Part shown: one piece after another, positions 1 to 64,000 of the stretch
Layout of the letters: each line of letters opens with the position of its first letter
How positions within the stretch are numbered: the stretch's first letter is position 1
DNA from: Nodosilinea sp. FACHB-131
GTDB lineage: Bacteria; Cyanobacteriota; Cyanobacteriia; Phormidesmidales; Phormidesmidaceae
Assembly: GCF_014695395.1 (NCBI RefSeq)
Contig: NZ_JACJOF010000027.1
Coordinates: forward strand, 62,001 to 126,000
Direction of reading: 5' to 3'
DNA length: 64,000 bases
Notes under the pieces: generated by a model
Seen by the model: only the letters and a program-made list of their open reading frames with translations
Told to the model about the DNA's origin: nothing
Databases searched by the model: none
Program-made: the position numbers and the translations under genes

Positions 1-1
1 C

Positions 2-661
2 CAGCCTAGCCTTACTCCCCCCAACACAGAGAGCTGGATCGACCTCCCCGCCCCAGTGGTGCACGAGATTATGCAGGTGGCCCGCAAGGCTGGCAACCAG
101 ACCCATGCCCTGATCTACGTGCTGCTGGGGGCTGGGGTGGCGGCAGCAGAGGTGCCGCTACTAACCCGCGCTAGCGCCCTTTACGACAGCAGCCAGCACA
201 TTTTGCTAGTTGGCCCTCAGCATCGTCAGGTGCCTCTCAACCAGTGGATTATGGGTCGGCGTTACGGCACCTACACCAAAAACCCGCTTACCCGCTGGCT
301 TAAAAGCCGCAGCGACGCGTCATCAGCCATGTTTTTAGGGCCAGACGATCAGCCAATTACGCCCTTGAGGGTGCGGCAACTGTGGGCCGAGGTGACAACC
401 AGCATCATGTCGCCCACCGGCGAATCGCTTGGCGTTGAGCAGGCCCGCGCCACTTGGTGCGTCGAAATGCTGCTAAGAGGGCTAAATCGTCAACAGCTAA
501 GCCTGCTGAGCGGGCTATCGGTCGAGCTGCTCGACCCGTTGGTGCAAAAAGCCCAGGCGCGATCGGCCTTGGCCCAAGCCCTACGCCTCGATCAACAGCC
601 TGGTTCAGCCCCAGCCAATCTCGATCAGCCTAGTGATATCAGCGCTGGTGCCAAAGATTAG
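2..661 (+). CDS. Degenerate tyrosine-recombinase-like protein, C-terminal part (5' end outside window)
   Basis: The frame is open from the left edge, so the start lies outside the window; the GTG at 56 is probably internal. The layout follows the catalytic domain of phage-type integrases: a hydrophobic helix (ALIYVLLGAG) then EVPLLTR, a beta hairpin ending RQVPLN, a region like the LF..dg.pit..rvrqlw segment, and a helix (ARATWCVEMLLRGL) where the HxxR helix should be. The catalytic Arg of the first box, the HxxR pair and the terminal Tyr are not apparent, so it looks catalytically dead. The family assignment is inference from pattern. The protein ends in a Pro/Ser-rich tail. Confidence 0.5.
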   Translation, partial: QPSLTPPNTESWIDLPAPVVHEIMQVARKAGNQTHALIYVLLGAGVAAAEVPLLTRASALYDSSQHILLVGPQHRQVPLNQWIMGRRYGTYTKNPLTRWLKSRSDASSAMFLGPDDQPITPLRVRQLWAEVTTSIMSPTGESLGVEQARATWCVEMLLRGLNRQQLSLLSGLSVELLDPLVQKAQARSALAQALRLDQQPGSAPANLDQPSDISAGAKD

Positions 662-984
662 AGCTATAGCAAAAGAGCGAAAAGTAGAAGAGTGAAAAGT
701 AGAAGAGTGAAAATGCCCAACAGGCTTGAATTCTGGTATTTGGGGTGGTCCTAAACTCAGAGCTTCGTCTGCTGTGTGAGCCAAGAACTTTCTGACGCTA
801 TGTGATCTAAACGACATCGATCGCTACCCAAACGAATACCGCAGAGAACTCAGGGTAGTAGAGATTGCCGTCGTAACTCTGCCCTTGCTGTAGGGAAACC
901 CGTATGGTTTTGGGTATGAAATAGCACGGAGTAAATCTGTAGTTACGGAGACAATCCTTTGTCGCTACAGGCAGTCGAGCAACC
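662..984. other. Intergenic region with dispersed repeat
   Basis: This 323-bp spacer has no supportable gene. It carries a short purine-rich tandem repeat (GTAGAAGAGTGAAAA, about two copies, around 683-713) followed by sequence that matches a second spacer at about 35803-35891. A 13-mer GTGATCTAAACGA at 802-814 recurs at 19771-19783. Confidence 0.6.
668..773 (+). repeat. Dispersed intergenic repeat, copy A
   Basis: By eye it aligns with copy B at 35803-35891 over about 100 bp, with shared blocks GCAAAAGA.CGAAAA, TAGAAGAG.GAAAA, AGGCTTGAA and TTGGG.TG and a common end CTGCT. Copy A has an extra purine-rich unit. The family has no terminal inverted repeats that I can see. Confidence 0.6.
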
Positions 985-1320
985 ATGGCATTTCCGCAAA
1001 GTTTGTCAACGTTTTCTTCAATGAATCAGGTGTTAGAGGCCATTGAAGATCTTTTTGCAGCTGAGTTAGAGCGCACGGGTTCACCTTGGATGAGTAGCCA
1101 CCGGCTGGGGGAATTGTTTGTGGCAGCCTATGGATTAGACCTGAAGAGACTGATTGAGCAACGAGGCTATGGCAAAGATCTGAGGTATTTTTTGACCAGC
1201 AGCAGAAGATTCTCGATTTATAACTATCATCAGCCCGAAAAATATTATCTCGCTCCGCTGAGGCTGGTTGTGCCAAACGTTTTGAAAAGCGGTTGGCTGG
1301 CACCGAAGTTACGCCATTGA
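985..1320 (+). CDS. Small protein with possible OST-HTH/LOTUS-like fold
   Basis: A 111-aa protein, or 99 aa if translation begins at the ATG at 1021 (MNQVLEAIEDL). The middle contains WMSSHRLGELFVAAYGLDLKR followed by a basic stretch, LRYFLTSSRRFSIY, and YYLAPL. A conserved Ser-x-x-LG..., a Tyr-Gly and a terminal short strand pair are reminiscent of OST-HTH/LOTUS winged-helix domains, which bind RNA or G-quadruplexes in other proteins. I do not recognise a named family, so this is only a fold guess. It stands alone on the plus strand between a recombinase-like gene and a minus-strand operon. Confidence 0.5.
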   Translation: MAFPQSLSTFSSMNQVLEAIEDLFAAELERTGSPWMSSHRLGELFVAAYGLDLKRLIEQRGYGKDLRYFLTSSRRFSIYNYHQPEKYYLAPLRLVVPNVLKSGWLAPKLRH

Positions 1321-1433
1321 GTGAATCTTGCTTGAGCAGAGGGCTTTCTAATCCCTACAATCTACGTGAAACCGCATGAACGCCGTCGCTGAGAGCGACG
1401 GCGAAGCCTGCTAGGCGTGGTTGTTGGGAGCGG

Positions 1434-1925
1434 TTATACCAGCGGTAGCCAGGGTAAATCGGTGGGGCCAGGGTCAATGCCAAGCTGACATAGCAGGGTA
1501 GTGACTTGGCCACGGTGATGGGTTTGATGGTTAAACAAGTGGGTGACCAGCAGCCAGATGGGCAGCCGACGAACTTGCCGGTCAATGTTGCTGGTGTACT
1601 CAAAGGACTGGGCTAGCCAGGCTGGGGTGAAGGTGGCCACCCAGTCTATCAGCGCGGTATCCATCTCAGTGCGAGCCTGGTAGAGTTCGTCGAAGTCGGC
1701 GTAGAGGTCTTGGCCCAGGTTGGGGCAGGGCTGGTGGCTAAGGCGGCATACCCAAACGCGATCGCCGTACAGCAAGTGGTTGAGTGTGGCATGGATAGAC
1801 TTGAAAAACGCGCCCCGGTCGGCCTTGCGATCGCCATCCGAGAGCTGGGCGCAGCAGGCATAAATTTTCCCATTCATCCACTGGTTGTAGCGGACCATGG
1901 TGCGGTAGTAGTCGGGATGATTCAT
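1434..1925 (-). CDS. DinB family protein
   Basis: A 163-aa protein of typical DinB/YfiT length, a four-helix bundle that usually binds a divalent metal through three histidines. The expected residues are visible: His50 in IHATLNHLLYGD, and His133 with His137 in the FNHQTHHRGQ motif. DinB superfamily proteins act as thiol-dependent S-transferases or remain uncharacterised stress proteins, so the substrate is unknown. It is the last gene of a minus-strand operon; its ATG overlaps the stop of the upstream GNAT gene by four bases (ATGA), implying translational coupling. Confidence 0.85.
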   Translation of the reverse strand: MNHPDYYRTMVRYNQWMNGKIYACCAQLSDGDRKADRGAFFKSIHATLNHLLYGDRVWVCRLSHQPCPNLGQDLYADFDELYQARTEMDTALIDWVATFTPAWLAQSFEYTSNIDRQVRRLPIWLLVTHLFNHQTHHRGQVTTLLCQLGIDPGPTDLPWLPLV

Positions 1926-2479
1926 GGCTGTGGGTGGAAATTGCTGTTGGGCCAGGGGCCAGGCGGTTCGTCAGGCAGGTCTTCGCCAACGACCTTGGTG
2001 TCGTAGCGGGTGAATCCACGCGACTCGTAATTTTTGTAGGCAAAGGGGCCGTCGAGGCTACAGGTATGTACCCATACGCGGCGGGCTCCCCGGCCCCAGG
2101 CGCGCTGCGCGCCCACCGTTAGCAGGTGTCCCCCAATGCCCTGGCCAATAAATTGGAGCAGCAGACCAAAACAGGTAATTTCAACATTGCCTTGAGGCTG
2201 TTCTTCTAGCTCGATATAGCCCGCTGGGGTACCTGAGATATAAGCCACCCAGGTTTCAACCTGGGGGCGGTTGAGGTAAGTGAGCCAGCGATCGTAGGAC
2301 CAGGAGAGGCGATCGCACCAGTACCACTGGCCGCCCACGCTGACATAGAGAAATCGGCTCAACTCTGGGCAGGGCACCTCGGCCTGGCGAATCTCCAGAT
2401 TGGGATGCTCGCTGAGTTTAGGCCGCAGCTGGGCCGGGTCAAGCATTTCCAAATACCAGGTGGTGACATCGATCTGCAT
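1922..2479 (-). CDS. GNAT family N-acetyltransferase
   Basis: A 185-aa acetyltransferase of the GNAT fold. The acetyl-CoA pyrophosphate loop is seen as QFIGQGIGGHLL (about residues 109-120, the Q/RxxGxG/A motif), preceded by the strand WVAYISGTPAGYIELE and followed by a late strand-helix with TCSLDGPFAYKNYESRGF, which is typical motif B. The substrate cannot be read from sequence. Its start codon shares one base with the stop of the PhzF gene (TGATG) and its end overlaps the DinB start, so the three genes are very probably co-translated. Confidence 0.85.
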   Translation of the reverse strand: MQIDVTTWYLEMLDPAQLRPKLSEHPNLEIRQAEVPCPELSRFLYVSVGGQWYWCDRLSWSYDRWLTYLNRPQVETWVAYISGTPAGYIELEEQPQGNVEITCFGLLLQFIGQGIGGHLLTVGAQRAWGRGARRVWVHTCSLDGPFAYKNYESRGFTRYDTKVVGEDLPDEPPGPWPNSNFHPQP

Positions 2480-3291
2480 CAGTGCAGCAATTCTCCCTTA
2501 AAAACGGTAACGGCCTGGCCGCTGAGGCGAATGCGATTCGCGAAGCGATCCGTCCCGGAATCGCTCTCATCCTGCACTTTGACTATGCCGCCCCGAGCCG
2601 ATGACTGGTGGGCGAGAAAGGTGGTTTTGTCGAGTTTTTCGCGCCAATAGGGGCCGAGGCAGCAGTGGGCCGCCCCGGTGACCGGATCTTCGTTGATGCC
2701 GAGGGCGGGGGCAAAAAACCGAGAGACAAAGTCGTAGGGCGCGTCGCCTCGGCTGGTGACAATCACGCCGTGGACCGGAAACTGCCCGAGGGCAACAAAG
2801 TCGGGTCGCAGATCGCGTACCGCCGCCGCTGACTCTAGCTCGACCAGATAGCCCAGGGAATTTTCAGCAACGGCTTGGAGGGGTGCGCCTAGCGCCTTTG
2901 CCAAACCGTCGGGTTCAGCGATGGGGTGGGACGGGTTAGCCGGAAAATTGAGCTCAATCCAATCGCCGAGGCAGCGGGCCGTGAGCACCCCACTGCGGGT
3001 ATGGAACGTAGCGAGCTGTTCGTTGCTCAGGTGACCTTCGCTCCACAGCACGTGGCAGGTGGCCAAGGTGGCGTGGCCGCACAGGTCGACCTCGACGGTA
3101 GGGGTAAACCAGCGCAGCCGGTAGCCGTCGCCCTCGGGGTAGAAAAAGGCGGTTTCTGAGAGGTTCATCTCTTGGGCCACCTGCTGCATCCAGCGATCGG
3201 GGCGGGCCTCGGGTAGGGCGCACACCGCCGCTGGGTTGCCGCCAAAGGCAGCGTCGGTAAAGGCATCAACCTGAGTTAGCGAAATGGTCAT
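2479..3291 (-). CDS. PhzF family isomerase-like protein
   Basis: A 270-aa member of the PhzF/YHI9 superfamily, whose fold relates to diaminopimelate epimerase. The N terminus VDAFTDAAFGGNPAAVC is diagnostic, Glu46 in MNLSETAFFY is the position of the catalytic acid, DLCGHATLA follows, and the late motif GINEDPVTGAAHC is intact. True PhzF isomerises an intermediate of phenazine synthesis, but no other phenazine gene is nearby, so a different small-molecule isomerase or epimerase role is more likely. It is first in the operon with the GNAT and DinB genes. Confidence 0.9.
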   Translation of the reverse strand: MTISLTQVDAFTDAAFGGNPAAVCALPEARPDRWMQQVAQEMNLSETAFFYPEGDGYRLRWFTPTVEVDLCGHATLATCHVLWSEGHLSNEQLATFHTRSGVLTARCLGDWIELNFPANPSHPIAEPDGLAKALGAPLQAVAENSLGYLVELESAAAVRDLRPDFVALGQFPVHGVIVTSRGDAPYDFVSRFFAPALGINEDPVTGAAHCCLGPYWREKLDKTTFLAHQSSARGGIVKVQDESDSGTDRFANRIRLSGQAVTVFKGELLH

Positions 3292-3317
3292 TGGGCTCCA
3301 CCCTTTTCCTTAAAATT

Positions 3318-4142
3318 TCAGCTAAGTCTAAACGTTTGCCGAATTTGCTCAGCGGTCATAAAGCGGCCATCGGCAGGTGAGTCGTTGGCCATTGCCCCGG
3401 CCACTTGGGACAGGGTATTGGGTGTCTTCCTTTGAAAACGCCCCAGGCCAGCATAGCTAACCAGCCCCAGATATTCACGAATGGCCAGCAGCGATCGCTC
3501 ACGACTAGCCACCCCAATGGGCAGCGGCTCAATGTGAGGGACGACGGCAAACCCCAGCCCCTTAAAGGTTAGCCAGGCCCGCAGCATGTGGGGAGTATCG
3601 GTGATTAAAATAACCCGCTTCAACCCCCTAGCGCCAAGGGCGACGGCGGCTGACTCCGCCTCTTGCTTAGTGGTTTTTACGCCAACGGCGCTGAGCATGA
3701 GGTTAGGCGACAGGTCGCGCTGATCAAGGGCTTTAAGCACACTGACTCCCTGGGGGAGGCCCATAATTAGGAGATTAGGCGATCGCCCCTCGGCCACCAT
3801 ATCGACCGCTGTATTGTAGCGATCGCCTTGAATGCGGCCGCTCCGGGCCAGCACCACAATGGCATCGGCCGACTCCCCATTGTCTGGGGGCACAAAGCTC
3901 GATAGCAGTGCCGTTGCTGGGAGCGAAAACAGCGGCGACATCATAACCCCATAGGCGGCCAGTAGCGCCAAACCCGCCATCGCCATACGCCAACTGGACC
4001 CAGGTTCACGGGTGACTAGAACTAGTGTGACAACCACCAGCAAAACCGGGGTAACTTTTTTGGGGCTAAAAAACCAGTAACCCAGCTTCCAGGTCAGTTT
4101 TGGCCAACGTCGAGCAAAACCAGTCCGAAGTAGCTCTAGCAT
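3318..4142 (-). CDS. YdcF/SanA family (DUF218) membrane protein
   Basis: A 274-aa protein. A basic N terminus is followed by two hydrophobic helices (about residues 30-45 and 53-85), then a DUF218 domain beginning ADAIVVLARSGRIQGDRYNTAVDMVAEGRSPNLLIMG and containing TKQEAESA and ITDTPHMLRAWLTFKGLGF. DUF218 proteins such as SanA, YdcF and ElyC are linked to envelope barrier function in enterobacteria; the biochemical activity is not established. The usual early sequence is GGG, replaced here by ARSG. It is transcribed in the same direction as the PhzF operon, 26 bp upstream of it. Confidence 0.8.
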   Translation of the reverse strand: MLELLRTGFARRWPKLTWKLGYWFFSPKKVTPVLLVVVTLVLVTREPGSSWRMAMAGLALLAAYGVMMSPLFSLPATALLSSFVPPDNGESADAIVVLARSGRIQGDRYNTAVDMVAEGRSPNLLIMGLPQGVSVLKALDQRDLSPNLMLSAVGVKTTKQEAESAAVALGARGLKRVILITDTPHMLRAWLTFKGLGFAVVPHIEPLPIGVASRERSLLAIREYLGLVSYAGLGRFQRKTPNTLSQVAGAMANDSPADGRFMTAEQIRQTFRLS

Positions 4143-4353
4143 GAGTTTCCTAGGCCGTGAGAAAAGCGGGTTTCGAGAAAATTCTCAAGTCCAGCCTACT
4201 CATCTGTGCGCTCACGTCAGCACATACCCCGCGCCGTCGAGCAAAGTTTACGGATTTATGTAGTCACCGCAAACCCTGCGGTCTGCCCTAGGCTCCAATC
4301 CGGCGGGAAGGTCAGTCGGCTGGCCCGCCCTGTCGGATCGAAGATGTCACCCA

Positions 4354-4650
4354 CTACTGGTAATAGCGCTGGTCAACCCACACCCGCAGCTCTTGCTCAG
4401 AGCTGAAGGTACGGCGCTGCTGGTTGACTGGGTCGTAGGCAACAAATAGCGTATTGCCCCGGCGATCGCGCTTCACGGTCACACTTAGGTCTGCGGAACC
4501 GCAGAGGTAGGTCAACAGGGCATCGCCCGCCAGACTGAGACGCCGCTTGGCCCCAGCCCAAACCCGAGCAATGGAGTAATCGGACTGAATGGGGCGATCG
4601 AGCGGCTCTTGAATTAGCTCAAGCTGAGCGTACAAACTATTCGGTTTCAT
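4354..4650 (-). CDS. Small conserved-looking hypothetical protein
   Basis: A 98-aa soluble protein with no signal peptide or membrane segment. The second half (VTVKRDRRGNTLFVAYDPVNQQRRTFSSEQELRVWVDQRYY) predicts a beta hairpin followed by a helix and ends with aromatic residues, a plausible compact domain. I do not recognise the family and assign no function. The frame is kept open by codon usage like its neighbours and the ATG is preceded by AGGAC (antisense of GTCCT at about 4658-4662). It is flanked by spacers of about 210 and 255 bp, so it is probably a single-gene unit. Confidence 0.6.
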   Translation of the reverse strand: MKPNSLYAQLELIQEPLDRPIQSDYSIARVWAGAKRRLSLAGDALLTYLCGSADLSVTVKRDRRGNTLFVAYDPVNQQRRTFSSEQELRVWVDQRYYQ

Positions 4651-4905
4651 GGAGCTGTCCTCTTAAAAAGGCGATTGGCCAACGGGAACAGCACGAATCG
4701 ATTCGGCATAGGTAAAGTTTCTTCGATCTGCCCCTATCGAAACAGAGGCAGTTAGCGTAAATTGTCTTGGTAACAGTTTGGATTTCTATAACTGTTCTGG
4801 TCTCCCCACCCCAAAACTGTTCCTACCCTCCCCAAAAATTAACCCGCTATAGAACCTCCCCCTTCGCCATCCTCCCATCTTCCCTACTCCCTCACCCCTC
4901 ACCCC

Positions 4906-6414
4906 ATGCCCCTCTCCCCCATCACCCTCGCCCCGCACCAAATTCTCTACGAACAGGTGGCCGATCGCCTTCAGCAGCTGATCACCGAAGGCACCCTCAA
5001 GCCGGGCGATCGCCTGCCCTCGGTGCGCAAGCTGCGGGCTCAGCTGTCGGTCAGCACTTCCACAGTGATGGAAGCCTACCGCTTGCTGGAAGACCGGGGC
5101 ATGGTGGTGGTGCGCCCCCAGTCGGGCTACTACGTCAAACAGACAACCCTACAGCTGCCCCAGGAGCCCGCTCCCACCGCGCCTCCCCGGCAGGCCACCG
5201 ACATTGATATCTCCCTGGCCTTTGAGGTAATTAGCCTGATGCGCGATCCGGGGTTGATTCAGCTAGGGGCAGCGCTACCTGCCCTAGAACACTTGCCCCT
5301 GGCTCAGCTCAATCGGCTAATGGGCAAGATACTGCGAGACAACACCAATGCAGCCCACTCCTACGGCACGCCCCTGGGCTGCCCCGAGTTGCGGGCCGAG
5401 TTTGCCAAACGCATGCTCGACGCGGGCTGCTCAGTCCACCCCGACCAGATGGTAATTACCAACGGGGCCAACGAGGCGATCTATTTTTGCCTGCAAGCGC
5501 TGACCCAGCCCGGTGACACCGTGGCGATCGAGTCGCCTACCTACTTCGCTGTGCTAGAAGCACTAAAATGCCTGGGGCTGAAGGCGCTGACCCTGCCCAC
5601 CCACCCCCGCGACGGTATTAGCCTGCCTCACCTTGAAGAAGCGCTGCAAACCGGCGATGTCAAGGTGGTGCTGCTGGTATCGAATTTCAGCAATCCCTTA
5701 GGTAGCTGTATGGATGACCGTAAGAAAAAGCACCTGGTGGAGCTGCTCAACCAGTACGACACGCCGCTGATCGAGGACGATGTCTACGGCGATCTCTGCT
5801 TTGAGGGAACTCGCCCTAAGGCGATCAAAGCCTTTGACACCGACAATCGGGTGCTCTACTGCGCTTCGGTGAGCAAAACCTTATCGCCAGGGCTGCGGAT
5901 AGGTTGGTGCACCGGGGGCCGTTACCACAGCAAGATTGCCCACATGAAGTCGATTCTCAACCAAAATACGGCGATCGCGCCCCAGCTGACAGTGGCGGCC
6001 TTTTTGGCCAACGGCGGCTACGATCGCCACCTGCGCCACCTGCGCCGCGTCTACCAAGACCAAATGGTGCACATCCAGCAGGCTATTCGCGACTACTTCC
6101 CCGCTGAAACCTGTGTGACGCGCCCTACCGGCGGCCATGTGCTGTGGCTCGAAATGCCGGCAGGATTTGACTCACTGCGGCTGTATCAGGAGGCGCTAGC
6201 CCAGGGAATTGCGATCGCCCCCGGCGTCATGTTCTCGGCCTCGGGGCAGTGCTACGGCAACTGCTTGCGGCTAAATACGGCGGTCTCTTGGTCAGAACAA
6301 GTTGAGCAGGCGATGCAAACCCTGGGCCTGTTGGCCAAGAAGCAGCTGGCCGAAAACCTCCTGCGGGACGATGGCCACCGTACGGACAACTTGCTGACCT
6401 CTAACGCTGTTTGA
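4906..6414 (+). CDS. MocR-type GntR regulator / PLP aminotransferase fusion
   Basis: A 502-aa protein of the MocR/PdxR subfamily. Residues 8-80 form a GntR winged helix (LYEQVADRLQQLITEGTLKPGDRLPSVRKL, then STSTVMEAYRLLEDRGMV). From about residue 100 onward lies a fold-type I aminotransferase domain with NGANEAIYFCLQ, SNFSNPLG, IEDDVYGDL and the PLP lysine near residue 325 in SVSKTLSPGLRIGW. Such proteins are usually transcription factors that sense PLP or amino acids; some keep transaminase activity. Its 5' region is a pyrimidine-rich tract and no operator can be fixed. It converges with the trehalose synthase gene. Confidence 0.92.
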   Translation: MPLSPITLAPHQILYEQVADRLQQLITEGTLKPGDRLPSVRKLRAQLSVSTSTVMEAYRLLEDRGMVVVRPQSGYYVKQTTLQLPQEPAPTAPPRQATDIDISLAFEVISLMRDPGLIQLGAALPALEHLPLAQLNRLMGKILRDNTNAAHSYGTPLGCPELRAEFAKRMLDAGCSVHPDQMVITNGANEAIYFCLQALTQPGDTVAIESPTYFAVLEALKCLGLKALTLPTHPRDGISLPHLEEALQTGDVKVVLLVSNFSNPLGSCMDDRKKKHLVELLNQYDTPLIEDDVYGDLCFEGTRPKAIKAFDTDNRVLYCASVSKTLSPGLRIGWCTGGRYHSKIAHMKSILNQNTAIAPQLTVAAFLANGGYDRHLRHLRRVYQDQMVHIQQAIRDYFPAETCVTRPTGGHVLWLEMPAGFDSLRLYQEALAQGIAIAPGVMFSASGQCYGNCLRLNTAVSWSEQVEQAMQTLGLLAKKQLAENLLRDDGHRTDNLLTSNAV

Positions 6415-6422
6415 GGTTTGAG

Positions 6423-10019
<3,597 letters not shown>

Positions 10020-10352
10020 CGTTACCCACTACAACGGCGTTGAATCAACCTATTACCGATCACCGAAAGCTTTGCTCCCCAGTGGAATGGGCGGTGCTCA
10101 CCATTTCCGCTGCGGCCCGTCACGCCGAGCCACGACACGCGCCACAGAATTTACGGAATTCACAAGAGCGCAAATAGAATGCAAAGTCTATGCAGCACTC
10201 GGGAACCAACAACCCCCAACCCTTAGGAGGATGCGCTGGGCAGCCATTTTCTCCTACCAATGACAGTGCCGGTGGGGTGAGAACTCGCCCTCAGGCGTCG
10301 CTTTTCTGTATTTTAAGACCCTTTCAAATTTCTAACGCATCGCCGAACCCCT
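10020..10352. other. Divergent intergenic region between treS-mak and malQ
   Basis: This 333-bp spacer separates two divergently transcribed carbohydrate genes and must hold both promoters. A possible -10-like TATTTTAAG lies at 10309-10317, about 36 bp before the malQ ATG. I see no clear operator palindrome, no Shine-Dalgarno in front of malQ, and no gene. Confidence 0.4.
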
Positions 10353-11861
10353 ATGAGTTTTCAACGTGCCAGTGGCGTTTTACTGCATCCCACCTCGTTT
10401 CCCAGCCGCTACGGCATTGGGGATCTGGGGCCAGCCGCCTATACCTTTGTCGACTTTTTGGCGAAGAGTGGCCAAAAGCTGTGGCAAATTTTGCCGCTGG
10501 GGCCCACTGGCTACGAGCATTCGCCCTACATCATGAACTTCAGCACCTTTGCCGGCAACCCGCTGCTGATCAATCTAGATCAGCTGGCCGATGAAGGCCT
10601 GCTGAAAGAGGACGAACTGGAGCCTCTGACCGATGTCGATCCGGAGAAGGTCGATTTTGAGAAGGTGATTGCCCACAAAACGCAGTTTCTCAAGCTGGCC
10701 CACGAGCGCTTTTTGACGACGCGATCGCCCGAGCAGCAGACCAAGTTTGACCAGTTCTGCCAGGAGCAAGCCTCGTGGCTGGATGACTTTGTGCTGTTTA
10801 TGGCCCTGCTGGAGGCCCACGAGGGCAAAAGCTGGAATTTTTGGGATCCGACGATCGCCCGTCGCGAACCGGAGGCGCTGCAAGCCCAGCGGGAGGCGCT
10901 GAAAGATCAGATTCAGTACCACCAGTTTGTGCAGTTCAAATTCTTTGAGCAGTGGCAAAATTTGCGCCGCTACGCCAACGACAAAAACATCCAGATCGTG
11001 GGCGATATTTCGATCTACGTGTGCCACAACAGCTCCGACGTTTGGGCCGACCCCGAGCTGTTCAAGCTCGACCCCAACACCTTTGAACCCGCCTTCATCG
11101 CTGGCGTGCCGCCCGACTATTTCAGCGAGACGGGCCAGCTCTGGGGCAACCCGGTTTACAACTGGGACAAGGCCGAAAAAACTAATTTTGCCTGGTGGAT
11201 TAAGCGCTTTCAGGTGACGTTGCAGTACGTCGACATTGTGCGGGTCGACCACTTTCGCGGCTTTGAAGCCTACTGGCAGGTGCCTGCGGGCGAAGAAACC
11301 GCTATCAACGGCGAATGGATTGAAGCCCCTGGCGAAAAGTTTTTCACTGCCCTCGGCGAAGCTTTAGGAACGCTGCCGATCATGGCGGAAGACTTAGGCA
11401 TTATTACGCCCGAAGTTGAGGCACTGCGCGATCGCTTCGACTTTCCCGGCATGCGCATTTTAATGTTTGCCTTTGGCGATGACCCTGACAACGCCTACCT
11501 GCCCCACAACTACACCCGCAACACGGTGGTCTACCCCGGCACCCACGACAACGACACGGCGATCGGCTGGTGGCAGCAGGCCAGCGACACCGAGAAACAG
11601 TTTGTGGCTCGCTACTCGGGCTACAGTTCGCCGGAGGCGATTGAAGACATCAACTGGCTGCTGATTCGCACGGCGCTGGCTTCGGTGGCCGATCTGGCAA
11701 TTATTCCGCTGCAAGACCTGCTGGATTTAGACGGGCGATCGCGCATGAACAACCCCAGCCGCAACGACGGCAACTGGCGCTGGCGCTACCGCAGTTCGGC
11801 GTTGCTGACCAATGCCTTGAGCGATCGGTTACGCACCTTGACTCAGCTCTACAGTCGCTAG
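10353..11861 (+). CDS. malQ: 4-alpha-glucanotransferase (amylomaltase)
   Basis: A 502-aa GH77 disproportionating enzyme, the usual length for the bacterial family. The N terminus RASGVLLHPTSFPSRYGIGDLG is diagnostic. The nucleophile Asp is in IVRVDHFRGFEAYW (about residue 298), the acid/base Glu in IMAEDLGIITPEV (about 346), and PGTHDNDTAIGWW supplies the third carboxylate. It transfers alpha-1,4-glucan segments during glycogen and maltodextrin turnover in the cytosol. It faces treS-mak and is followed after 2 nt by a histidine kinase gene, so the two are probably co-transcribed. Confidence 0.97.
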   Translation: MSFQRASGVLLHPTSFPSRYGIGDLGPAAYTFVDFLAKSGQKLWQILPLGPTGYEHSPYIMNFSTFAGNPLLINLDQLADEGLLKEDELEPLTDVDPEKVDFEKVIAHKTQFLKLAHERFLTTRSPEQQTKFDQFCQEQASWLDDFVLFMALLEAHEGKSWNFWDPTIARREPEALQAQREALKDQIQYHQFVQFKFFEQWQNLRRYANDKNIQIVGDISIYVCHNSSDVWADPELFKLDPNTFEPAFIAGVPPDYFSETGQLWGNPVYNWDKAEKTNFAWWIKRFQVTLQYVDIVRVDHFRGFEAYWQVPAGEETAINGEWIEAPGEKFFTALGEALGTLPIMAEDLGIITPEVEALRDRFDFPGMRILMFAFGDDPDNAYLPHNYTRNTVVYPGTHDNDTAIGWWQQASDTEKQFVARYSGYSSPEAIEDINWLLIRTALASVADLAIIPLQDLLDLDGRSRMNNPSRNDGNWRWRYRSSALLTNALSDRLRTLTQLYSR

Positions 11862-11862
11862 T

Positions 11863-13116
11863 GTGGCGAAAAACGTTGTGAAGAATGCTGTGAGAATAGA
11901 TTTCAGCACCATTTTGGATCAAAAACGCGACACGATTATCGAGTTGTGGATTAACGCGGTTTTTGAAGATCAGCAAATTGAAGCTACCAATGAATTAACG
12001 TTCAACGCAGTGCGCGACAGTTTGCCCAGAGTGCTCGAATCTCTCGCCGCCATGATGGCTGACGGCGAGCCAGAAAACTTTGAAATTGTTGATGAGGCCA
12101 GTCTAGAACATGGTTTAATTCGCGCCGAGCAGGGGTTTGAACCGGCAGAAATTGCCCGCGAATATCGCCTGCTGCGATCGGTGATTTTTTCGGAGCTAGA
12201 AGCCGATTTGGTGCAGGCGGAACCCAAGGATGTGCTGTGGGCCATTCGACTGATTGATGCGGTGATCGATGAGGCGATCGCCCGCTGTTTTGACAGCTAT
12301 ACCCAAACCCGTATGGAGGAGCTCGATCAGCTCCGAGCCCAAATGCAGCTCACTAATCAAGAGCTAACGCGTCTGGTGCGGGCTAGCCACGACAACATGT
12401 CAAAGCTAACCCACGAACTCAAAACTCCGTTGACCTCAATTATTGGCTATGCCGATTTATTTCTGCGCCAGCAGCAGCAGGCCGAAATCAAAGATTCCTA
12501 CGCCCATCTAGAAAGCATTGAGCGCGTGTTGCGCAGCGGGCGGCTTTTGCTGCGGTTGATCAACGACACCCTACAACTGCAGAAAGGTGATGGACAGATT
12601 AAGCTCAAGCTGGTGACGATCGCTCCCCACGAGCTGATTCAGTCAGTGATCGAAATCATTGAACCGCTAGTGCGCAATAAGGGGTTGGAGCTGCGGGTGG
12701 CGTGCGATCGCCTGCCCCCGGCAGTGCAGACCGACCCCCTGCGCCTACAGCAGATTATTACCAATCTACTGAGCAATGCGATTCGCTATACCGAGACTGG
12801 ATATGTCTCTATTGCAGCCGCAACCCTGGACGATGGTGCAGCCTCCCCAGAGAGAAATCGCCGCTGGTCAGTTACCGTCACCGACAGTGGCGTCGGCATT
12901 CCTCAGGTTGAGCAGAAATATATTTTCGAGCCCTATTACCGGGTTAGCCACGGCCCCACCCCTGATGGTGACCAGGGCACAGGCTTAGGCTTAGCGATTG
13001 TGGCCCAGCTGGTCAATTTGATGCAGGGCGAGATTTCGGTGTCATCGCAACCGGGTCAAGGTTCCACCTTTACGGTGATTTTACCGATCGAACAGCATGA
13101 GCTTGAGCTGGTCTAG
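11863..13116 (+). CDS. Sensor histidine kinase with RsbRD-like N-terminal domain
   Basis: A 417-aa cytoplasmic histidine kinase without membrane segments. The first ~150 residues are helical with ILDQKRDTIIELWINAV and FEPAEIAREYRLLRSVI, the pattern of the RsbRD N-terminal / globin-like sensor domain. The HisKA H-box is MSKLTHELKTPLTSIIGYADL (His near 184), and the ATPase has IITNLLSNAIRYTETG (N box), DSGVGIP (G1) and GTGLGLAIV (G2). Translation starts at a GTG 2 nt after the malQ stop, so coupling is likely; a GTG five codons later is an alternative. No response regulator gene is nearby. Confidence 0.93.
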   Translation: MAKNVVKNAVRIDFSTILDQKRDTIIELWINAVFEDQQIEATNELTFNAVRDSLPRVLESLAAMMADGEPENFEIVDEASLEHGLIRAEQGFEPAEIAREYRLLRSVIFSELEADLVQAEPKDVLWAIRLIDAVIDEAIARCFDSYTQTRMEELDQLRAQMQLTNQELTRLVRASHDNMSKLTHELKTPLTSIIGYADLFLRQQQQAEIKDSYAHLESIERVLRSGRLLLRLINDTLQLQKGDGQIKLKLVTIAPHELIQSVIEIIEPLVRNKGLELRVACDRLPPAVQTDPLRLQQIITNLLSNAIRYTETGYVSIAAATLDDGAASPERNRRWSVTVTDSGVGIPQVEQKYIFEPYYRVSHGPTPDGDQGTGLGLAIVAQLVNLMQGEISVSSQPGQGSTFTVILPIEQHELELV

Positions 13117-13124
13117 CCGCCTCG

Positions 13125-14276
13125 TCAGTCGCGGGGACGGGGGACTAGCAGCCGGGGCGATCGCGGCGCAGTCAGCAGTTGTCGCCAAATCTGCTCGTAG
13201 CGCTGGGCCATGGCTTGAGCCGTAAACTGAGCCACCGCCACCGCTCGACCCCGCTGCCCCAGCCGCTCGCGCAGAGCGGCATCGGCTTTGAGGCGGCGGA
13301 GGGCGCTGACTAAACCCATGACACCGTTTTTCTCAATCAGCAGCCCTGTTTCCTGCTCGATTACGGCTTCTGCCACACTGCCTACCCGAGTAGCAATCAC
13401 GGGTCGGGCCGCCAGCATGGCTTCCACAATTGCCAAGGGAAAGCCCTCCGAGCGCGACGGCAAAACAAAAATGTCGACGTTGGGCAAGTAGGCGCGAGGG
13501 TTGTCGACCCAACCCGGCAAAGAAACGCGATCGCCAATGCCCAGATCTTGAGCTAGCTGTTCCAGGGCTGGACGTTCTTCCCCATCGCCCCACACAACCA
13601 CGTGGGTATCTTCAACCTGAGCGATCGCGCGCAGCAAAATATCGTGGGCCTTCATCGCATCTAGGCGACCCACACTGCCCACCACCAGTCTGGGCTCTTT
13701 CAGGACTGGGCCTGGGGCGCGCTCAACGTCGATGTCGGGCACACCATTGGGCACAGACATCACCGTGTTGCGCCCCAGGACATAAAAATCCTCCATGCGC
13801 CTGGCCGAGGCTTCACCCACCGCGACATGGGCATCAACCCGCAGCGATAGCGATCGCGTCCGCCACAGCGCGATCGCATCCGTAGTGCGCAGCGGCAGCT
13901 GATCGACCCGTACAACTCGCGCTTGGGGCAGAGTCAGGGCCGCCGCCAGTCCCGTGGCCCCAGCCCAGGGCGTACATAGGTTGAGATGCACAATGTCGGG
14001 GCGCAGCCGATGCAGGGTAGCGAGATGAGCCGCCATGGAGGGCAACCCCGCCGGCGGTAAAACAATTTTCTCAGCACCGGGCCGCTGGCTGGCGATCGCA
14101 TCGACCACAGTAGCCGAGAGCCCCAGCACTGTAATGGCAATATCCTTCGACACCGTTGCCACTAAATGACCCAGGCTAAACTCCGCTCCCCCCATCCCAA
14201 GGGAATCTGTATAGACCACAACTCGCGGAGCAGGTTGAGAACCACGGCCTGACGAAGGCGCGTTTGCATTGATCAT
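13125..14276 (-). CDS. GT4 family glycosyltransferase
   Basis: A 383-aa GT-B glycosyltransferase. The N-terminal domain starts RVVVYTDSLGMGGAEFSLGHL, which is typical of acceptor-binding halves, and the C-terminal domain has VVGSVGRLDAMKAHDILLRAI and the E-x7-E signature in SRSEGFPLAIVEAMLAARPVIAT followed by GSVAEAV. It transfers a sugar from a nucleotide-sugar to an unknown acceptor, probably a lipid or polysaccharide precursor. It sits alone on the minus strand, converging with the histidine kinase gene, with no other polysaccharide genes around it. Confidence 0.9.
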   Translation of the reverse strand: MINANAPSSGRGSQPAPRVVVYTDSLGMGGAEFSLGHLVATVSKDIAITVLGLSATVVDAIASQRPGAEKIVLPPAGLPSMAAHLATLHRLRPDIVHLNLCTPWAGATGLAAALTLPQARVVRVDQLPLRTTDAIALWRTRSLSLRVDAHVAVGEASARRMEDFYVLGRNTVMSVPNGVPDIDVERAPGPVLKEPRLVVGSVGRLDAMKAHDILLRAIAQVEDTHVVVWGDGEERPALEQLAQDLGIGDRVSLPGWVDNPRAYLPNVDIFVLPSRSEGFPLAIVEAMLAARPVIATRVGSVAEAVIEQETGLLIEKNGVMGLVSALRRLKADAALRERLGQRGRAVAVAQFTAQAMAQRYEQIWRQLLTAPRSPRLLVPRPRD

Positions 14277-14472
14277 TCGTTCATGGCATCCCTACACCAT
14301 TTATTCAGCAGCGTTTCGCTGGCTTCGTCTTCCCCACTGAGGCAGAAAGCTCCAGACAGCACAGCAAATATTCCACCGATACATTGTTCCAAGGTGCTCA
14401 AGTCTAAAATATTGCAGCTTCTAGACCCTGGCCTAGGGCTCTCAAGCGCCCTCCACAAGTAGGTAGAAACAG

Positions 14473-14883
14473 ATGGCTGGCGAAACCAACCTCACCAGAC
14501 TGCTATTGTCCATGCAACCGATTCTCCGCGAGGGGGAATATGTGTTTTGTACCCTTCCAGACCCAAGTGGTCACGACCTCGATCCCATTGGATTCTTCAA
14601 AGAAGAGGAAGGACTGACGCTGATCTTGTCGCGGTCCCAGGCCGAGGCAGCAGGACTGCCCTACTCAGCCGTCTTTACCATGATCACCCTGTCAGTGCAT
14701 TCCAGCCTGGAGGCGGTAGGGTTTTTGGCGGCGATCGCCACCCGACTTGCCAGCCACGGGATCAGCGTCAACCCCGTTTCAGCCTTTTACCACGATCACC
14801 TGTTTGTGCCCATGGCCCAGGCTGAGACGGCGATCGCCCTGCTCCACAAGCTTGCAGCAGAAAACAGCACCAGCAGTCCTTAA
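14473..14883 (+). CDS. ACT domain protein
   Basis: A 136-aa protein of the two-part ACT_3/ACT_7 type: an N-terminal strand set (LLLSMQPILREGEYVFCTL) leading to LILSRSQAEAAGL, then an ACT fold with LSVHSSLEAVGFLAAIATRLASHGISVNPVSAFYHDHLFVP. Proteins of this kind are thought to sense small ligands such as amino acids, but their targets are mostly unknown. It lies 79 bp upstream of the dioxygenase gene on the same strand and may share its transcript. Confidence 0.88.
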   Translation: MAGETNLTRLLLSMQPILREGEYVFCTLPDPSGHDLDPIGFFKEEEGLTLILSRSQAEAAGLPYSAVFTMITLSVHSSLEAVGFLAAIATRLASHGISVNPVSAFYHDHLFVPMAQAETAIALLHKLAAENSTSSP

Positions 14884-14925
14884 GCACCGACCTGCCGATT
14901 CTTGAACAGAAGTGCTAGTCTTATA

Positions 14926-14974
14926 TCAAATAGTTCTAGTTAAAACTATCTAGATTAAAACTATGGCATCCCTA
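14926..14974 (+). promoter_or_regulatory. Possible operator in front of the dioxygenase gene
   Basis: An AT-rich imperfect repeat, TAGTTAAAACTAT then TAGATTAAAACTAT, runs into the start codon; the first copy also pairs as ATAGTT...AACTAT. Spacing and symmetry resemble a repressor site, but no regulator can be named. Confidence 0.25.
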
Positions 14975-15760
14975 CCCAGTCTGTTTGTTTCCCATGGGGC
15001 ACCCGACCTGCCCCTGCGTGCTGGCCCGACCCAAGACTTTCTGCGATCGCTCTTGCAGACTCTGCCAAAGCCAAAGGCAATCCTGGCGGTCTCGGCTCAC
15101 TGGCTCACAGCCCAGCCCACGGTCAGCGCCGCCGAGCAGCCCAAGACGATCTACGATTTCGGCGGCTTTTCCCAGGCGCTCTACAAGCTGAACTACCCTG
15201 CCCCAGGAAATCCACAGCTGGCAGTGCAGGTGATGTCTAGGCTCACCGAGGCCGGGTTCTCGGCCCGCGTAGATGGCGATCGCGGCTTCGACCACGGCGT
15301 TTGGACGCCGCTAATTTTGGCAGCGCCAGAGGCCACCATCCCCGTCGTGCAGCTTTCGCTTCAGCCCCACGAAACGCCGCTGCACCACTACCAACTTGGC
15401 AAAGCCCTCGCCCCCCTGCGGAATGAAGGCGTGCTAATTTTTGCCAGCGGTGCCGCCACCCACAACCTGGGGGCCTTCAACGGCAGCTACAATGCCCCAC
15501 CCCCCGCCTGGGCCGTGGCCTTTGATAACTGGCTGGCCGAGGCTATTACCCAGGCGGGTAGGTCTTCAACCAACGCCGCCAACGACATCCAACGCCTGCT
15601 CAACTATCGCCAGCACGCCCCCCACGCCGCCCAAAACCACCCCAGCGAAGAGCACCTGCTGCCCCTGTTCGTCGCCCTCGGTGCCGGTGGCCCCAGCCAG
15701 CAAATTCACCACGGCTTCACCTACGGAGCCTTCAGCATGGCTGCCTATCGATTTGATTAG
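14963..15760 (+). CDS. ygiD: Class III extradiol (LigB-type) dioxygenase, DODA/YgiD-like
   Basis: A 265-aa enzyme matching the DODA/YgiD family (about 260-270 aa). Metal and active-site histidines are visible in FVSHGAPDLPL (N terminus), LAVSAHWLT, DRGFDHGVWTPL and the late HHGFTYGAF. Relatives use a non-haem metal to cleave catechols such as L-DOPA at the 4,5 bond; in bacteria the physiological substrate is usually unknown. The ATG at 14963 is preceded by an AT-rich repeat and has no strong Shine-Dalgarno. It is followed by the glutathionyl-hydroquinone reductase gene, a plausible partner in aromatic or quinone detoxification. Confidence 0.92.
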   Translation: MASLPSLFVSHGAPDLPLRAGPTQDFLRSLLQTLPKPKAILAVSAHWLTAQPTVSAAEQPKTIYDFGGFSQALYKLNYPAPGNPQLAVQVMSRLTEAGFSARVDGDRGFDHGVWTPLILAAPEATIPVVQLSLQPHETPLHHYQLGKALAPLRNEGVLIFASGAATHNLGAFNGSYNAPPPAWAVAFDNWLAEAITQAGRSSTNAANDIQRLLNYRQHAPHAAQNHPSEEHLLPLFVALGAGGPSQQIHHGFTYGAFSMAAYRFD

Positions 15761-15764
15761 TTTT

Positions 15765-15802
15765 AAGTTTTGAATTCACTCTCAACTCAAAATTCAAAAC
15801 TT
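15765..15802 (+). terminator. Perfect 12-bp inverted repeat after the dioxygenase gene
   Basis: AAGTTTTGAATT (15765-15776) pairs exactly with AATTCAAAACTT (15791-15802) over a 14-nt loop and runs into a pyrimidine-rich tract. The stem is AU-rich with no long U run, so it may be a weak terminator or a mobile palindromic repeat; similar TTTGAATTTTAGAGTTT sequence is found near 51395-51411. Confidence 0.45.
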
Positions 15803-15868
15803 TCCCCACTCCCCCCATCATCCCCACCTCCCTCATCTTCCCCATCCCCTTCTCATAGGACACCCCCC

Positions 15869-16861
15869 ATGGCCCTCGGCAGACTGATCAACGGCAAATG
15901 GTCCACAGAATGGACCGAACGCAGCGAATCCGGCGAATTTCAGCGCATGCCGACCCTGTTTCACGATTGGGTAACGGCGGATGGCTCCAGCGGCTTCAAG
16001 GTCGAGCCGGGGCGCTACCACCTGTATGTGTCGCTGGGCTGTCCCTGGGCGCACCGCACTGTGCTGCTGCGATCGCTCAAAGGGCTACAAGGGGCGATCG
16101 GTCTCTCCATTGTTGACCCGGTAATCAGCGACCAGGGCTGGAAATTCTCAAAGCGCTTCGGCAGCATTCCCGACAGCCTCTACGGGGCGGAATATCTGTG
16201 GCAGCTCTACACCCGGGCCAAGGCCGACTACACCGGCCGCGTCACCGTGCCCGTGCTGTGGGATACGCAGACCCAAACCATTGTCAACAACGAGTCGCGC
16301 CAGATCATTCAGATGTTGAACTCTGAGTTCAACGAGTTTGCCGAGTTTCCCCAGCGCAACTTCTACCCCGAGGCGCTGCGGCCCCAGATTGACGCAGCGA
16401 TGGATGCTATCTATCAGCCAATCAACAATGGCGTCTACCGCAGTGGCTTTGCGGCTTCCCAGGCAGCCTACAATGGTGCGGTGACGGAGCTGTTTGAGGC
16501 ACTGGATCACTGGGAGGGCGTCCTCGGTCAGCAGCGCTACCTGGTGAGCGACCAGATCACCCTGGCCGATTGGTGCATGTTCACCACCCTGTTTCGCTTT
16601 GATTTGGCTTACTACGGGCTGTTCAAAACCAACCTCAAGCGCCTGGTAGACTATCCCAACCTGTGGGGTTACTGCCGCGAGCTGTATCAGCAGCGGGGGG
16701 TAGCTGAGTGGTGTAGCGCAGAGCATGTCAAGCAGCTCTACTACGGGGGCCTGCCCGAACTTAACCCCAGCAGCATTGTGCCTGCTGGGCCAGCGATCGA
16801 CTATGAAGAACCCCACGGGCGAGAGCATCAAGCTAAGTCTTTTCAAAGCATTGCGGCTTAG
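15869..16861 (+). CDS. yqjG: Glutathionyl-hydroquinone reductase (ECM4/YqjG-type GST)
   Basis: A 330-aa Xi-class glutathione transferase, close to the 328 aa of E. coli YqjG. The catalytic cysteine is in LYVSLGCPWAHRTVLLRSL, and WDTQTQTIVNNESRQIIQMLN and DQITLADWCMF match the family. It reduces glutathionyl-hydroquinones in the cytosol. I chose the ATG at 15869 (after ATAGGAC) instead of the in-frame ATG at 15770, because the latter would add a 33-residue Ser/Pro tract encoded by an intergenic pyrimidine-rich repeat. It follows the dioxygenase gene by about 110 bp. Confidence 0.92.
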   Translation: MALGRLINGKWSTEWTERSESGEFQRMPTLFHDWVTADGSSGFKVEPGRYHLYVSLGCPWAHRTVLLRSLKGLQGAIGLSIVDPVISDQGWKFSKRFGSIPDSLYGAEYLWQLYTRAKADYTGRVTVPVLWDTQTQTIVNNESRQIIQMLNSEFNEFAEFPQRNFYPEALRPQIDAAMDAIYQPINNGVYRSGFAASQAAYNGAVTELFEALDHWEGVLGQQRYLVSDQITLADWCMFTTLFRFDLAYYGLFKTNLKRLVDYPNLWGYCRELYQQRGVAEWCSAEHVKQLYYGGLPELNPSSIVPAGPAIDYEEPHGREHQAKSFQSIAA

Positions 16862-16870
16862 GTGCCGCTG

Positions 16871-17698
16871 CTAGTCGCCCAACGTCAGGCGAGCGTTGGT
16901 TGCTAGGGACCTGAGGGCAATCAGATCGGGGGTTGCCGGTTTTACCTCGTCCGCTTCTGGCTGGGTCAACCACAGCAGATACTCGATGTTGCCCGCTGGG
17001 CCGAGCAGGGGCGACCAAGTGAGCCCCTGGTAAACCCACCCGAGGGACTGAGCCGAGGCCAGCACGCTGGCGATCGCATCCGCCTGATCCCCAGGGTCAC
17101 GCACGACGCCCTTTTTGCCGACGCGATCGCGCCCTACCTCAAACTGGGGTTTCACCAGCAGCACGACTTCTCGCGGTGGCACCAGCAGCGCCCAAAAGGC
17201 GGGCAGCACCTTGGTCAGCGAAATAAATGACACATCCATCACCCCCAAGTCGGGGCGGGGATCATTCTCGCCGTAGAGCTGCTCAGGGGTGAGGTGGCGC
17301 AGGTTGGTGCGCTCGCGCAGCACCACGCGCGGGTCCTGACGCAGCGCCCAGGCCACCTGACCATAGCCCACATCGATGCCGTAGACCAGCTCAGCTCCGG
17401 CTTGCAGCAGGCAGTCGGTAAAGCCGCCGGTCGAAATTCCTCCATCTAGCGCAATCCGTCCTTTGGGCTCAATCGGGAATTCGCCCAGAGCTTTGGCCAG
17501 CTTTTCGCCGCCGCGCGAGACATAGGGCGATCGCGCCTTCACCAGCAGTTCCACATCCTCGGCAAAGGCCGTGCCCGGTTTATCCACCACAGCGTGGTTC
17601 ACCTGCACCTCCCCCGCGCGAATTAGCCGCTGGGCCTGCTGCCGCGATTCACACAGCCCGCGTTCTACCAGCAGGGCATCTAGACGCTGTTTAGCCAT
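16871..17698 (-). CDS. tlyA: TlyA family rRNA 2'-O-methyltransferase / hemolysin-like protein
   Basis: A 275-aa protein with an N-terminal S4 RNA-binding domain (RLDALLVERGLCESRQQAQRLIRAGEVQVN) and a FtsJ-like methyltransferase domain with SPYVSRGGEKLAKAL, the SAM loop DGGISTGGFTDCLLQ, and GVMDVSFISLTKVLP. TlyA of mycobacteria 2'-O-methylates 16S and 23S rRNA; the cyanobacterial orthologue is presumed similar. The SAM loop reads DGGISTGG where DvGaSTGG is usual. It runs 11 bp behind the upstream TPR gene, so both are likely one transcript. Confidence 0.92.
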   Translation of the reverse strand: MAKQRLDALLVERGLCESRQQAQRLIRAGEVQVNHAVVDKPGTAFAEDVELLVKARSPYVSRGGEKLAKALGEFPIEPKGRIALDGGISTGGFTDCLLQAGAELVYGIDVGYGQVAWALRQDPRVVLRERTNLRHLTPEQLYGENDPRPDLGVMDVSFISLTKVLPAFWALLVPPREVVLLVKPQFEVGRDRVGKKGVVRDPGDQADAIASVLASAQSLGWVYQGLTWSPLLGPAGNIEYLLWLTQPEADEVKPATPDLIALRSLATNARLTLGD

Positions 17699-17709
17699 CG
17701 GTGCATCCC

Positions 17710-18156
17710 CTAGGCAGCGGTGCTGGGTTTGAGGCCCCGGCGGCTGGCAATTTGTTCGAGCTGCTGCTTAACCAGATCAAGCCGGGGCTTGGTGCTTTGG
17801 CGATCGTACAGTTCGCTAGCTTTCAGTAACGCCTGCACGGCCTGCCCATCGGTGCCCATGTTGGCGTAGGCCAACCCACCGTTGTGGAAGGCTTCGGCAC
17901 AGTCAGGCTCGGCCACCATCACAGCAGTGAACTGATCAATAGCCACCGGATAGCGGCCCTTAGTAAAGGCCGCACAGCCCGCCTCAAACTGAGTTCTAGC
18001 CTCATCACCGATGGGGATGGAAAGCTCTACAATCGGAGCCGGAAACAGGGCGCTGTTGCCCAAGGGGCGACGATAGGCCCACACCATTACCCCCATGCCA
18101 AAGCCCAGCACAGCCAGTACCACCGATAGCCAAATCACCAGTTCCACAGGGTTCAA
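17710..18156 (-). CDS. Membrane-anchored TPR protein
   Basis: A 148-aa protein with one N-terminal membrane helix (residues about 5-28) followed by roughly two tetratricopeptide repeats: ARTQFEAGCAAFTKGRYPVAIDQFTAVMVAEPDCAEAFHNGGLAYANMG and the next helix pair. The C terminus is basic and helical. TPRs mediate protein contacts; no catalytic motif is present and no partner can be named. It is upstream of tlyA on the same strand. Confidence 0.8.
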   Translation of the reverse strand: MNPVELVIWLSVVLAVLGFGMGVMVWAYRRPLGNSALFPAPIVELSIPIGDEARTQFEAGCAAFTKGRYPVAIDQFTAVMVAEPDCAEAFHNGGLAYANMGTDGQAVQALLKASELYDRQSTKPRLDLVKQQLEQIASRRGLKPSTAA

Positions 18157-18322
18157 TCTCCAATAAGTAGACCCAAAACCGTTTAGACGCCTCTGCTAAA
18201 AGCTGCGGTCAACACCGACCATATCACCGACTCGCCGCCTCACCTTGCCGGAAAATCAGCATCTCAAACTGAATAACCTAAAGACATGACCCAGCCATCT
18301 GACCCTTAGCCCCACCCTAACT

Positions 18323-19126
18323 ATGCAACATGTTTTAAGGGGAATCGCGATCGCCCTCAGGGGTCGATCAAAGACCATCTCCCTCAACGGCCAAACTTTA
18401 ACCATTGCCCTGTTGATAGCAGGGGGCATGGCCCTCGCTGGCTGCGAGCAGGCTTCAACTCCTGAGCCGGTTGAACCAGCCCAGGAAACACAATCGGTAA
18501 CCGACTCGGAGGGTCAGACTGACGCGATCGCAACCATCCAAGCCATTGTCGCCAACCCCGTCTCGGTCACCCTCGGTCAGGGCGAGCCTGAGCCAGCCCA
18601 AGTTGACCAGGCCATGGCCTACGGCGACCAGATTCGCACCGCCGATCAGGCCCTGGCCGAGGTGGGCTTAGTCAACGGAGCGATGTTTCGCATTGGCGGC
18701 AACGCGGCCCTCACCCTGCAACCCAGCCAACTCCGGCTCGACTCCGGACAGATGATTACCTGGGTCGAAGGCGCACTGGCCGAGCCCATCGAAATCGTTA
18801 CCCCCGCCGGCATTGCCGGCGTTCGCGGCACCACAGTGTTTGTCAACATCGAAGACGATCCCAATGCCCCGGTCGAGATTTTCTCCTGGGAAGGAGAAGT
18901 GGCCTTTCGGCTAGCTGACAGTGAGAACGAGGTGGTTTTAAGCAGTGGCGAGCAGCTGTTTATCTACCCAGGCGAGCGAGATATCGAAGCGCTGAGTCAG
19001 CAGGTGCAGCCCCTCGATCGGGCCGTCGCTCAAGAGCGCTTGGAGGGAAGCCCACTGATCAACGGGTTTAGCAGCCCACTACCGACCCGACCTGAGATCG
19101 AAGCTACCGTTGATGCTCTGGAATAA
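18323..19126 (+). CDS. FecR-domain lipoprotein
   Basis: A 267-aa exported protein. A long basic N terminus leads to a hydrophobic segment and a lipobox, MALAGC (Cys near residue 41), predicting a lipoprotein; an acidic linker follows. The remainder has a FecR-type beta domain: YGDQIRTADQALAEVGLVNGAMFRIG, IEIVTPAGIAGVRGTTVFVNI and VEIFSWEGEVAF. In this family the FecR domain occurs both in iron-signalling anti-sigma factors and in many surface proteins. No sigma factor or TonB receptor gene is adjacent, so a structural surface role is more likely. Confidence 0.85.
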   Translation: MQHVLRGIAIALRGRSKTISLNGQTLTIALLIAGGMALAGCEQASTPEPVEPAQETQSVTDSEGQTDAIATIQAIVANPVSVTLGQGEPEPAQVDQAMAYGDQIRTADQALAEVGLVNGAMFRIGGNAALTLQPSQLRLDSGQMITWVEGALAEPIEIVTPAGIAGVRGTTVFVNIEDDPNAPVEIFSWEGEVAFRLADSENEVVLSSGEQLFIYPGERDIEALSQQVQPLDRAVAQERLEGSPLINGFSSPLPTRPEIEATVDALE

Positions 19127-19166
19127 CCCGTTAAGGTAGAGGGAGTTGATCAAGGCTGCCCTACTA

Positions 19167-19493
19167 ATGACCTTAGATGAGCTACGAACCCACCTTCTGG
19201 CCTTGACTCCAGTGGAGAAGGCTGAAGCTGTTCACCTTTTGGTGCAGAGCTTAGGCAATGTTTGGACTGGAATTGAAAAGACCCCAGGAGTTGTAGGCGG
19301 TGATGCCTGTCTCGTCGGAACTCGCATTCCAGTTTGGGACTTGGTTCAGTATCGCCGTGTAGGGGCATCGGATGCCAAAATTTTAGAGGCCTATCCCCAG
19401 TTGACAGCGACCCATCTGGCCAATGCTTGGGACTATGCCGCAGCGCACACCGACGAAATCGAACAAGCTATTCAACAAAACGAGGCCGCTTGA
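19167..19493 (+). CDS. DUF433 antitoxin-like protein
   Basis: A 108-aa protein if the ATG at 19167 is used; a TTG at 19146 would add seven residues but lacks a sensible ribosome site. The DUF433 domain covers the centre and end: EKTPGVVGGDACLVGTRIPVWDLVQYRR, GASDAKILEAYPQLTATHLANAWDYAAAHTDEIEQAI. DUF433 proteins are small winged-helix proteins normally paired with a DUF5615 PIN-like toxin just downstream. Here only a short toxin-like tail follows, so this appears to be an orphan antitoxin. Confidence 0.88.
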   Translation: MTLDELRTHLLALTPVEKAEAVHLLVQSLGNVWTGIEKTPGVVGGDACLVGTRIPVWDLVQYRRVGASDAKILEAYPQLTATHLANAWDYAAAHTDEIEQAIQQNEAA

Positions 19494-19496
19494 GGG

Positions 19497-19604
19497 TGGT
19501 TTGTCTCTCCTTGGAATAGCTTTACAACAGCTGTTTGCCAAGCGCTCGAGAATTGTGAGGCGATCGCAGGCCAGCTAGTACGCGTCACTAAGAATCAGGA
19601 TTGA
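19497..19604 (+). pseudogene. Remnant of DUF5615-type toxin C terminus
   Basis: Four nucleotides after the DUF433 stop, the frame encodes about 35 codons ending in TGA. The end, ALENCEAIAGQLVRVTKNQ, resembles the C terminus of DUF5615 proteins, which close with a helix and a strand of the type LaGqLiRVnrp. No start codon or N-terminal PIN-like part is present. The match is short and made from memory of the family, so it is tentative. Confidence 0.4.
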
Positions 19605-19686
19605 CGCGGGTTAAGGTGTGCAACTGCATACTTATGCTGTCCCGACGATCGCCACCAAAATGTAAGTGTTACCTATCGACAGGCAG

Positions 19687-19851
19687 CTGTTGATTGAGTT
19701 CATCGCCCTATCCATTAAAATCGCGACGGTGTTAGTTGAATTCATTGCCCCATTTATAAGGATCACTTTCGTGATCTAAACGAGAATGAAAGTGTTTATT
19801 ATGAATGAGCTCCTGTTAATTGAATTCATCCGCCTATCCTTAAGGAACATC
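19687..19851 (+). repeat. Three imperfect ~39-bp direct repeats
   Basis: Each unit begins C/GTGTTRRTTGARTTCAT, continues with Y-rich CCYAT and ends near TWAARRATC or AACATC. Units 1 and 2 are adjacent with a 2-bp gap; unit 3 is 45 bp further on. The same-orientation arrangement upstream of the gene at 20035 could be a regulatory array or decayed mobile repeat. Confidence 0.55.
19761..19794 (+). promoter_or_regulatory. Overlapping alternative hairpins
   Basis: GATCAC (19761-19766) pairs with GTGATC (19771-19776), while CACTTTC (19764-19770) pairs perfectly with GAAAGTG (19788-19794). The two stems share bases, so they cannot form together. This has the geometry of a switch but no ligand or regulated gene can be proposed from sequence alone. 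Confidence 0.35.
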
Positions 19852-20034
19852 CTCTTTTTACTAGAAAACACCGTCATCACTAGCTAAAGTGCTGGCCTTA
19901 TGCTCCAAAAATGACGGCAAAATTACTGAGCCTTTTGGCCTAGCAAGCACATCTCAACTCCCGCAGAACTATCAGTTTCGGGGCATTGGCCGCTGTGCCA
20001 TTTTGAAAGGGACAACCCTATGGAGGTGCATCCT

Positions 20035-20391
20035 ATGCCTCGACCTAAAAGAAGCTCACCCGTGCTCGAAAAAGGCAATCGTCGGGCGGCAGCGCTCAAA
20101 TCGATCAGCCCCGACCTCATTTTGGGCGAAAGACTTACTTTGGAACGTTACCAATTGGAGCTGGATAAGCTGCAATCTCAACTCGATACCTACAACGAAT
20201 CGCTATCGTTTGTAGATCGCGCCCTTAGCGTAGTGCGCGATACCGAAAAAGAAATTAAAGTGCTTTCAGAACGCATGCTGATTGCTGTGGCAGCCAAGTA
20301 TGGCAAAGACAGTTACGAATATGAAATGGCCGGCGGCACTCGCAAGAGCGATCGCAAGCGCCCCACCCGCAAGGTAGACAGCGTGGCTTGA
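20035..20391 (+). CDS. Small basic coiled-coil protein, hypothetical
   Basis: A 118-aa protein. The ATG at 20035 is chosen over that at 20020 because GGAGGT sits 7 nt before it. It has a basic N terminus (MPRPKRSSPVLEKGNRRAAALKS), a helical stretch likely forming a coiled coil (about residues 35-85, LERYQLELDKLQSQLDTYNESLSFVDRALSVVRDTEK and on), then KYGKDSYEYEMAGGTRKSDRKRPTRK. The conserved-looking C-terminal YEYEMAGG suggests a real family, but I cannot name it. It stands alone downstream of the repeat cluster and is followed by a hairpin. Confidence 0.65.
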   Translation: MPRPKRSSPVLEKGNRRAAALKSISPDLILGERLTLERYQLELDKLQSQLDTYNESLSFVDRALSVVRDTEKEIKVLSERMLIAVAAKYGKDSYEYEMAGGTRKSDRKRPTRKVDSVA

Positions 20392-20417
20392 GCAGCTTAC
20401 CCCTCAAACTCCCAGCA

Positions 20418-20455
20418 TCCTCTCAGTAAGTTGAGCTTACCGAGGGGATTTTGCA
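20418..20455 (+). terminator. Hairpin downstream of the coiled-coil protein gene
   Basis: CTCAGTAAG and CTTACCGAG pair with one mismatch around a short loop (about 20422-20443) and are followed by GGGGATTTTG. It fits a modest rho-independent terminator. Confidence 0.5.
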
Positions 20456-20556
20456 TTCAGCCCACTCACGGGATGGTCTGAGTATCCTGGAGACGCTGCA
20501 AATCCTTCAACAAATCAATAAACCCTATACTCGGGTTCAAGCCTCATCAACAATCT

Positions 20557-20697
20557 TCACACGGACGCGAGGGGCACCTCGAGCTCATCAACTCGCCAAG
20601 CTGCGTGGGAGAAGGCTTCGTAGATATCCTCTGGTTTCAAGTAGGGATAGGCTTGGAGAATAGTATCCGTTGAAATAGGTGGGGTTGCGTCACGGCT
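20557..20697 (-). pseudogene. Truncated DUF433 antitoxin remnant
   Basis: On the minus strand a frame bounded upstream by a stop encodes PPISTDTILQAYPYLKPED and then IYEAFSHAAWRVDELEVPL before a TGA at 20557-20559. This is the C-terminal half of a DUF433 domain (ti.eaYPyLt.eDi..al.yaawr..E.evpl). The N-terminal GTRI..-type half and any start codon are missing and no partner toxin is recognisable further downstream, so it is a decayed gene. Confidence 0.65.
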
Positions 20698-20749
20698 GAC
20701 TCTAAAATGGGGCTAACCTTGAGCCATCTGCTTAACCCTCTCTTTCAAC

Positions 20750-20826
20750 GTAGGTTGGGTGAAGTGCCAACGGAACTCAACAAAACTCTGTGACTGTTGG
20801 GGTTCACTTCGGTTCACCGAACCTAC
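20750..20826. repeat. REP-like palindromic element, copy 1
   Basis: The element begins GTAGGTTGGGTGAAG and ends CGAACCTAC, with ends forming an inverted repeat and GTTCACTTCGGTTCAC near the end. The same outer sequence borders a second element at 24242-24319. Elements with GTAGGTTGGGT termini are widespread in cyanobacterial spacers. Confidence 0.75.
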
Positions 20827-20868
20827 CTCTGCCCCTTTAAATCTTCCGAGCGCCCTCGGAAACTAACC

Positions 20869-23256
20869 ATGAGTGCATCGCTACTTTTCATTCAAAAACT
20901 CAAGCATTCAGACAAATTTCCTGGCTATTTTGTCGCCAGTACCGCCCCCCACAACGTCGAAGACGACCCCCTCGATTACAGCGATTCATCCAGCGTCACT
21001 ATTCCTGCCAGCCCTGAAGCCCACGTTCAAGAGATGGCCAGCTATCTCAAAGAACACAAAGGCAATGCAGAAATCTTGGTGGTAATCCACGGCTACAACA
21101 CCAACAAGGACTCCGTCAGAGACTGGTTTGACAGCATTCAAGAACATATTGCCCTCCACTACCAAAGCCGAGCTAAAGGCTTTGTGCTAATCGGCTATCG
21201 CTGGCCCTCGGAGCAAATCATCCCCAGCGAGTTATTAAGAGCGGGAGAAAACAAGCTAAATATTTTAGGTAACCAGCTAAAAAACTATAGAAACGCACTG
21301 CCTTTTGTGCCGGGTTTGCTTTTCCTAGTGGGCTTCACAGGTTTATTGATTAGCCTTTTATCCTGGTTGTTTGGTCTATTTTCAACTGCTTCTCAAATTC
21401 CAGGCACTGTACTTTCTTTGCTGATTGCCGGCCTAGCAACAGCGGTTGCACTATTCTTTTTTGCTCCCATCCTTACCATTATCTTGCTGCGGTTCGTTGT
21501 CTACTTTCGAGACAACTATCGAGCCAATAACTTTGGCACTCCAGACTTGGTAGAGCTGCTGCGTCAGATTGACAACACCCTTACCAAAGATGTCCCCGAG
21601 CCCGACAAAGACTGGGGCAAAAGCCGCATCAAGCTGTCGTTTATTGGCCACAGCATGGGAGGCTTCGTCGTCACCAATACCGTGCGCATTCTGTCGGATG
21701 TGTTCGATTCAAAATCTGTCGGCACCATGAGCACAGCCGACCCTCAGAAGAAACCTTCGCCTGCCGTTGGCAATGTGTATTGTCTCAGCCGCTTGATCCT
21801 AGTTTCACCAGATATCCCCGCCGAAACCATTATTTCTGGAAGAGCCAATTTTCTTCAGTCTTCACTGCGTCGGTTTGAAGAGGCCTATCTATTTAGCAAT
21901 GAAGGCGACATGGCGCTGCGTTTAGCCTCTACAGCGGCCAACTATTTTAGCTATCCTTCTAGAACTAGAGATGGGGGCTATCGCCTCGGCAACGTTACCG
22001 TTAGAAGCTCTGGAATCGGGTCAAAAGAAGAGGGCAAAGAACAATCCGAAGACTACGGCATTCTGGCGAGACTTCCCAATGGGCTATTAGTTAAACTACA
22101 AGACACCCTGACTAGCCAAGGGCACGTGCAAGGCGCTATCTGTGGCGGACAGCTGGCAAAAGTTGAGGGAGGTGCGATCGCCAACCTTCAGGGTGAGATG
22201 CTCACTTATTCTGAGCATGGCGAAACGGCTCCTCTCTACGAAGCGCTTCATGATTTTCTTGAGCCCTATAACCTTCAAGCTAGCAAGATCGACAGCTTGC
22301 AGCAGGGGCAGATCGTCAGACTTCCCGGTGGAGAAATTGTTTCACTTCAAAACAAGGCCAAGAGTTACTGGTATTTTGAAGCAATTCAAGAAAATCATCT
22401 TTGCCGAGTCCAGGGTGACAAGCTATTTGACTTTGACGACGAGCAGTTTGTCATATTCGAGCGTGGGCATATCGCCAAAATCAAAGGCGAAACTTTAGAA
22501 ATTCTCGATAAAGCTGAGGGTCAATCTTGGGCCTCAGCCTATGGAGAGCCCCTCAAGGTCAGCGGTAGCCAGCTTGCCGTATTTAGAAACGGAAAGTTTG
22601 TCAAATACCAGCACCAAGAAGAGATTGCTGGAGAACCCCTAGCGATCGAGGGCAGGGTCTCGATTACCTGGCGTTTTCCCCTCGACTACCTCTACATCCG
22701 TGACAAAACCCCGCTATCTGAGCGGCAAAGAAGCGTTGCTTTAGCACCTGGAGAGACCCCCATCGGTGAACTGTTTAGCTTCTTTGACTGCACAGACTAC
22801 GTCGAGCCCAACGCAGATAGAAAACTCGTAGGCGTACTCAGCCACGCAAAACGAAAAAAATCTTTGAGCATTGGCGACTACTTTTCGTTGACCAAAGACT
22901 ACTTTGGCGGACGCATTGATACCCATGGCGGATACTTTAACAACCTCGATCTACAGCGGCCCTACAAACCCGAAGCAATCTCCTCTAAGTTTGTGATCTA
23001 TGGATTGGCCTGCGTAGGGTTTGAGAAGCTTTTAGATGAACTGAGTGAGCAAAACACTTTCAAGCAAGACTCAAATCTGCTTGCCCTCTACGCCCAGACT
23101 TTGAGTGATCTGGCAGAGCAGTGCCCAAGTTCCTCAGCAGAACAGCGCCGGAGAATTGCGCTAACTCAAGTGCTATCTAGCATTTGTCAGCGGAAGCAAA
23201 TTCAAGTACTGCTATCGAGGAAATGCTACGAGGAAAACGTTTTGGGGCTTGAATGA
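20869..23256 (+). CDS. Large membrane alpha/beta hydrolase with repeat-rich C-terminal region
   Basis: A 795-aa protein from the ATG at 20869; an upstream in-frame GTG lies inside a palindromic repeat and is unlikely. Residues 1-280 form an alpha/beta hydrolase interrupted by two membrane helices: oxyanion-type IHGYNTNKDSVRDW (residues 73-86), GYRWPSEQ (109-116), hydrophobic segments about 145-173 and 180-213, then the nucleophile elbow FIGHSMGGF with Ser262. After residue ~400 comes a run of short beta-hairpin-like units such as GAICGGQLAKVEGGAIANL, QGQIVRLPGGEIVSLQ and GSQLAVFRNGKFVKYQ. The final part returns to SITWRFPLDYLYIRD. It resembles DUF900-type hydrolases at the N terminus; the tail is unrecognised. 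Substrate unknown. Confidence 0.75.
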   Translation: MSASLLFIQKLKHSDKFPGYFVASTAPHNVEDDPLDYSDSSSVTIPASPEAHVQEMASYLKEHKGNAEILVVIHGYNTNKDSVRDWFDSIQEHIALHYQSRAKGFVLIGYRWPSEQIIPSELLRAGENKLNILGNQLKNYRNALPFVPGLLFLVGFTGLLISLLSWLFGLFSTASQIPGTVLSLLIAGLATAVALFFFAPILTIILLRFVVYFRDNYRANNFGTPDLVELLRQIDNTLTKDVPEPDKDWGKSRIKLSFIGHSMGGFVVTNTVRILSDVFDSKSVGTMSTADPQKKPSPAVGNVYCLSRLILVSPDIPAETIISGRANFLQSSLRRFEEAYLFSNEGDMALRLASTAANYFSYPSRTRDGGYRLGNVTVRSSGIGSKEEGKEQSEDYGILARLPNGLLVKLQDTLTSQGHVQGAICGGQLAKVEGGAIANLQGEMLTYSEHGETAPLYEALHDFLEPYNLQASKIDSLQQGQIVRLPGGEIVSLQNKAKSYWYFEAIQENHLCRVQGDKLFDFDDEQFVIFERGHIAKIKGETLEILDKAEGQSWASAYGEPLKVSGSQLAVFRNGKFVKYQHQEEIAGEPLAIEGRVSITWRFPLDYLYIRDKTPLSERQRSVALAPGETPIGELFSFFDCTDYVEPNADRKLVGVLSHAKRKKSLSIGDYFSLTKDYFGGRIDTHGGYFNNLDLQRPYKPEAISSKFVIYGLACVGFEKLLDELSEQNTFKQDSNLLALYAQTLSDLAEQCPSSSAEQRRRIALTQVLSSICQRKQIQVLLSRKCYEENVLGLE

Positions 23257-23318
23257 AAACCAGCAACCCTAGGACGGCTGTATTATAAGTACAGTCACAC
23301 TTCGTTACATCTCTGACT

Positions 23319-24227
23319 ATGGTCGCTGAACTGGTCTCCCTCTCGCTGGCGTCAATCAAAAAGCACACCTGGACCTGGCGAGGCTACGGCATCGCCTACA
23401 CTGTCGCAGGCGAAGGAACACCCGTCGTTCTCATCCATGGGTTTGGAGCCTCCCTTGGTCACTGGCGCAAAAATATTCCCGCTTTAGCGGCGGCAGGGCA
23501 CCGGGTCTATGCGCTCGATCTGCTGGGGTTTGGCGACTCAGATCAGCCTGAGATACCCTACACCCTCGACCTCTGGCAAGACCTGCTGGCCGATTTCTGG
23601 GCTGCGTTTATCAACACCCCCGCTGTCTATGTCGGCAACTCCATCGGCGGGCTGCTGACCCTCATGATGCTGGCCAACCACCCCGACAAAGCCCAAGCCG
23701 GGGCCGTGCTCAATTGCGCTGGGGGGCTCAACCACCGCCCCGAAGAACTCTACCCGCCGCTAACCTGGATCATGGGAGCCTTTACCTGGCTGGTGAGTTC
23801 GCCCCGAGTCGGGCCACTGGTGTTCAATCAGGTGCGTCGCAAGGGTCGCATTCGCAGCTCGCTCAAACAGGTGTACCGCAACCCCGCCGCTGTCACCGAT
23901 GAGCTGATCGAGATGATCTACACCCCCGCCTGCAAGCCCACAGCGCAGAAGGTGTTTGCCGCCATTGTCACCGCACCGCCAGGGCCAAAGCCCGAGGAAC
24001 TGCTGCCCAAGATCACCCAACCGCTGCTGGTGCTCTGGGGCGAAAACGATCCCTGGACGCCAATCAAAGGCGCTGAGGTCTACCGCAAACTGGCCGAAGA
24101 TGTGGCTCGCCCCAGCCTAGTTACTTTCCACGGCATTGCCGACACCGGCCACTGCCCTCACGATGAGCGCCCCGAGGTGGTCAATCCGCTGCTGGTAAAT
24201 TGGTTGGACACGCTGCCCAAAGCTTAG
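23319..24227 (+). CDS. Alpha/beta fold hydrolase
   Basis: A 302-aa alpha/beta hydrolase with all expected elements: oxyanion HGFGAS (about residues 41-46), DLLGFGDSDQP, nucleophile elbow VYVGNSIGGLL (Ser near 110), acid in LWGENDPWTP and His in ADTGHCPHDERPE. The LLGFGxSxxP and GNSxGG motifs resemble chloroplast and cyanobacterial hydrolases of the pheophytinase/haloperoxidase type, but substrate cannot be inferred. The gene is single and followed by a REP-like palindrome. Confidence 0.88.
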   Translation: MVAELVSLSLASIKKHTWTWRGYGIAYTVAGEGTPVVLIHGFGASLGHWRKNIPALAAAGHRVYALDLLGFGDSDQPEIPYTLDLWQDLLADFWAAFINTPAVYVGNSIGGLLTLMMLANHPDKAQAGAVLNCAGGLNHRPEELYPPLTWIMGAFTWLVSSPRVGPLVFNQVRRKGRIRSSLKQVYRNPAAVTDELIEMIYTPACKPTAQKVFAAIVTAPPGPKPEELLPKITQPLLVLWGENDPWTPIKGAEVYRKLAEDVARPSLVTFHGIADTGHCPHDERPEVVNPLLVNWLDTLPKA

Positions 24228-24549
24228 TTGTAAAGCAAATCGTAGGTTGGGTGAAGCGAAGTGAAACCCAACGACAGACTAGGTTCTGTTGGGTTCTGCT
24301 AGCGCGTCACCCAACCTACAATGGCCTGGCTTCAGCCACTTATATTAGGTCAGGGAGATCTCAGGCAGATAGTCTGCCGTCCTGTTTCTGCGTCAAGGAG
24401 TTGCAGATAGTGACTTGACAGACAATCGGTCCTGTTCCATCACTATTAGAATTCCATGATCCTCGTAGGTATAGCATGGCCAATTCCCCCTAGAGTAGGT
24501 TAAAACCCGATTAATTCTCGCTTGCCGTCGTTTCCTATCGTCACTGTCT
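24228..24549. other. Intergenic region before the GH15-like gene
   Basis: The 322-bp spacer contains the second REP-like palindrome (24242-24319) and a small perfect inverted repeat GGCAGA-TAG-TCTGCC at 24364-24378. The remaining sequence should hold the promoter of the next gene; no gene is evident. Confidence 0.5.
24242..24319. repeat. REP-like palindromic element, copy 2
   Basis: Ends GTAGGTTGGGT (24242-24252) and ACCCAACCTAC (24309-24319) are perfect 11-bp inverted repeats. An internal GAAACCCAACG and GTTGGGTTC form a further stem. It is 78 bp, close to the 77 bp of copy 1. Confidence 0.85.
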
Positions 24550-27500
24550 ATGTCCTCAGCTTCCCTTCAGGAGCGGCTCGATCGCTACTACCAGCAGGTC
24601 AAAACCGTGATTTTGTCGCGGCAGCACCCGGTTAGCGGCCTCTTGCCCGCCAGCACGGCAGTGAACGTCCATGGCAACTACACCGATGCCTGGGTGCGCG
24701 ACAACGTCTACAGCATTCTGGCGGTATGGGGAGTAGGCCTGGCCTACCGCCACCTCGACGACGACCGAGGCCGCACGGTGGAGCTAGAGCAGAGCGTCGT
24801 CAAGCTCATGCGCGGCCTCCTCACAGCCATGCTGCGCCAAGCCAAAAAAGTTGAGCACTTTAAAGAACGACAGGATCCGCTTCAGGCGTTACATGCCAAG
24901 TACGACACGGGCACTGGGTTACCGGTAGTGGCAGACGACGAGTGGGGTCACCTGCAAATCGACGCCACCTCAGTGTTTTTGCTCATGCTAGCCCAGATGA
25001 CGGCCTCGGGGCTGCAAATCATCTACACCCAGGATGAAGTCAACTTTGTGCAGAACCTGGTCTACTACATTGGCCGCGCCTACCGTACCCCCGACTACGG
25101 CATTTGGGAACGGGGCAACAAAATGAACCACGGCAAGCCCGAGCTTAACGCCAGCTCTGTAGGCATGGCCAAGGCAGCCTTGGAGGCGCTACGGGGATTC
25201 AACCTGTTTGGCATGCGCGGGGGGCAGTCCTCAACTATTCACGTGCTTACCGACGAGATTGCCCGCGCCCGCATTACCCTAGAGTCGCTGCTGCCGCGAG
25301 AGTCGGGGTCTAAGGAAATTGATGCGGCGCTGCTGAGCGTGGTAGGCTACCCGGCCTTTGCCATCGACGACGAGCAGCTGGCCCAAAAGACTCGGCAAAA
25401 AATTATCGACAAGCTGCAAGGTCGCTACGGCTGCAAGAGGTTCTTGCGTGACGGTCACCAGACTGTGATTGAAGACACCAACCGACTGCACTATGAACCG
25501 GAAGAACTGCGGCAGTTTGAGCACATCGAGTGCGAGTGGCCGCTGTTTTTTACCTACCTGTGGCTAGACAGTTTGTTTGAGGGCGATCGCGACCAAATCC
25601 TCTTCTACCAAGAGCGCCTAGCGGCTCTCACCGTCAATCGCGACGGCCATGGCCTACTGCCCGAGCTGTACTACGTGCCCGAAGAAAACCTGGATGCCGA
25701 ACGTCAGCAGCCCGGCAGCCAGACCCGTCTACCCAACGAAAATCTGCCCCTGGTTTGGGCCCAAAGCCTCTACCTGCTGGGGCAGCTGCTGCAAGACGGG
25801 CTGCTTAAACCCAGCGACATTGACCCCCTAGGGCGGCACCGCGCCCTAGGCGACCACCGCTACCCGGTGGTGCAGGTGGCCTTGCTAGCCGAAGACAAAG
25901 CCCTGCAAACAGAGCTTGCCACCTACGGCTTGCCTACCCAAACCCTAGAAGAAATTGACCCGGTGCAGGTGTTTCCAGCCACCGAGCTGTCGGCAACCTA
26001 CGCTGAAATTGGCAAGAACGACAAGCTAAACCTCAGCGGTCGCCCAGTGCGGCGGCTGCGCAGCTTGACCACCTCGCGCATTTTTCGCATTAAGGGCGAG
26101 TCGGTGGTATTTTTGCCGTCGTTTTTAGACCAGCAGCGGTTTTATCTCACCCTCGACTACCACTTTCTAGTAGCCCAAATTCGCAGCGAGCTAGCCTACA
26201 TCTACGACCACTGGCGCGAGCCAGGTCGGCCTACAGTGACACTGCTGCTGACCCACGCCATGTTTGAGCTGGGCCACAGACCGATCTATGAGTCGCCGCT
26301 GATGGCGCTGATGCAGGAGCTGCAGGACGATCGCTGCGATCACGTCCCCGTCAAACTTGGCCCCTTGCACCAGCTGATGATGACCACCAGCCTAGAGCGG
26401 GTCGAAAACGTCAACGGCTACCAGCTGGGCAGCACCTCTGTAGGTTATACGCCCCTGTGGACGGCCTATTTGGGCTTTGAGCCCGATCGCGACGGCCCCC
26501 TATCGCTGCTTGAAGAATACACCCTAGAGAACGAGACCGACCTCGACAGGCTGCTCACCCAGCTGCGCGAGTCAAACAACATCTACGAGCAACTTGAGCT
26601 GCTCAGCACCCTCAAGCATTTGCACGGCAGCGACTTTAACACTGGCTTCGGCGGCCCCAACCACGTGATCACCGTCGAAGACCTGCTAGATGAAGTCTAT
26701 GCCAAGGCCAGCCAGCTAGAGCAGTGGGGCATCTTGCGCCGAGCGGCCGGGCTGTTAGAGAAGGCCGATATTACCCTGTCCGATGCGGTAACCGAGCTGC
26801 TGGTGCGCCAAAAGCAAATCTCCGTGGGCAAGTCCTACAGCGAGGAATCGCTGATCAGTGAACCCATGGGTCACAGCGAGATCGTCGACAAAATCCGCAC
26901 CTTCTGCGGCGACGACGTGCGCGACCACGTGCTCACCCAGGAGGTGCTGATCGACCTCAGCATTCTGATCAAAGCTGAGCCTTCCCTCTTCAAAGGGCTG
27001 ATGACCCTGCGGGTAGGCTACCTGCTACTGCTCATTACCAGCGAACTGGCTCGCGAGCGCGGCATTACTCAGGACGAGGCCTACGGTCAACTCATTGACC
27101 TCAGCCCCTTTGAGCTTAAGACTCGCCTGCGCCAGGTATTAGCCGGGTTCGACGGGCTCAACCAGGCGATCTTTCGGCGGGAGTCACTGCACGTTAAGCC
27201 CCACAACCCCATCAACTGGCAGGTGGTGCCCGACGACATCGAACCAGCGGCCGAAGCAGCCGAAGCGCCTCATCAAGACTGGTGGCGCAAGCGGGTGATT
27301 GACGGCGAAATCGCCCGCATTTCGGAGGAGTTTTACACCCAGGTCTGGGAGGTGTTGAAACACTCCAAGGGCATTGTGATCGGCAATAAGTTTGACCGTA
27401 AGAACCGGTTGGATAGCGATCGCATCCTCTCCGAAATGACCCCCGGCGAGCAAAACTTTGAACGCCGCATCACCCACCTGCTAAATAAAATTCAGGCTCC

Positions 27501-27807
27501 CGAATACCGCCACGTCAACCTCGAAGCCCTGCGCGAAATGGGCGAAATCTTCAAGGTCAACCCCGACCTCTACTTTGAAGACCACATCTATCTCGATGTG
27601 CTGATTGGCCATGCCGTGCGCCTCGGCTGGCTCGACCACCAGCCCGATCGCATCGCCGCCTACGAGTCTGACAAAGCCGCTGCCTGGCAAGCGTTTTACC
27701 AGCTGCCACCCACCCAGTGCGCCACCTACATCGCCATGGCTCTGCAGTTCCTAACTGTGCTAGGCGAAGCCGAAACCGGGGCTGAGGTGTTGGAAGGAGT
27801 GGCTTAA
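24550..27807 (+). CDS. GH15-type / phosphorylase-kinase-alpha-like protein
   Basis: A 1085-aa protein whose first ~450 residues carry a glycoside hydrolase family 15-like (alpha/alpha)6 domain as in phosphorylase kinase alpha and beta subunits: VHGNYTDAWVRDNVYSILAVWG, KYDTGTGLPVVADDEWGHLQIDATSVFLLML, YGIWERGNKMNHGKPELNASSVGMAKAALEA and ECEWPLFFTYLWLDSLFEGD. The C-terminal half is helical and matches the PhK-alpha-like extension. Whether it hydrolyses glucans or only binds and regulates is open. No neighbour is an obvious partner, though treS-mak and malQ lie 13 kb upstream. Confidence 0.88.
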   Translation: MSSASLQERLDRYYQQVKTVILSRQHPVSGLLPASTAVNVHGNYTDAWVRDNVYSILAVWGVGLAYRHLDDDRGRTVELEQSVVKLMRGLLTAMLRQAKKVEHFKERQDPLQALHAKYDTGTGLPVVADDEWGHLQIDATSVFLLMLAQMTASGLQIIYTQDEVNFVQNLVYYIGRAYRTPDYGIWERGNKMNHGKPELNASSVGMAKAALEALRGFNLFGMRGGQSSTIHVLTDEIARARITLESLLPRESGSKEIDAALLSVVGYPAFAIDDEQLAQKTRQKIIDKLQGRYGCKRFLRDGHQTVIEDTNRLHYEPEELRQFEHIECEWPLFFTYLWLDSLFEGDRDQILFYQERLAALTVNRDGHGLLPELYYVPEENLDAERQQPGSQTRLPNENLPLVWAQSLYLLGQLLQDGLLKPSDIDPLGRHRALGDHRYPVVQVALLAEDKALQTELATYGLPTQTLEEIDPVQVFPATELSATYAEIGKNDKLNLSGRPVRRLRSLTTSRIFRIKGESVVFLPSFLDQQRFYLTLDYHFLVAQIRSELAYIYDHWREPGRPTVTLLLTHAMFELGHRPIYESPLMALMQELQDDRCDHVPVKLGPLHQLMMTTSLERVENVNGYQLGSTSVGYTPLWTAYLGFEPDRDGPLSLLEEYTLENETDLDRLLTQLRESNNIYEQLELLSTLKHLHGSDFNTGFGGPNHVITVEDLLDEVYAKASQLEQWGILRRAAGLLEKADITLSDAVTELLVRQKQISVGKSYSEESLISEPMGHSEIVDKIRTFCGDDVRDHVLTQEVLIDLSILIKAEPSLFKGLMTLRVGYLLLLITSELARERGITQDEAYGQLIDLSPFELKTRLRQVLAGFDGLNQAIFRRESLHVKPHNPINWQVVPDDIEPAAEAAEAPHQDWWRKRVIDGEIARISEEFYTQVWEVLKHSKGIVIGNKFDRKNRLDSDRILSEMTPGEQNFERRITHLLNKIQAPEYRHVNLEALREMGEIFKVNPDLYFEDHIYLDVLIGHAVRLGWLDHQPDRIAAYESDKAAAWQAFYQLPPTQCATYIAMALQFLTVLGEAETGAEVLEGVA
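25827..25850 (+). repeat. Palindrome inside the GH15-like gene
   Basis: CCTAGGGC (25827-25834) and GCCCTAGG (25843-25850) form a perfect 8-bp stem within coding sequence that reads LGRHRALGDHR. It shares the CCCTAGG core with the palindromic repeat in the TPR gene near 51860. Confidence 0.4.
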
Positions 27808-27854
27808 AGTTACTCCCTACCCCAGCCCATAGGGTTCTAGCAATAAACTTGGAA

Positions 27855-27893
27855 ACCACCAGAGCTGATCCTAGAGTTCTGGTGTCTTCTTTA
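27855..27893 (+). terminator. Probable terminator after the GH15-like gene
   Basis: CACCAGA (27857-27863) and TCTGGTG (27878-27884) pair perfectly and are followed by TCTTCTTT. It lies 50 bp after the stop codon. Confidence 0.5.
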
Positions 27894-27913
27894 AGAGCAA
27901 AGCCGTTGAGCGG

Positions 27914-28324
27914 TTAAGGAAAGAGAATTGTAAAGCCTTCTTGAACGAAGTGCCGATCATGGCTAAGCACTTCTTTGAGGCCCAAGAACTGCATGGTTTG
28001 CATGGAGATACAGTCCGTTAAGCTGTAGCCTTTATCCAGGCGCTGCCCATAGAGATATAGCCCTGCCAAAAAGGTATCGCGACTTTGAGGAACAACCTGC
28101 ACCATTGGACTTTGCAGTAATAGGCTTGCTCGCTGAATCGCTCCTTCCTTAACAAGCGGTTCAAAGCTCGAAAAGAAGTTCAAAAATTCAGTCAATACTT
28201 CATCTGTGGTGACTAGCTCTACTGCCCCCAAAGTTTGGTTGAATTGCCTGACCTTTTGATGCCACTGGTCTCTAGGGTTGAGCATCGCAGCCCAATAAAA
28301 TGTATCGGCGAATAAAGTTCTCAT
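27914..28324 (-). CDS. PIN-domain toxin (VapC-like)
   Basis: A 136-aa PIN-fold ribonuclease with the acidic quartet in place: Asp7 in LFADTFYW, Glu46 in TDEVLTEFLNF, Asp104 in SLTDCIS and Asp123 in LSHDRHF. Such toxins cleave RNA when the antitoxin is degraded. The ATG follows directly on the stop codon of the antitoxin gene, so translation is coupled. Confidence 0.88.
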   Translation of the reverse strand: MRTLFADTFYWAAMLNPRDQWHQKVRQFNQTLGAVELVTTDEVLTEFLNFFSSFEPLVKEGAIQRASLLLQSPMVQVVPQSRDTFLAGLYLYGQRLDKGYSLTDCISMQTMQFLGLKEVLSHDRHFVQEGFTILFP

Positions 28325-28624
28325 CTAACGTTCTGATTGATCGCTCTTGGGGAAGCCGTAGAGGTAGTGATCCAATTGGGCTGCGCCATCAGTAGGTAGA
28401 GTGGCAGCCGTGGTTTCAGGCAATGAGTCGGCAAATTCTTCAAAAGCAGCCCAAATAGGCTTTGGGGGTTCGTCAGTACCGCTAGACTCGCTTACATTGG
28501 GCGTCTGTTGCCGCCGGGTTTTGGCGAACAGTAAAAAATCCAGCACTTCTTCCAGGAGGAAGTCTGGAGCACTGTTGATCTCAAGCAGGAGTTGTTCGCG
28601 GGCGGTCACCGAGTTTTTCTCCAA
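28325..28624 (-). CDS. Antitoxin of the PIN toxin, DUF2281-like
   Basis: A 99-aa acidic protein. Its N-terminal helix (REQLLLEINSAPDFLLEEVLDFLLFAK) matches the DUF2281-type dimer/DNA-binding region and the C-terminal LPTDGAAQLDHYLYGFPK is the motif found in cyanobacterial antitoxins paired with PIN toxins, presumably the toxin-binding tail. It overlaps no promoter motif that I can see; autoregulation is usual in such operons. Confidence 0.82.
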   Translation of the reverse strand: MEKNSVTAREQLLLEINSAPDFLLEEVLDFLLFAKTRRQQTPNVSESSGTDEPPKPIWAAFEEFADSLPETTAATLPTDGAAQLDHYLYGFPKSDQSER

Positions 28625-28670
28625 GGGCGATAGATTTAAAGATAGCGGATCGACCTAGGTTAAGACTTCT

Positions 28671-29885
28671 CTACACCTTCGCTGTGCCGCGCCCTGATAG
28701 CGTCATGGCAAACCAGGCGGTCAGCAGCGTCAGCGCTCCAGCAATCCAAAACGGAAAGCTGTAGCTGACGCTGACCAGCAGCCCTGCCGTCGCCGGGCCG
28801 ATCGCATTGGAAATGCTCAGGTACGACGCGTTTAGCCCCATCACTTCCCCTTGTTCGCGCGGGCCGCTGTTGAGCGACAGCAGCGCATCGATCAGCGGCA
28901 TAGGGAATGAGTTGACGGCGCTGAAGACGACGGCGATCGCCACAAACGCCACAATGTTGGGGAATGCGGGCATCAGCAAAAACAAAATGCCCCGCGCGGC
29001 CAACGCCCCCGCCAAAATCTGCACCAGCTGAAACCGCCGCCGCAGCGGCTCCAGGGCAAACACTTGCGTTACAAAACCAATCATCCCTACCGCCGCAAAC
29101 ATGATCGCCAGGTTGCGGGCGTCTTGCCCCAGCACCTTGAGGAAGAAGGGCTGGAAGGCAAAGGTAAAGATCGTAAAGGTGAAACCGCTGAAGAAGGTCA
29201 GCCAAAAAATGCGGCCAAAGCGCCTGTCGGTAGCCGACCTGGCCAGGCGACCAAAGCCAAAATCGCGCCAGGAGAATTGAAACCTGCTGGAGCCAGTTGC
29301 CAGGGTTTCTGGCAGCAGCACCAGGCAGAGCACGGTGGCAAATAGGGCGATCGCCGCCGAAAACAAAAACCCCATGCCCAGACTGGTAAACCCCGGCAGG
29401 GGCGGCACCAGCTGCGCCACGTAGCTCAGCGGTGGCCCTACCACAAACCCCAGCCGAAACACCGCCCCAAAAATACCGTAGGCCCGCGCTCGCTGCTCTG
29501 GCGTGGTGATGTCGCTGACGATCGCCTGGGCAATGGAGGTATTGCCGCCAGTGATGCCATCGAGCAGACGCGCCACAAACAGCACCCAGGCCACCGAGGC
29601 CAGCCCCGCCATCAGATTCGCCGCCACCGTGCCCAGCAGGCTAACAATTAGCAAGGGCTTGCGGCCCATGCGATCGGACAGCCGTCCTAGAATGGGGGTG
29701 GCAATAAACTGTGCCGCCGCGTAGGCCGTAGTCAGCAAACTGGCCTGAAAGTCACTCAGCCCAAACTCCACCGCATAGGGGTAAATGAGCGGAATAATCA
29801 ACGTGAACCCCACCGCATTGATAAACGCCACCAGCGCGGCAATCCAAAACCGCAGCGGCAGGCGCGAAGGGTCAGCTGAGGCCAT
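28671..29885 (-). CDS. MFS transporter, drug:H+ antiporter-like
   Basis: A 404-aa major facilitator with about twelve hydrophobic helices. Motif A is clear, GRLSDRMGRKPLLIVSLLG after helix 2, and LLDGITGGNTSIAQAIVSDITTPEQRARAYGIFGAVFRLGFVVGPPL is the helix 4-5 region typical of TetA-like exporters. Location is the cytoplasmic membrane; substrate unknown. Its start codon lies only 11 bp from the start of the divergent EEP gene. Confidence 0.92.
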   Translation of the reverse strand: MASADPSRLPLRFWIAALVAFINAVGFTLIIPLIYPYAVEFGLSDFQASLLTTAYAAAQFIATPILGRLSDRMGRKPLLIVSLLGTVAANLMAGLASVAWVLFVARLLDGITGGNTSIAQAIVSDITTPEQRARAYGIFGAVFRLGFVVGPPLSYVAQLVPPLPGFTSLGMGFLFSAAIALFATVLCLVLLPETLATGSSRFQFSWRDFGFGRLARSATDRRFGRIFWLTFFSGFTFTIFTFAFQPFFLKVLGQDARNLAIMFAAVGMIGFVTQVFALEPLRRRFQLVQILAGALAARGILFLLMPAFPNIVAFVAIAVVFSAVNSFPMPLIDALLSLNSGPREQGEVMGLNASYLSISNAIGPATAGLLVSVSYSFPFWIAGALTLLTAWFAMTLSGRGTAKV

Positions 29886-29896
29886 AAAATTAGTCC

Positions 29897-30889
29897 ATGA
29901 AAAACATTATTTTGGGGGTGGCGATCGCCCTGGGGCTACCGGTAGTGGCCTTAGCAGGCACCTTCGCCTACATCAGTTCGCCAAACTGGAATGAGGGCGA
30001 CTATGACAACCTGGTCACCTACGAGGCGTATGCCCCCGGTGTCGACAACCCTGAGCAGCTTAGCGTAGTCAGCTACAACATTGGCTATTTGTCTGGGTTG
30101 ACCAACCAGCAGGCCATAGAGCGAGACAAAGCCCTGTTTGAGGCGAACCAGGCCACGGCGATCGCTGCCCTAAAAACTCTCCAGCCCGATATTCTGGCGC
30201 TGCAAGAAATCGACTTCGACGCCTACCGATCGTTCAACCTCAATCAGCAGTACGCGGTTTCGGCGGCGCTGGAGATGGCCTTTGGGGCGATCGCCGTCAA
30301 CTGGGATAAGCGCTACGTGCCTTTCCCCTACTGGCCGCCTCAGGCTCACTATAAGCAGGTGATCTCGGGGCAGGCCGTGCTCAGCCGCTACCCCATCCGC
30401 CGCAACGAACGGTTGGTGCTCGAAAAGGTGCCGACGAACCCGTTTTACTACAACGCACTGTACCTCGATCGCGTCGCCCAGGTCACCGAAATCGACGTAT
30501 CCGGCCAAACCCTGATCGTGATCAACGCTCACCTCGAAGCGTTTGATGCCCCTACCCGCATCCGCCAAACCGAAGTGGTGCGCGAGCTAGCCGAGGGCTA
30601 CGCCGAGGACTACCCAGTTCTGCTCTTGGGCGACTTCAACAGCAGCCTCAACCGCGACGAAGGCGACGATCCGCGATCGATTGGCCTCCTGCTCGACTCC
30701 CCAGTGCTGGCATCGGCACTGACCACGGCCCCGTCGTCGTTTACCTCTCCCTCTGACCAGCCCCAGTACGTCCTCGACTATATCTTTTACACCCCCGCCA
30801 CCCTAGAGATGGTGTCCGCCGAAGTCGTGGCCGAGGCGGCCCAGGCATCAGATCACCTGCCCATACAGGCTCAGGTGCGGTTGCGCTGA
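29897..30889 (+). CDS. Endonuclease/exonuclease/phosphatase family protein, secreted or anchored
   Basis: A 330-aa EEP-fold metal-dependent hydrolase. Active-site elements are visible in order: Asn in VVSYNIGYLS, Glu in LALQEIDFD, VINAHLEAF, GDFNSS, Asp in YVLDYIFY and SDHLP near the C terminus. An N-terminal hydrophobic segment (ILGVAIALGLPVVALAGTFAYI) predicts export or membrane anchoring, so a periplasmic phosphodiesterase, for example on phospholipids or nucleotides, is more likely than a DNase. Divergent from the MFS gene with an 11-bp gap. Confidence 0.88.
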   Translation: MKNIILGVAIALGLPVVALAGTFAYISSPNWNEGDYDNLVTYEAYAPGVDNPEQLSVVSYNIGYLSGLTNQQAIERDKALFEANQATAIAALKTLQPDILALQEIDFDAYRSFNLNQQYAVSAALEMAFGAIAVNWDKRYVPFPYWPPQAHYKQVISGQAVLSRYPIRRNERLVLEKVPTNPFYYNALYLDRVAQVTEIDVSGQTLIVINAHLEAFDAPTRIRQTEVVRELAEGYAEDYPVLLLGDFNSSLNRDEGDDPRSIGLLLDSPVLASALTTAPSSFTSPSDQPQYVLDYIFYTPATLEMVSAEVVAEAAQASDHLPIQAQVRLR

Positions 30890-31071
30890 TTTTATAGAAG
30901 AGCTTACAAAGGATCCGGTGCTGCCTAGATGAAAGCGATCCTACCCATAGCTTTGCTTGAACCATCTAGCCATAGGTTTCAAAGTTCGATATTGTGGAAC
31001 AACTGTAGTTTGAGAAGTACCTGCCCTAGGGTGTCAAACCGCAAATCGTATTGTTTCTAGGACTTTAAGCA

Positions 31072-32070
31072 ATGAAACAGCTACAGCAATGGGTATTAGG
31101 GCTGCTACTGGTGACGCTGACGGCAGTGGGGCTGATTACGCTGCAACCTCGCGCTACAGCCCAAGATACCCCGGCTCCGGTCACCCTAGAGTCAGCCGGA
31201 CTCACCTTAGAAGAACTGGGCGAAGGCGTTTACGGGCTAATCGCCAGCGTAGACTTTCCGCCCACCGATCCCGGCATGGCCATCTGTAATGGCGGCATCG
31301 TCATCGGCAGCGACGGTGTGCTGGTGGTCGATCCGTTTCAAACGGAGGCTTTGGGTGACCTACTGTTTGAAACAGTGGCTACCCTTACCGATCTGCCGGT
31401 GAAATATGTGGTTAACACTCACTATCACGCCGACCACACCGGGGGAAACCCGGCCGCCGCTAGCCGTCAGCTGCCGATTCTCGGGCGTGGCCCCATTCGC
31501 GAGTTTATGCTCAGCCGCAACAGCGAGAGCGATTCCAACATCACGCCGCCCGAGGTAATTATCAACGGCTCCTGGGATCTGTGGCTAGGAGAACGCCAGG
31601 TGCAAATTCGTGAGTTCGAGGGCCACTCTAGCGGCACCGACCTGGTGGTCTATGTACTCGATGCCAAGGTGCTGATAGCTGGTGACCTAGTGTTTCAGGA
31701 GCGAATTCCCTTCGTATCCGACGGCAACATTCGCGATTGGCAAGCGACCATGGCCAGTCTGATCGTTGACTACCCCGCTGCCCTAGTGTTGCCTGGTCAC
31801 GGCCCGGTCACCGATGTCGCTGGCTTAGAACGCCTCAAGACCTACTTGGCTGATTTGGTTGCCTTGGCAGAGGGTTGGAAAGCAGCAGGTACGCCCCAGG
31901 AGGAGGCGATCGCAACACCAGTGCCCGAAAAATACAGCAGTTACCTCTTCCAGGCGTTATACCCCGGCAACCTAGAGGCAGCCTACAACCAGATCACCCT
32001 GGGCCAGGACGATGCTGCTTCGATTCAGCAGTACCTGGCAACGCAACCCGAGGCGGTAAAGGCGCTTTAG
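31072..32070 (+). CDS. Exported MBL-fold metallohydrolase
   Basis: A 332-aa protein with a signal peptide ending near TAQDTPAP. The metallo-beta-lactamase signature HYHADHTGG (residues about 117-125) is intact, with later ligand positions in EGHSSGTDLVVYV, LIAGDLVFQERIPFV and LVLPGHGPV. The overall pattern resembles quinoprotein relay system / periplasmic MBL hydrolases. Substrate cannot be inferred from the sequence. It is a single gene, converging with the endonuclease III gene with only 10 bp between stops. Confidence 0.9.
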   Translation: MKQLQQWVLGLLLVTLTAVGLITLQPRATAQDTPAPVTLESAGLTLEELGEGVYGLIASVDFPPTDPGMAICNGGIVIGSDGVLVVDPFQTEALGDLLFETVATLTDLPVKYVVNTHYHADHTGGNPAAASRQLPILGRGPIREFMLSRNSESDSNITPPEVIINGSWDLWLGERQVQIREFEGHSSGTDLVVYVLDAKVLIAGDLVFQERIPFVSDGNIRDWQATMASLIVDYPAALVLPGHGPVTDVAGLERLKTYLADLVALAEGWKAAGTPQEEAIATPVPEKYSSYLFQALYPGNLEAAYNQITLGQDDAASIQQYLATQPEAVKAL

Positions 32071-32080
32071 ACACAAAGCA

Positions 32081-32749
32081 CTAGGGAGTCGCCTGAGCGA
32101 CTCCCACCTGAGCGCACATGTCGGCCAGGGGACAGCGCCCGCATTTAGGCCGATTGCCCGTACAGATGTGCTTGCCAAGGGGCACCAGCAGCTGATTGAG
32201 CTCGACCCAGTAGGGTTGCGGCAGTTTGGATTCCAGGGCCGTCATCGTCTTTTCGGGCGACTTGGTTTGCACATAGCCCCAGCGGTTAGTGACCCGGTGC
32301 ACATGCACATCGACACTGATGCAGGGATAGCCCAGCGCTACCCCCATTGCCAGGTGGGCACACTTCGGCCCCACCCCCTTGAACTGCATCAGCACCTCGG
32401 GGTCGGCGGGCAGGTTGCCGCCCAGCTCGGCCAAAATTTGCTGGGAAATCTGATGAATCTGTGGAGCCTTATTCTCTGCGAAGGTAGACCCGTCGATGAG
32501 GGTCAAAATCTCTCCTACCTCCAGCTCCACCATTTGCTCTGGCGATCGCGCCCGAGCAAACAGTCGCTGCGCCACCACCACGCTCACCTCGTCGTAGGTG
32601 CGAATGGAAATAATGCAGGCGACGAGCTGCTCGTAGAGCGTGTCGAAGCCCTCTTCCGCCAGTTGAAACATGGCGGCTTTAGGAAACGGGGCCACTGCCT
32701 CACGCAGCAGCGGGATCGCCCGGTCGATGTCAAATTCCTTGGCAGTCAC
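32081..32749 (-). CDS. nth: Endonuclease III-like DNA glycosylase
   Basis: A 222-aa HhH-GPD DNA repair glycosylase. The helix-hairpin-helix LMQFKGVGPKCAHLAMG carries catalytic Lys129, Asp147 follows in CISVDVHVHRVTNRWG, and the 4Fe-4S loop is complete with Cys196, 203, 206 and 212 (C-x6-C-x2-C-x5-C). It removes oxidised pyrimidines and nicks the abasic site. LACIISIRTYDE replaces the more typical LSAQtTD motif, so it belongs to a divergent subgroup and the lesion range may differ from E. coli Nth. Confidence 0.92.
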   Translation of the reverse strand: MTAKEFDIDRAIPLLREAVAPFPKAAMFQLAEEGFDTLYEQLVACIISIRTYDEVSVVVAQRLFARARSPEQMVELEVGEILTLIDGSTFAENKAPQIHQISQQILAELGGNLPADPEVLMQFKGVGPKCAHLAMGVALGYPCISVDVHVHRVTNRWGYVQTKSPEKTMTALESKLPQPYWVELNQLLVPLGKHICTGNRPKCGRCPLADMCAQVGVAQATP

Positions 32750-32853
32750 TAGGCTACAGGTTGCAGGACTAATTGACAGAATCTTAGAGAAACTGCACTT
32801 AAGTAAGCTAACTGTGACAGGCTCAAATAGCTAGGGCTCAGGGTCTATGGTTT

Positions 32854-32879
32854 AAGGTTCAAGTCCAGTCGTGAACCTT
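32854..32879. repeat. Inverted repeat between nth and cysK
   Basis: AAGGTTCA (32854-32861) pairs with TGAACCTT (32872-32879). Outer sequence AGGGTCTATGGTTT / ACCCTGT extends the symmetry. It lies past the cysK stop on the minus strand and may act as a terminator, though no U run is present. Confidence 0.45.
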
Positions 32880-32924
32880 GAACCCTGTACCTCGCTAACC
32901 CATCACCTTTGGCTTGGCAGACTA

Positions 32925-33887
32925 CTAGCTCATCACCAGAGGAGCCATCAGCTCGGGGTCTTGAAACAGCGGCGTGCTCAGGTAGCGCTCGCCAAAACTG
33001 GGCTGAATGATCACAATCAGCTTGCCGTCGTTTTCGGCGCGGCAGCCTACATCCACAGCAGCCTTGACGGCGGCCCCGGTGGAAATGCCCGAGAGCAGAC
33101 CCTCTTCGCGGGCTAGGCGACGACCGTAGGCGATCGCATCCTCATCGGCCACCTGCACCACCTCGTCGATCAGGCTCACGTTCAACACCTCAGGGACGAA
33201 ACCGGCCCCAATGCCCTGAATTTTGTGAGAGCCGGGCCGCCCGCCCGACAGCACTGGGCTGTTGATGGGTTCGACGGCGATCGCCTTGAAGCCCGGCTTG
33301 CGCTGCTTCAGCACATCGGCTACGCCAGTGATGGTGCCGCCCGTGCCCACCCCGGCCACCAGGATGTCGACCTGGCCATCGGTGTCAGCCCAAATTTCTT
33401 CAGCCGTGGTGCGGCGGTGAATGTCTGGGTTGGCCGGGTTGCGAAACTGTTGCAGCATGTAGGCATCGGGCAGGGTGTCGAGAATGTCTTGAGCGCGCTG
33501 AATGCAGCCCGACATCCCGGCCACGCCGGGAGTGAGTTCTAGCTCGGCCCCGTAGGCCCGCAGCATGGCTCGTCGCTCGGAGCTCATGGTCTCAGGCATG
33601 GTGAGAATTAGGCGGTAGCCCTTCGCCGCCGCCGCCATGGCCAGGGCAATGCCGGTGTTGCCCGAGGTGGGCTCGACCAGGGTAGTTTTACCAGGGGTAA
33701 TTAGCCCTTCGGCTTCGGCGGCCTCAATCATGTTGATGCCGATGCGGTCTTTGACGGAGGACGAGGGGTTCATGCCCTCAAGTTTGACTACCAGCCGAGC
33801 TAGACAGCCGGCCTCTTGGGGAATGCGGTTAAGCTGCACCAGAGGGGTGCGGCCAATGAGTTGGGTCACGTTTTCGGCAATTCGCAT
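32925..33887 (-). CDS. cysK: Cysteine synthase A
   Basis: A 320-aa O-acetylserine sulfhydrylase. The PLP lysine is Lys46 in [11 protein letters not shown], the phosphate-binding and asparagine loops are seen in [24 protein letters not shown] and SGISTGAAV. It makes L-cysteine from O-acetylserine and sulfide in the cytosol. It starts 9 bp after the stop of an Rrf2-type regulator gene on the same strand, so the pair is very likely an operon in which the regulator senses cysteine or O-acetylserine supply. Confidence 0.96.
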
Positions 33888-33896
33888 GGGCCTGGC

Positions 33897-34364
33897 CTAG
33901 ATGTAATACATAATGTCGACTTGCTGTTGGGCGTTGCGCTTTTCGACCATGTCTTGCAAGGTGTATTTGTGCAGCACCCCCTCGGCGGCTTGGCGCACCT
34001 CTCCCCACACGCCTTGAATAACCTGCGCTTCTGGCGTGTTAGACACTTGGGTGGGGTCGGCCTGGGGCTCAAACCCTTCTATGCAGCTCACCACATCATA
34101 GAGGGTAATCTTCCACGGATCACGGGCCAGCAAATAGCCGCCCCGCGCCCCGCGCTGACTCTTGACCAAGCCCGCCCGGCGCAGGGTAGCCAGCAGCTGC
34201 TCTAGATAGCGATCGGGAATATTCTGCTGGCTAGCAATCTGCCGAATTTGCAGCGGCTCGCCGCTGGCATAGTGGGGGCTCAGCTCTAGCAGAGCTAGCA
34301 GAGCGTATTCACTTTTAGAAGACAAATCCACAGGGCAGGCGGGGTAAAGAGCGATACGGTCCAT
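33897..34364 (-). CDS. Rrf2 family transcriptional regulator (CymR/IscR-like)
   Basis: A 155-aa regulator. The winged helix begins SSKSEYALLALLELSPHY and contains IRQIASQQNIPDRYLEQLLATLRRAGLVKSQRGARGGYLLA, diagnostic for Rrf2. The C-terminal half has only one Cys (VVSCIEGFE), so the three-Cys Fe-S site of IscR is absent, pointing to a CymR-like cysteine-metabolism regulator, which fits cysK 9 bp downstream. The ATG at 34364 (after CCGGAG) is preferred; an in-frame GTG at 34382 would add six residues. Confidence 0.92.
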   Translation of the reverse strand: MDRIALYPACPVDLSSKSEYALLALLELSPHYASGEPLQIRQIASQQNIPDRYLEQLLATLRRAGLVKSQRGARGGYLLARDPWKITLYDVVSCIEGFEPQADPTQVSNTPEAQVIQGVWGEVRQAAEGVLHKYTLQDMVEKRNAQQQVDIMYYI

Positions 34365-34596
34365 TATACTCCGGTTCTCCACTGGGGTTTGCAGGATTAT
34401 GCGATCGCGAAGAAACTGCTGGATTTGTATTGCGTTTCACTAAACGTCATAGAGCTTCAGGGTAGTGTTCTGGAAGGTGTTCGGGGATACATAGATATAG
34501 CGGCGATCGCGTTTATTCCACCAGCAATCGCCCCAGCCTCACCCCTCCCAGTCACGTTTTCAGCACCGCAGGCAAACCTCTGGCAGGCCCTTTTCT

Positions 34597-35718
34597 ATGA
34601 GCCCACTGAACCTGGTTGTTGATCAACTCGTTGGCCCTACTGCCTCTACCCAGGCTACTTTAGCCCCTGCCCCAGCGCCCCTAGAAGGCCTAGCCGATTT
34701 TCTTGAAATTCTGCAATTTCTGATTCGCGAACCCTCGGTGGTAGGCAGCGAAGACTCATTTTTTCGGGTGCTGCGGCGCGAGCTAGATGAAGTAGGGGCT
34801 GAGGTCAGCTATTACCACGGCGTGCTGGTGGCCCAGGGTCGCCGCCCCCACGACTTGATGCTGTCGGCCCACATCGATCGCCACGGCCTACTCTGCACCG
34901 GCCCCAACGAATTTCAATATGCTGCCTTTATTGCGGGCAACCAGGGCGAGTTGACGGGCGACTCGGTGTCTGAACAAATGCTGCACACCATTGAGAACCG
35001 CTTTCAGGGTCAGCGGGTGCAGGCCCACCTACCCTACACCGGCACCTACATTGGCCAGGGGATCATCACCAACTCCTACATTTGCCCTGAGCGCAAAAAC
35101 CTGATCTTTGAGGTCGATGGGCTCGACTACCTTCAACCCGGCACCCCAATCTCGTTTTTAGACCGCCTGCAATTTAAAGATGGCTACATTTCGGCCCAGC
35201 TCGACAATGTGATTAGCGCCGCCATCATTATCTTTTTGTTTCGCTGTGGGTTTGAGGGCACGGCCCTATTCACTGCCCAGGAAGAGTCGGGCCGCAGCTG
35301 GCGCTATGCGCTGTCGTGGTTTCAGCGGCAGCGCCTCTCGACCCAGCGGTTAGTGGCCCTCGACACCAGCCCCTACCACAGCCGCAAGGCCGCCGACCAG
35401 CAGCTCGTCACCCTGCGCCGCAAAGACGCCAGCGCCGATTTTGCCCTCGGCATTACCCAGGAGCTGGCCGATCGCTGCGATCAGCTCGACATTGCCTACA
35501 GCTACAAAGACGACTACATTGCCGATCAAAACCTGAGTCGCCCCAAGCCCTACTCCCTGGGGCGCACCGAGATGGGTCGCCTCACCGCCGCTACAGAAGG
35601 ATCAGTGACGGGCACCACGCTGCAAATTCCCACCACCGAGTACCATACCGCGACGGAGACAGCATCGCTGGCCTCGGTAGCGGCAGTAATTCGCCTGTTA
35701 CAGACCTATCTGGACTGA
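34597..35718 (+). CDS. M42/M20-type metallopeptidase
   Basis: A 373-aa protein with the co-catalytic metallopeptidase pattern: LMLSAHIDRHG (His/Asp metal pair), ISAQLDNVISAA (bridging Asp), TAQEESGRS (catalytic Glu-Glu), VALDTSPY (Asp) and IPTTEYHTATE (final His). This order matches M42/M28 aminopeptidase-like enzymes and not classic M20. The N-terminal ~35 residues are low-complexity Ala/Pro. It is divergently oriented from the Rrf2-cysK operon with a 214-232 bp gap. Substrate unknown. Confidence 0.85.
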   Translation: MSPLNLVVDQLVGPTASTQATLAPAPAPLEGLADFLEILQFLIREPSVVGSEDSFFRVLRRELDEVGAEVSYYHGVLVAQGRRPHDLMLSAHIDRHGLLCTGPNEFQYAAFIAGNQGELTGDSVSEQMLHTIENRFQGQRVQAHLPYTGTYIGQGIITNSYICPERKNLIFEVDGLDYLQPGTPISFLDRLQFKDGYISAQLDNVISAAIIIFLFRCGFEGTALFTAQEESGRSWRYALSWFQRQRLSTQRLVALDTSPYHSRKAADQQLVTLRRKDASADFALGITQELADRCDQLDIAYSYKDDYIADQNLSRPKPYSLGRTEMGRLTAATEGSVTGTTLQIPTTEYHTATETASLASVAAVIRLLQTYLD

Positions 35719-35802
35719 CGCTAGCGACGTAAGAACAATGACGATGGCCTCTCCTCAGCCGACAGCGATGTTCTGTGTGGGTCATCGCAGGATAGGACGT
35801 AT

Positions 35803-35891
35803 GGCAAAAGAACGAAAATAGAAGAGCGAAAACTGTCCGATAGGCTTGAACCTTGGCATCTTGGGCTGTTTCAATCTAGACTTCACCTGCT
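35803..35891 (+). repeat. Dispersed intergenic repeat, copy B
   Basis: Aligns with copy A (668-773) through GCAAAAGAACGAAAA, TAGAAGAGCGAAAA, TAGGCTTGAA and TTGGGCTG. Both copies have the same orientation relative to the plus strand. Confidence 0.6.
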
Positions 35892-35912
35892 ATCGCGCCC
35901 CTCTGTAACGCT

Positions 35913-36150
35913 AATGCGTCACTTAAATATGGCGTTTCCTATCTCTGCAACGTCAATACATTGAGTGGATATGGCATGTCCTGCCTTCGCAACCCAATGC
36001 GTCACCTGGATATAGCATGTCCTACCTCTGCAGCGTCAATGCGTCGAGTGGGCATGGTATACCACTGGCTCAAACCGTTAGTGCGCCGGCTGGCTAGGGC
36101 ATATCATTATGTTGCAACGTCAGTACGTGGGCTGACATTGCTAAAGTCAA
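35913..36150 (+). repeat. Degenerate ~41-bp tandem repeat, five to six units
   Basis: Units begin at about 35913, 35955, 35996, 36038, 36078 and 36122, with lengths 42, 41, 42, 40 and 44 bp before a partial last unit. The common pattern is AATGCGTCA, then TGGATATGGCATGTCCT, then CTCTGCAACGTC. Unit 1 and unit 3 are the most alike. The array ends just before the stop of rsmI on the minus strand. Confidence 0.7.
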
Positions 36151-36154
36151 CCCG

Positions 36155-37033
36155 CTAATTGGCGGGGTCATCGGTATCGATACCCAGGGAAAGCTGGTAG
36201 ATCGCTTTCTTGGGTTGTCCGGTGGCTTTGGCGAGCTGGCGGCTGGCATCGGCCCGAGACATGCCCTGACGCAGTAACTCTTCTAGTTCTGCCCTGATGG
36301 CCTCATTTGAAAGGACGGGTGCTTCGCGCGGTGCGCCCTGAATCACGACGGTGAACTCGCCTTTGGGCGCTTCAGCCTGGTAATGCTCCAGAGCGCTATC
36401 CAAGGTACCACGCCAAAATTCTTCGAATCGTTTGGTCAATTCGCGGCCTAAAGTGACGGGGCGATCGCCTCCCAAAGCAGCCACCAAATCCTCCAGGGTT
36501 TTGAGCAGTTTATGGGGTGCTTCATAGAGCACAATGGTGCGGTCTTCGCGAGCGATCGCCTCTAGTCGCGTGGTTCTTTCCTTACCCTTAAGGGGCAAAA
36601 AGCCCTCGAAGACGAAGCGATCGCTGGGCAACCCCGCCACGCACAGCGCTGTAATCGCCGCCGTCGGCCCTGGAATTGGCACTACGGGAATGTCCGCTGC
36701 AACACAGGCCGCGATCAGTTCATAGCCGGGGTCAGAGATTCCTGGCATCCCCGCATCTGACACTAGGGCTACGGCGTGCTGCCGCGATTGCAGGTGGTGC
36801 AGCACCTCGCCGATGCGGCTGTGACGGTTGTGCTCGTGGTAGCTAATCTGCGGTGTAGTGATTTGAAAGTGCTGGAGCAGCTTGCCCGTGTGGCGGGTGT
36901 CTTCGGCGGCAATCAGATCGACCGACTGCAACATTCGCACCGCTCGAAAGGTCATATCTTCGAGATTGCCTAAAGGCGTGCCCACCACGTAGAGATGGCC
37001 AGGTTTGGGGTCAGAGTCGGGGGCCGGGGGCAT
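36155..37033 (-). CDS. rsmI: 16S rRNA (cytidine1402-2'-O)-methyltransferase
   Basis: A 292-aa tetrapyrrole-methylase-fold enzyme. The N terminus HLYVVGTPLGNLEDMTFRAVRMLQSVDLIAAEDTRHTGKLL, then ALVSDAGMPGISDPGYELI and PGPTAAITALCVAGLP are diagnostic for RsmI. It methylates C1402 of 16S rRNA in the decoding centre. Length is as expected (about 280-290 aa) including the C-terminal helical domain. The gene ends next to a tandem repeat and its 5' spacer is about 160 bp. Confidence 0.95.
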   Translation of the reverse strand: MPPAPDSDPKPGHLYVVGTPLGNLEDMTFRAVRMLQSVDLIAAEDTRHTGKLLQHFQITTPQISYHEHNRHSRIGEVLHHLQSRQHAVALVSDAGMPGISDPGYELIAACVAADIPVVPIPGPTAAITALCVAGLPSDRFVFEGFLPLKGKERTTRLEAIAREDRTIVLYEAPHKLLKTLEDLVAALGGDRPVTLGRELTKRFEEFWRGTLDSALEHYQAEAPKGEFTVVIQGAPREAPVLSNEAIRAELEELLRQGMSRADASRQLAKATGQPKKAIYQLSLGIDTDDPAN

Positions 37034-37226
37034 GGGCAGAGAGAGTGGGGTCTAAGAGGTTAGTGTAGCGTTGGCGGGTGAGCGGGTCTTGCATTCCCAC
37101 TAGGGACAAAGGCAAAACACCCACCACCAGAAGACGCTCAAAGTCTCGCCCTTGAGGCAGTCGCCCTACCTTATTCATGGGCCATACTAAACAGCAGTGG
37201 TTGAGTCAGTACACAGGAGAGTCGTG

Positions 37227-37811
37227 ATGGGACAACTTAAAACCTGGGCCTTAATACTGGGAGCAGCGGCCCTGACCGTTGGCCTATCTCCTGCCCTGGC
37301 GCAGGCTGCAGACCCGTTAGTAGCGGCTGAGGCCGCCCCTGCCGCCGAGGCTCCCCCGGTTTTAGAGACCACTAGCTATGCAGATTTATTCTCCATTGCG
37401 TTTCCAGCCGGGTGGCAAGTGAGCGAACAGACCGAGGCTCCCCAGCTCGTGGCCGACAGCGCCGGGGCCAGCGGCAGCCTGCCCGCCATGCGTACTGAGG
37501 TCACCTGGCAAGAGGCACCCCCCCGCGAAGTGGTGGGCGAGTCGCTAGAGTCTCTGCGCGCCAATGGCTACACCGTCACCCGCTACGATGCCATCACTAT
37601 CGACGGGGTTACCGCTGTGCGCCTCTGGATTAGCGGCATTCCTGAAGCGTTACCCAACGCGTTTATCACCTACGTGGGCTACCCCACCGCCACCGCCACT
37701 ATTACTAGCTACTACGGCGACTCCACCGACAATGTTGACCCGGTGCTGAACGCGATTCACCAGTCTTTTGCGCGATCGCAAGCCACCAGCGCTACGCCTC
37801 AAAACAACTGA
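37227..37811 (+). CDS. Exported protein, PsbP/DcrB-like fold possible
   Basis: A 194-aa protein from the ATG at 37227, which follows AGGAGA by six bases; an earlier frame opening has no ribosome site. A signal peptide (residues 1-27, ending ALAQAADP) and an Ala/Pro linker precede a domain starting YADLFSIAFPAGWQVSEQ, with later TYVGYPTATATITSYYGDS and a C-terminal helix LNAIHQSF. The FSIAFPAGW opening and final helix recall the PsbP/DcrB/DUF1795 fold, but the match is weak. Probably periplasmic or lumenal. Confidence 0.7.
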   Translation: MGQLKTWALILGAAALTVGLSPALAQAADPLVAAEAAPAAEAPPVLETTSYADLFSIAFPAGWQVSEQTEAPQLVADSAGASGSLPAMRTEVTWQEAPPREVVGESLESLRANGYTVTRYDAITIDGVTAVRLWISGIPEALPNAFITYVGYPTATATITSYYGDSTDNVDPVLNAIHQSFARSQATSATPQNN

Positions 37812-37981
37812 CGGCGGGAGATGGAGGGTGCAGGGTTTTAGGTCTAAGGTGCCACCCCCTGAACCCTAAACCTGAAACCCTAGCCCCTCTCATCACAATG
37901 CTTAACGCTAGCAGGGCACGCTAGCCCATACCCTACTTGTGGGGCCTGTTGCCCTGCGATCGCCGCTAGCCGTGCAGTGTT

Positions 37982-39067
37982 ATGCAAATTGATTTTCACC
38001 ATGGGGTGACCTACGTGTGCGCCCGCTTGGCCGGCTTTGAGCACCTCGAAGCCGACATTGTGGCCCACAGCGCTCAATACGTCGATGACTCCACCCAGGC
38101 AGGGCTCATTCGCTTTGACAATGGCGCGATGTTCGATCGCATCAGCTCGGCCCACAAAATGCTCGACTACCGCAACTTCAAGGAGCTGGCCAACTACAAG
38201 GTATGGATTCCCTTTCACTTTTTGCCGGGCAACGGCGGTCTGCCGGCTGGGCAAGACCCACCCGGCACCTTTATCGAAAAGCTGATCTGCCGACCCAATA
38301 GCCCCGTGGCCCAAACCATGGTGCGCGAATGCATTGAGCAGCGCTACCGCAGCTACGCTTTGCACCGCCTGGGCATTACCATGCACGTGTTTGCCGATAC
38401 CTGGGCCCACCAGGGCTTTGCCGGGGTCAGCCACGAAATCAATAGCGCCCGCGATCTGGTCGATGGCAACAACAGGCCCGACCAAAGTTTGATGGATCGA
38501 CTCAAGGGCTTTTTTATTGGCGGAGCACTGCCCCTGGGCCACGGCACGGTGCTGAGCAACCCCGACAAACCCTACCTGCGCTGGGGCTACACCAATGGTC
38601 GAGGCGAAAAAATTATGCGCGACAACCCCAAAGACTATTTGGCAGCGGCGAATGAACTCTGCAAAGCCATGCAGCGCTACCGATTGGGGGATGCCGATGC
38701 CGATGTGCCGGGGCTATTAACGACCGACAAAGACAAAATCGCGATGCTGTTTGAAACCACCCTGGGGGAGGGCACCTGTCGCCATTACCAGTGGATAGAC
38801 CACATCGCCCAAGGTTCTTTTAGCTTTGGCCCTGCCCAGGTGAGCTATATCGCCAGCGGCTACGGATCTTGGAAACACAATGCTTTGGGCATCGTCGGTG
38901 AGGGCGATGGTCAAAGACCGGCCCTGGGCCATCGCAAAGACGCTCGCCTACCCTACTCTCCCCACTTTTTAACCAGCAACTGGAAGCTCTTCCACGACGC
39001 CCTGCGAGCCCATCATTTTTATGTCATCCACGATTTGCTGCCCCAGTACGGGATTTGTGTGGCGTAG
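37982..39067 (+). CDS. DUF6765 family protein with in-frame DNA repeat
   Basis: A 361-aa protein starting MQIDFHHGVTYVCARLAGF, typical of the DUF6765 family. Histidines in AHSAQYVDD, FHFLPG, HVFADTWAHQGFAGVSHEIN and near the C terminus recall zinc phospholipase C/S1-P1-like helical folds, though activity is unproven. Near residues 305-320 it has IVGEGDGQRPALGHRKDAR, whose DNA (38900-38935) repeats in a TPR gene at about 51855-51893, so this loop looks like a repeat insertion. No signal peptide is visible. Confidence 0.82.
   Translation: MQIDFHHGVTYVCARLAGFEHLEADIVAHSAQYVDDSTQAGLIRFDNGAMFDRISSAHKMLDYRNFKELANYKVWIPFHFLPGNGGLPAGQDPPGTFIEKLICRPNSPVAQTMVRECIEQRYRSYALHRLGITMHVFADTWAHQGFAGVSHEINSARDLVDGNNRPDQSLMDRLKGFFIGGALPLGHGTVLSNPDKPYLRWGYTNGRGEKIMRDNPKDYLAAANELCKAMQRYRLGDADADVPGLLTTDKDKIAMLFETTLGEGTCRHYQWIDHIAQGSFSFGPAQVSYIASGYGSWKHNALGIVGEGDGQRPALGHRKDARLPYSPHFLTSNWKLFHDALRAHHFYVIHDLLPQYGICVA
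38902..38938 (+). repeat. Short palindromic repeat inside the DUF6765 gene
   Basis: GCGATGGTCAAAGACC followed by GGCCCTGGGCCATCGC; the ends GCGATGG and CCATCGC are inverted repeats. The same GCGATGGTCAAAGACC and a closely similar second half occur on the minus strand at about 51855-51885. Confidence 0.7.
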
Positions 39068-39198
39068 GGGCGAGAAGTGAGAGGGTGGGGAAGATGGGGA
39101 GGTCAGGGGGTTAGCCGTTAGCAATCATTAGACAGCTGTTGAGGGTTGGAGCTTTTAGTTTTCCTGCAAAAAGGAGCTTAAGACAAGGGGGGCAGGCT

Positions 39199-40278
39199 AT
39201 GCTAAACCTTGATTCATCACGCCTACAACAGCTTCCCGTGGTTTCTCCCGTTATCCCTCGACCCGCTCTGGATGTTTCACCGCCGCCGTCCCCGCGCTCT
39301 AAGTCAGCGCTGCTGCGCCGGGGGTGGCGGTTGTCGCTGCCGTGGTCTAGCAGCTATGCAGGGCGATCGCTGCTGCTCAAGCATCCTCAGATGTGGGGCT
39401 TGGGTATGGGTAGCTTGGCCCTAGGCCTGGTCAACGGTGCCTTGGTGCTCTCGGCAGGGATCGGGCTGGTGGCCTATCAGCAGATCTTGCAGCTCTCGCC
39501 GCGCCAGCGTAAGGGGTTGATGCAGCGTCTTCAGCAAGGGCTGCCGCTGCCGGCTACCCCACAGCAGCAGGCGTTGATGTTGGGTTTGGTCACAGGAGTC
39601 AGCACCTATACCTTTACTGCTCTGTGGCACAGCACCCACTCGCTGCTGATGGCACTACTGCTCACCGGACAGGGGGCCCTAGCGCTGTTTGCGGTAGGGG
39701 CACTACTGCGATCGTCCCGTTCGACAGAGCGCAACGATGACCTGTGGGATGCTGCCCCCATAGCTCAGGTAGAGCACAACCTGGGTCTGCTGAGCCACCC
39801 TGACCCGCTGAAGCGGTTGGTGGCGGTGCGACGGCTGGTGCGCCTGGCTCAGGCCGATGAAGAGTATCTGGCGGGGATGTCGGTGCGATCGCACCTACTC
39901 GACTGCTTCCAACTGCGGCTGGGCCAAGAGAGTGATGCGATCGTGCGATCGGCTCTAGAAGAGGGGCAGAGCTTGCTGCGATCGGCCAAGCCACTGCCGC
40001 CAAGCTCCGCCACTGTCTTCGCTGTAGACTTTGCGCCCGACGCTGCTGAGCTGAAACAGCCAGAATTAGAAACTCAATTTGTTGCAGAACCAGGCATTTC
40101 AGAATCCCTCAAGCCTTCGGACTCGGGGCATTTAGAAGCATCCCTTGAGCAGAACAGTTCATACCAGGCCCCAGCATCCTCAACAGAGGCATCTACCACA
40201 GAACTAACCCGTTCGCCCTCGCCTGTCTTCAAGGAACGACGAGTCGTGGTCGAATATGAGGAATACCTAGACATTTAA
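39199..40278 (+). CDS. Membrane protein with Pro-rich ends, hypothetical
   Basis: A 359-aa protein from the ATG at 39199, which follows a GGGGGG ribosome site; an earlier in-frame start lacks one. After a basic, Pro/Ser-rich N terminus come three to four membrane helices (about residues 72-95, 125-150 and 155-175), then a soluble helical region (LSHPDPLKRLVAVRRLVRLAQADEEYLAG, HEAT-like) and a low-complexity acidic/Ser-rich C-terminal tail ending VVVEYEEYLDI. I do not recognise the family. It is 49 bp upstream of thyX on the same strand. Confidence 0.7.
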   Translation: MLNLDSSRLQQLPVVSPVIPRPALDVSPPPSPRSKSALLRRGWRLSLPWSSSYAGRSLLLKHPQMWGLGMGSLALGLVNGALVLSAGIGLVAYQQILQLSPRQRKGLMQRLQQGLPLPATPQQQALMLGLVTGVSTYTFTALWHSTHSLLMALLLTGQGALALFAVGALLRSSRSTERNDDLWDAAPIAQVEHNLGLLSHPDPLKRLVAVRRLVRLAQADEEYLAGMSVRSHLLDCFQLRLGQESDAIVRSALEEGQSLLRSAKPLPPSSATVFAVDFAPDAAELKQPELETQFVAEPGISESLKPSDSGHLEASLEQNSSYQAPASSTEASTTELTRSPSPVFKERRVVVEYEEYLDI

Positions 40279-40282
40279 CTCC

Positions 40283-40345
40283 TGGAAACCTAAGCTATGG
40301 ATCGCTTAATTCCCGGAAATCTGCGCTATGGATCGCTTCACCGTT
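40283..40345 (+). repeat. 31-bp tandem duplication at the thyX start
   Basis: A 31-bp unit ending GCTATGGATCGCTT is present twice, giving ATG triplets at 40297 and 40328 with identical following bases. Since 31 is not a multiple of three, the upstream copy is out of frame. Confidence 0.75.
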
Positions 40346-41050
40346 GAGGTCATTTCCCAGACCCCAAACCCTCAACAGACCATGTATGCCGCCATGCACC
40401 AAGACTACGCCGAGGGCTTTGTGGCGCACGATCGCGAGACTTGGCCCAGCGAAGAGCGCTGCGGCGAAATCTTAGTCACTAGCCTGCTCAAGGGTGGGCG
40501 TGGCCACTACGGCCCGCTGGAGCATCCCCAGATTGTGTTTAATGTCGGCTGGTTTCCCCACAGCACCATGCAGCAGATTCGTACTCATCGCGTGGGCGTT
40601 TCGTTCGATGTGCAGAGTTTTCGATATACCGGCCAGCGCATTTTGGATGTAGTCGATGGCAAACGCGAGGTCGAAGAGGTCTTTTACCTACGGCCCCTAG
40701 GCTACTACACCGATCGCCAGGGCAAGAAGTACGAATACACCCCTGAGGCTCGCCAGCAAGATCTCGACTGGTGCCTGGAAGCCAGCCGCCGCTACAAAAC
40801 CCGCATCGACCAGGGCTTTGCCGAAGAGCATGCCCGAGGGCTAATTCCCTTCGATATTCGTCAGCACTGGGTGATGTCGGCCAACGTGCGATCGGTGATG
40901 CACCTGCTCGACCTGCGCTGGAAGGCCGACGCCCAGCTCGAAGCGCAGAAAATGTGTGAAGAAATCTGGCCCCACTTTACGGCCTGGGTACCGGCGATCG
41001 CCGCCTGGTACGAAGAGAACCGGCTCAAAAAGGCCCGCCTGGCCCCCTAA
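40328..41050 (+). CDS. thyX: FAD-dependent thymidylate synthase
   Basis: A 240-aa ThyX that makes dTMP from dUMP using methylenetetrahydrofolate and FAD. The signature region reads MQQIRTHRVGVSFDVQSFRYTG (Arg85, Arg88, Ser97), a variant of the RHR-x7-S motif with an inserted Thr and one extra residue before Ser. Glu and His residues in SLLKGGRGHYGPLEHPQ match the N-terminal half of the flavin site. The start at 40328 is preceded by a duplicated decoy start. A strong hairpin terminator follows. Confidence 0.95.
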   Translation: MDRFTVEVISQTPNPQQTMYAAMHQDYAEGFVAHDRETWPSEERCGEILVTSLLKGGRGHYGPLEHPQIVFNVGWFPHSTMQQIRTHRVGVSFDVQSFRYTGQRILDVVDGKREVEEVFYLRPLGYYTDRQGKKYEYTPEARQQDLDWCLEASRRYKTRIDQGFAEEHARGLIPFDIRQHWVMSANVRSVMHLLDLRWKADAQLEAQKMCEEIWPHFTAWVPAIAAWYEENRLKKARLAP

Positions 41051-41060
41051 AGCAATGAAC

Positions 41061-41098
41061 ACAAAAAAGGGGAGACGGTGTCGTCTCCCCTTTTTTGT
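41061..41098. terminator. Strong bidirectional terminator after thyX
   Basis: ACAAAAAAGGGGAGAC and GTCTCCCCTTTTTTGT form a perfect 16-bp stem with a 6-nt loop. A-run and T-run on both sides allow it to serve thyX (+) and the convergent secreted-protein gene (-). Confidence 0.95.
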
Positions 41099-41141
41099 GT
41101 GAGATTTTGGATAGCTGAATAGGAAACTCAGCTACTCGACC

Positions 41142-42359
41142 CTAGCGGTACCGGAAGTTGCGGTAGACCAGACGAGAGTTGAGGCCGCGACCGCGCAGGA
41201 AGCTGACTACAGCACCGGCATCGTTGCGATCGGTACACTCAGCCGCATTGATGAATTGACCCTGGGGCGCATTCTCAAAGCGAGGGTTGATTACGCAGGT
41301 CAAACCACCTACACCCTGGCTGCTGCCACTGGGTAGCACCCGGCGCACCTGCTGGAGTTCATTGTCACCACCAAAGACGGCGACCACAAAAGGCGCTAGG
41401 CCAGCCCCATCGGGCACGGTGCTACCGCCACCAAAACAAGCGGGGCGATCGGCCTGGGGAATATTAGTCACCAGAGGCGCAGAGTTGATTCTAGGTTCTG
41501 ACAGTAACACCCCGTTATTGGGGGCAATCACATCCAGCCGTGCCTGTCCATCACCGCTGACTCGAATGAAGTAGCGGGCCGCAGCACCGCCAAAACTTTG
41601 ACCGCCAAAGTAGTTGACCCAGCATCGGTAGGGGGCAGCCTCAGTGGCTTCTGCGGTGGCAGTCAGACCATTGACCAGCGCCTGACCAGAGACTCTGTTG
41701 TAAACATTCATCTTGGTTACGCCGCTGTCGTTAAACACCCGAACCGAGTGATTTTGGGTATCAAAGCCCACAAGCGTGCGGTTGAGCAGGTCGCCCTGCC
41801 CAGGGTTAGGGTTAGGGTTAGGGTTGGCTCCGGGAAGGAAAAAGTCTCGAACGCTGGTGCTGTTTTGGCTAAGCAAGATGGAACTGGTGGAAAGATCAAC
41901 AATTTCGAGGCGGGCCTGGTTGTTACTTAGGTTGCCACTAGCCCGGTAGACAACGTTGCGGCCTGCACGCGAGCCAAAGCTGTCATAGCTTATCCACTCG
42001 CTACTAATAATTCCGTCGCGGCGGGTAACGGGAGCATTGAGCTGCTCAGACAGGCGGGTATCACGGTTGTAGACATTCATCCGCAGGGTTTGAGAATTCC
42101 TGGGAAAGACGCTAACGGTAAAGGTAGCGGTTTCAAAGTAGAGGGTGGCGTTGCCCGAGGTGTTCGGTTCCTGAGCCATCAATATATCCAATCCGGCCTC
42201 GGCAGCGGTGTTGGGCGTCAGCGCTGGGGGCTGAGCTGCACTGTAACCAGGCACCGATAGGCCAGTAACCAGAAAAACCGAGGTAATAAACAGCGCAAGC
42301 GACTTAAACAGCCGCTTCGACCAGCGGCTAAGGGGGACAATGGGCCAGACTGGTTTCAT
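41142..42359 (-). CDS. Secreted protein with duplicated beta domains, hypothetical
   Basis: A 405-aa protein from the ATG at 42359; an upstream in-frame start would add 30 residues before a basic signal region. A signal peptide (residues about 15-45) is followed by two related beta domains, one containing LRMNVYNRDTRLSEQ and YRASGNLSNNQARLEIVD, the other TKMNVYNRVSGQALV and FIRVSGDGQARLDVIA, separated by a NPNPNPNPG linker. A C-terminal domain with FVVAVFGGDNELQQVRRVLPSG and GAVVSFLRGRGLNSRLVY has a SPOR-like look. Conserved Cys pairs suggest disulfides. No known family recognised; expected in the periplasm or at the surface. Confidence 0.72.
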   Translation of the reverse strand: MKPVWPIVPLSRWSKRLFKSLALFITSVFLVTGLSVPGYSAAQPPALTPNTAAEAGLDILMAQEPNTSGNATLYFETATFTVSVFPRNSQTLRMNVYNRDTRLSEQLNAPVTRRDGIISSEWISYDSFGSRAGRNVVYRASGNLSNNQARLEIVDLSTSSILLSQNSTSVRDFFLPGANPNPNPNPGQGDLLNRTLVGFDTQNHSVRVFNDSGVTKMNVYNRVSGQALVNGLTATAEATEAAPYRCWVNYFGGQSFGGAAARYFIRVSGDGQARLDVIAPNNGVLLSEPRINSAPLVTNIPQADRPACFGGGSTVPDGAGLAPFVVAVFGGDNELQQVRRVLPSGSSQGVGGLTCVINPRFENAPQGQFINAAECTDRNDAGAVVSFLRGRGLNSRLVYRNFRYR

Positions 42360-42709
42360 GAAAATTAGCTCCCTATACTCCTCACTCGAGAAACCCGTTA
42401 GGCGACCAATTCGGGAACGTGCGGGTATAGAACCCCGGTTTCTCTGCAAATACGGCTGTAATTTTAGCTAACTTTCCCTAAAGCGCTCCTTTTTTTTGCT
42501 GCCCTTCAAAACGCCGCGGTTCACCATGATCAAACTAAGTCTAAAGTCAATTGCCTCAGCTTAAAAAGAGGTCGCCTCCACCGGAAAACCCGTCTTTTTT
42601 CCTACTTCAGCAAGGAGCGTCAACCAGCATTCAGCATTAGGCCTCTATGGTTGTGACCACCGGGAGAACGATCCGCCTCGGTCCGGCCTTACGGAAAGCA
42701 ACGATATTG
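42360..42709. other. Intergenic region between mscS-like and secreted-protein genes
   Basis: The 350-bp spacer contains a small minus-strand terminator-like stem GAGG-CGA-CCTC with a following T-run (plus-strand 42563-42578) and should carry the promoter of the secreted-protein gene near its left end. No gene is supported. Confidence 0.5.
42563..42578 (-). terminator. Small terminator for the mscS-like gene
   Basis: On the minus strand GGAGGCGACCTC is followed by TTTTT. The stem is only 4-5 bp, so it would be weak. Confidence 0.4.
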
Positions 42710-44338
42710 CTAGGCCTCCTCTGACCCATGGGCTGACTCGTTGGCCGCCTGATCCAAATACTGCTGTGCCTCCAATGGGCGAGACGTTGGTAAGTACCCC
42801 GAACGAATGTGTAGGTCGCGCTGGGGAAACGGCACCTCAATATCGTGGTGGCGTAGGCTAGCCTCGATGACAAAGTACAGGTCGCTTTTGATCACCAGCT
42901 GGCGGCTGGGCTGGGCAATCCACACCAGTAGCTCAAAGTTGAGGGCGCTGTCGCCAAAGCCCAGAAAAAATACCTGGGGGGCGGGAGTCGTCAAAATTTC
43001 CTGGTTTTTTTGGCAGGCTTCGAGCAGGGCGACCTTGACCTGCTGGGGGTCAGCGCTGTAGGCCACCCCCACCGGCAGACGAATGCGCGATACGGGGTTG
43101 CCGTGGCTCCAGTTAATCACTTCCGAGTCTAAAAAACGGGAGTTGGGCACGATGATTGAGACATGGTCGAGGGTGCGAATCTCGGTGCTGCGCGAGCCAA
43201 TGCGAGCCACGGTGCCTTTGACCTGGCCAAAATCAACGAAGTCACCTACCTGCACCGGGCGCTCAAACACCAGTACGAGACCACTGACAAAGTCTTTAAC
43301 TAGCCCCTGCAGGCCCAGGCCCACCCCAATCCCCAGACCGCTGGCGATCAGAGCGATGGAGCTGAGATCGATGCCCCAGAGCTGAAGCACGACCACGGTG
43401 CCCAGCAAAATTAGGGTGTATTTCGAGAGCACTGAGATCGCTTCTTGGGCGGCAAGGCTGATGCCGGTGACCTGCAACACCCGCGATCGCATCAGATTGG
43501 TCAAGGTACTGGCAATCACCACTAACGCCAGCAGGGTGGCCATGACCATCAGCAAATCAAACAGCGAGTAAGATCGGCTGCCCAGCAGCACGCTGCGGTC
43601 AAACAGGCCCTCCTGCAAACTGCTCGACACTCGGTAGCTCACCCGGCGTGTGAGGGGAAACAGCTTGGCAATGTAGCCTACCGCCGTAAACCACACCGCC
43701 CCGCGCACCAAAACCAGCGTCAGCCGAAACAACAGCTTCAGCCCGGTGCTGTGGTGCTCTGAGTCGGTGGGCCAAAAGGATAAACGCTCAAGCAGCGGCT
43801 TGAGCCAGCGGTGCCACAGCCATCCCGTCAGGCCATGGAGTAATAAAGCGGCGGCCAGGGCGGCTAGAGCCCTGGTCAGCGCCTGGGTCAAAAAGCCTGA
43901 TTGGCGTTCGGCGCGAGCCTGCTTGAGGGCGCCAGCCAAGGCGTCGGCCCAGCGATTGGCCTGGATCTGAGGCGTACCGGCTCCGCCCACGGCGGCATCA
44001 GCGCTGGTGACTGTCATGATGTAGCGATCGCCCGCAAAAATGATTGGGTTACTCCCTCCTGATTCCCCAGCGCTGCGGGTTTCGGTGCGCACCAGCACTG
44101 GGTTGGCGTCTTCTATCAAAGATTCCAGGTTGATCTCAATGGCCAGCGCCCGCTCCACGGCGGTGAGGTCTCCTGCGGCGGGTACCTCAAACAGAAAAAG
44201 GCCATCTATAAATACCGGCTCGGTGTCGACGGCCTGAGCCATTCCTGGCCCTGCCATGGCCCCATGTAGCACCAGCGCTAGCACAATTCCCCAGACCAGA
44301 CGGCCTAGCCAACTCATCGGGTTGATTGCCATTGGCAT
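42710..44338 (-). CDS. MscS family mechanosensitive channel
   Basis: A 542-aa protein with a signal peptide (MAINPMSWLGRLVWGIVLALVLHG region, cleaved near GMAQA), a periplasmic N-terminal domain of ~120 residues, about five membrane helices and the MscS core: SSIALIASGLGIGVGLGLQGLVKDFVSGLVLVFERPVQVGDFVDFGQVKGTVARIGSRSTEIRTLDHVSIIVPNS (pore helix and beta domain). The C-terminal alpha/beta domain includes DPQQVKVALLEACQ. It releases solutes during hypo-osmotic shock. Confidence 0.93.
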   Translation of the reverse strand: MPMAINPMSWLGRLVWGIVLALVLHGAMAGPGMAQAVDTEPVFIDGLFLFEVPAAGDLTAVERALAIEINLESLIEDANPVLVRTETRSAGESGGSNPIIFAGDRYIMTVTSADAAVGGAGTPQIQANRWADALAGALKQARAERQSGFLTQALTRALAALAAALLLHGLTGWLWHRWLKPLLERLSFWPTDSEHHSTGLKLLFRLTLVLVRGAVWFTAVGYIAKLFPLTRRVSYRVSSSLQEGLFDRSVLLGSRSYSLFDLLMVMATLLALVVIASTLTNLMRSRVLQVTGISLAAQEAISVLSKYTLILLGTVVVLQLWGIDLSSIALIASGLGIGVGLGLQGLVKDFVSGLVLVFERPVQVGDFVDFGQVKGTVARIGSRSTEIRTLDHVSIIVPNSRFLDSEVINWSHGNPVSRIRLPVGVAYSADPQQVKVALLEACQKNQEILTTPAPQVFFLGFGDSALNFELLVWIAQPSRQLVIKSDLYFVIEASLRHHDIEVPFPQRDLHIRSGYLPTSRPLEAQQYLDQAANESAHGSEEA

Positions 44339-44431
44339 GCGTCTAGACCCGAAACACCGACACCAGCATAGCGGACGAGGGGGTAGGGAGTGGGAGAGTA
44401 GGGAGTGGGAGGGTAGCGCGTGATTGGCTAA

Positions 44432-45301
44432 CTATGGGTTTTCTGGAGAAGCTGACTCTTTGGGGAGGGCCTGATTGAGGGCGCGGCGGGCAATGCGGGT
44501 GATGTAGAGGGTTACGGCCACCGTAGCCACTAGGCCCACAGTGCGAATGACCCACTGCACCGTGGCAGCCTCAGGGGGTTGGCTGCTGTCAGTCCCCAGG
44601 GTAGCCAGGTTGCCCACCAGCGAGCCCAGGTAGACGTACATCACCGTGCCGGGCAAAATGCCTACCGTACCCACCACATAGTCTTTGAGGGAAATTTGGC
44701 TGAGCCCTAGAGAATAGTTGAGCAGGTTGAAGGGAAATACCGGCGACAGCCGCAGCAGCAAGATGATCTTGCGTCCGTCTTTCGCGATCGCATCGTCAAT
44801 GGCCTGAAAGCGAGGGTTGTTGGCGATTTTGTTAGCGACCCAACCCCGCGCCACGTAACGACCCACCAAAAACGCTGCCGTGGCCCCCAGCATAGCCCCA
44901 ATAAACACCAGGGCCGCTCCTTTAAGCACCCCAAACACCACGCCGGCCCCCAATGTTACGATTGAGGCGGGCACAAAGGCAACGGTAATCACGATGTAGA
45001 GCAGGATGAAGGCTAGGGGTGCGATCGCCCCCAAACCGTCAATCCAGGCAAGCGCCTGCACTAGCTGCTGCTGAAGCGACGCAAAAAACGACGGGTCTGC
45101 CCCGGATCCCTGGGCCAGAGTTTGAGCTAAGGCGAGGGCTGCTGGGGCAATCACTAACGCAATACTCAACCAGAACATAAAGCGAAGCACTCTCACTAAC
45201 AGCGGGCGCGAATTAGGTCTGGAAGACTTGATCTTAAGGGAGATAATGGAACGTTGTGCAACTAGCACCGCCCTGATCGCCGCTCGCCTGCAAGAGAGCA
45301 A
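44432..45301 (-). CDS. TVP38/TMEM64 (DedA-superfamily) membrane protein
   Basis: A membrane protein with the VTT/DedA core: FVPASIVTLGAGVVFGVLKG, then GATAAFLVGRYVARGWV, ILLLRLSPVFPFNLLNYSLGLSQISLKDYVVGTVGILPGTVMYVYLGSL and two last helices. Relatives are lipid scramblase-like or flippase proteins. Full length from a TTG at 45301 is 289 aa with a GGGGGA site 7 nt upstream; starting at the ATG at 45178 (MFWLSIALVIAP) gives about 248 aa, closer to the family norm. I give the long form but the start is unsure. Confidence 0.85.
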   Translation of the reverse strand: MLSCRRAAIRAVLVAQRSIISLKIKSSRPNSRPLLVRVLRFMFWLSIALVIAPAALALAQTLAQGSGADPSFFASLQQQLVQALAWIDGLGAIAPLAFILLYIVITVAFVPASIVTLGAGVVFGVLKGAALVFIGAMLGATAAFLVGRYVARGWVANKIANNPRFQAIDDAIAKDGRKIILLLRLSPVFPFNLLNYSLGLSQISLKDYVVGTVGILPGTVMYVYLGSLVGNLATLGTDSSQPPEAATVQWVIRTVGLVATVAVTLYITRIARRALNQALPKESASPENP

Positions 45302-45380
45302 CAGCTGTTCCCCCTTCGAAAGTGACCTGTTAGGACCTAGGGAGTGGAACTCGGCTCTGTGATCTCAAGGAGTTTAAGGC

Positions 45381-45410
45381 ATAAAAAAGGCCCAGCGATC
45401 GCTGGGCCAA
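45381..45410 (-). terminator. Terminator for the 42-aa protein gene
   Basis: GGCCCAGC-GATC-GCTGGGCC (45389-45408) contains a HIP1 octamer; on the minus strand it is followed by TTTTTTAT. It sits 178 bp beyond the stop of the small gene. Confidence 0.7.
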
Positions 45411-45587
45411 AGATGAGTCAGGTGCGAACCGCATTGCAAAAATGCATGGTTAGTTCACGTTCATCATGGTTGTGGGGGCGATCGCCGGGGTTAATGAGCG
45501 GTTAAGCTAGCCCGAGTCTCTGCTGAGTGACATGGGGCCAACTGTCCAATCGCTCAATAGGTAGGGCATTAAGCCGAGGACTATGGC

Positions 45588-45716
45588 CTAGGCCTGAGGG
45601 GTCTCGGAAGGCAAAACTTCGTGGGTAGAACGTCCTAGCATGTTGGCCCGACGATGCTGCTGCTGCTGACGGGTGCGGGCCAATAGCTGTCGAGCCTGCT
45701 CTTGAGTAGATAACAT
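45588..45716 (-). CDS. 42-aa basic protein
   Basis: A short frame reading MLSTQEQARQLLARTRQQQQ followed by HRRANMLGRSTHEVLPSE. GGAG lies 8 nt before its ATG (45716) and a terminator lies downstream. Small basic cyanobacterial proteins with an EQAR...R-rich...QRS-like pattern exist, so this could be a member, but I do not assign a function. A longer in-frame opening to 45881 is not needed. Confidence 0.5.
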   Translation of the reverse strand: MLSTQEQARQLLARTRQQQQHRRANMLGRSTHEVLPSETPQA

Positions 45717-45928
45717 AGCGAACACTCCAAAAAATCTGTATCTAAAGTTACCGAATACAATTTCAAGCATATCTTTTCTTTTGAGAAAAGAGTTAAAGCC
45801 ATCTGCAGAAAACATCAAACTTTGGAAAATATCTGCCCATCGACAGACCGTCGTGCCTTGTTCTCCCTCAGCCCAGTGCATCCTGGTAGGATCAAGGCCA
45901 ACGAGGAGCCTCCCTTAGTGAAAGTATA

Positions 45929-46717
45929 GTGAAACAAGCGCTGAAAATTTCCCGCGTCATGCTGTCGGTATACTACGCCTACATGGTGGAATACCGAGCT
46001 GAGCTGGTGTTTTGGGTGCTGTCCGGCACCTTTCCGCTAATTCTCATGGGCCTGTGGGTAGAAGCGGCCCAGGGCAACCAGTTCGACCTCAGTCCGACCG
46101 AGCTGGTGCAATATTTCTTGGCGGTGTTCTTGGTGCGACAGTTCACCGTCGTTTGGGTGATCTGGGAATTTGAGCGGGAGGTAGTGGAAGGGCGGCTGTC
46201 GCCCTATCTGTTGCAGCCGATAGACCCGGCTTGGCGGCACTTTTTTAGCCACGTGTCAGAACGCTTTGCCCGGCTGCCCTTCGCCTTTTTGCTGGTGGGG
46301 CTGTTTTTGCTGCTCTACCCCTATGCCGCCTGGCTGCCCAGTCTGGGCAATCTGCTGCTGGGGCTGCTGGCGATCGCCCTGGCTTTTTGCCTGCGGTTTC
46401 TCATGCAGTACACCTTTGCCCTGGCGGCCTTTTGGACGGAACGGGCTAGTGCCCTGGAGCAGTTTTGGTTTTTGCTCTACACATTCCTATCGGGCATGAT
46501 CGCTCCCCTCTCCCTCTTTCCTGACGCGGTACGAGAGGTGGTGCTATGGACGCCATTTCCTTACTTAATTTATTTTCCGGCCAGTCTGCTGATTAACCGC
46601 CCCAACCATGTAGCGCAAGGGTTTGCGGCGATGGTGCTCTGGTCGGCGCTGTTTTGGGGGCTAAACCGCTGGCTGTGGCGGCGGGGACTGAAGCAATATT
46701 CTGGCATGGGGGCCTAA
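45929..46717 (+). CDS. ABC-2 (DUF990-type) permease, first subunit
   Basis: A 262-aa inner-membrane permease with about six hydrophobic helices. Features of the DUF990/ABC-2 exporter class: ELVQYFLAVFLVRQFTVVWVIWEFEREVVEGRLSPYLLQPIDPAWRHFFSHVSERF and the late FPYLIYFPASLLINRP. The GTG start at 45929 follows AAGTATA without a strong site. It shares one base with the start of the next gene (TAATG), so the pair is co-translated. No ATPase gene is near. Confidence 0.88.
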   Translation: MKQALKISRVMLSVYYAYMVEYRAELVFWVLSGTFPLILMGLWVEAAQGNQFDLSPTELVQYFLAVFLVRQFTVVWVIWEFEREVVEGRLSPYLLQPIDPAWRHFFSHVSERFARLPFAFLLVGLFLLLYPYAAWLPSLGNLLLGLLAIALAFCLRFLMQYTFALAAFWTERASALEQFWFLLYTFLSGMIAPLSLFPDAVREVVLWTPFPYLIYFPASLLINRPNHVAQGFAAMVLWSALFWGLNRWLWRRGLKQYSGMGA

Positions 46718-47499
46718 TGGAGCGCTATTGGAAGGTGCTGCGACTGTTTTGGGGTACGGCGATCGCTGCCGAGCTCGAGTACCGCCTCAACTTTTTGGTC
46801 ACCGCCCTGATTAGTCTGGGCGGGCTGGTGGGCAGCTTGTTTGGCCTGTTTTTGTTCTATCGTACCGGCTACGAGTTTGCCGGCTGGAGCTGGGAAGCCG
46901 CCTTGCTAGTGCTGGGGCTATTTACCGTGCTGCAAGGTTTTGCGGCCACGGTGCTGATTCCCAACCTCAACAAAATCGTCAGCCAGGTGCAGCAGGGCAC
47001 CCTCGACTTTGTGCTGCTGAAGCCGATTAGCTCGCAGTTTTGGCTTTCGACCCGAGTGATCTCGCCCTGGGGCCTGCCCGACGTGCTGTTTGGCCTAGTG
47101 ATGATTGGCTACGGCGGCACACGCCTAGGCCTGGGCTGGGCCGATTACGCCCTGGCGACCTTGCCCCTGCTGTTTGGGGCGCTTACTCTCTACAGCCTGT
47201 GGTTTATGCTGGGGGCCACCAGCATTTGGTTTGTCAAAATCTACAACGTCACCGAGGTGCTGCGGGGGCTGCTAGAGGCGGGACGGTTCCCGATCGCCGC
47301 CTACCCAGTGGCCTACCGAGCATTTTTCACCTTTGTGGTGCCGGTGGCGTTCTTGACGACCGTACCGGCCCAGACCATGCTCAACCAGGGCGGGCGTGGC
47401 TGGCTGCTGGCTTCGGCGCTGCTGGCGACGGTGCTGATGGTGGTGGCGAATCGGTTTTGGCGATTTGCCCTGCGGTTTTACACCAGCGCATCAAGCTAG
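46717..47499 (+). CDS. ABC-2 (DUF990-type) permease, second subunit
   Basis: A 260-aa permease from the ATG at 46717. Helices and motifs parallel the first subunit: MERYWKVLRLFWGTAIAAELEYRLNFLVTALISLGG, then VLIPNLNKIVSQVQQGTLDFVLLKPISSQFWLSTRVIS and ITSTSIWFVKIYNVTEVLRG-like region, FVVPVAFLTTVPA. The two proteins would form a heterodimeric membrane pore; the ATP-binding subunit must be encoded elsewhere. Substrate unknown. Confidence 0.88.
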   Translation: MERYWKVLRLFWGTAIAAELEYRLNFLVTALISLGGLVGSLFGLFLFYRTGYEFAGWSWEAALLVLGLFTVLQGFAATVLIPNLNKIVSQVQQGTLDFVLLKPISSQFWLSTRVISPWGLPDVLFGLVMIGYGGTRLGLGWADYALATLPLLFGALTLYSLWFMLGATSIWFVKIYNVTEVLRGLLEAGRFPIAAYPVAYRAFFTFVVPVAFLTTVPAQTMLNQGGRGWLLASALLATVLMVVANRFWRFALRFYTSASS

Positions 47500-47504
47500 G
47501 TCAG

Positions 47505-48248
47505 CTACAGCCAGCGCCTGATCCAGCCCATGCCTAAAGCTACGGCACCGCCCTGGTCAGCGCTGTGGCGGGCACTTTCAGCAATATATAGGGCTTGTAG
47601 CTGAATGGGTCGATGGTGCGACCGCCCGTTGGCCTGCACCAGCCAGCGTTGGTATTGAGCCAGCTCATCACCCTGAAGCAGTAGATCTGGGTGGCGCTGC
47701 TGTCGCTCCCATGCCAAGGCTCTGACCAAAAGTTGGGTGTGGGCCTGGTGGTAGTCAGCGGCGTGGTGCAGAGTTTGCAAAAGCTGGCGGCCTCCGTCAG
47801 TCTGCGCCAGGGGCACTGACCTGGTCCGCAGGTCGATAGTCTCAAGGGTTTGTAAGGGCTCAGGCAGGTGCTGGGCAGAGACGGTTTCGATCAGCACCGG
47901 CACAATGCGTTTGTTCAGGCTGAGGGCAAACAGCAGCCCCTGTAGACAAAAGACATCGGCCAGGGTGTAAGGCGACAGCACCAGCACATAGTTATCGCAA
48001 GCCTCGGCCGCCCGAGAGATGATCACTTCGGGGTCGGCGTCAGCAGGCCAGGGGTAGGGGCTTTGCCGGTAGCTAATTTGAGCCTGGGCTAGCAGCTGGC
48101 GCAACGCCTCTACCGCCTTGGCCCCACCGGGCCCAGCGATCGCGTCCCCAGGAGCGCGGCAACCATCTTCGACCGCGTAAGCCAAAAATACCTGAGCCGT
48201 TGGGTCAGTGGCAGACTGGCCGTGGCCAGCAACATTTGCGTTGTTCAA
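47505..48248 (-). CDS. TIR-domain protein lacking the usual catalytic Glu
   Basis: A 247-aa protein starting at a TTG with a stop three codons upstream. Residues about 17-140 form a TIR_2 domain: VFLAYAVEDG, AACDNYVLVLSPYTLADVFCLQGLLFALSLNKRIVPVLIE. In bacterial TIR NADases the helix after the Ser-Pro strand carries a Glu in C-x-x-E-L; here it reads C101-L-Q-G104-L, so the Glu is replaced by Gly. A C-terminal segment (ALAWERQQRHPDLLLQGDELAQYQRWLVQ and LQALYIAESARHSAD) matches the linker found before TM/WD40 regions in cyanobacterial TIR proteins, yet the protein ends there. Neighbour: an LRR kinase gene upstream on the same strand. Confidence 0.82.
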   Translation of the reverse strand: MNNANVAGHGQSATDPTAQVFLAYAVEDGCRAPGDAIAGPGGAKAVEALRQLLAQAQISYRQSPYPWPADADPEVIISRAAEACDNYVLVLSPYTLADVFCLQGLLFALSLNKRIVPVLIETVSAQHLPEPLQTLETIDLRTRSVPLAQTDGGRQLLQTLHHAADYHQAHTQLLVRALAWERQQRHPDLLLQGDELAQYQRWLVQANGRSHHRPIQLQALYIAESARHSADQGGAVALGMGWIRRWL

Positions 48249-48489
48249 AAGCTGTACCTATGCTTGCAATGCACTCAAACCCTGTGCCCAGACTGGCCAA
48301 CGAGCCGTGCGTTGCCTGGGGTTGCTGCTCCAACTGCCCGCGCCTTGAGGATACCCATTTTTTTAAATCGGCTTGCTATCGCTGGATACACCTACTCCCT
48401 CAAGCCGCATCCGTTTGCTGACGCAATTAAAGGTAAGGCCAAGGCTGTGACGGCGTCCACCTGTAGGCCAAGCCCTGGCAAGCCCGGCC

Positions 48490-49818
48490 TCAGGGAGCCA
48501 AGGCCACCAGCTCATCCAGCACGTCATCAAAGGCTGGACGAGCCAGCACCTCAGGCCGCATGCAGGCGTGCTGTAGCTGGCGCAGTCGCAGCGCTGGCTT
48601 AGAAGCGGCGGGGCAGCGATCGAGCAAATCCTCCAGCAGGCAGCCAAAGGCCCGTACCTCCAAACGCTCTAGGGCCGGAGCGGCCTGCCCCGCCCGGTCG
48701 TAGAAGCTAGCCGCCCCAAAGTCGCTCAAGCAGGCGTCTCCCGCCGCATTAACCAGGGTGTTGTGAGGATACAGATCGCCGTGAAGAATGCCCCGTCGAT
48801 GCAAATGGGCGGCAGCGGCAGCTACCCCAAGCGCAATGCCCACAGCCGCCTCTAGGGAAAAGGTGGCGTCTATGGGGTAGGTGTCACGGGTGCAGCTCTC
48901 TAGGCTAGGAGGGGCGCCCATTACCCGGTAGCTAGGGTCAACCAGCGGCAGCACCAGCCCAGGTTTCTGCTCGGGATGCGCGACAATTTGGCCCAGGGGA
49001 CCAACCAGGTTCGGGTGTGCCCCCGCCGCCATGCAGGCCCGCATTTCGTCTTCGGGCAGGCCGTCACTGGTAATCGCGCCTTTGAATAGCTTGAGGGCAA
49101 CGGGCATTTCATCCTGACCCTGCCGCCAAGTGCCGCGCGAAATTACACCAGAGGCCCCCTCCCCGAGGATGTCGCCCACCGTCAGATCGTCCCAGGCAAT
49201 TTGAGGTAGCGGTATGGGCTCGCTGCCCCAACCTTGGCAGAAAGGGTTGCCGGCGTAGGCCAGCCAGCTCAGGCGTGGCAGGGCGAGCAGCTGAGGAGGA
49301 AGGACCTCAAGCTGGTTGGCAGCAAGGCGCACTAGCTCCAAATTTTGGCAGTTGGCTAGACTCTCTGGCAGAGCCCGCAGCTGGTTGCCAGCCAGCATCA
49401 GCTTTTGCAGCCTGGTGAGCTGGCCAATGGACTCGGGCAGCGACTCGATGCGGTTATCGGTCAAGATCAGCCAGCGGGTGGCTAGGGGTAACGCCCCAGC
49501 GGGCACGGTGGTGATTTGGTTGGCCTTAAACCCAATCATCGACAGGTTAGGACAGTGGGCCAGCACCTCGGGCAACACCTCAAAGGCGTTGTTGCTAAAG
49601 AAGGCCACCCGCAGGTTGCGCAGCTGAGCAAAGCTGTCGGGCAGGGTGGACAGAGCGTTGTTCGATAGATCCAGGACCTCAAGGCTGTCTGCTAGCTCAA
49701 GAATTTCTTCTGGAAAGGTCGTTAGCCCTGCCGCCAGGTTGAGTCGCCGAGTGCCAGGGCGCAAATGCAGCGGTTCGAAACCGACACTGAGGGGGCGCCG
49801 CATTTCCAGATTGAGCAT
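48490..49818 (-). CDS. Leucine-rich-repeat protein kinase
   Basis: A 442-aa protein from the ATG at 49818 (GAGG 8 nt upstream). Residues about 25-195 hold six to seven LRRs of the LxxLxLxxNxLxxLPxxl type (LEVLDLSNNALSTLPDSFAQL, WLILTDNRIESLPESIGQL, LQKLMLAGNQLRALPESLA). From about residue 210 is a protein kinase: Gly loop LGEGASG (218-224), Lys243 in VALKLFKG, catalytic loop ILHGDLYPHN (HGD in place of HRD, Asp348, Asn353) and DFG at 366-368. All key residues for phosphotransfer are present. Cytoplasmic; the LRR part could recognise a partner or ligand. Fusion known in other bacteria. Confidence 0.88.
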   Translation of the reverse strand: MLNLEMRRPLSVGFEPLHLRPGTRRLNLAAGLTTFPEEILELADSLEVLDLSNNALSTLPDSFAQLRNLRVAFFSNNAFEVLPEVLAHCPNLSMIGFKANQITTVPAGALPLATRWLILTDNRIESLPESIGQLTRLQKLMLAGNQLRALPESLANCQNLELVRLAANQLEVLPPQLLALPRLSWLAYAGNPFCQGWGSEPIPLPQIAWDDLTVGDILGEGASGVISRGTWRQGQDEMPVALKLFKGAITSDGLPEDEMRACMAAGAHPNLVGPLGQIVAHPEQKPGLVLPLVDPSYRVMGAPPSLESCTRDTYPIDATFSLEAAVGIALGVAAAAAHLHRRGILHGDLYPHNTLVNAAGDACLSDFGAASFYDRAGQAAPALERLEVRAFGCLLEDLLDRCPAASKPALRLRQLQHACMRPEVLARPAFDDVLDELVALAP

Positions 49819-49952
49819 GTGTGTAGCCTCGGATCGAGTGTCCACGCCTAATGTGGCATTTCTTCCGAGTTACACGTATGAAAGTTTGGTGTAGTTTATC
49901 GCCAAGCTTGGCGATCAGAAGAACCGGGTTGACCCAATCGTGGGGCAGTGCT

Positions 49953-50609
49953 CTAGCGATCGCGGCTCATTCCCCGCCAGATCAGGTAAACAGCTAACCC
50001 AGCGCCCAGGATCAGCAGACTGCCCAAAACTAAAAACAGTAGGCCCAGCCAACGAGCAGTCGCCTGGTCTTGCTCTAGGGATACCAGGTAGGTCTCTTTG
50101 GTCTCAGCCCCAATCTTGGCTTCAGCGACTACGGGGCGATCGCCAGCGACGCTCAAGGTGCCCAACACCAGAACTGGATCGTTGACCTCAAGGCCTTCAT
50201 AACTGCGATTGCTCCCCTCTTGTACCTGAGAAGAGGTCGATTGCAGGCTGTATCCCGCCTCGATCTCCACCTCTTTTCCCGGAATCTGTACCCAGAGCGT
50301 GGGGTTGTAGCTGCGCTCGTACTCCCATTTCCACTCGTCGTCGCGGCGCACCCGGTGATACTCGTTGTAGGCCACTAGGGGTGGGCGATCGCTAAAGGAG
50401 TTGCGATCGCTCACCTGGCCCTCTAGCAGCACCGGGGCACCCCGTTCATTGAGCGTGGCTGCCGTGGCCACGGGCAGCCGGGCTACCTCCTTAGCATGGT
50501 TGGCAACTGCTTGAGGCACCACAGCCCAAAGCACTCCCCCAGCAATTAAAAAGGGAACGCCCACGGCGGTCAAAACCCCCGGCACCAACCAGCGATCCCA
50601 TTTGCCCAT
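49953..50609 (-). CDS. GIDE/MULAN-like two-TM membrane protein
   Basis: A 218-aa protein with membrane helices near both ends (residues about 12-32 and 185-210). The region between carries LLEGQVSDRNSFSDRPPLVAYNEYHRVRRDDEWKWEYE, then VLVLGTLSVAGDRPVVAEA, the pattern of the GIDE domain (the BAM module of MUL1/MULAN-type E3 ligases). No RING finger is present in this bacterial form. A second, longer member is at 59746. Function in bacteria is not established. Confidence 0.72.
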   Translation of the reverse strand: MGKWDRWLVPGVLTAVGVPFLIAGGVLWAVVPQAVANHAKEVARLPVATAATLNERGAPVLLEGQVSDRNSFSDRPPLVAYNEYHRVRRDDEWKWEYERSYNPTLWVQIPGKEVEIEAGYSLQSTSSQVQEGSNRSYEGLEVNDPVLVLGTLSVAGDRPVVAEAKIGAETKETYLVSLEQDQATARWLGLLFLVLGSLLILGAGLAVYLIWRGMSRDR

Positions 50610-50659
50610 CGCTACCCTACGTTTTTTGTGCTTACTAGGAGCCCCCGACCAAAGCTGGC

Positions 50660-51256
50660 TTAGCTTTGCAGAGCTTGGGGCTCAGGCACGTCGTCTAGAG
50701 CCTCCAAAGCCGCTTTTTCTTTATCTAGCCGTCGCTTGCGGGCATAGAGCTGAATCGTAGCCGCCATAAACACCACCAGCCCCACCATTAACCAAGTGGT
50801 CGCCCCCGTGGGGAAGTTGTTCTTAAAGATCACCAGCATGACGATCGCCACCAGCAGCAGAGTGGGAGCTTCGTTGAGCGCCCGCAGCTGTTGCCCCGAC
50901 CACTTGCATTCGCCCCGGTGCAGTTGGCGCATCAGCCGAGCGCAGTAGTGGTGATAGCCCAGCAGCACCGCCACCAGCCCCAGCTTGGCGTGCATCCAGC
51001 CATCTTTGAGGTAGTCAGGCATCTGCACCAGCAACCCAACGGCCATCACCACCGTCACTATCATGCCGGGGTTGGTAATGATGCCGTAGAGGCGCTTTTC
51101 CATCACGGTGTACTGGTTCTTGAGAATGCTGCGCGCCGGCTCTGGCTCAGCCTCCGCCTCAACGTGGTAGATAAACAGGCGCACCAGGTAAAACAACCCG
51201 GCAAACCACACCACCACACCGACAATGTGAAACGCTTTGAACCAGTAGTAGGCCAT
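50660..51256 (-). CDS. hemJ: Protoporphyrinogen IX oxidase, HemJ type
   Basis: A 198-aa integral membrane protein (UPF0093) starting MAYYWFKAFHIVGVVVWFAGLFYLVRLF; conserved His11 and KRLYGIITNPGM and WMHAKLGLVAVLLGYHHYC match HemJ. It oxidises protoporphyrinogen IX in haem and chlorophyll synthesis and binds haem through His. Most cyanobacteria use HemJ. An upstream in-frame start (51271) would add five residues. AcsF, a later step toward chlorophyll, is 7 kb downstream. Confidence 0.95.
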   Translation of the reverse strand: MAYYWFKAFHIVGVVVWFAGLFYLVRLFIYHVEAEAEPEPARSILKNQYTVMEKRLYGIITNPGMIVTVVMAVGLLVQMPDYLKDGWMHAKLGLVAVLLGYHHYCARLMRQLHRGECKWSGQQLRALNEAPTLLLVAIVMLVIFKNNFPTGATTWLMVGLVVFMAATIQLYARKRRLDKEKAALEALDDVPEPQALQS

Positions 51257-51412
51257 AGTTCTTCCTGCCATCCTGCCAAAAGCTCTACCCTGGCGGGATG
51301 TTGCAAACCATTAAGTACGCCTTTCATTGTCCTGCAAGGGTTTGCCCTTGAGAAGGCGAGTGCGATGGTTCTTAACGATTCTGGCTTTTAGACTTTGAAT
51401 TTTAGAGTTTCT

Positions 51413-51461
51413 ACCCATCCACCCATCCACCCACCTACCCATCCACCCACCCGTCCCCACT
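51413..51461. repeat. ACCCATCC tandem repeat tract
   Basis: Units of ACCCATCC and ACCCACC run about six times just past the end of the large TPR gene. It is one of several pyrimidine-rich intergenic tracts in this window. Confidence 0.6.
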
Positions 51462-51462
51462 C

Positions 51463-53730
51463 CTACAACCGCCGCAACACCTGAGCCAACAGCTCTCCCG
51501 GCAGCTTAGAGAGCACCGCCTGCTGACCGGGGATGCCAAAGATCTCAAAGTTGAGGTGAGCGTTGTAGACCAGGGCTGTGATCAGCACCTCCATCTGCTG
51601 AGGATTGTCGTGCCAGCCTTGGTAGGTCAGCAGGTATTGGCTGAGGGCCGTTTCTAGATGGCGCTGACGGGCTTCGGCCTGAGTCTCTGGCAGCGCTTGA
51701 GCCAGCTGATCGTGAACCACGCCGGCACTGTGACAGGTGGCCCACAGGTCAAACCCTAGGGCAGGGGGGGGCGTTTCTTGCAGGGCAATTTGGGCGGCGG
51801 CCAGGGCGGTTTCGTAGGCGGCAACGGCTTGTTGTAGGGTGGCAATGCGGCGATCGCTCCCTAGGGCAGGTCTTTGACCATCGCCGACCACAGCTGCTTG
51901 CTGAGCTAGATCCCAATAGGCGGTGCCCAAGTTGTTGGCGGTGGCAGCACAGCCAGCCGGGGAAACGGCCACAGTGCGGTATTTGAGGGCGGCTTCGTAG
52001 GCGGCGATCGCCCGTTCGAGCAAAAACACCGGTTGCTGGTGCTGGGCCAAACTCCAGTAGGCAATGCCCAGGTTGTTTTGCACCATGGCATATTCCAGCG
52101 GTTCATCCTGGGCAGAGCGGTGAGCTAGAGCTTCGCCGTAGGCAGCGATGGCTTGGGCCAGGTGGTGCTGGGGCTGGTCATACTGGGATAGCCGCCAGTG
52201 GATCGCCCCCAGGCTGTTTTGCAAGTTGGCGTAGTCGATGGGCGATCGCGCTGCCGGGCTGTGCACTAGAGCCTGCTGATACGCCGCCACCGCCTTCTCT
52301 AGACAATGGGCTGGCTCCTCCAGGTTCGCCAGCAGCCCGTATACGGTGCCCAGGTTACCGTAGATGCGCCCCAGGGTGTCGGCAGGAATCGCTTTAGCAC
52401 CGCCCTTGAGGGCCTTTTCGTAGGTGCTGGCGCTGCGGCGCAGCCAGGGGGTGGGGTCAGGCGTGCTTTCCTGCTGCCCCTGGAGCCAGTAGAGGCTGGC
52501 CAGGTCGTTGAGGGCGTCGCACCAGTCGGTGCTGCCCTGGGGCAAACCGGCAATCGCCAAGTCATACACCGCCGTCGCAAAGTCGAGCACGCTGGCAGTG
52601 GGAGCTTCTACCGAGAGGCGATCGCGCCCAATCTGGCCCAGCGCCAGGTACGCTCGCGATAGGGTTAGCGGCCCCGCCTGCTGCTCAACCAACCCCTGAA
52701 TGTAGCGCCATAGGTTCGTCAGCTCCACATCTTCAGCTAAGTCTGGGGGCAGTTGTAGAGCCCCTGTCGGGCGCGGAGATGTCGGGCTGGGCGAGGCGGG
52801 GGTAGGAACCGGCTCAACGGTCGGCAGCACAGGTTCAGCCCGCTGCAGGGCCGCTAAGGTCTCCGCTGCCATTGCCCCCACCGGCGGCATGACGATACTC
52901 GAAAATGTGCCTTGATCTATAACGGTGTAGCTCTGGGGGTTTTGCGGCTGGTCACGGCTGCGAGCAGCCTTAGAATCTGAGGCGGGCAGAGGGGGCAGCT
53001 CTACGGGCGGCACCGCTGGCGGTGCCGCCCCATCCTTGGGAGTCAGATCCTTGGGAGGCGCAGGCTGCTCGAAGGTCGAGAGATCATCCCGCAGCACCCG
53101 CCAGAGATCGGGGGGTTTAGCTGCGGGGCTATTTGGCGCTGGTGGCACCGCTGGCTCAGCCGGAGCTGACGATGGCGCACTGGGTTCGCCCATAAACTCA
53201 AATAGGCCGCTGCGCGATCGCCAAAATCCCGGCACCGACTGGCGAATTTTGCCCAGCCAGGGACGCGGCACCCATACCACCAGCCGACAGTCGAGCTGGG
53301 TGAGCAGCGCATCAACCCGAATCAGCGAAGCCAAAAACCGATTTTGCACCGTGGGCGACTGGCGGGTGAGCTGATCGATGCCCACAATCTGGAACACGGG
53401 TGTAGTCGGCGCGCTGCTTTGGAGCCGGCGCTGCTGCTTCAGCCACAGCAACACCTCGCGCACCAGGTCGGGGCGATCGCCGCTCAGCCGCAGCGTCACC
53501 AGCGTAAACTGCCGCGCCCGCACCTCTGCCGCCAAAGGCACCGTCTCAGGCAAGGGGCTAAAGTTGGCCTCCAGGCGCTGAGCCAACTGCTCTTGCAGAG
53601 CCATGTCGTCGCACACCGCAATCAGCAGCTGCCGCCGCAGGTTGAGTTGCAGAGCCAGTCGCAGCTCCTGATAGGCTTCCTGGTTGTGCCCTAGGTAGGT
53701 TTGAGAATTCAAAGACACAGCAGCGGTCAC
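51463..53730 (-). CDS. Large TPR protein with N-terminal NTPase-like region
   Basis: A 755-aa cytoplasmic protein. The first ~190 residues (RRQLLIAVCDDMALQEQLAQRLEANF, FTLVTLRLSGDRPDLVREVLLWLKQQ, LDCRLVVWVPRPWLGKIRQSVPGFWRSRSGLFEF) resemble the STAND/AAA layout without a Walker A. A Pro-rich linker (about 195-320) leads to at least seven tetratricopeptide repeats with NNLGIAYWSLAQHQQPVFLLERAIAAYEAAL-type units. One repeat is widened by VVGDGQRPALGSDRRIATLQ, whose DNA matches a repeat in the DUF6765 gene. Starts at GTG 53730. Confidence 0.85.
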   Translation of the reverse strand: MTAAVSLNSQTYLGHNQEAYQELRLALQLNLRRQLLIAVCDDMALQEQLAQRLEANFSPLPETVPLAAEVRARQFTLVTLRLSGDRPDLVREVLLWLKQQRRLQSSAPTTPVFQIVGIDQLTRQSPTVQNRFLASLIRVDALLTQLDCRLVVWVPRPWLGKIRQSVPGFWRSRSGLFEFMGEPSAPSSAPAEPAVPPAPNSPAAKPPDLWRVLRDDLSTFEQPAPPKDLTPKDGAAPPAVPPVELPPLPASDSKAARSRDQPQNPQSYTVIDQGTFSSIVMPPVGAMAAETLAALQRAEPVLPTVEPVPTPASPSPTSPRPTGALQLPPDLAEDVELTNLWRYIQGLVEQQAGPLTLSRAYLALGQIGRDRLSVEAPTASVLDFATAVYDLAIAGLPQGSTDWCDALNDLASLYWLQGQQESTPDPTPWLRRSASTYEKALKGGAKAIPADTLGRIYGNLGTVYGLLANLEEPAHCLEKAVAAYQQALVHSPAARSPIDYANLQNSLGAIHWRLSQYDQPQHHLAQAIAAYGEALAHRSAQDEPLEYAMVQNNLGIAYWSLAQHQQPVFLLERAIAAYEAALKYRTVAVSPAGCAATANNLGTAYWDLAQQAAVVGDGQRPALGSDRRIATLQQAVAAYETALAAAQIALQETPPPALGFDLWATCHSAGVVHDQLAQALPETQAEARQRHLETALSQYLLTYQGWHDNPQQMEVLITALVYNAHLNFEIFGIPGQQAVLSKLPGELLAQVLRRL
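51855..51893 (-). repeat. Short palindromic repeat inside the TPR gene
   Basis: On the minus strand: GCGATGGTCAAAGACC then TGCCCTAGGGAGCGATCGCC, coding VVGDGQRPALGSDRR. Same first 16 bases as 38902-38917 and a similar second half; inserted between two helices of one TPR. Confidence 0.7.
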
Positions 53731-53877
53731 GGTGGTTAAGATGCAAGCGGCATGATAAAACTAGTTGCTATGAACTAGTGCGATAGCCAGAGACTAGCCC
53801 CAGGCGCGATCGCCCCCTTCCATTACACTTCACCCCACGCCAATCGTTTCAGGACGCCACTATCATTTTCAGTCCCA

Positions 53878-54333
53878 ATGAGCGCAACCCAGACCACCTC
53901 TCTGGCCCCAAACCTGCTTGAGTTAGACATTTTGGGCCAGCTCAAGGCCGCTGGCGGCACCTGCGATTCCCTCACCGCGCTGCCCGTTGAGAGAAAAAGT
54001 TCTGTGCGCCAGCGGGTTAAAGCTTGTCATCAGCTTCGGGCCAGGGGCTGGCTGACCTACGACCACGACATCGCCCAATTTGGCCTCACCCTCACCAGCA
54101 AAACCCTGCTCAAGCTCGATCTGTCGGTATGGCCCGTCACCCCCGACGAGCTGCTGATTCTGCGATCGTGCTTGGGCGGCAGAATTCGCCCCGGACAGAT
54201 TCATCGGCGGGTGTCGGTGGGCGATCGCCAGCGATTGCTAGAGCGGCTGGCAACACAGGGACTGATTGTGGTTTACGAGAGGGCCGTGGTCAACCTACAC
54301 CTCACCCCTGAGGGCAGCCGCTATTTGAAATGA
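53878..54333 (+). CDS. Winged-helix-like protein, hypothetical
   Basis: A 151-aa soluble protein with predicted repeated helix-turn-strand parts: VRQRVKACHQLRARGWLTYDHDIAQFGLTLTSKTLLKLDL, then QIHRRVSVGDRQRLLERLATQGLIVVYERAVVNLHLTPEGSRYLK. The second segment looks like a winged helix with a beta wing (LTPEGSRYL is a MarR-like ending), suggesting DNA binding or protein contact. No family name recognised. It lies divergent to the large TPR gene across 147 bp. Confidence 0.68.
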   Translation: MSATQTTSLAPNLLELDILGQLKAAGGTCDSLTALPVERKSSVRQRVKACHQLRARGWLTYDHDIAQFGLTLTSKTLLKLDLSVWPVTPDELLILRSCLGGRIRPGQIHRRVSVGDRQRLLERLATQGLIVVYERAVVNLHLTPEGSRYLK

Positions 54334-54450
54334 ATTAGGATCAAGCTGGGTTAGTCACTGGCAGGGAGGCTAGCGCCAAAACATAAGCAGCAACCTTACC
54401 CTACAGATAGACCCTATGGACAGGGCAAAATTAGCTCAAGGCTCTCTAGC

Positions 54451-54753
54451 ATGACTTTGCCATTAAACTGCAAGCACGTTTTAGCATTGGCCCAAGCCCA
54501 CCAGGGCGACCTTGAATTGCTTGGAGTTAAATCATTGGAACTGTTTGGCTCGGTAGCCCGTGATGAGGCCAGGCCCCATAGTGATATTGATTTTTTGGTC
54601 GATTTCGCCATTGAGCCAACTCTGTTTGATGTATTTCGGGTACAGCATTATCTCGAAGATCTTTTAGGCTGTGACGTAGATATAGGCACTCGGGCAGCAC
54701 TCAAAGCCCATCTTCGAGAACCCGTCACTAAGGATGCTGTTCGTGTCTTCTAG
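54451..54753 (+). CDS. mntA: MntA-type nucleotidyltransferase antitoxin
   Basis: A 100-aa minimal nucleotidyltransferase. The signature ELFGSVARDEARPHSDIDFLVDF contains Gly33-Ser34 and metal ligands Asp45 and Asp47; a third carboxylate lies in CDVDIGTRAALK (about Asp75). MntA proteins neutralise HepT by adding AMP to its active-site Tyr. The gene overlaps the HepT gene, the usual layout. Confidence 0.9.
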   Translation: MTLPLNCKHVLALAQAHQGDLELLGVKSLELFGSVARDEARPHSDIDFLVDFAIEPTLFDVFRVQHYLEDLLGCDVDIGTRAALKAHLREPVTKDAVRVF

Positions 54754-55093
54754 AGACTGGCTGCTTCGCATTCACGACATCTTGACCGCGATCAGCGCTA
54801 TTCAAGCACGCACGTCAGCTATCAGCTTTGAAGTGTTTGAAGATGACGAAACTGTCCTCAAGGCGGTGCTCTACGACTTCATCATCATTGGTGAGGCCTC
54901 AGCCAATATCCCTGAAGAGATTCAACAGCGCTATTCCGACCTGCCTTGGCGTTTGATGAAGGACATGCGAAACGTAGCTGCCCACGAATATTTTCAGCTA
55001 GATATACCCACCATCTGGAGAACGATCCACCGCAGCTTACCGCCCCTAGTCGAGCCTTTACAGTCGATCCTTGAGTACGAGCAGTCACCGTAA
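54743..55093 (+). CDS. hepT: HEPN toxin, HepT type
   Basis: A 116-aa HEPN ribonuclease. The active site RNVAAHEY matches R-x4-H (Arg76, His81) with a following Tyr83 that MntA would AMPylate. The GTG at 54743 is preferred since AAGGA lies 8 nt upstream; an in-frame ATG at 54734 has no room for a ribosome site. It overlaps mntA by 11 nt and ends about 200 bp before dnaK. Confidence 0.9.
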   Translation: MSSRDWLLRIHDILTAISAIQARTSAISFEVFEDDETVLKAVLYDFIIIGEASANIPEEIQQRYSDLPWRLMKDMRNVAAHEYFQLDIPTIWRTIHRSLPPLVEPLQSILEYEQSP

Positions 55094-55289
55094 TCGATTA
55101 CAAGAACCACTCAATAGTTACACCCTAGGGAAAAGAGACTTTCTTCATCTTCTCTATCCCCCTCATCTCCCTCATCCACCTACCCCCGCCCCACACCCCG
55201 CCTTCCACGGTTCGGTATCCCCTCCTTCAGAGAAATGGCTTGAGCAAGCACTATAGATGATATAGCTGTCAAGCCGGAGCAAAGACAAT

Positions 55290-57194
<1,905 letters not shown>

Positions 57195-57236
57195 TCGGGC
57201 ACCTTGCCCTAGCCCACAGCCTTGCTTCGGCTAGCT

Positions 57237-57271
57237 AAAAGGTGGAGAGCGATCGCTCTCCACCTTTTTTT
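57237..57271 (+). terminator. Terminator after dnaK
   Basis: AAAAGGTGGAGAGC and GCTCTCCACCTTTT pair perfectly across GATC with a run of T after; loop again built on HIP1. It can also serve the convergent barrel-protein gene. Confidence 0.9.
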
Positions 57272-57303
57272 GCGTTGAACCGACATACCCAAAGAGCACT
57301 ACC

Positions 57304-58188
57304 CTACAACAGCAGTTCTAAGGAAACTCCAACGCGGCTGTCTTGGCCAAAACGAGAATTTTGCCGCTGAAAATCGGTGCCTAGCCGCAGCTGACGGGTT
57401 ACGGCATAGCCGATCGCTAAACTCGTAATCCCCACCTCACTCTCACTGCCCGGCGCCACCCATCGCTGACTTAGGGCCAGGTCGGCCCCGCCGCCCCGCG
57501 ACGGCACCAGCATCAGGCGCAAGCCCACATCTAGCCCATCGGTCTGGTAGGCCGGAGTGCTGAGAGAGCGATAGCCCACCGTGGGCGCAATGTTGAAATA
57601 GCCGCCTAGAGGCAGCAGGTAGTACCGAGCTTCGCCCCCGTAAGATTCGCGATCGCCATTCCAGCTGCGGCTGTAGTCAACGCTGGCGGCGAGGCCCGTG
57701 CCCGGCACAAAAACGTCTTCTACCGCTACCCCGAAGCCGCCGATCTGCCCCGTAGAGGGAAACTGGGCATAGCCTACCCGCAGCCTGGTGCGAAAGCTGG
57801 GCTGGTGGCGAATTTCGTTGGCCACATCGGGCACATCCTCTAGCCAGCGCTGGAGCGTTGGGCTGCCTTCGATCACAGCCGGGTCAAGATCGAGGGTAGG
57901 GGCCACTGCCTCAGGCTCGAGGGCTAGCGTCTCTGACGGAGTAGCAGCGCCGACCGTTGGCAGGGTTGTCTCAAAGGAAACCGTGCAAGATTCTACAAAT
58001 TCGACCGTCTGAGGGCAAAGGGACAAGCCAGACGCCGCCGTATTGTGGGGAGTTTCAGAGCCAAGCGTTGTCGGCTCAATCGCTTCAACGCCATTAGGTC
58101 GCACCTCAAGCGCCATGGCGCTCTGTCCAACCCCAAACGCTGCCAGACAGCCCCCAAGTCGCAACAGTTGAATTGTTGATGACACCAC
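57304..58188 (-). CDS. Outer-membrane beta-barrel-like protein, hypothetical
   Basis: A 294-aa protein with a signal peptide (residues 1-27, ending SAMALEV), a ~100-residue low-complexity acidic section, then alternating strands (RTRLRVGYAQFPSTGQIGGFGVAVEDV, GLAASVDYSRSWNGDRESYGGEARYYLLPLGGYFNIAPTVGYRSL, ADLALSQRWV, RLGTDFQRQNSRFGQDSRVGVSLELLL). The aromatic-ended strands and hydrophobic C terminus suggest a small outer membrane barrel. No family recognised. Same strand as acsF, 157 bp downstream. Confidence 0.7.
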   Translation of the reverse strand: MVSSTIQLLRLGGCLAAFGVGQSAMALEVRPNGVEAIEPTTLGSETPHNTAASGLSLCPQTVEFVESCTVSFETTLPTVGAATPSETLALEPEAVAPTLDLDPAVIEGSPTLQRWLEDVPDVANEIRHQPSFRTRLRVGYAQFPSTGQIGGFGVAVEDVFVPGTGLAASVDYSRSWNGDRESYGGEARYYLLPLGGYFNIAPTVGYRSLSTPAYQTDGLDVGLRLMLVPSRGGGADLALSQRWVAPGSESEVGITSLAIGYAVTRQLRLGTDFQRQNSRFGQDSRVGVSLELLL

Positions 58189-58267
58189 TCGGCGGCTCCT
58201 AGCTCACATCATGAATCCTATGCATCTTACCGCCTTCGATTAGCAGTGCTGCCACACTGTGGACAGG

Positions 58268-58303
58268 CAAAAAAAGCGGCCTCACTCAAAGAGCAAAACC
58301 GCT
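58268..58303 (-). terminator. Terminator for acsF
   Basis: On the minus strand AGCGG...CCGCT (plus 58275-58303) with a 19-nt loop runs into seven T. Position 43 bp after the acsF stop supports it. Confidence 0.7.
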
Positions 58304-58345
58304 GGGGGAAACGAGGATAGCGTTTCGATAAATGGCTAATGCCCT

Positions 58346-59422
58346 CTAGCGCACCTGGCCGCGTGTCGCCATGGCGTCTATGGGTTTGAGGAAGTAGAGC
58401 TGCACCAGTTGCCAGCCGATAGTGGCAATGTGAGGCAGTTGTTGCAGCTTCTTCAGCAGCTTAGGCTGATTCGACTCAGCAATCTTGCTTAGCTTAGAGT
58501 TAGCGGCAGCAGCCACATCCAACCGCTTGAAGAAGCTGGGGTGCTCAACATTCAGCGTCACCGGGAACACGCGTCCGGCAGTGCTGTTGGTTTTCTCAAT
58601 CACCTCAATGTCGTACTCACGGACATTCAACCCGAGGGATTCGTAAAAGCCTCTGGCCCGCAGATCGTTGAGGTACATGGTGGCAAACACCGACAGCAAA
58701 AAGAAGCGGCACCACAGCCTAGCCTTCCAGTCGTTGAGAATTTCGGGCTGAGACTTCATCAGGGCCGAGAAGAAATCGCCGTGGCGGTTTTCGTCTTGGC
58801 ACCAGTTCTCAAAGAATCGGAAGATGGGGTAGATCTCGTTCTCGGGGTGAGATTCGAGGTGGCGGAAGATGGTGATGTAGCGCCAGTAGCCAATCTTCTC
58901 TGACAGATAGGTGGCATAGAGGATAAACTTGGGCTTAAAGAAGGTGTAGTCTTTGGTCTTGGTCAAAAAGCCCAGGTCTAGCTGCATGTTGAAGTCAGCC
59001 ATGGCCTTGTTGAGAAAGCCGGCGTGACGCGCTTCGTCGCGCGATATGAGATCAAAGCACTCAGACAGCAGGGGGTTCTTGCCCTTGAGGCGACGGCTCA
59101 GTTCTTTATAGAGTAAAAAGCCTGAGAACTCAGAGGTGCAGGAGCGCTCCAGAAATTCTACAAACACCTGCCGGGTTTCGCCGGTGACGCAGTCCCAAGA
59201 CTGGTCAAAGACCTCGCTGCGGACGAAGTGATGGCGGTTGTAGTCAGCCCGCAACTCGTCGAGGATGGCGAGCATCTCGTCTTCGTTGATAGAGAGGTCC
59301 ATGGCGGCCATCTCGTCAAAGTCGGTGGTATAAAACCGAGGGGTGAGAATGGTGTCTTTGGCGGGAGCCTTTACCCCTGGGCGAAGCTCTTGCAATTCGG
59401 GCTTTTTAAGGGAATCTACCAT
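58346..59422 (-). CDS. acsF: Mg-protoporphyrin IX monomethyl ester oxidative cyclase
   Basis: A 358-aa diiron enzyme of the AcsF/ChlE/CRD1 family. Iron ligands are in [31 protein letters not shown] and [12 protein letters not shown] (E-x2-H pairs). FYTTDFDEM and [15 protein letters not shown] are typical. It forms the fifth ring of chlorophyll using oxygen. The ATG follows AAGGACTC. A second gene copy for low oxygen (chlA2-type) is not in the window. Divergent from the GIDE-like gene over 323 bp. Confidence 0.96.
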
Positions 59423-59745
59423 GAGTCCTTCGATGGCGCGGTGAACGTGGGCCGGTCTATCTTCCGGCGGGCGATGCTAGGGGAGGCAGTCCTTGCAACT
59501 CTGGACGCTCGGACTAATTCACATCCTGAGAACAGAGAAGAGAACAACTGTCCAATGAATCGCTAAATGTCAGTGTATCAGGGCTTTTAGGACAGTCGGC
59601 AAGGCTTTAAGTTTTGCAACAAAACCTTTCGGTAAATAACGTCAGCAGAAAAGTCTTTCGTGCAAATTCGTTAAAGGGAGCGGTTTCTGGCGTTGCGTCT
59701 GGGCAAGCTGATAGCCAGAGCTGACAGTCATTGACGGAGAGCAGT
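59423..59745. other. Divergent spacer between acsF and the GIDE-like gene
   Basis: A 323-bp spacer with no gene; it should hold the acsF promoter. I see AT-rich stretches around 59600-59640 and no clear operator or repeat. Confidence 0.4.
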
Positions 59746-60543
59746 ATGGCGATCGCAGGCATTATCTTCATTATCGCTGGGGCCGTGCTCGGGTGGGTGC
59801 AAAAACGCCAGCAGGGCCGCTGTCGCCAGCTCAAACTGGCTCGTGCCTGTCAGGCAACCGACCTAGAGGCCACGGCTACTGCCGTCTCAAAGGAAATTGG
59901 CGGCGGCGACTGGCGCGACTATGTGTGGCTATGGGGCACCGTGAAAACGACCACACCCCTCACCTCGGAATTTAAGGCAGTGCCCTGCGTGTGCTACACC
60001 AGCACCGTAGTGCGCGAGTACGAAGAAACCGTGCGCCAGAAAGACAGTGACGGCAAAGTCACGACCAGCACTCAGCGGGGCTCAGAAACCATCAGCGAGC
60101 ACAGTCAGCGCATTCCCTTCGACCTGGTAGATCCATCGGGGCAGGTGCGAGTGGATCCTGAAGATGCCAAGATCGAGCCAGTGGAGGTGCTGGACGAATT
60201 TCGACCGGGCAACCCTGCCGGAGGCATGCTCTCCTTTGGCCCGTTTTCGCTGGCGCTGGGGGAAGACAGTATCAGTGGCCCTCGCCGCACCCTGGGCTAC
60301 CGCTATCGGGAAACCGTTCTGCCGCTCGATCGCCCTCTGCTAGTGGTAGGCATGGCGAGCGATCGCACCGGCACCATCGCCATTGAAAAACCTGCCCAGG
60401 ATGACCAGCCCTACATCATCACGCTGAAATCCCACGAGGTCATTACTAAGAGCGTTGATCAAAGTGCCAAAATTGCCTTCTGGTCAATGGTGGGGTGCTT
60501 TGGGGTAGGGATAGTGCTGCTATTGGCGGCGATCGTGGGGTGA
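59746..60543 (+). CDS. GIDE-domain membrane protein (MULAN-like), longer paralogue
   Basis: A 265-aa protein from the ATG at 59746 (GGAG 7 nt upstream). A first membrane helix (residues 1-20) and a final one (245-265) flank a GIDE region: VWLWGTVKTTTPLTSEFKAVPCVCYTSTVVREYEETVR, DLVDPSGQVRVDPEDAKIEPVEV, GYRYRETVLPLDRPLLVVGMASD. The eukaryotic counterpart is MUL1, where the domain sits between two membrane helices in front of a RING; here no RING is present. Function in bacteria unknown. Confidence 0.8.
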   Translation: MAIAGIIFIIAGAVLGWVQKRQQGRCRQLKLARACQATDLEATATAVSKEIGGGDWRDYVWLWGTVKTTTPLTSEFKAVPCVCYTSTVVREYEETVRQKDSDGKVTTSTQRGSETISEHSQRIPFDLVDPSGQVRVDPEDAKIEPVEVLDEFRPGNPAGGMLSFGPFSLALGEDSISGPRRTLGYRYRETVLPLDRPLLVVGMASDRTGTIAIEKPAQDDQPYIITLKSHEVITKSVDQSAKIAFWSMVGCFGVGIVLLLAAIVG

Positions 60544-60658
60544 ACTTCTTCAAGGGCGTTGATGCGGTACTGCGCTGGGTTGAATAGCTCAGTTGTCTTT
60601 GCCGTCAACCAATACCCAACACCGGCAATAAGGGCGCTAGTTCCTAAGAGCGCGTGGC

Positions 60659-62419
60659 TTAGCGACGCCTGTCCTGAATTGGTTCATCTGCTGGAATGCC
60701 TTGTTCCAGCTTGTATTGAGTGATTAGCTGGTTCATTTTGTAGCGCATCTTGAGGTGAGTTTCGACCCCTTCGTAGGTGTAGCGGTCGAAGCCGCCTTGG
60801 TCGATCAGCTGCTTGAGATAGCTGACGCGATCGCCCGGATTGGGGTGCGAGGCAAACCAGGTTATACCCTGGTTGCCGTACTCGTCTTCGAGGGTAATCA
60901 TCAGATTGTGCAGCCCGTCAGCGGCGTAGCGGCTGGTGGCCAGCAGCTTGGTACCCAAAATATCGGACTGGCGCTCCATGTCGCGGGAGTAGCTCGACAC
61001 CACCAGCCCAGCGGCGATGTTGGCCACCTCAGGAATGGGAATAAACGAGGCCAGGCTGGCGGTGAGGTTGCCCTGGGTCACCATTTGAAAGCTGTGGGAG
61101 AGCACCGCGTGGGCCAGTTCATGGCCGACTAATCCTGCCAGTTCGGCTTCGGAGTGGCTTTTGGTAATTGCTCCAGCATTGAGAAAGATCTTGCCGCCGG
61201 GCAGGGCAAAGGCGTTGAGGCTGTCATCCATGATCACCTCAAACGTGTAGTCAAACTCGTCGCGTCCGGCTAGGGCGGCCAGCCGCTGGCCCATATCGTT
61301 GACGTAGGCGCGAATTTCGGGATCATCGACAATGGGCAGCTGTCGCTTCACCTGCTCAGCCACCTGGTTGCCCAGACCGCTTTCGCCCTGCATGAGCAAA
61401 ATGCCGGAATTAAGCGCGCTGAACGGCCCCAGCAGCCCCCCGGTGAGAATGTACCCCGCCGCCCCAGTGACAATATTTGATATCAAGTTGCGAGTCAGGG
61501 ATTGATTCGTCTCGCCGCGAAAGCGATCGAGGTTCTGCCGGGCCAGGGCACCCATAGCTTCGGCTTCGGGGTGCTCGGGGTTGAGAATGGCAAACTGGTT
61601 GGCGGTAATGGCCGCTTCAATCCACTGTTCGCGGGCCATCTGCACCTCGGCCTGGGCCTTAAGCAAGTCGGGGTTGTAGGGATAGCGGGCGATCGCCCCA
61701 TCCAGCACCCGAGCCGCCTCGTCGGCCCGGTCATGCTGCACCAGGTAGCGGGCGTAGAGGGCCTGCCCCGGCAAAAACTCGGGGTAGTTCTCCACCAGTA
61801 GCTCTAGGGGCACCAGCACCCGATTAGGGAACTCCGACTCGGCCCCGGCCTGGGCCTCGCGCCAGTAGACCTGCCCGGTGGGCGGTAGCTCAGTGGGGTC
61901 GGTGAGGGGGGCGATCGCCAGCTCTGGCCCAGCTTCTGCCAGCCATTCTGGGTCTTTGGCCGCCCGATAGAGGAGTTCAGCATCGTCGCGATTGCCTGCT
62001 TGGTAGAGGCGATCGGCCTCGATCAAGATCTCGCTGCGCTTGGCCACCTCTGGCGAAAGGCCAGATAGCAGCAGCGCCCGCCCTACGGTCGAATCGGCAT
62101 CAATATCTGCGGCTGTCGGAACCACCTCAGAGCCAGTCCCAGGAATTTCAGGAATATCAGGTTCCTTGGGCGGCAGCTTCAGGGTGCCGTCAGGCTGCTC
62201 TGGGAAGGGAGTAGGCAGCGTATTTTCGGGCCGCGCGACCGGGTCCACCGACAGCGCATCTTCAGCACTGGCCTGCGCCGTTGCCGTTGGTTCCGCCACC
62301 ACTCCAGCAGGCTCTGCCGCAAACCCTGGAGATACCCCTAGGCCAAGCCCCTGGCTAAGCAGCACCGCCCCCAAGAAACTGGCCAGTAATGCTGTCACAA
62401 ACCGCTGCAATCGCCGCAT
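60659..62419 (-). CDS. M48 family metalloprotease with TPR-like region
   Basis: A 586-aa exported protein. After a signal peptide (residues 1-34, ending GFAAEP) and an acidic linker, helical repeats (about 110-280, TPR-like: ADEAARVLDGAIARYPYNPDLLKAQAEVQ) precede the Zn peptidase domain: VGHELAHAVLSHSFQ (HELAH near residues 431-435) and the downstream zinc-ligand glutamate in RQSDILGTKLL. It resembles periplasmic BepA/YfgC-type proteases that guard outer-membrane assembly. Confidence 0.9.
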   Translation of the reverse strand: MRRLQRFVTALLASFLGAVLLSQGLGLGVSPGFAAEPAGVVAEPTATAQASAEDALSVDPVARPENTLPTPFPEQPDGTLKLPPKEPDIPEIPGTGSEVVPTAADIDADSTVGRALLLSGLSPEVAKRSEILIEADRLYQAGNRDDAELLYRAAKDPEWLAEAGPELAIAPLTDPTELPPTGQVYWREAQAGAESEFPNRVLVPLELLVENYPEFLPGQALYARYLVQHDRADEAARVLDGAIARYPYNPDLLKAQAEVQMAREQWIEAAITANQFAILNPEHPEAEAMGALARQNLDRFRGETNQSLTRNLISNIVTGAAGYILTGGLLGPFSALNSGILLMQGESGLGNQVAEQVKRQLPIVDDPEIRAYVNDMGQRLAALAGRDEFDYTFEVIMDDSLNAFALPGGKIFLNAGAITKSHSEAELAGLVGHELAHAVLSHSFQMVTQGNLTASLASFIPIPEVANIAAGLVVSSYSRDMERQSDILGTKLLATSRYAADGLHNLMITLEDEYGNQGITWFASHPNPGDRVSYLKQLIDQGGFDRYTYEGVETHLKMRYKMNQLITQYKLEQGIPADEPIQDRRR

Positions 62420-62651
62420 GACATCTCCCTAAAACTGGTTTCTCTACAACGAATGAGGCTATGCTCCCTGGGTGACGGATGGGGCAAGACCCAGACCTGG
62501 GTCTGCACGGCGCTATCCCTGAACCTGGGTTCCTGCCGGTAACTTATTTATTCTGGACTCATTCTGATCCAATGCTTTGCCAAGCCAGAATCTGTGCTCC
62601 TATAATTTTGTTAAATAAATGTAACGCCGGAAAACGCAACAACGGAGCCCC

Positions 62652-63131
62652 ATGACCTTAGACACGATTAAACCCTGGCTCAACTTTGTTCACCCCATAA
62701 CCATGTGGCTGCTGCTGGCGATGACCCTCTACGCCCTTTACCTGGGGGTTCAGTCGCGCCGCACCCGCCTAGCTGATGCCGAAACCCGCAAAGAGTTGAT
62801 CAAAGGTAAATTTGCCCTTAAGCACCACAAGGTCGGCTCTGTATTGCTGGCCTGGATGGTGCTTGGCACCGTGGGTGGCATGGGGGCTACCTACTTAGAA
62901 GCCGGCAAGCTGTTTGTGGGGCCTCACCTGCTGGCAGGTCTGGGTATGGCATCCCTGATTGCTGTCTCTGCCGCCCTAGTGCCGTTCATGCAGAAGGGCA
63001 GTGAGACGGCTCGGCTCACCCACATCACCCTCAACATGGTGTTAGTGGGGCTGTTTAGCTGGCAAGCTTTTACCGGCATGAAGATTGTGCAACGGCTGCT
63101 GACTGACCTTCAGGCCTCGGCTGGATCCTAG
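62652..63131 (+). CDS. DUF4079 membrane protein
   Basis: A 159-aa cyanobacterial protein with four membrane helices. LNFVHPITMWLLLAMTLYALYLG, then ALKHHKVGSVLLAWMVLGTVGG, GPHLLAGLGMASLIAVS and RLTHITLNMVLVGLFSWQ each hold a His near a helix start, a pattern seen in haem-binding four-helix membrane proteins. DUF4079 has no proven role. It is divergent from the M48 gene (232-bp gap) and followed by a terminator-like hairpin. Confidence 0.85.
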   Translation: MTLDTIKPWLNFVHPITMWLLLAMTLYALYLGVQSRRTRLADAETRKELIKGKFALKHHKVGSVLLAWMVLGTVGGMGATYLEAGKLFVGPHLLAGLGMASLIAVSAALVPFMQKGSETARLTHITLNMVLVGLFSWQAFTGMKIVQRLLTDLQASAGS

Positions 63132-63173
63132 TTAGTCGGGCGACCAAAGCAAGTCTTAGGGAATAAATTCTTC

Positions 63174-63214
63174 AGCGATCGCGGCCCAAAGGGAACTCCT
63201 AGGCCGCGATCGCT
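63174..63214 (+). terminator. Hairpin after the DUF4079 gene
   Basis: AGCGATCGCGGCC (63174-63186) pairs perfectly with GGCCGCGATCGCT (63202-63214), each arm containing HIP1. T-rich tail TTGTGTTG is weak. Confidence 0.7.
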
Positions 63215-63295
63215 TTGTGTTGTCGGTTCAAACTATCCCCAGATCTAACCTCCAGGCCTGGCTTTGGCTTGGCCGTTGTGGATGCCGTTCCCCGC

Positions 63296-64000
63296 TCACC
63301 GCCCCCAGTTCGACCAAAAGTGGTGGCCTCGGTAGCTCTCAGGCAAGGGTAAGTTGTGGCTGTGGTGAAAATCTTCCTGCACCTTGCGGGTGAGGCGCTT
63401 AGAAACCTGGCGCACGACCTGGTTGAGCAGGCGATCGCCTGAGGACTTGAGCAGCGATCGCGGCACTGAGTTCAGCAGGCGTGGCATGTGAATCTTGACG
63501 GCCAGGCTCAGATCCCAATCAACCTGAGTCAGATTGGTGGCGGGAGGGGTGGCTTTGGGGCCATCCTGCAAACGCATCACCGCATGAAAATCGACATCGT
63601 AGCCAGGAGGCACGTACCCCGGCACTGGAATCGTATCAATGCGGTAGACCTGATGGTCGAGGGGCGACAGATATAAACCCACCTTAGGCTCTACTTCGTA
63701 GCCTAGCACCGAGAAGCGCCCAACCACCAGCCCATAACCATGGTCTGAGATATGTTCTACCTGCATCGGGTGAGCGCAGCGGGTAAACCACCCCCGGTGG
63801 CTGTTGAGATAGCGACCGACGGTATCGCTGTCGGCGGCCATATCCATCTTGCCAGCGTAGTGCCCCTCTAACAGCAGCGCGCCGTCTGTAAGGGGTACTG
63901 GGTCATGGGCCACTGGGGGTGCTCCATGGTCAGCAACGGCTGGGGGAATTTGCTCGTTGACCATCGCCTCCTCAGCACCAATTTCCTCATCCCCCGGCAA
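63296..64000 (-). CDS. DUF1997 family protein (start may be outside window)
   Basis: A 234-aa frame that reaches the right edge. A DUF1997 domain runs from LLEGHYAGKMDMAADSDTVGRYLNSHRGWFTRCAHPMQVEHISDHGYGLVVGRFSVLGYEVEPKVGLYL to NQVVRQVSKRLTRKVQEDFH. These proteins are found in cyanobacteria and chloroplasts and have an SRPBCC-like look; function unknown. An internal ATG at 63964, with AGGAGG 2 nt upstream, would give 222 aa and is possible. Confidence 0.85.
   Translation of the reverse strand: MPGDEEIGAEEAMVNEQIPPAVADHGAPPVAHDPVPLTDGALLLEGHYAGKMDMAADSDTVGRYLNSHRGWFTRCAHPMQVEHISDHGYGLVVGRFSVLGYEVEPKVGLYLSPLDHQVYRIDTIPVPGYVPPGYDVDFHAVMRLQDGPKATPPATNLTQVDWDLSLAVKIHMPRLLNSVPRSLLKSSGDRLLNQVVRQVSKRLTRKVQEDFHHSHNLPLPESYRGHHFWSNWGR

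Follow-up and report, generated by a model that had tools for sequence, protein, structure and literature searches.

A clade-conserved, stand-alone TIR protein of Nodosilinea predicted to have lost NADase activity and related to the second TIR of multi-TIR arrays

In the 64,000-nucleotide stretch of DNA from Nodosilinea sp. FACHB-131 that we analyzed (the window), a minus-strand gene (47505-48248; 247 aa, TTG start) encodes a stand-alone TIR protein that is probably a pseudo-NADase, acting as a binding-only adaptor, related to the second TIR of multi-TIR arrays and not obligatorily partnered with the LRR-protein kinase encoded next to it. The Pfam TIR_2 domain of this protein carries Gly104, in a C-L-Q-G motif, at the expected catalytic position. 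The kinase gene (48490-49845, minus strand) encodes 451 aa from a GTG; an in-frame ATG at 49818, the end coordinate retained in the preliminary description of this DNA, is an alternative start. Both ORFs and Pfam agreed with that description, which had reported an LRR kinase gene and a TIR gene on the minus strand about 240 bp apart (the gap is 241 bp). A conserved 112-bp leader (48249-48360, minus strand) abuts the TIR start on its upstream side. The two genes belong to a syntenic block that also includes, on the minus strand, the genes for the P218 protein (49953-50609) and for a UPF0093 protein (50660-51271, Pfam) and, on the plus strand, those for two ABC-2 family permeases, one (46654-47499; Pfam, synteny) in convergent orientation to the TIR gene and more constant beside it than any other gene, the other (45929-46717; Pfam) a further member of the block.

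The TIR protein gave a single TIR_2 match (33.3 bits for a Pfam cut-off of 28; residues 45-143), which identifies it as a TIR domain by profile, and no other Pfam domain, so that the several TIRs and the sensor or propeller part of an array are missing. We found the family in 22 of 26 genomes of the genus (the window's own and 25 others). TIR matches with 86-91% identity came from Phormidium tenue FACHB-1052, Nodosilinea sp. WJT8-NPBG4, Leptolyngbya ULC186bin1 and Leptolyngbya FACHB-60; L031, L033 and L034 duplicate contigs of G004, G010 and G019 and were counted once. Cys101 and Gly104 were present in all 22 members (rows L021 and L022 being partial at the N-terminal side), and the Glu of the C-x-x-E helix of NADases was present in none. 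The motif C-L-[QE]-G-L-L was invariant, its third place being Q in 21 members and E in one. The same column was occupied by Glu in all 11 near TIR relatives compared, which come from array proteins, and the helix was aligned without gap in a profile-profile comparison of the family with these relatives (E 2.9e-56). The dead TIR predicted from the reading of C-L-Q-G for C-x-x-E was thus borne out by the invariance of Gly104 in the family and of Glu in its near relatives. The alignment to structures that had been proposed as a check led to the same position: the best solved-structure match of the family was a metazoan TIR-STING fusion (E 3.6e-4), a Glu of which faces Gly104, as does a Glu of SARM1, which we take to be its catalytic E642, in a weak match (E 0.13). 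Two Toll-related chains among the structure matches (E 0.12) had, by eye, no Glu at the position of Gly104. The profile of the array relatives matched Cat1 at E 2.6e-7, with the array Glu aligned to the Cat1 Glu.

The Glu is not the only feature of the relatives that has gone. Their BB-loop carried D in the six rows with a letter at that place and G in seven of seven, and neither residue is kept in the TIR family. Invariant polar residues of the family are E74, R79, E82, D85 and N86, and Gly104 itself sits within one of its most invariant segments, the former active-site helix C-L-Q-G-L-L-F-A-L-S (residues 101-110, codons at 47919-47948 of the minus strand), which is among the best-conserved stretches. 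The AlphaFold model of the TIR protein, built from five close sequences, had a mean pLDDT of 37.9, too low to be used, and the helical tail is a feature of this low-confidence model only. PADLOC gave no family for the TIR protein at E <= 1, the PHROG models gave no match, and no further TIR relative was found in the viral contigs scanned.

A midpoint-rooted tree built from 44 TIR domains placed the 22 of Gly type together on one side of a branch with support of 100/100. This clade grouped at 100/99 with the second TIR of the arrays from G005, G006, G011 and G014; L027 and L099, which each showed just one domain, were assigned as second TIR by hand. G006, G002, G024, G018 and G001 split first within the Gly clade, in an order that was partly weakly supported. 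According to Pfam, the array proteins of G006 (1068 aa) and G011 (1069 aa) consist of three TIR_2 stretches and CHASE2, and that of G027 (1395 aa) of three TIR_2 stretches and WD40 repeats. The preliminary description had the TIR protein stopping where the TM/WD40 region begins in cyanobacterial relatives; this is roughly right, but in five full-length arrays the actual stop corresponds to the start of the third TIR, located by Pfam in three of them and by eye in the other two. The window TIR thus looks like the middle TIR of an array, isolated along with its tail. Ahead of the Gly-type TIR of G002 and G006 stands a first TIR that by eye also has no Glu.

We also observed tandem TIR proteins at L091 (3367-4980) and L078 (1071-2465), with no Glu in either TIR (the first by eye). 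In the arrays L136, L137, L138 and L140, read at full length and with CHASE2 confirmed by Pfam in L136 and L138, TIRs 1 and 2, by eye, carry Glu and the third TIR carries D, D, D and G, respectively. The third TIR of the L139 array keeps E at the catalytic position, also by eye.

Compared with its array relatives, the TIR protein thus has neither the Glu nor the D and G of the BB-loop, and both the sensor part and the partner TIRs are gone. What it has kept, under purifying selection, is the TIR core and some 80 aa of conserved tail. The protein would act as a binding module, an adaptor between TIRs or between a TIR and a ligand, and the CLQGLLFALS helix would be its likely contact surface. 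The scaffold or ligand-binding role first put forward for it is the likeliest one for a conserved TIR that, judged from its sequence, has no catalytic Glu. The loss of this Glu is compatible with ligand binding or another chemistry. Retention of the TIR core and of the invariant polar residues would fit a protein that keeps a ligand pocket, for an NAD derivative or another nucleotide, and serves as a sensor or a sink; we consider this unlikely, as the D and Gly of the BB-loop disappeared along with the Glu and nothing in the data points to any ligand.

In the neighboring kinase, Pfam matched LRR_8 (66.1 bits) and PK_Tyr_Ser-Thr (52.6 bits), the LRRs extending over about residues 40-200 and the kinase domain beginning at about 220. 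The glycine loop, Lys252, Glu267, His355, Asp357, Asn362 and Asp375-Phe-Gly were conserved in every row without a gap there (36 of 37). The statement that all key kinase residues are present therefore holds, with the qualifications that the HRD motif reads HGD or HSD, that the activation segment looks short and that an in-frame stop interrupts the kinase row L102 at query position 157. The Arg of HRD is replaced to give HGD in 34 of 36 kinase rows and HSD in the other two. The activation segment looks very short because the helix-F motif follows DFG after only about 20 residues, an interval that is longer in typical kinases, and the Pfam kinase match ends at 382-386. Rows L044 and L107 have an in-frame stop at position 450, which is the protein end. 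The AlphaFold model of the kinase, from five close sequences, had a mean pLDDT of 47.4, again too low to be used. PADLOC matched the protein via its kinase part only, the best model being mad6 (57.9 bits).

The preliminary description had tentatively linked the two genes in one pathway and had proposed a search for conserved order and spacing as a check. Among 18 main-clade loci (17 genomes, the window included, and the WJT8 record), the kinase gene adjoins the TIR gene in the same orientation in 14, with a spacing of 172-269 bp from alignment end to alignment start. Order and spacing are thus conserved, but so is the entire block: the ABC-2 permease adjoins the TIR gene in 17 of 18 loci, with another gene there in G005, and the contig that carries the TIR gene has UPF0093 upstream in 16 of 18 loci, all except G005 and G022. 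Since the whole neighborhood is conserved, the kinase-TIR pair is not singled out. The remaining four loci comprise G009 and G016, in which the kinase was not found and the TIR gene stays in the same block, and G005 and G022, where contig ends obscure the arrangement. The permease pair occurs in nine further genomes; in eight of them it has other neighbors and no adjoining TIR or kinase match, and in the ninth, G003, it is cut by a contig end, so that the present arrangement seems particular to the main clade.

At the level of the genus, 18 of the 26 genomes have both genes, four the TIR only (G001, G002, G009 and G016), two the kinase only (G003 and G015) and two neither, a co-occurrence that is not significant (Fisher p 0.22). 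Three of the four genomes that have no TIR are just 83-87% complete. The contigs of G003 break inside the kinase and inside the ABC-2 permease, so its TIR was probably lost to a gap in the assembly; scoring this genome as having both would shift the table slightly towards association. Separation of the two genes in most genomes had been named as the observation that would speak against the pair: it was seen in three of the 18 genomes with both genes (G006, G018 and G024, with the genes on different contigs and other ORFs flanking both sides), 13 having them adjacent and two being cut by contig ends.

The two families also differ in their distribution. With up to seven candidates scored per genome, TIR matches at E <= 1e-34 came from 21 of 388 genomes of the class and from one of 159 genera, and the kinase was found at E <= 1e-100 in 69 of the 388 genomes and 24 of the 159 genera (18 genomes within the genus and 51 outside); G024, a TIR family member, is missing from both 388-genome results and may not have been drawn. 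At that TIR threshold of 1e-34 and with the same limit on candidates, the TIR family gave no match in any of the 51 genomes that carry the kinase outside the genus. In a smaller sample in which all candidates were scored, no TIR match outside the genus was better than 3.2e-31. Ten proteins flanking the kinase at eight of ten loci elsewhere were metabolic, transport and regulatory proteins and one unmatched protein, with no TIR among them. The partial rate correlation between TIR and LRR kinase (0.736) was the highest of 15 gene pairs, that of the TIR-ABC1 control being 0.676; these values come from 13 genomes (G023, which has no P218, was dropped) and from pairwise distances that are not independent.

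The leader gives a further view on the TIR gene. In six near relatives it is 93-99% identical, the TIR gene reaching 85-91%, the kinase gene 87-90%, the permease and UPF0093 genes 89-94% and the remaining intergenic region 68-82%. Two relatives at a greater distance have leader identities of 85% (TIR 78%, kinase 80%) and 73% (TIR 68%, kinase 80%). Its core motif was also found in G009 and G016, which have no kinase. This conservation, also without the kinase, suggests, without proving it, that the TIR gene has its own control element. A possible -10 box, TATCCT (TAnnnT), was seen by eye at 48348-48353; a sigma-70 promoter scan of 47300-50050 gave no site, and the same interval contained four terminator-like sites for a shuffled expectation of 2.7. 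No further copy of the leader was found in the window's own genome.

Other natures of the leader were considered. A structured RNA was rejected: there was no Rfam match, the folds were weaker than those of shuffled sequences (z +1.95) and a single pair out of 36 had changes on both sides. Nor did the leader motif indicate a regulon: it gave 14 hits with at most two mismatches for four with the reversed-pattern control, and its sole exact hit was the leader itself. As a coding sequence, another frame is open in the window by eye, and a 1-nt insertion in G020 breaks the frame.

Taken as one pathway, the two proteins would form a bacterial analogue of the TIR adaptor/kinase relay, in which the LRR part of the kinase is the sensor and the dead TIR adaptor, phosphorylated or docked on by the kinase, assembles a downstream complex. 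We find this rather improbable. The spacing of 172-269 bp on the same strand in 14 of the 18 main-clade loci, the kept catalytic residues of the kinase and the top rank of the rate covariation speak for it. Against it stand the adjacency explained by block synteny, the four genomes with the TIR and no kinase match, the three with the genes apart, the non-significant co-occurrence, the kinase carriers outside the genus, none with a TIR-family match among the candidates scored, and the leader conserved where the kinase is missing. The proposed LRR-kinase/TIR-adaptor pathway was thus not upheld, the kinase being also far more widespread than the TIR, and the LRR kinase looks more like a neighbor through clade-wide synteny than a demonstrated or obligatory partner of the TIR. 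That the kinase and a silent TIR adaptor form a receptor-kinase-like cyanobacterial relay, built independently from a dismantled TIR array, is quite improbable; such a relay would be analogous to animal TIR adaptor/kinase signaling and independently assembled.

The joint presence near defense genes that had been named as support for the pair was not seen either, in a Pfam scan that covered 25 of the window's 55 ORFs and a PADLOC scan confined to the two focal proteins. The 25 ORFs encode mainly housekeeping, transport and metabolic proteins, several being unmatched, and the families found include ABC-2 permeases, UPF0093, MscS, VTT, Hsp70, Thy1 and rubrerythrin. P218 resembles, by eye, GIDE-type (PF12483) proteins such as one encoded at 59731-60543, and is present in two side-by-side copies in G008, G011 and WJT8. 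A tandem repeat (period 41, 2.8 copies) occupies 35937-36051.

Regarding other partners of the TIR adaptor, only two further TIR_2 matches (C15 and C37) were found in the window's own genome, so that a TIR-TIR partner is not obvious; one of these two proteins presumably ends in a formylglycine-enzyme-like domain. A WG-repeat gene is divergent from the Gly-type TIR gene at L078, L080, L082 and L091. As a general partner, the WG-repeat protein was rejected, an orthologue being present in 33 of 57 genomes and the copy of the window's own genome lying on another contig. Downstream of the Gly-type TIR gene at L078 and L082 there is a gene for a Ser/Thr kinase.

The TIR gene is under purifying selection, with dN/dS values of 0.09-0.28 with respect to the window sequence (15 comparisons), which argues for a conserved, predicted pseudo-NADase and not for debris. 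The corresponding values were 0.11-0.24 for the LRR kinase (13 comparisons) and 0.01-0.16 for the two permeases. In the kinase-less G009 and G016, the TIR dN/dS was 0.25 and 0.23, compared with 0.24-0.28 in G007, G012, G017 and G025. That the TIR is a decaying, functionless remnant of a TIR array, as the loss of partner TIRs, sensor part and Glu and a dN that is the highest or second-highest among the block genes compared might suggest, is very improbable given these dN/dS values, the absence of in-frame stops within the TIR match in all 22 members, the invariant former active-site helix and a leader better conserved than the TIR gene itself in near relatives.

Bacterial TIRs have been studied mostly as NAD-consuming enzymes. 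If our preferred reading of a binding-only adaptor is correct, TIR enzymes have been converted to binding modules in bacteria too, as happened in animals with the MyD88-type adaptors, and the active array, the Glu-less tandem TIR and the Glu-less single TIR would form a natural series for the study of TIR function without catalysis. Among the matches listed from the literature available to the search, none was recognizable as a description of this TIR family. What appears to be new, judged from that literature, is a bacterial, clade-conserved, stand-alone Glu-less TIR related to an array; Glu-less TIR adaptors were already known in animals.

The kinase resembles the cyanobacterial Ser/Thr kinases surveyed in PMC2176072 in the joining of a kinase to a repeat or sensor domain; unlike them, it has LRRs, which are not among the 14 additional domain types of that survey, neither "leucine-rich" nor "LRR" occurring in its text. 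The TIR family is comparable with the NADases SARM1, through a weak sequence homology, and Cat1 (CRISPR-associated TIR 1), through its array relatives, but differs from both by the Gly found where they have Glu. With the multi-TIR arrays it shares a TIR and tail related to their second TIR, as indicated by the tree and the profile comparison, whereas the arrays keep Glu in this second TIR and combine three TIR_2 stretches with CHASE2 or WD40. Finally, the available part of PMC7075850 gives the catalytic Glu as present in more than 70% of all TIRs and in less than 10% of those of endosomal TLRs, TIRAP and MyD88, so that Glu-less TIRs are a known kind, and adds that Glu frequency and reported activity do not always agree. 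The window TIR is like these adaptor TIRs in the rarity of the Glu and in a presumed role in assembly, and unlike them in having no death domain or receptor part and in its relationship to bacterial arrays.
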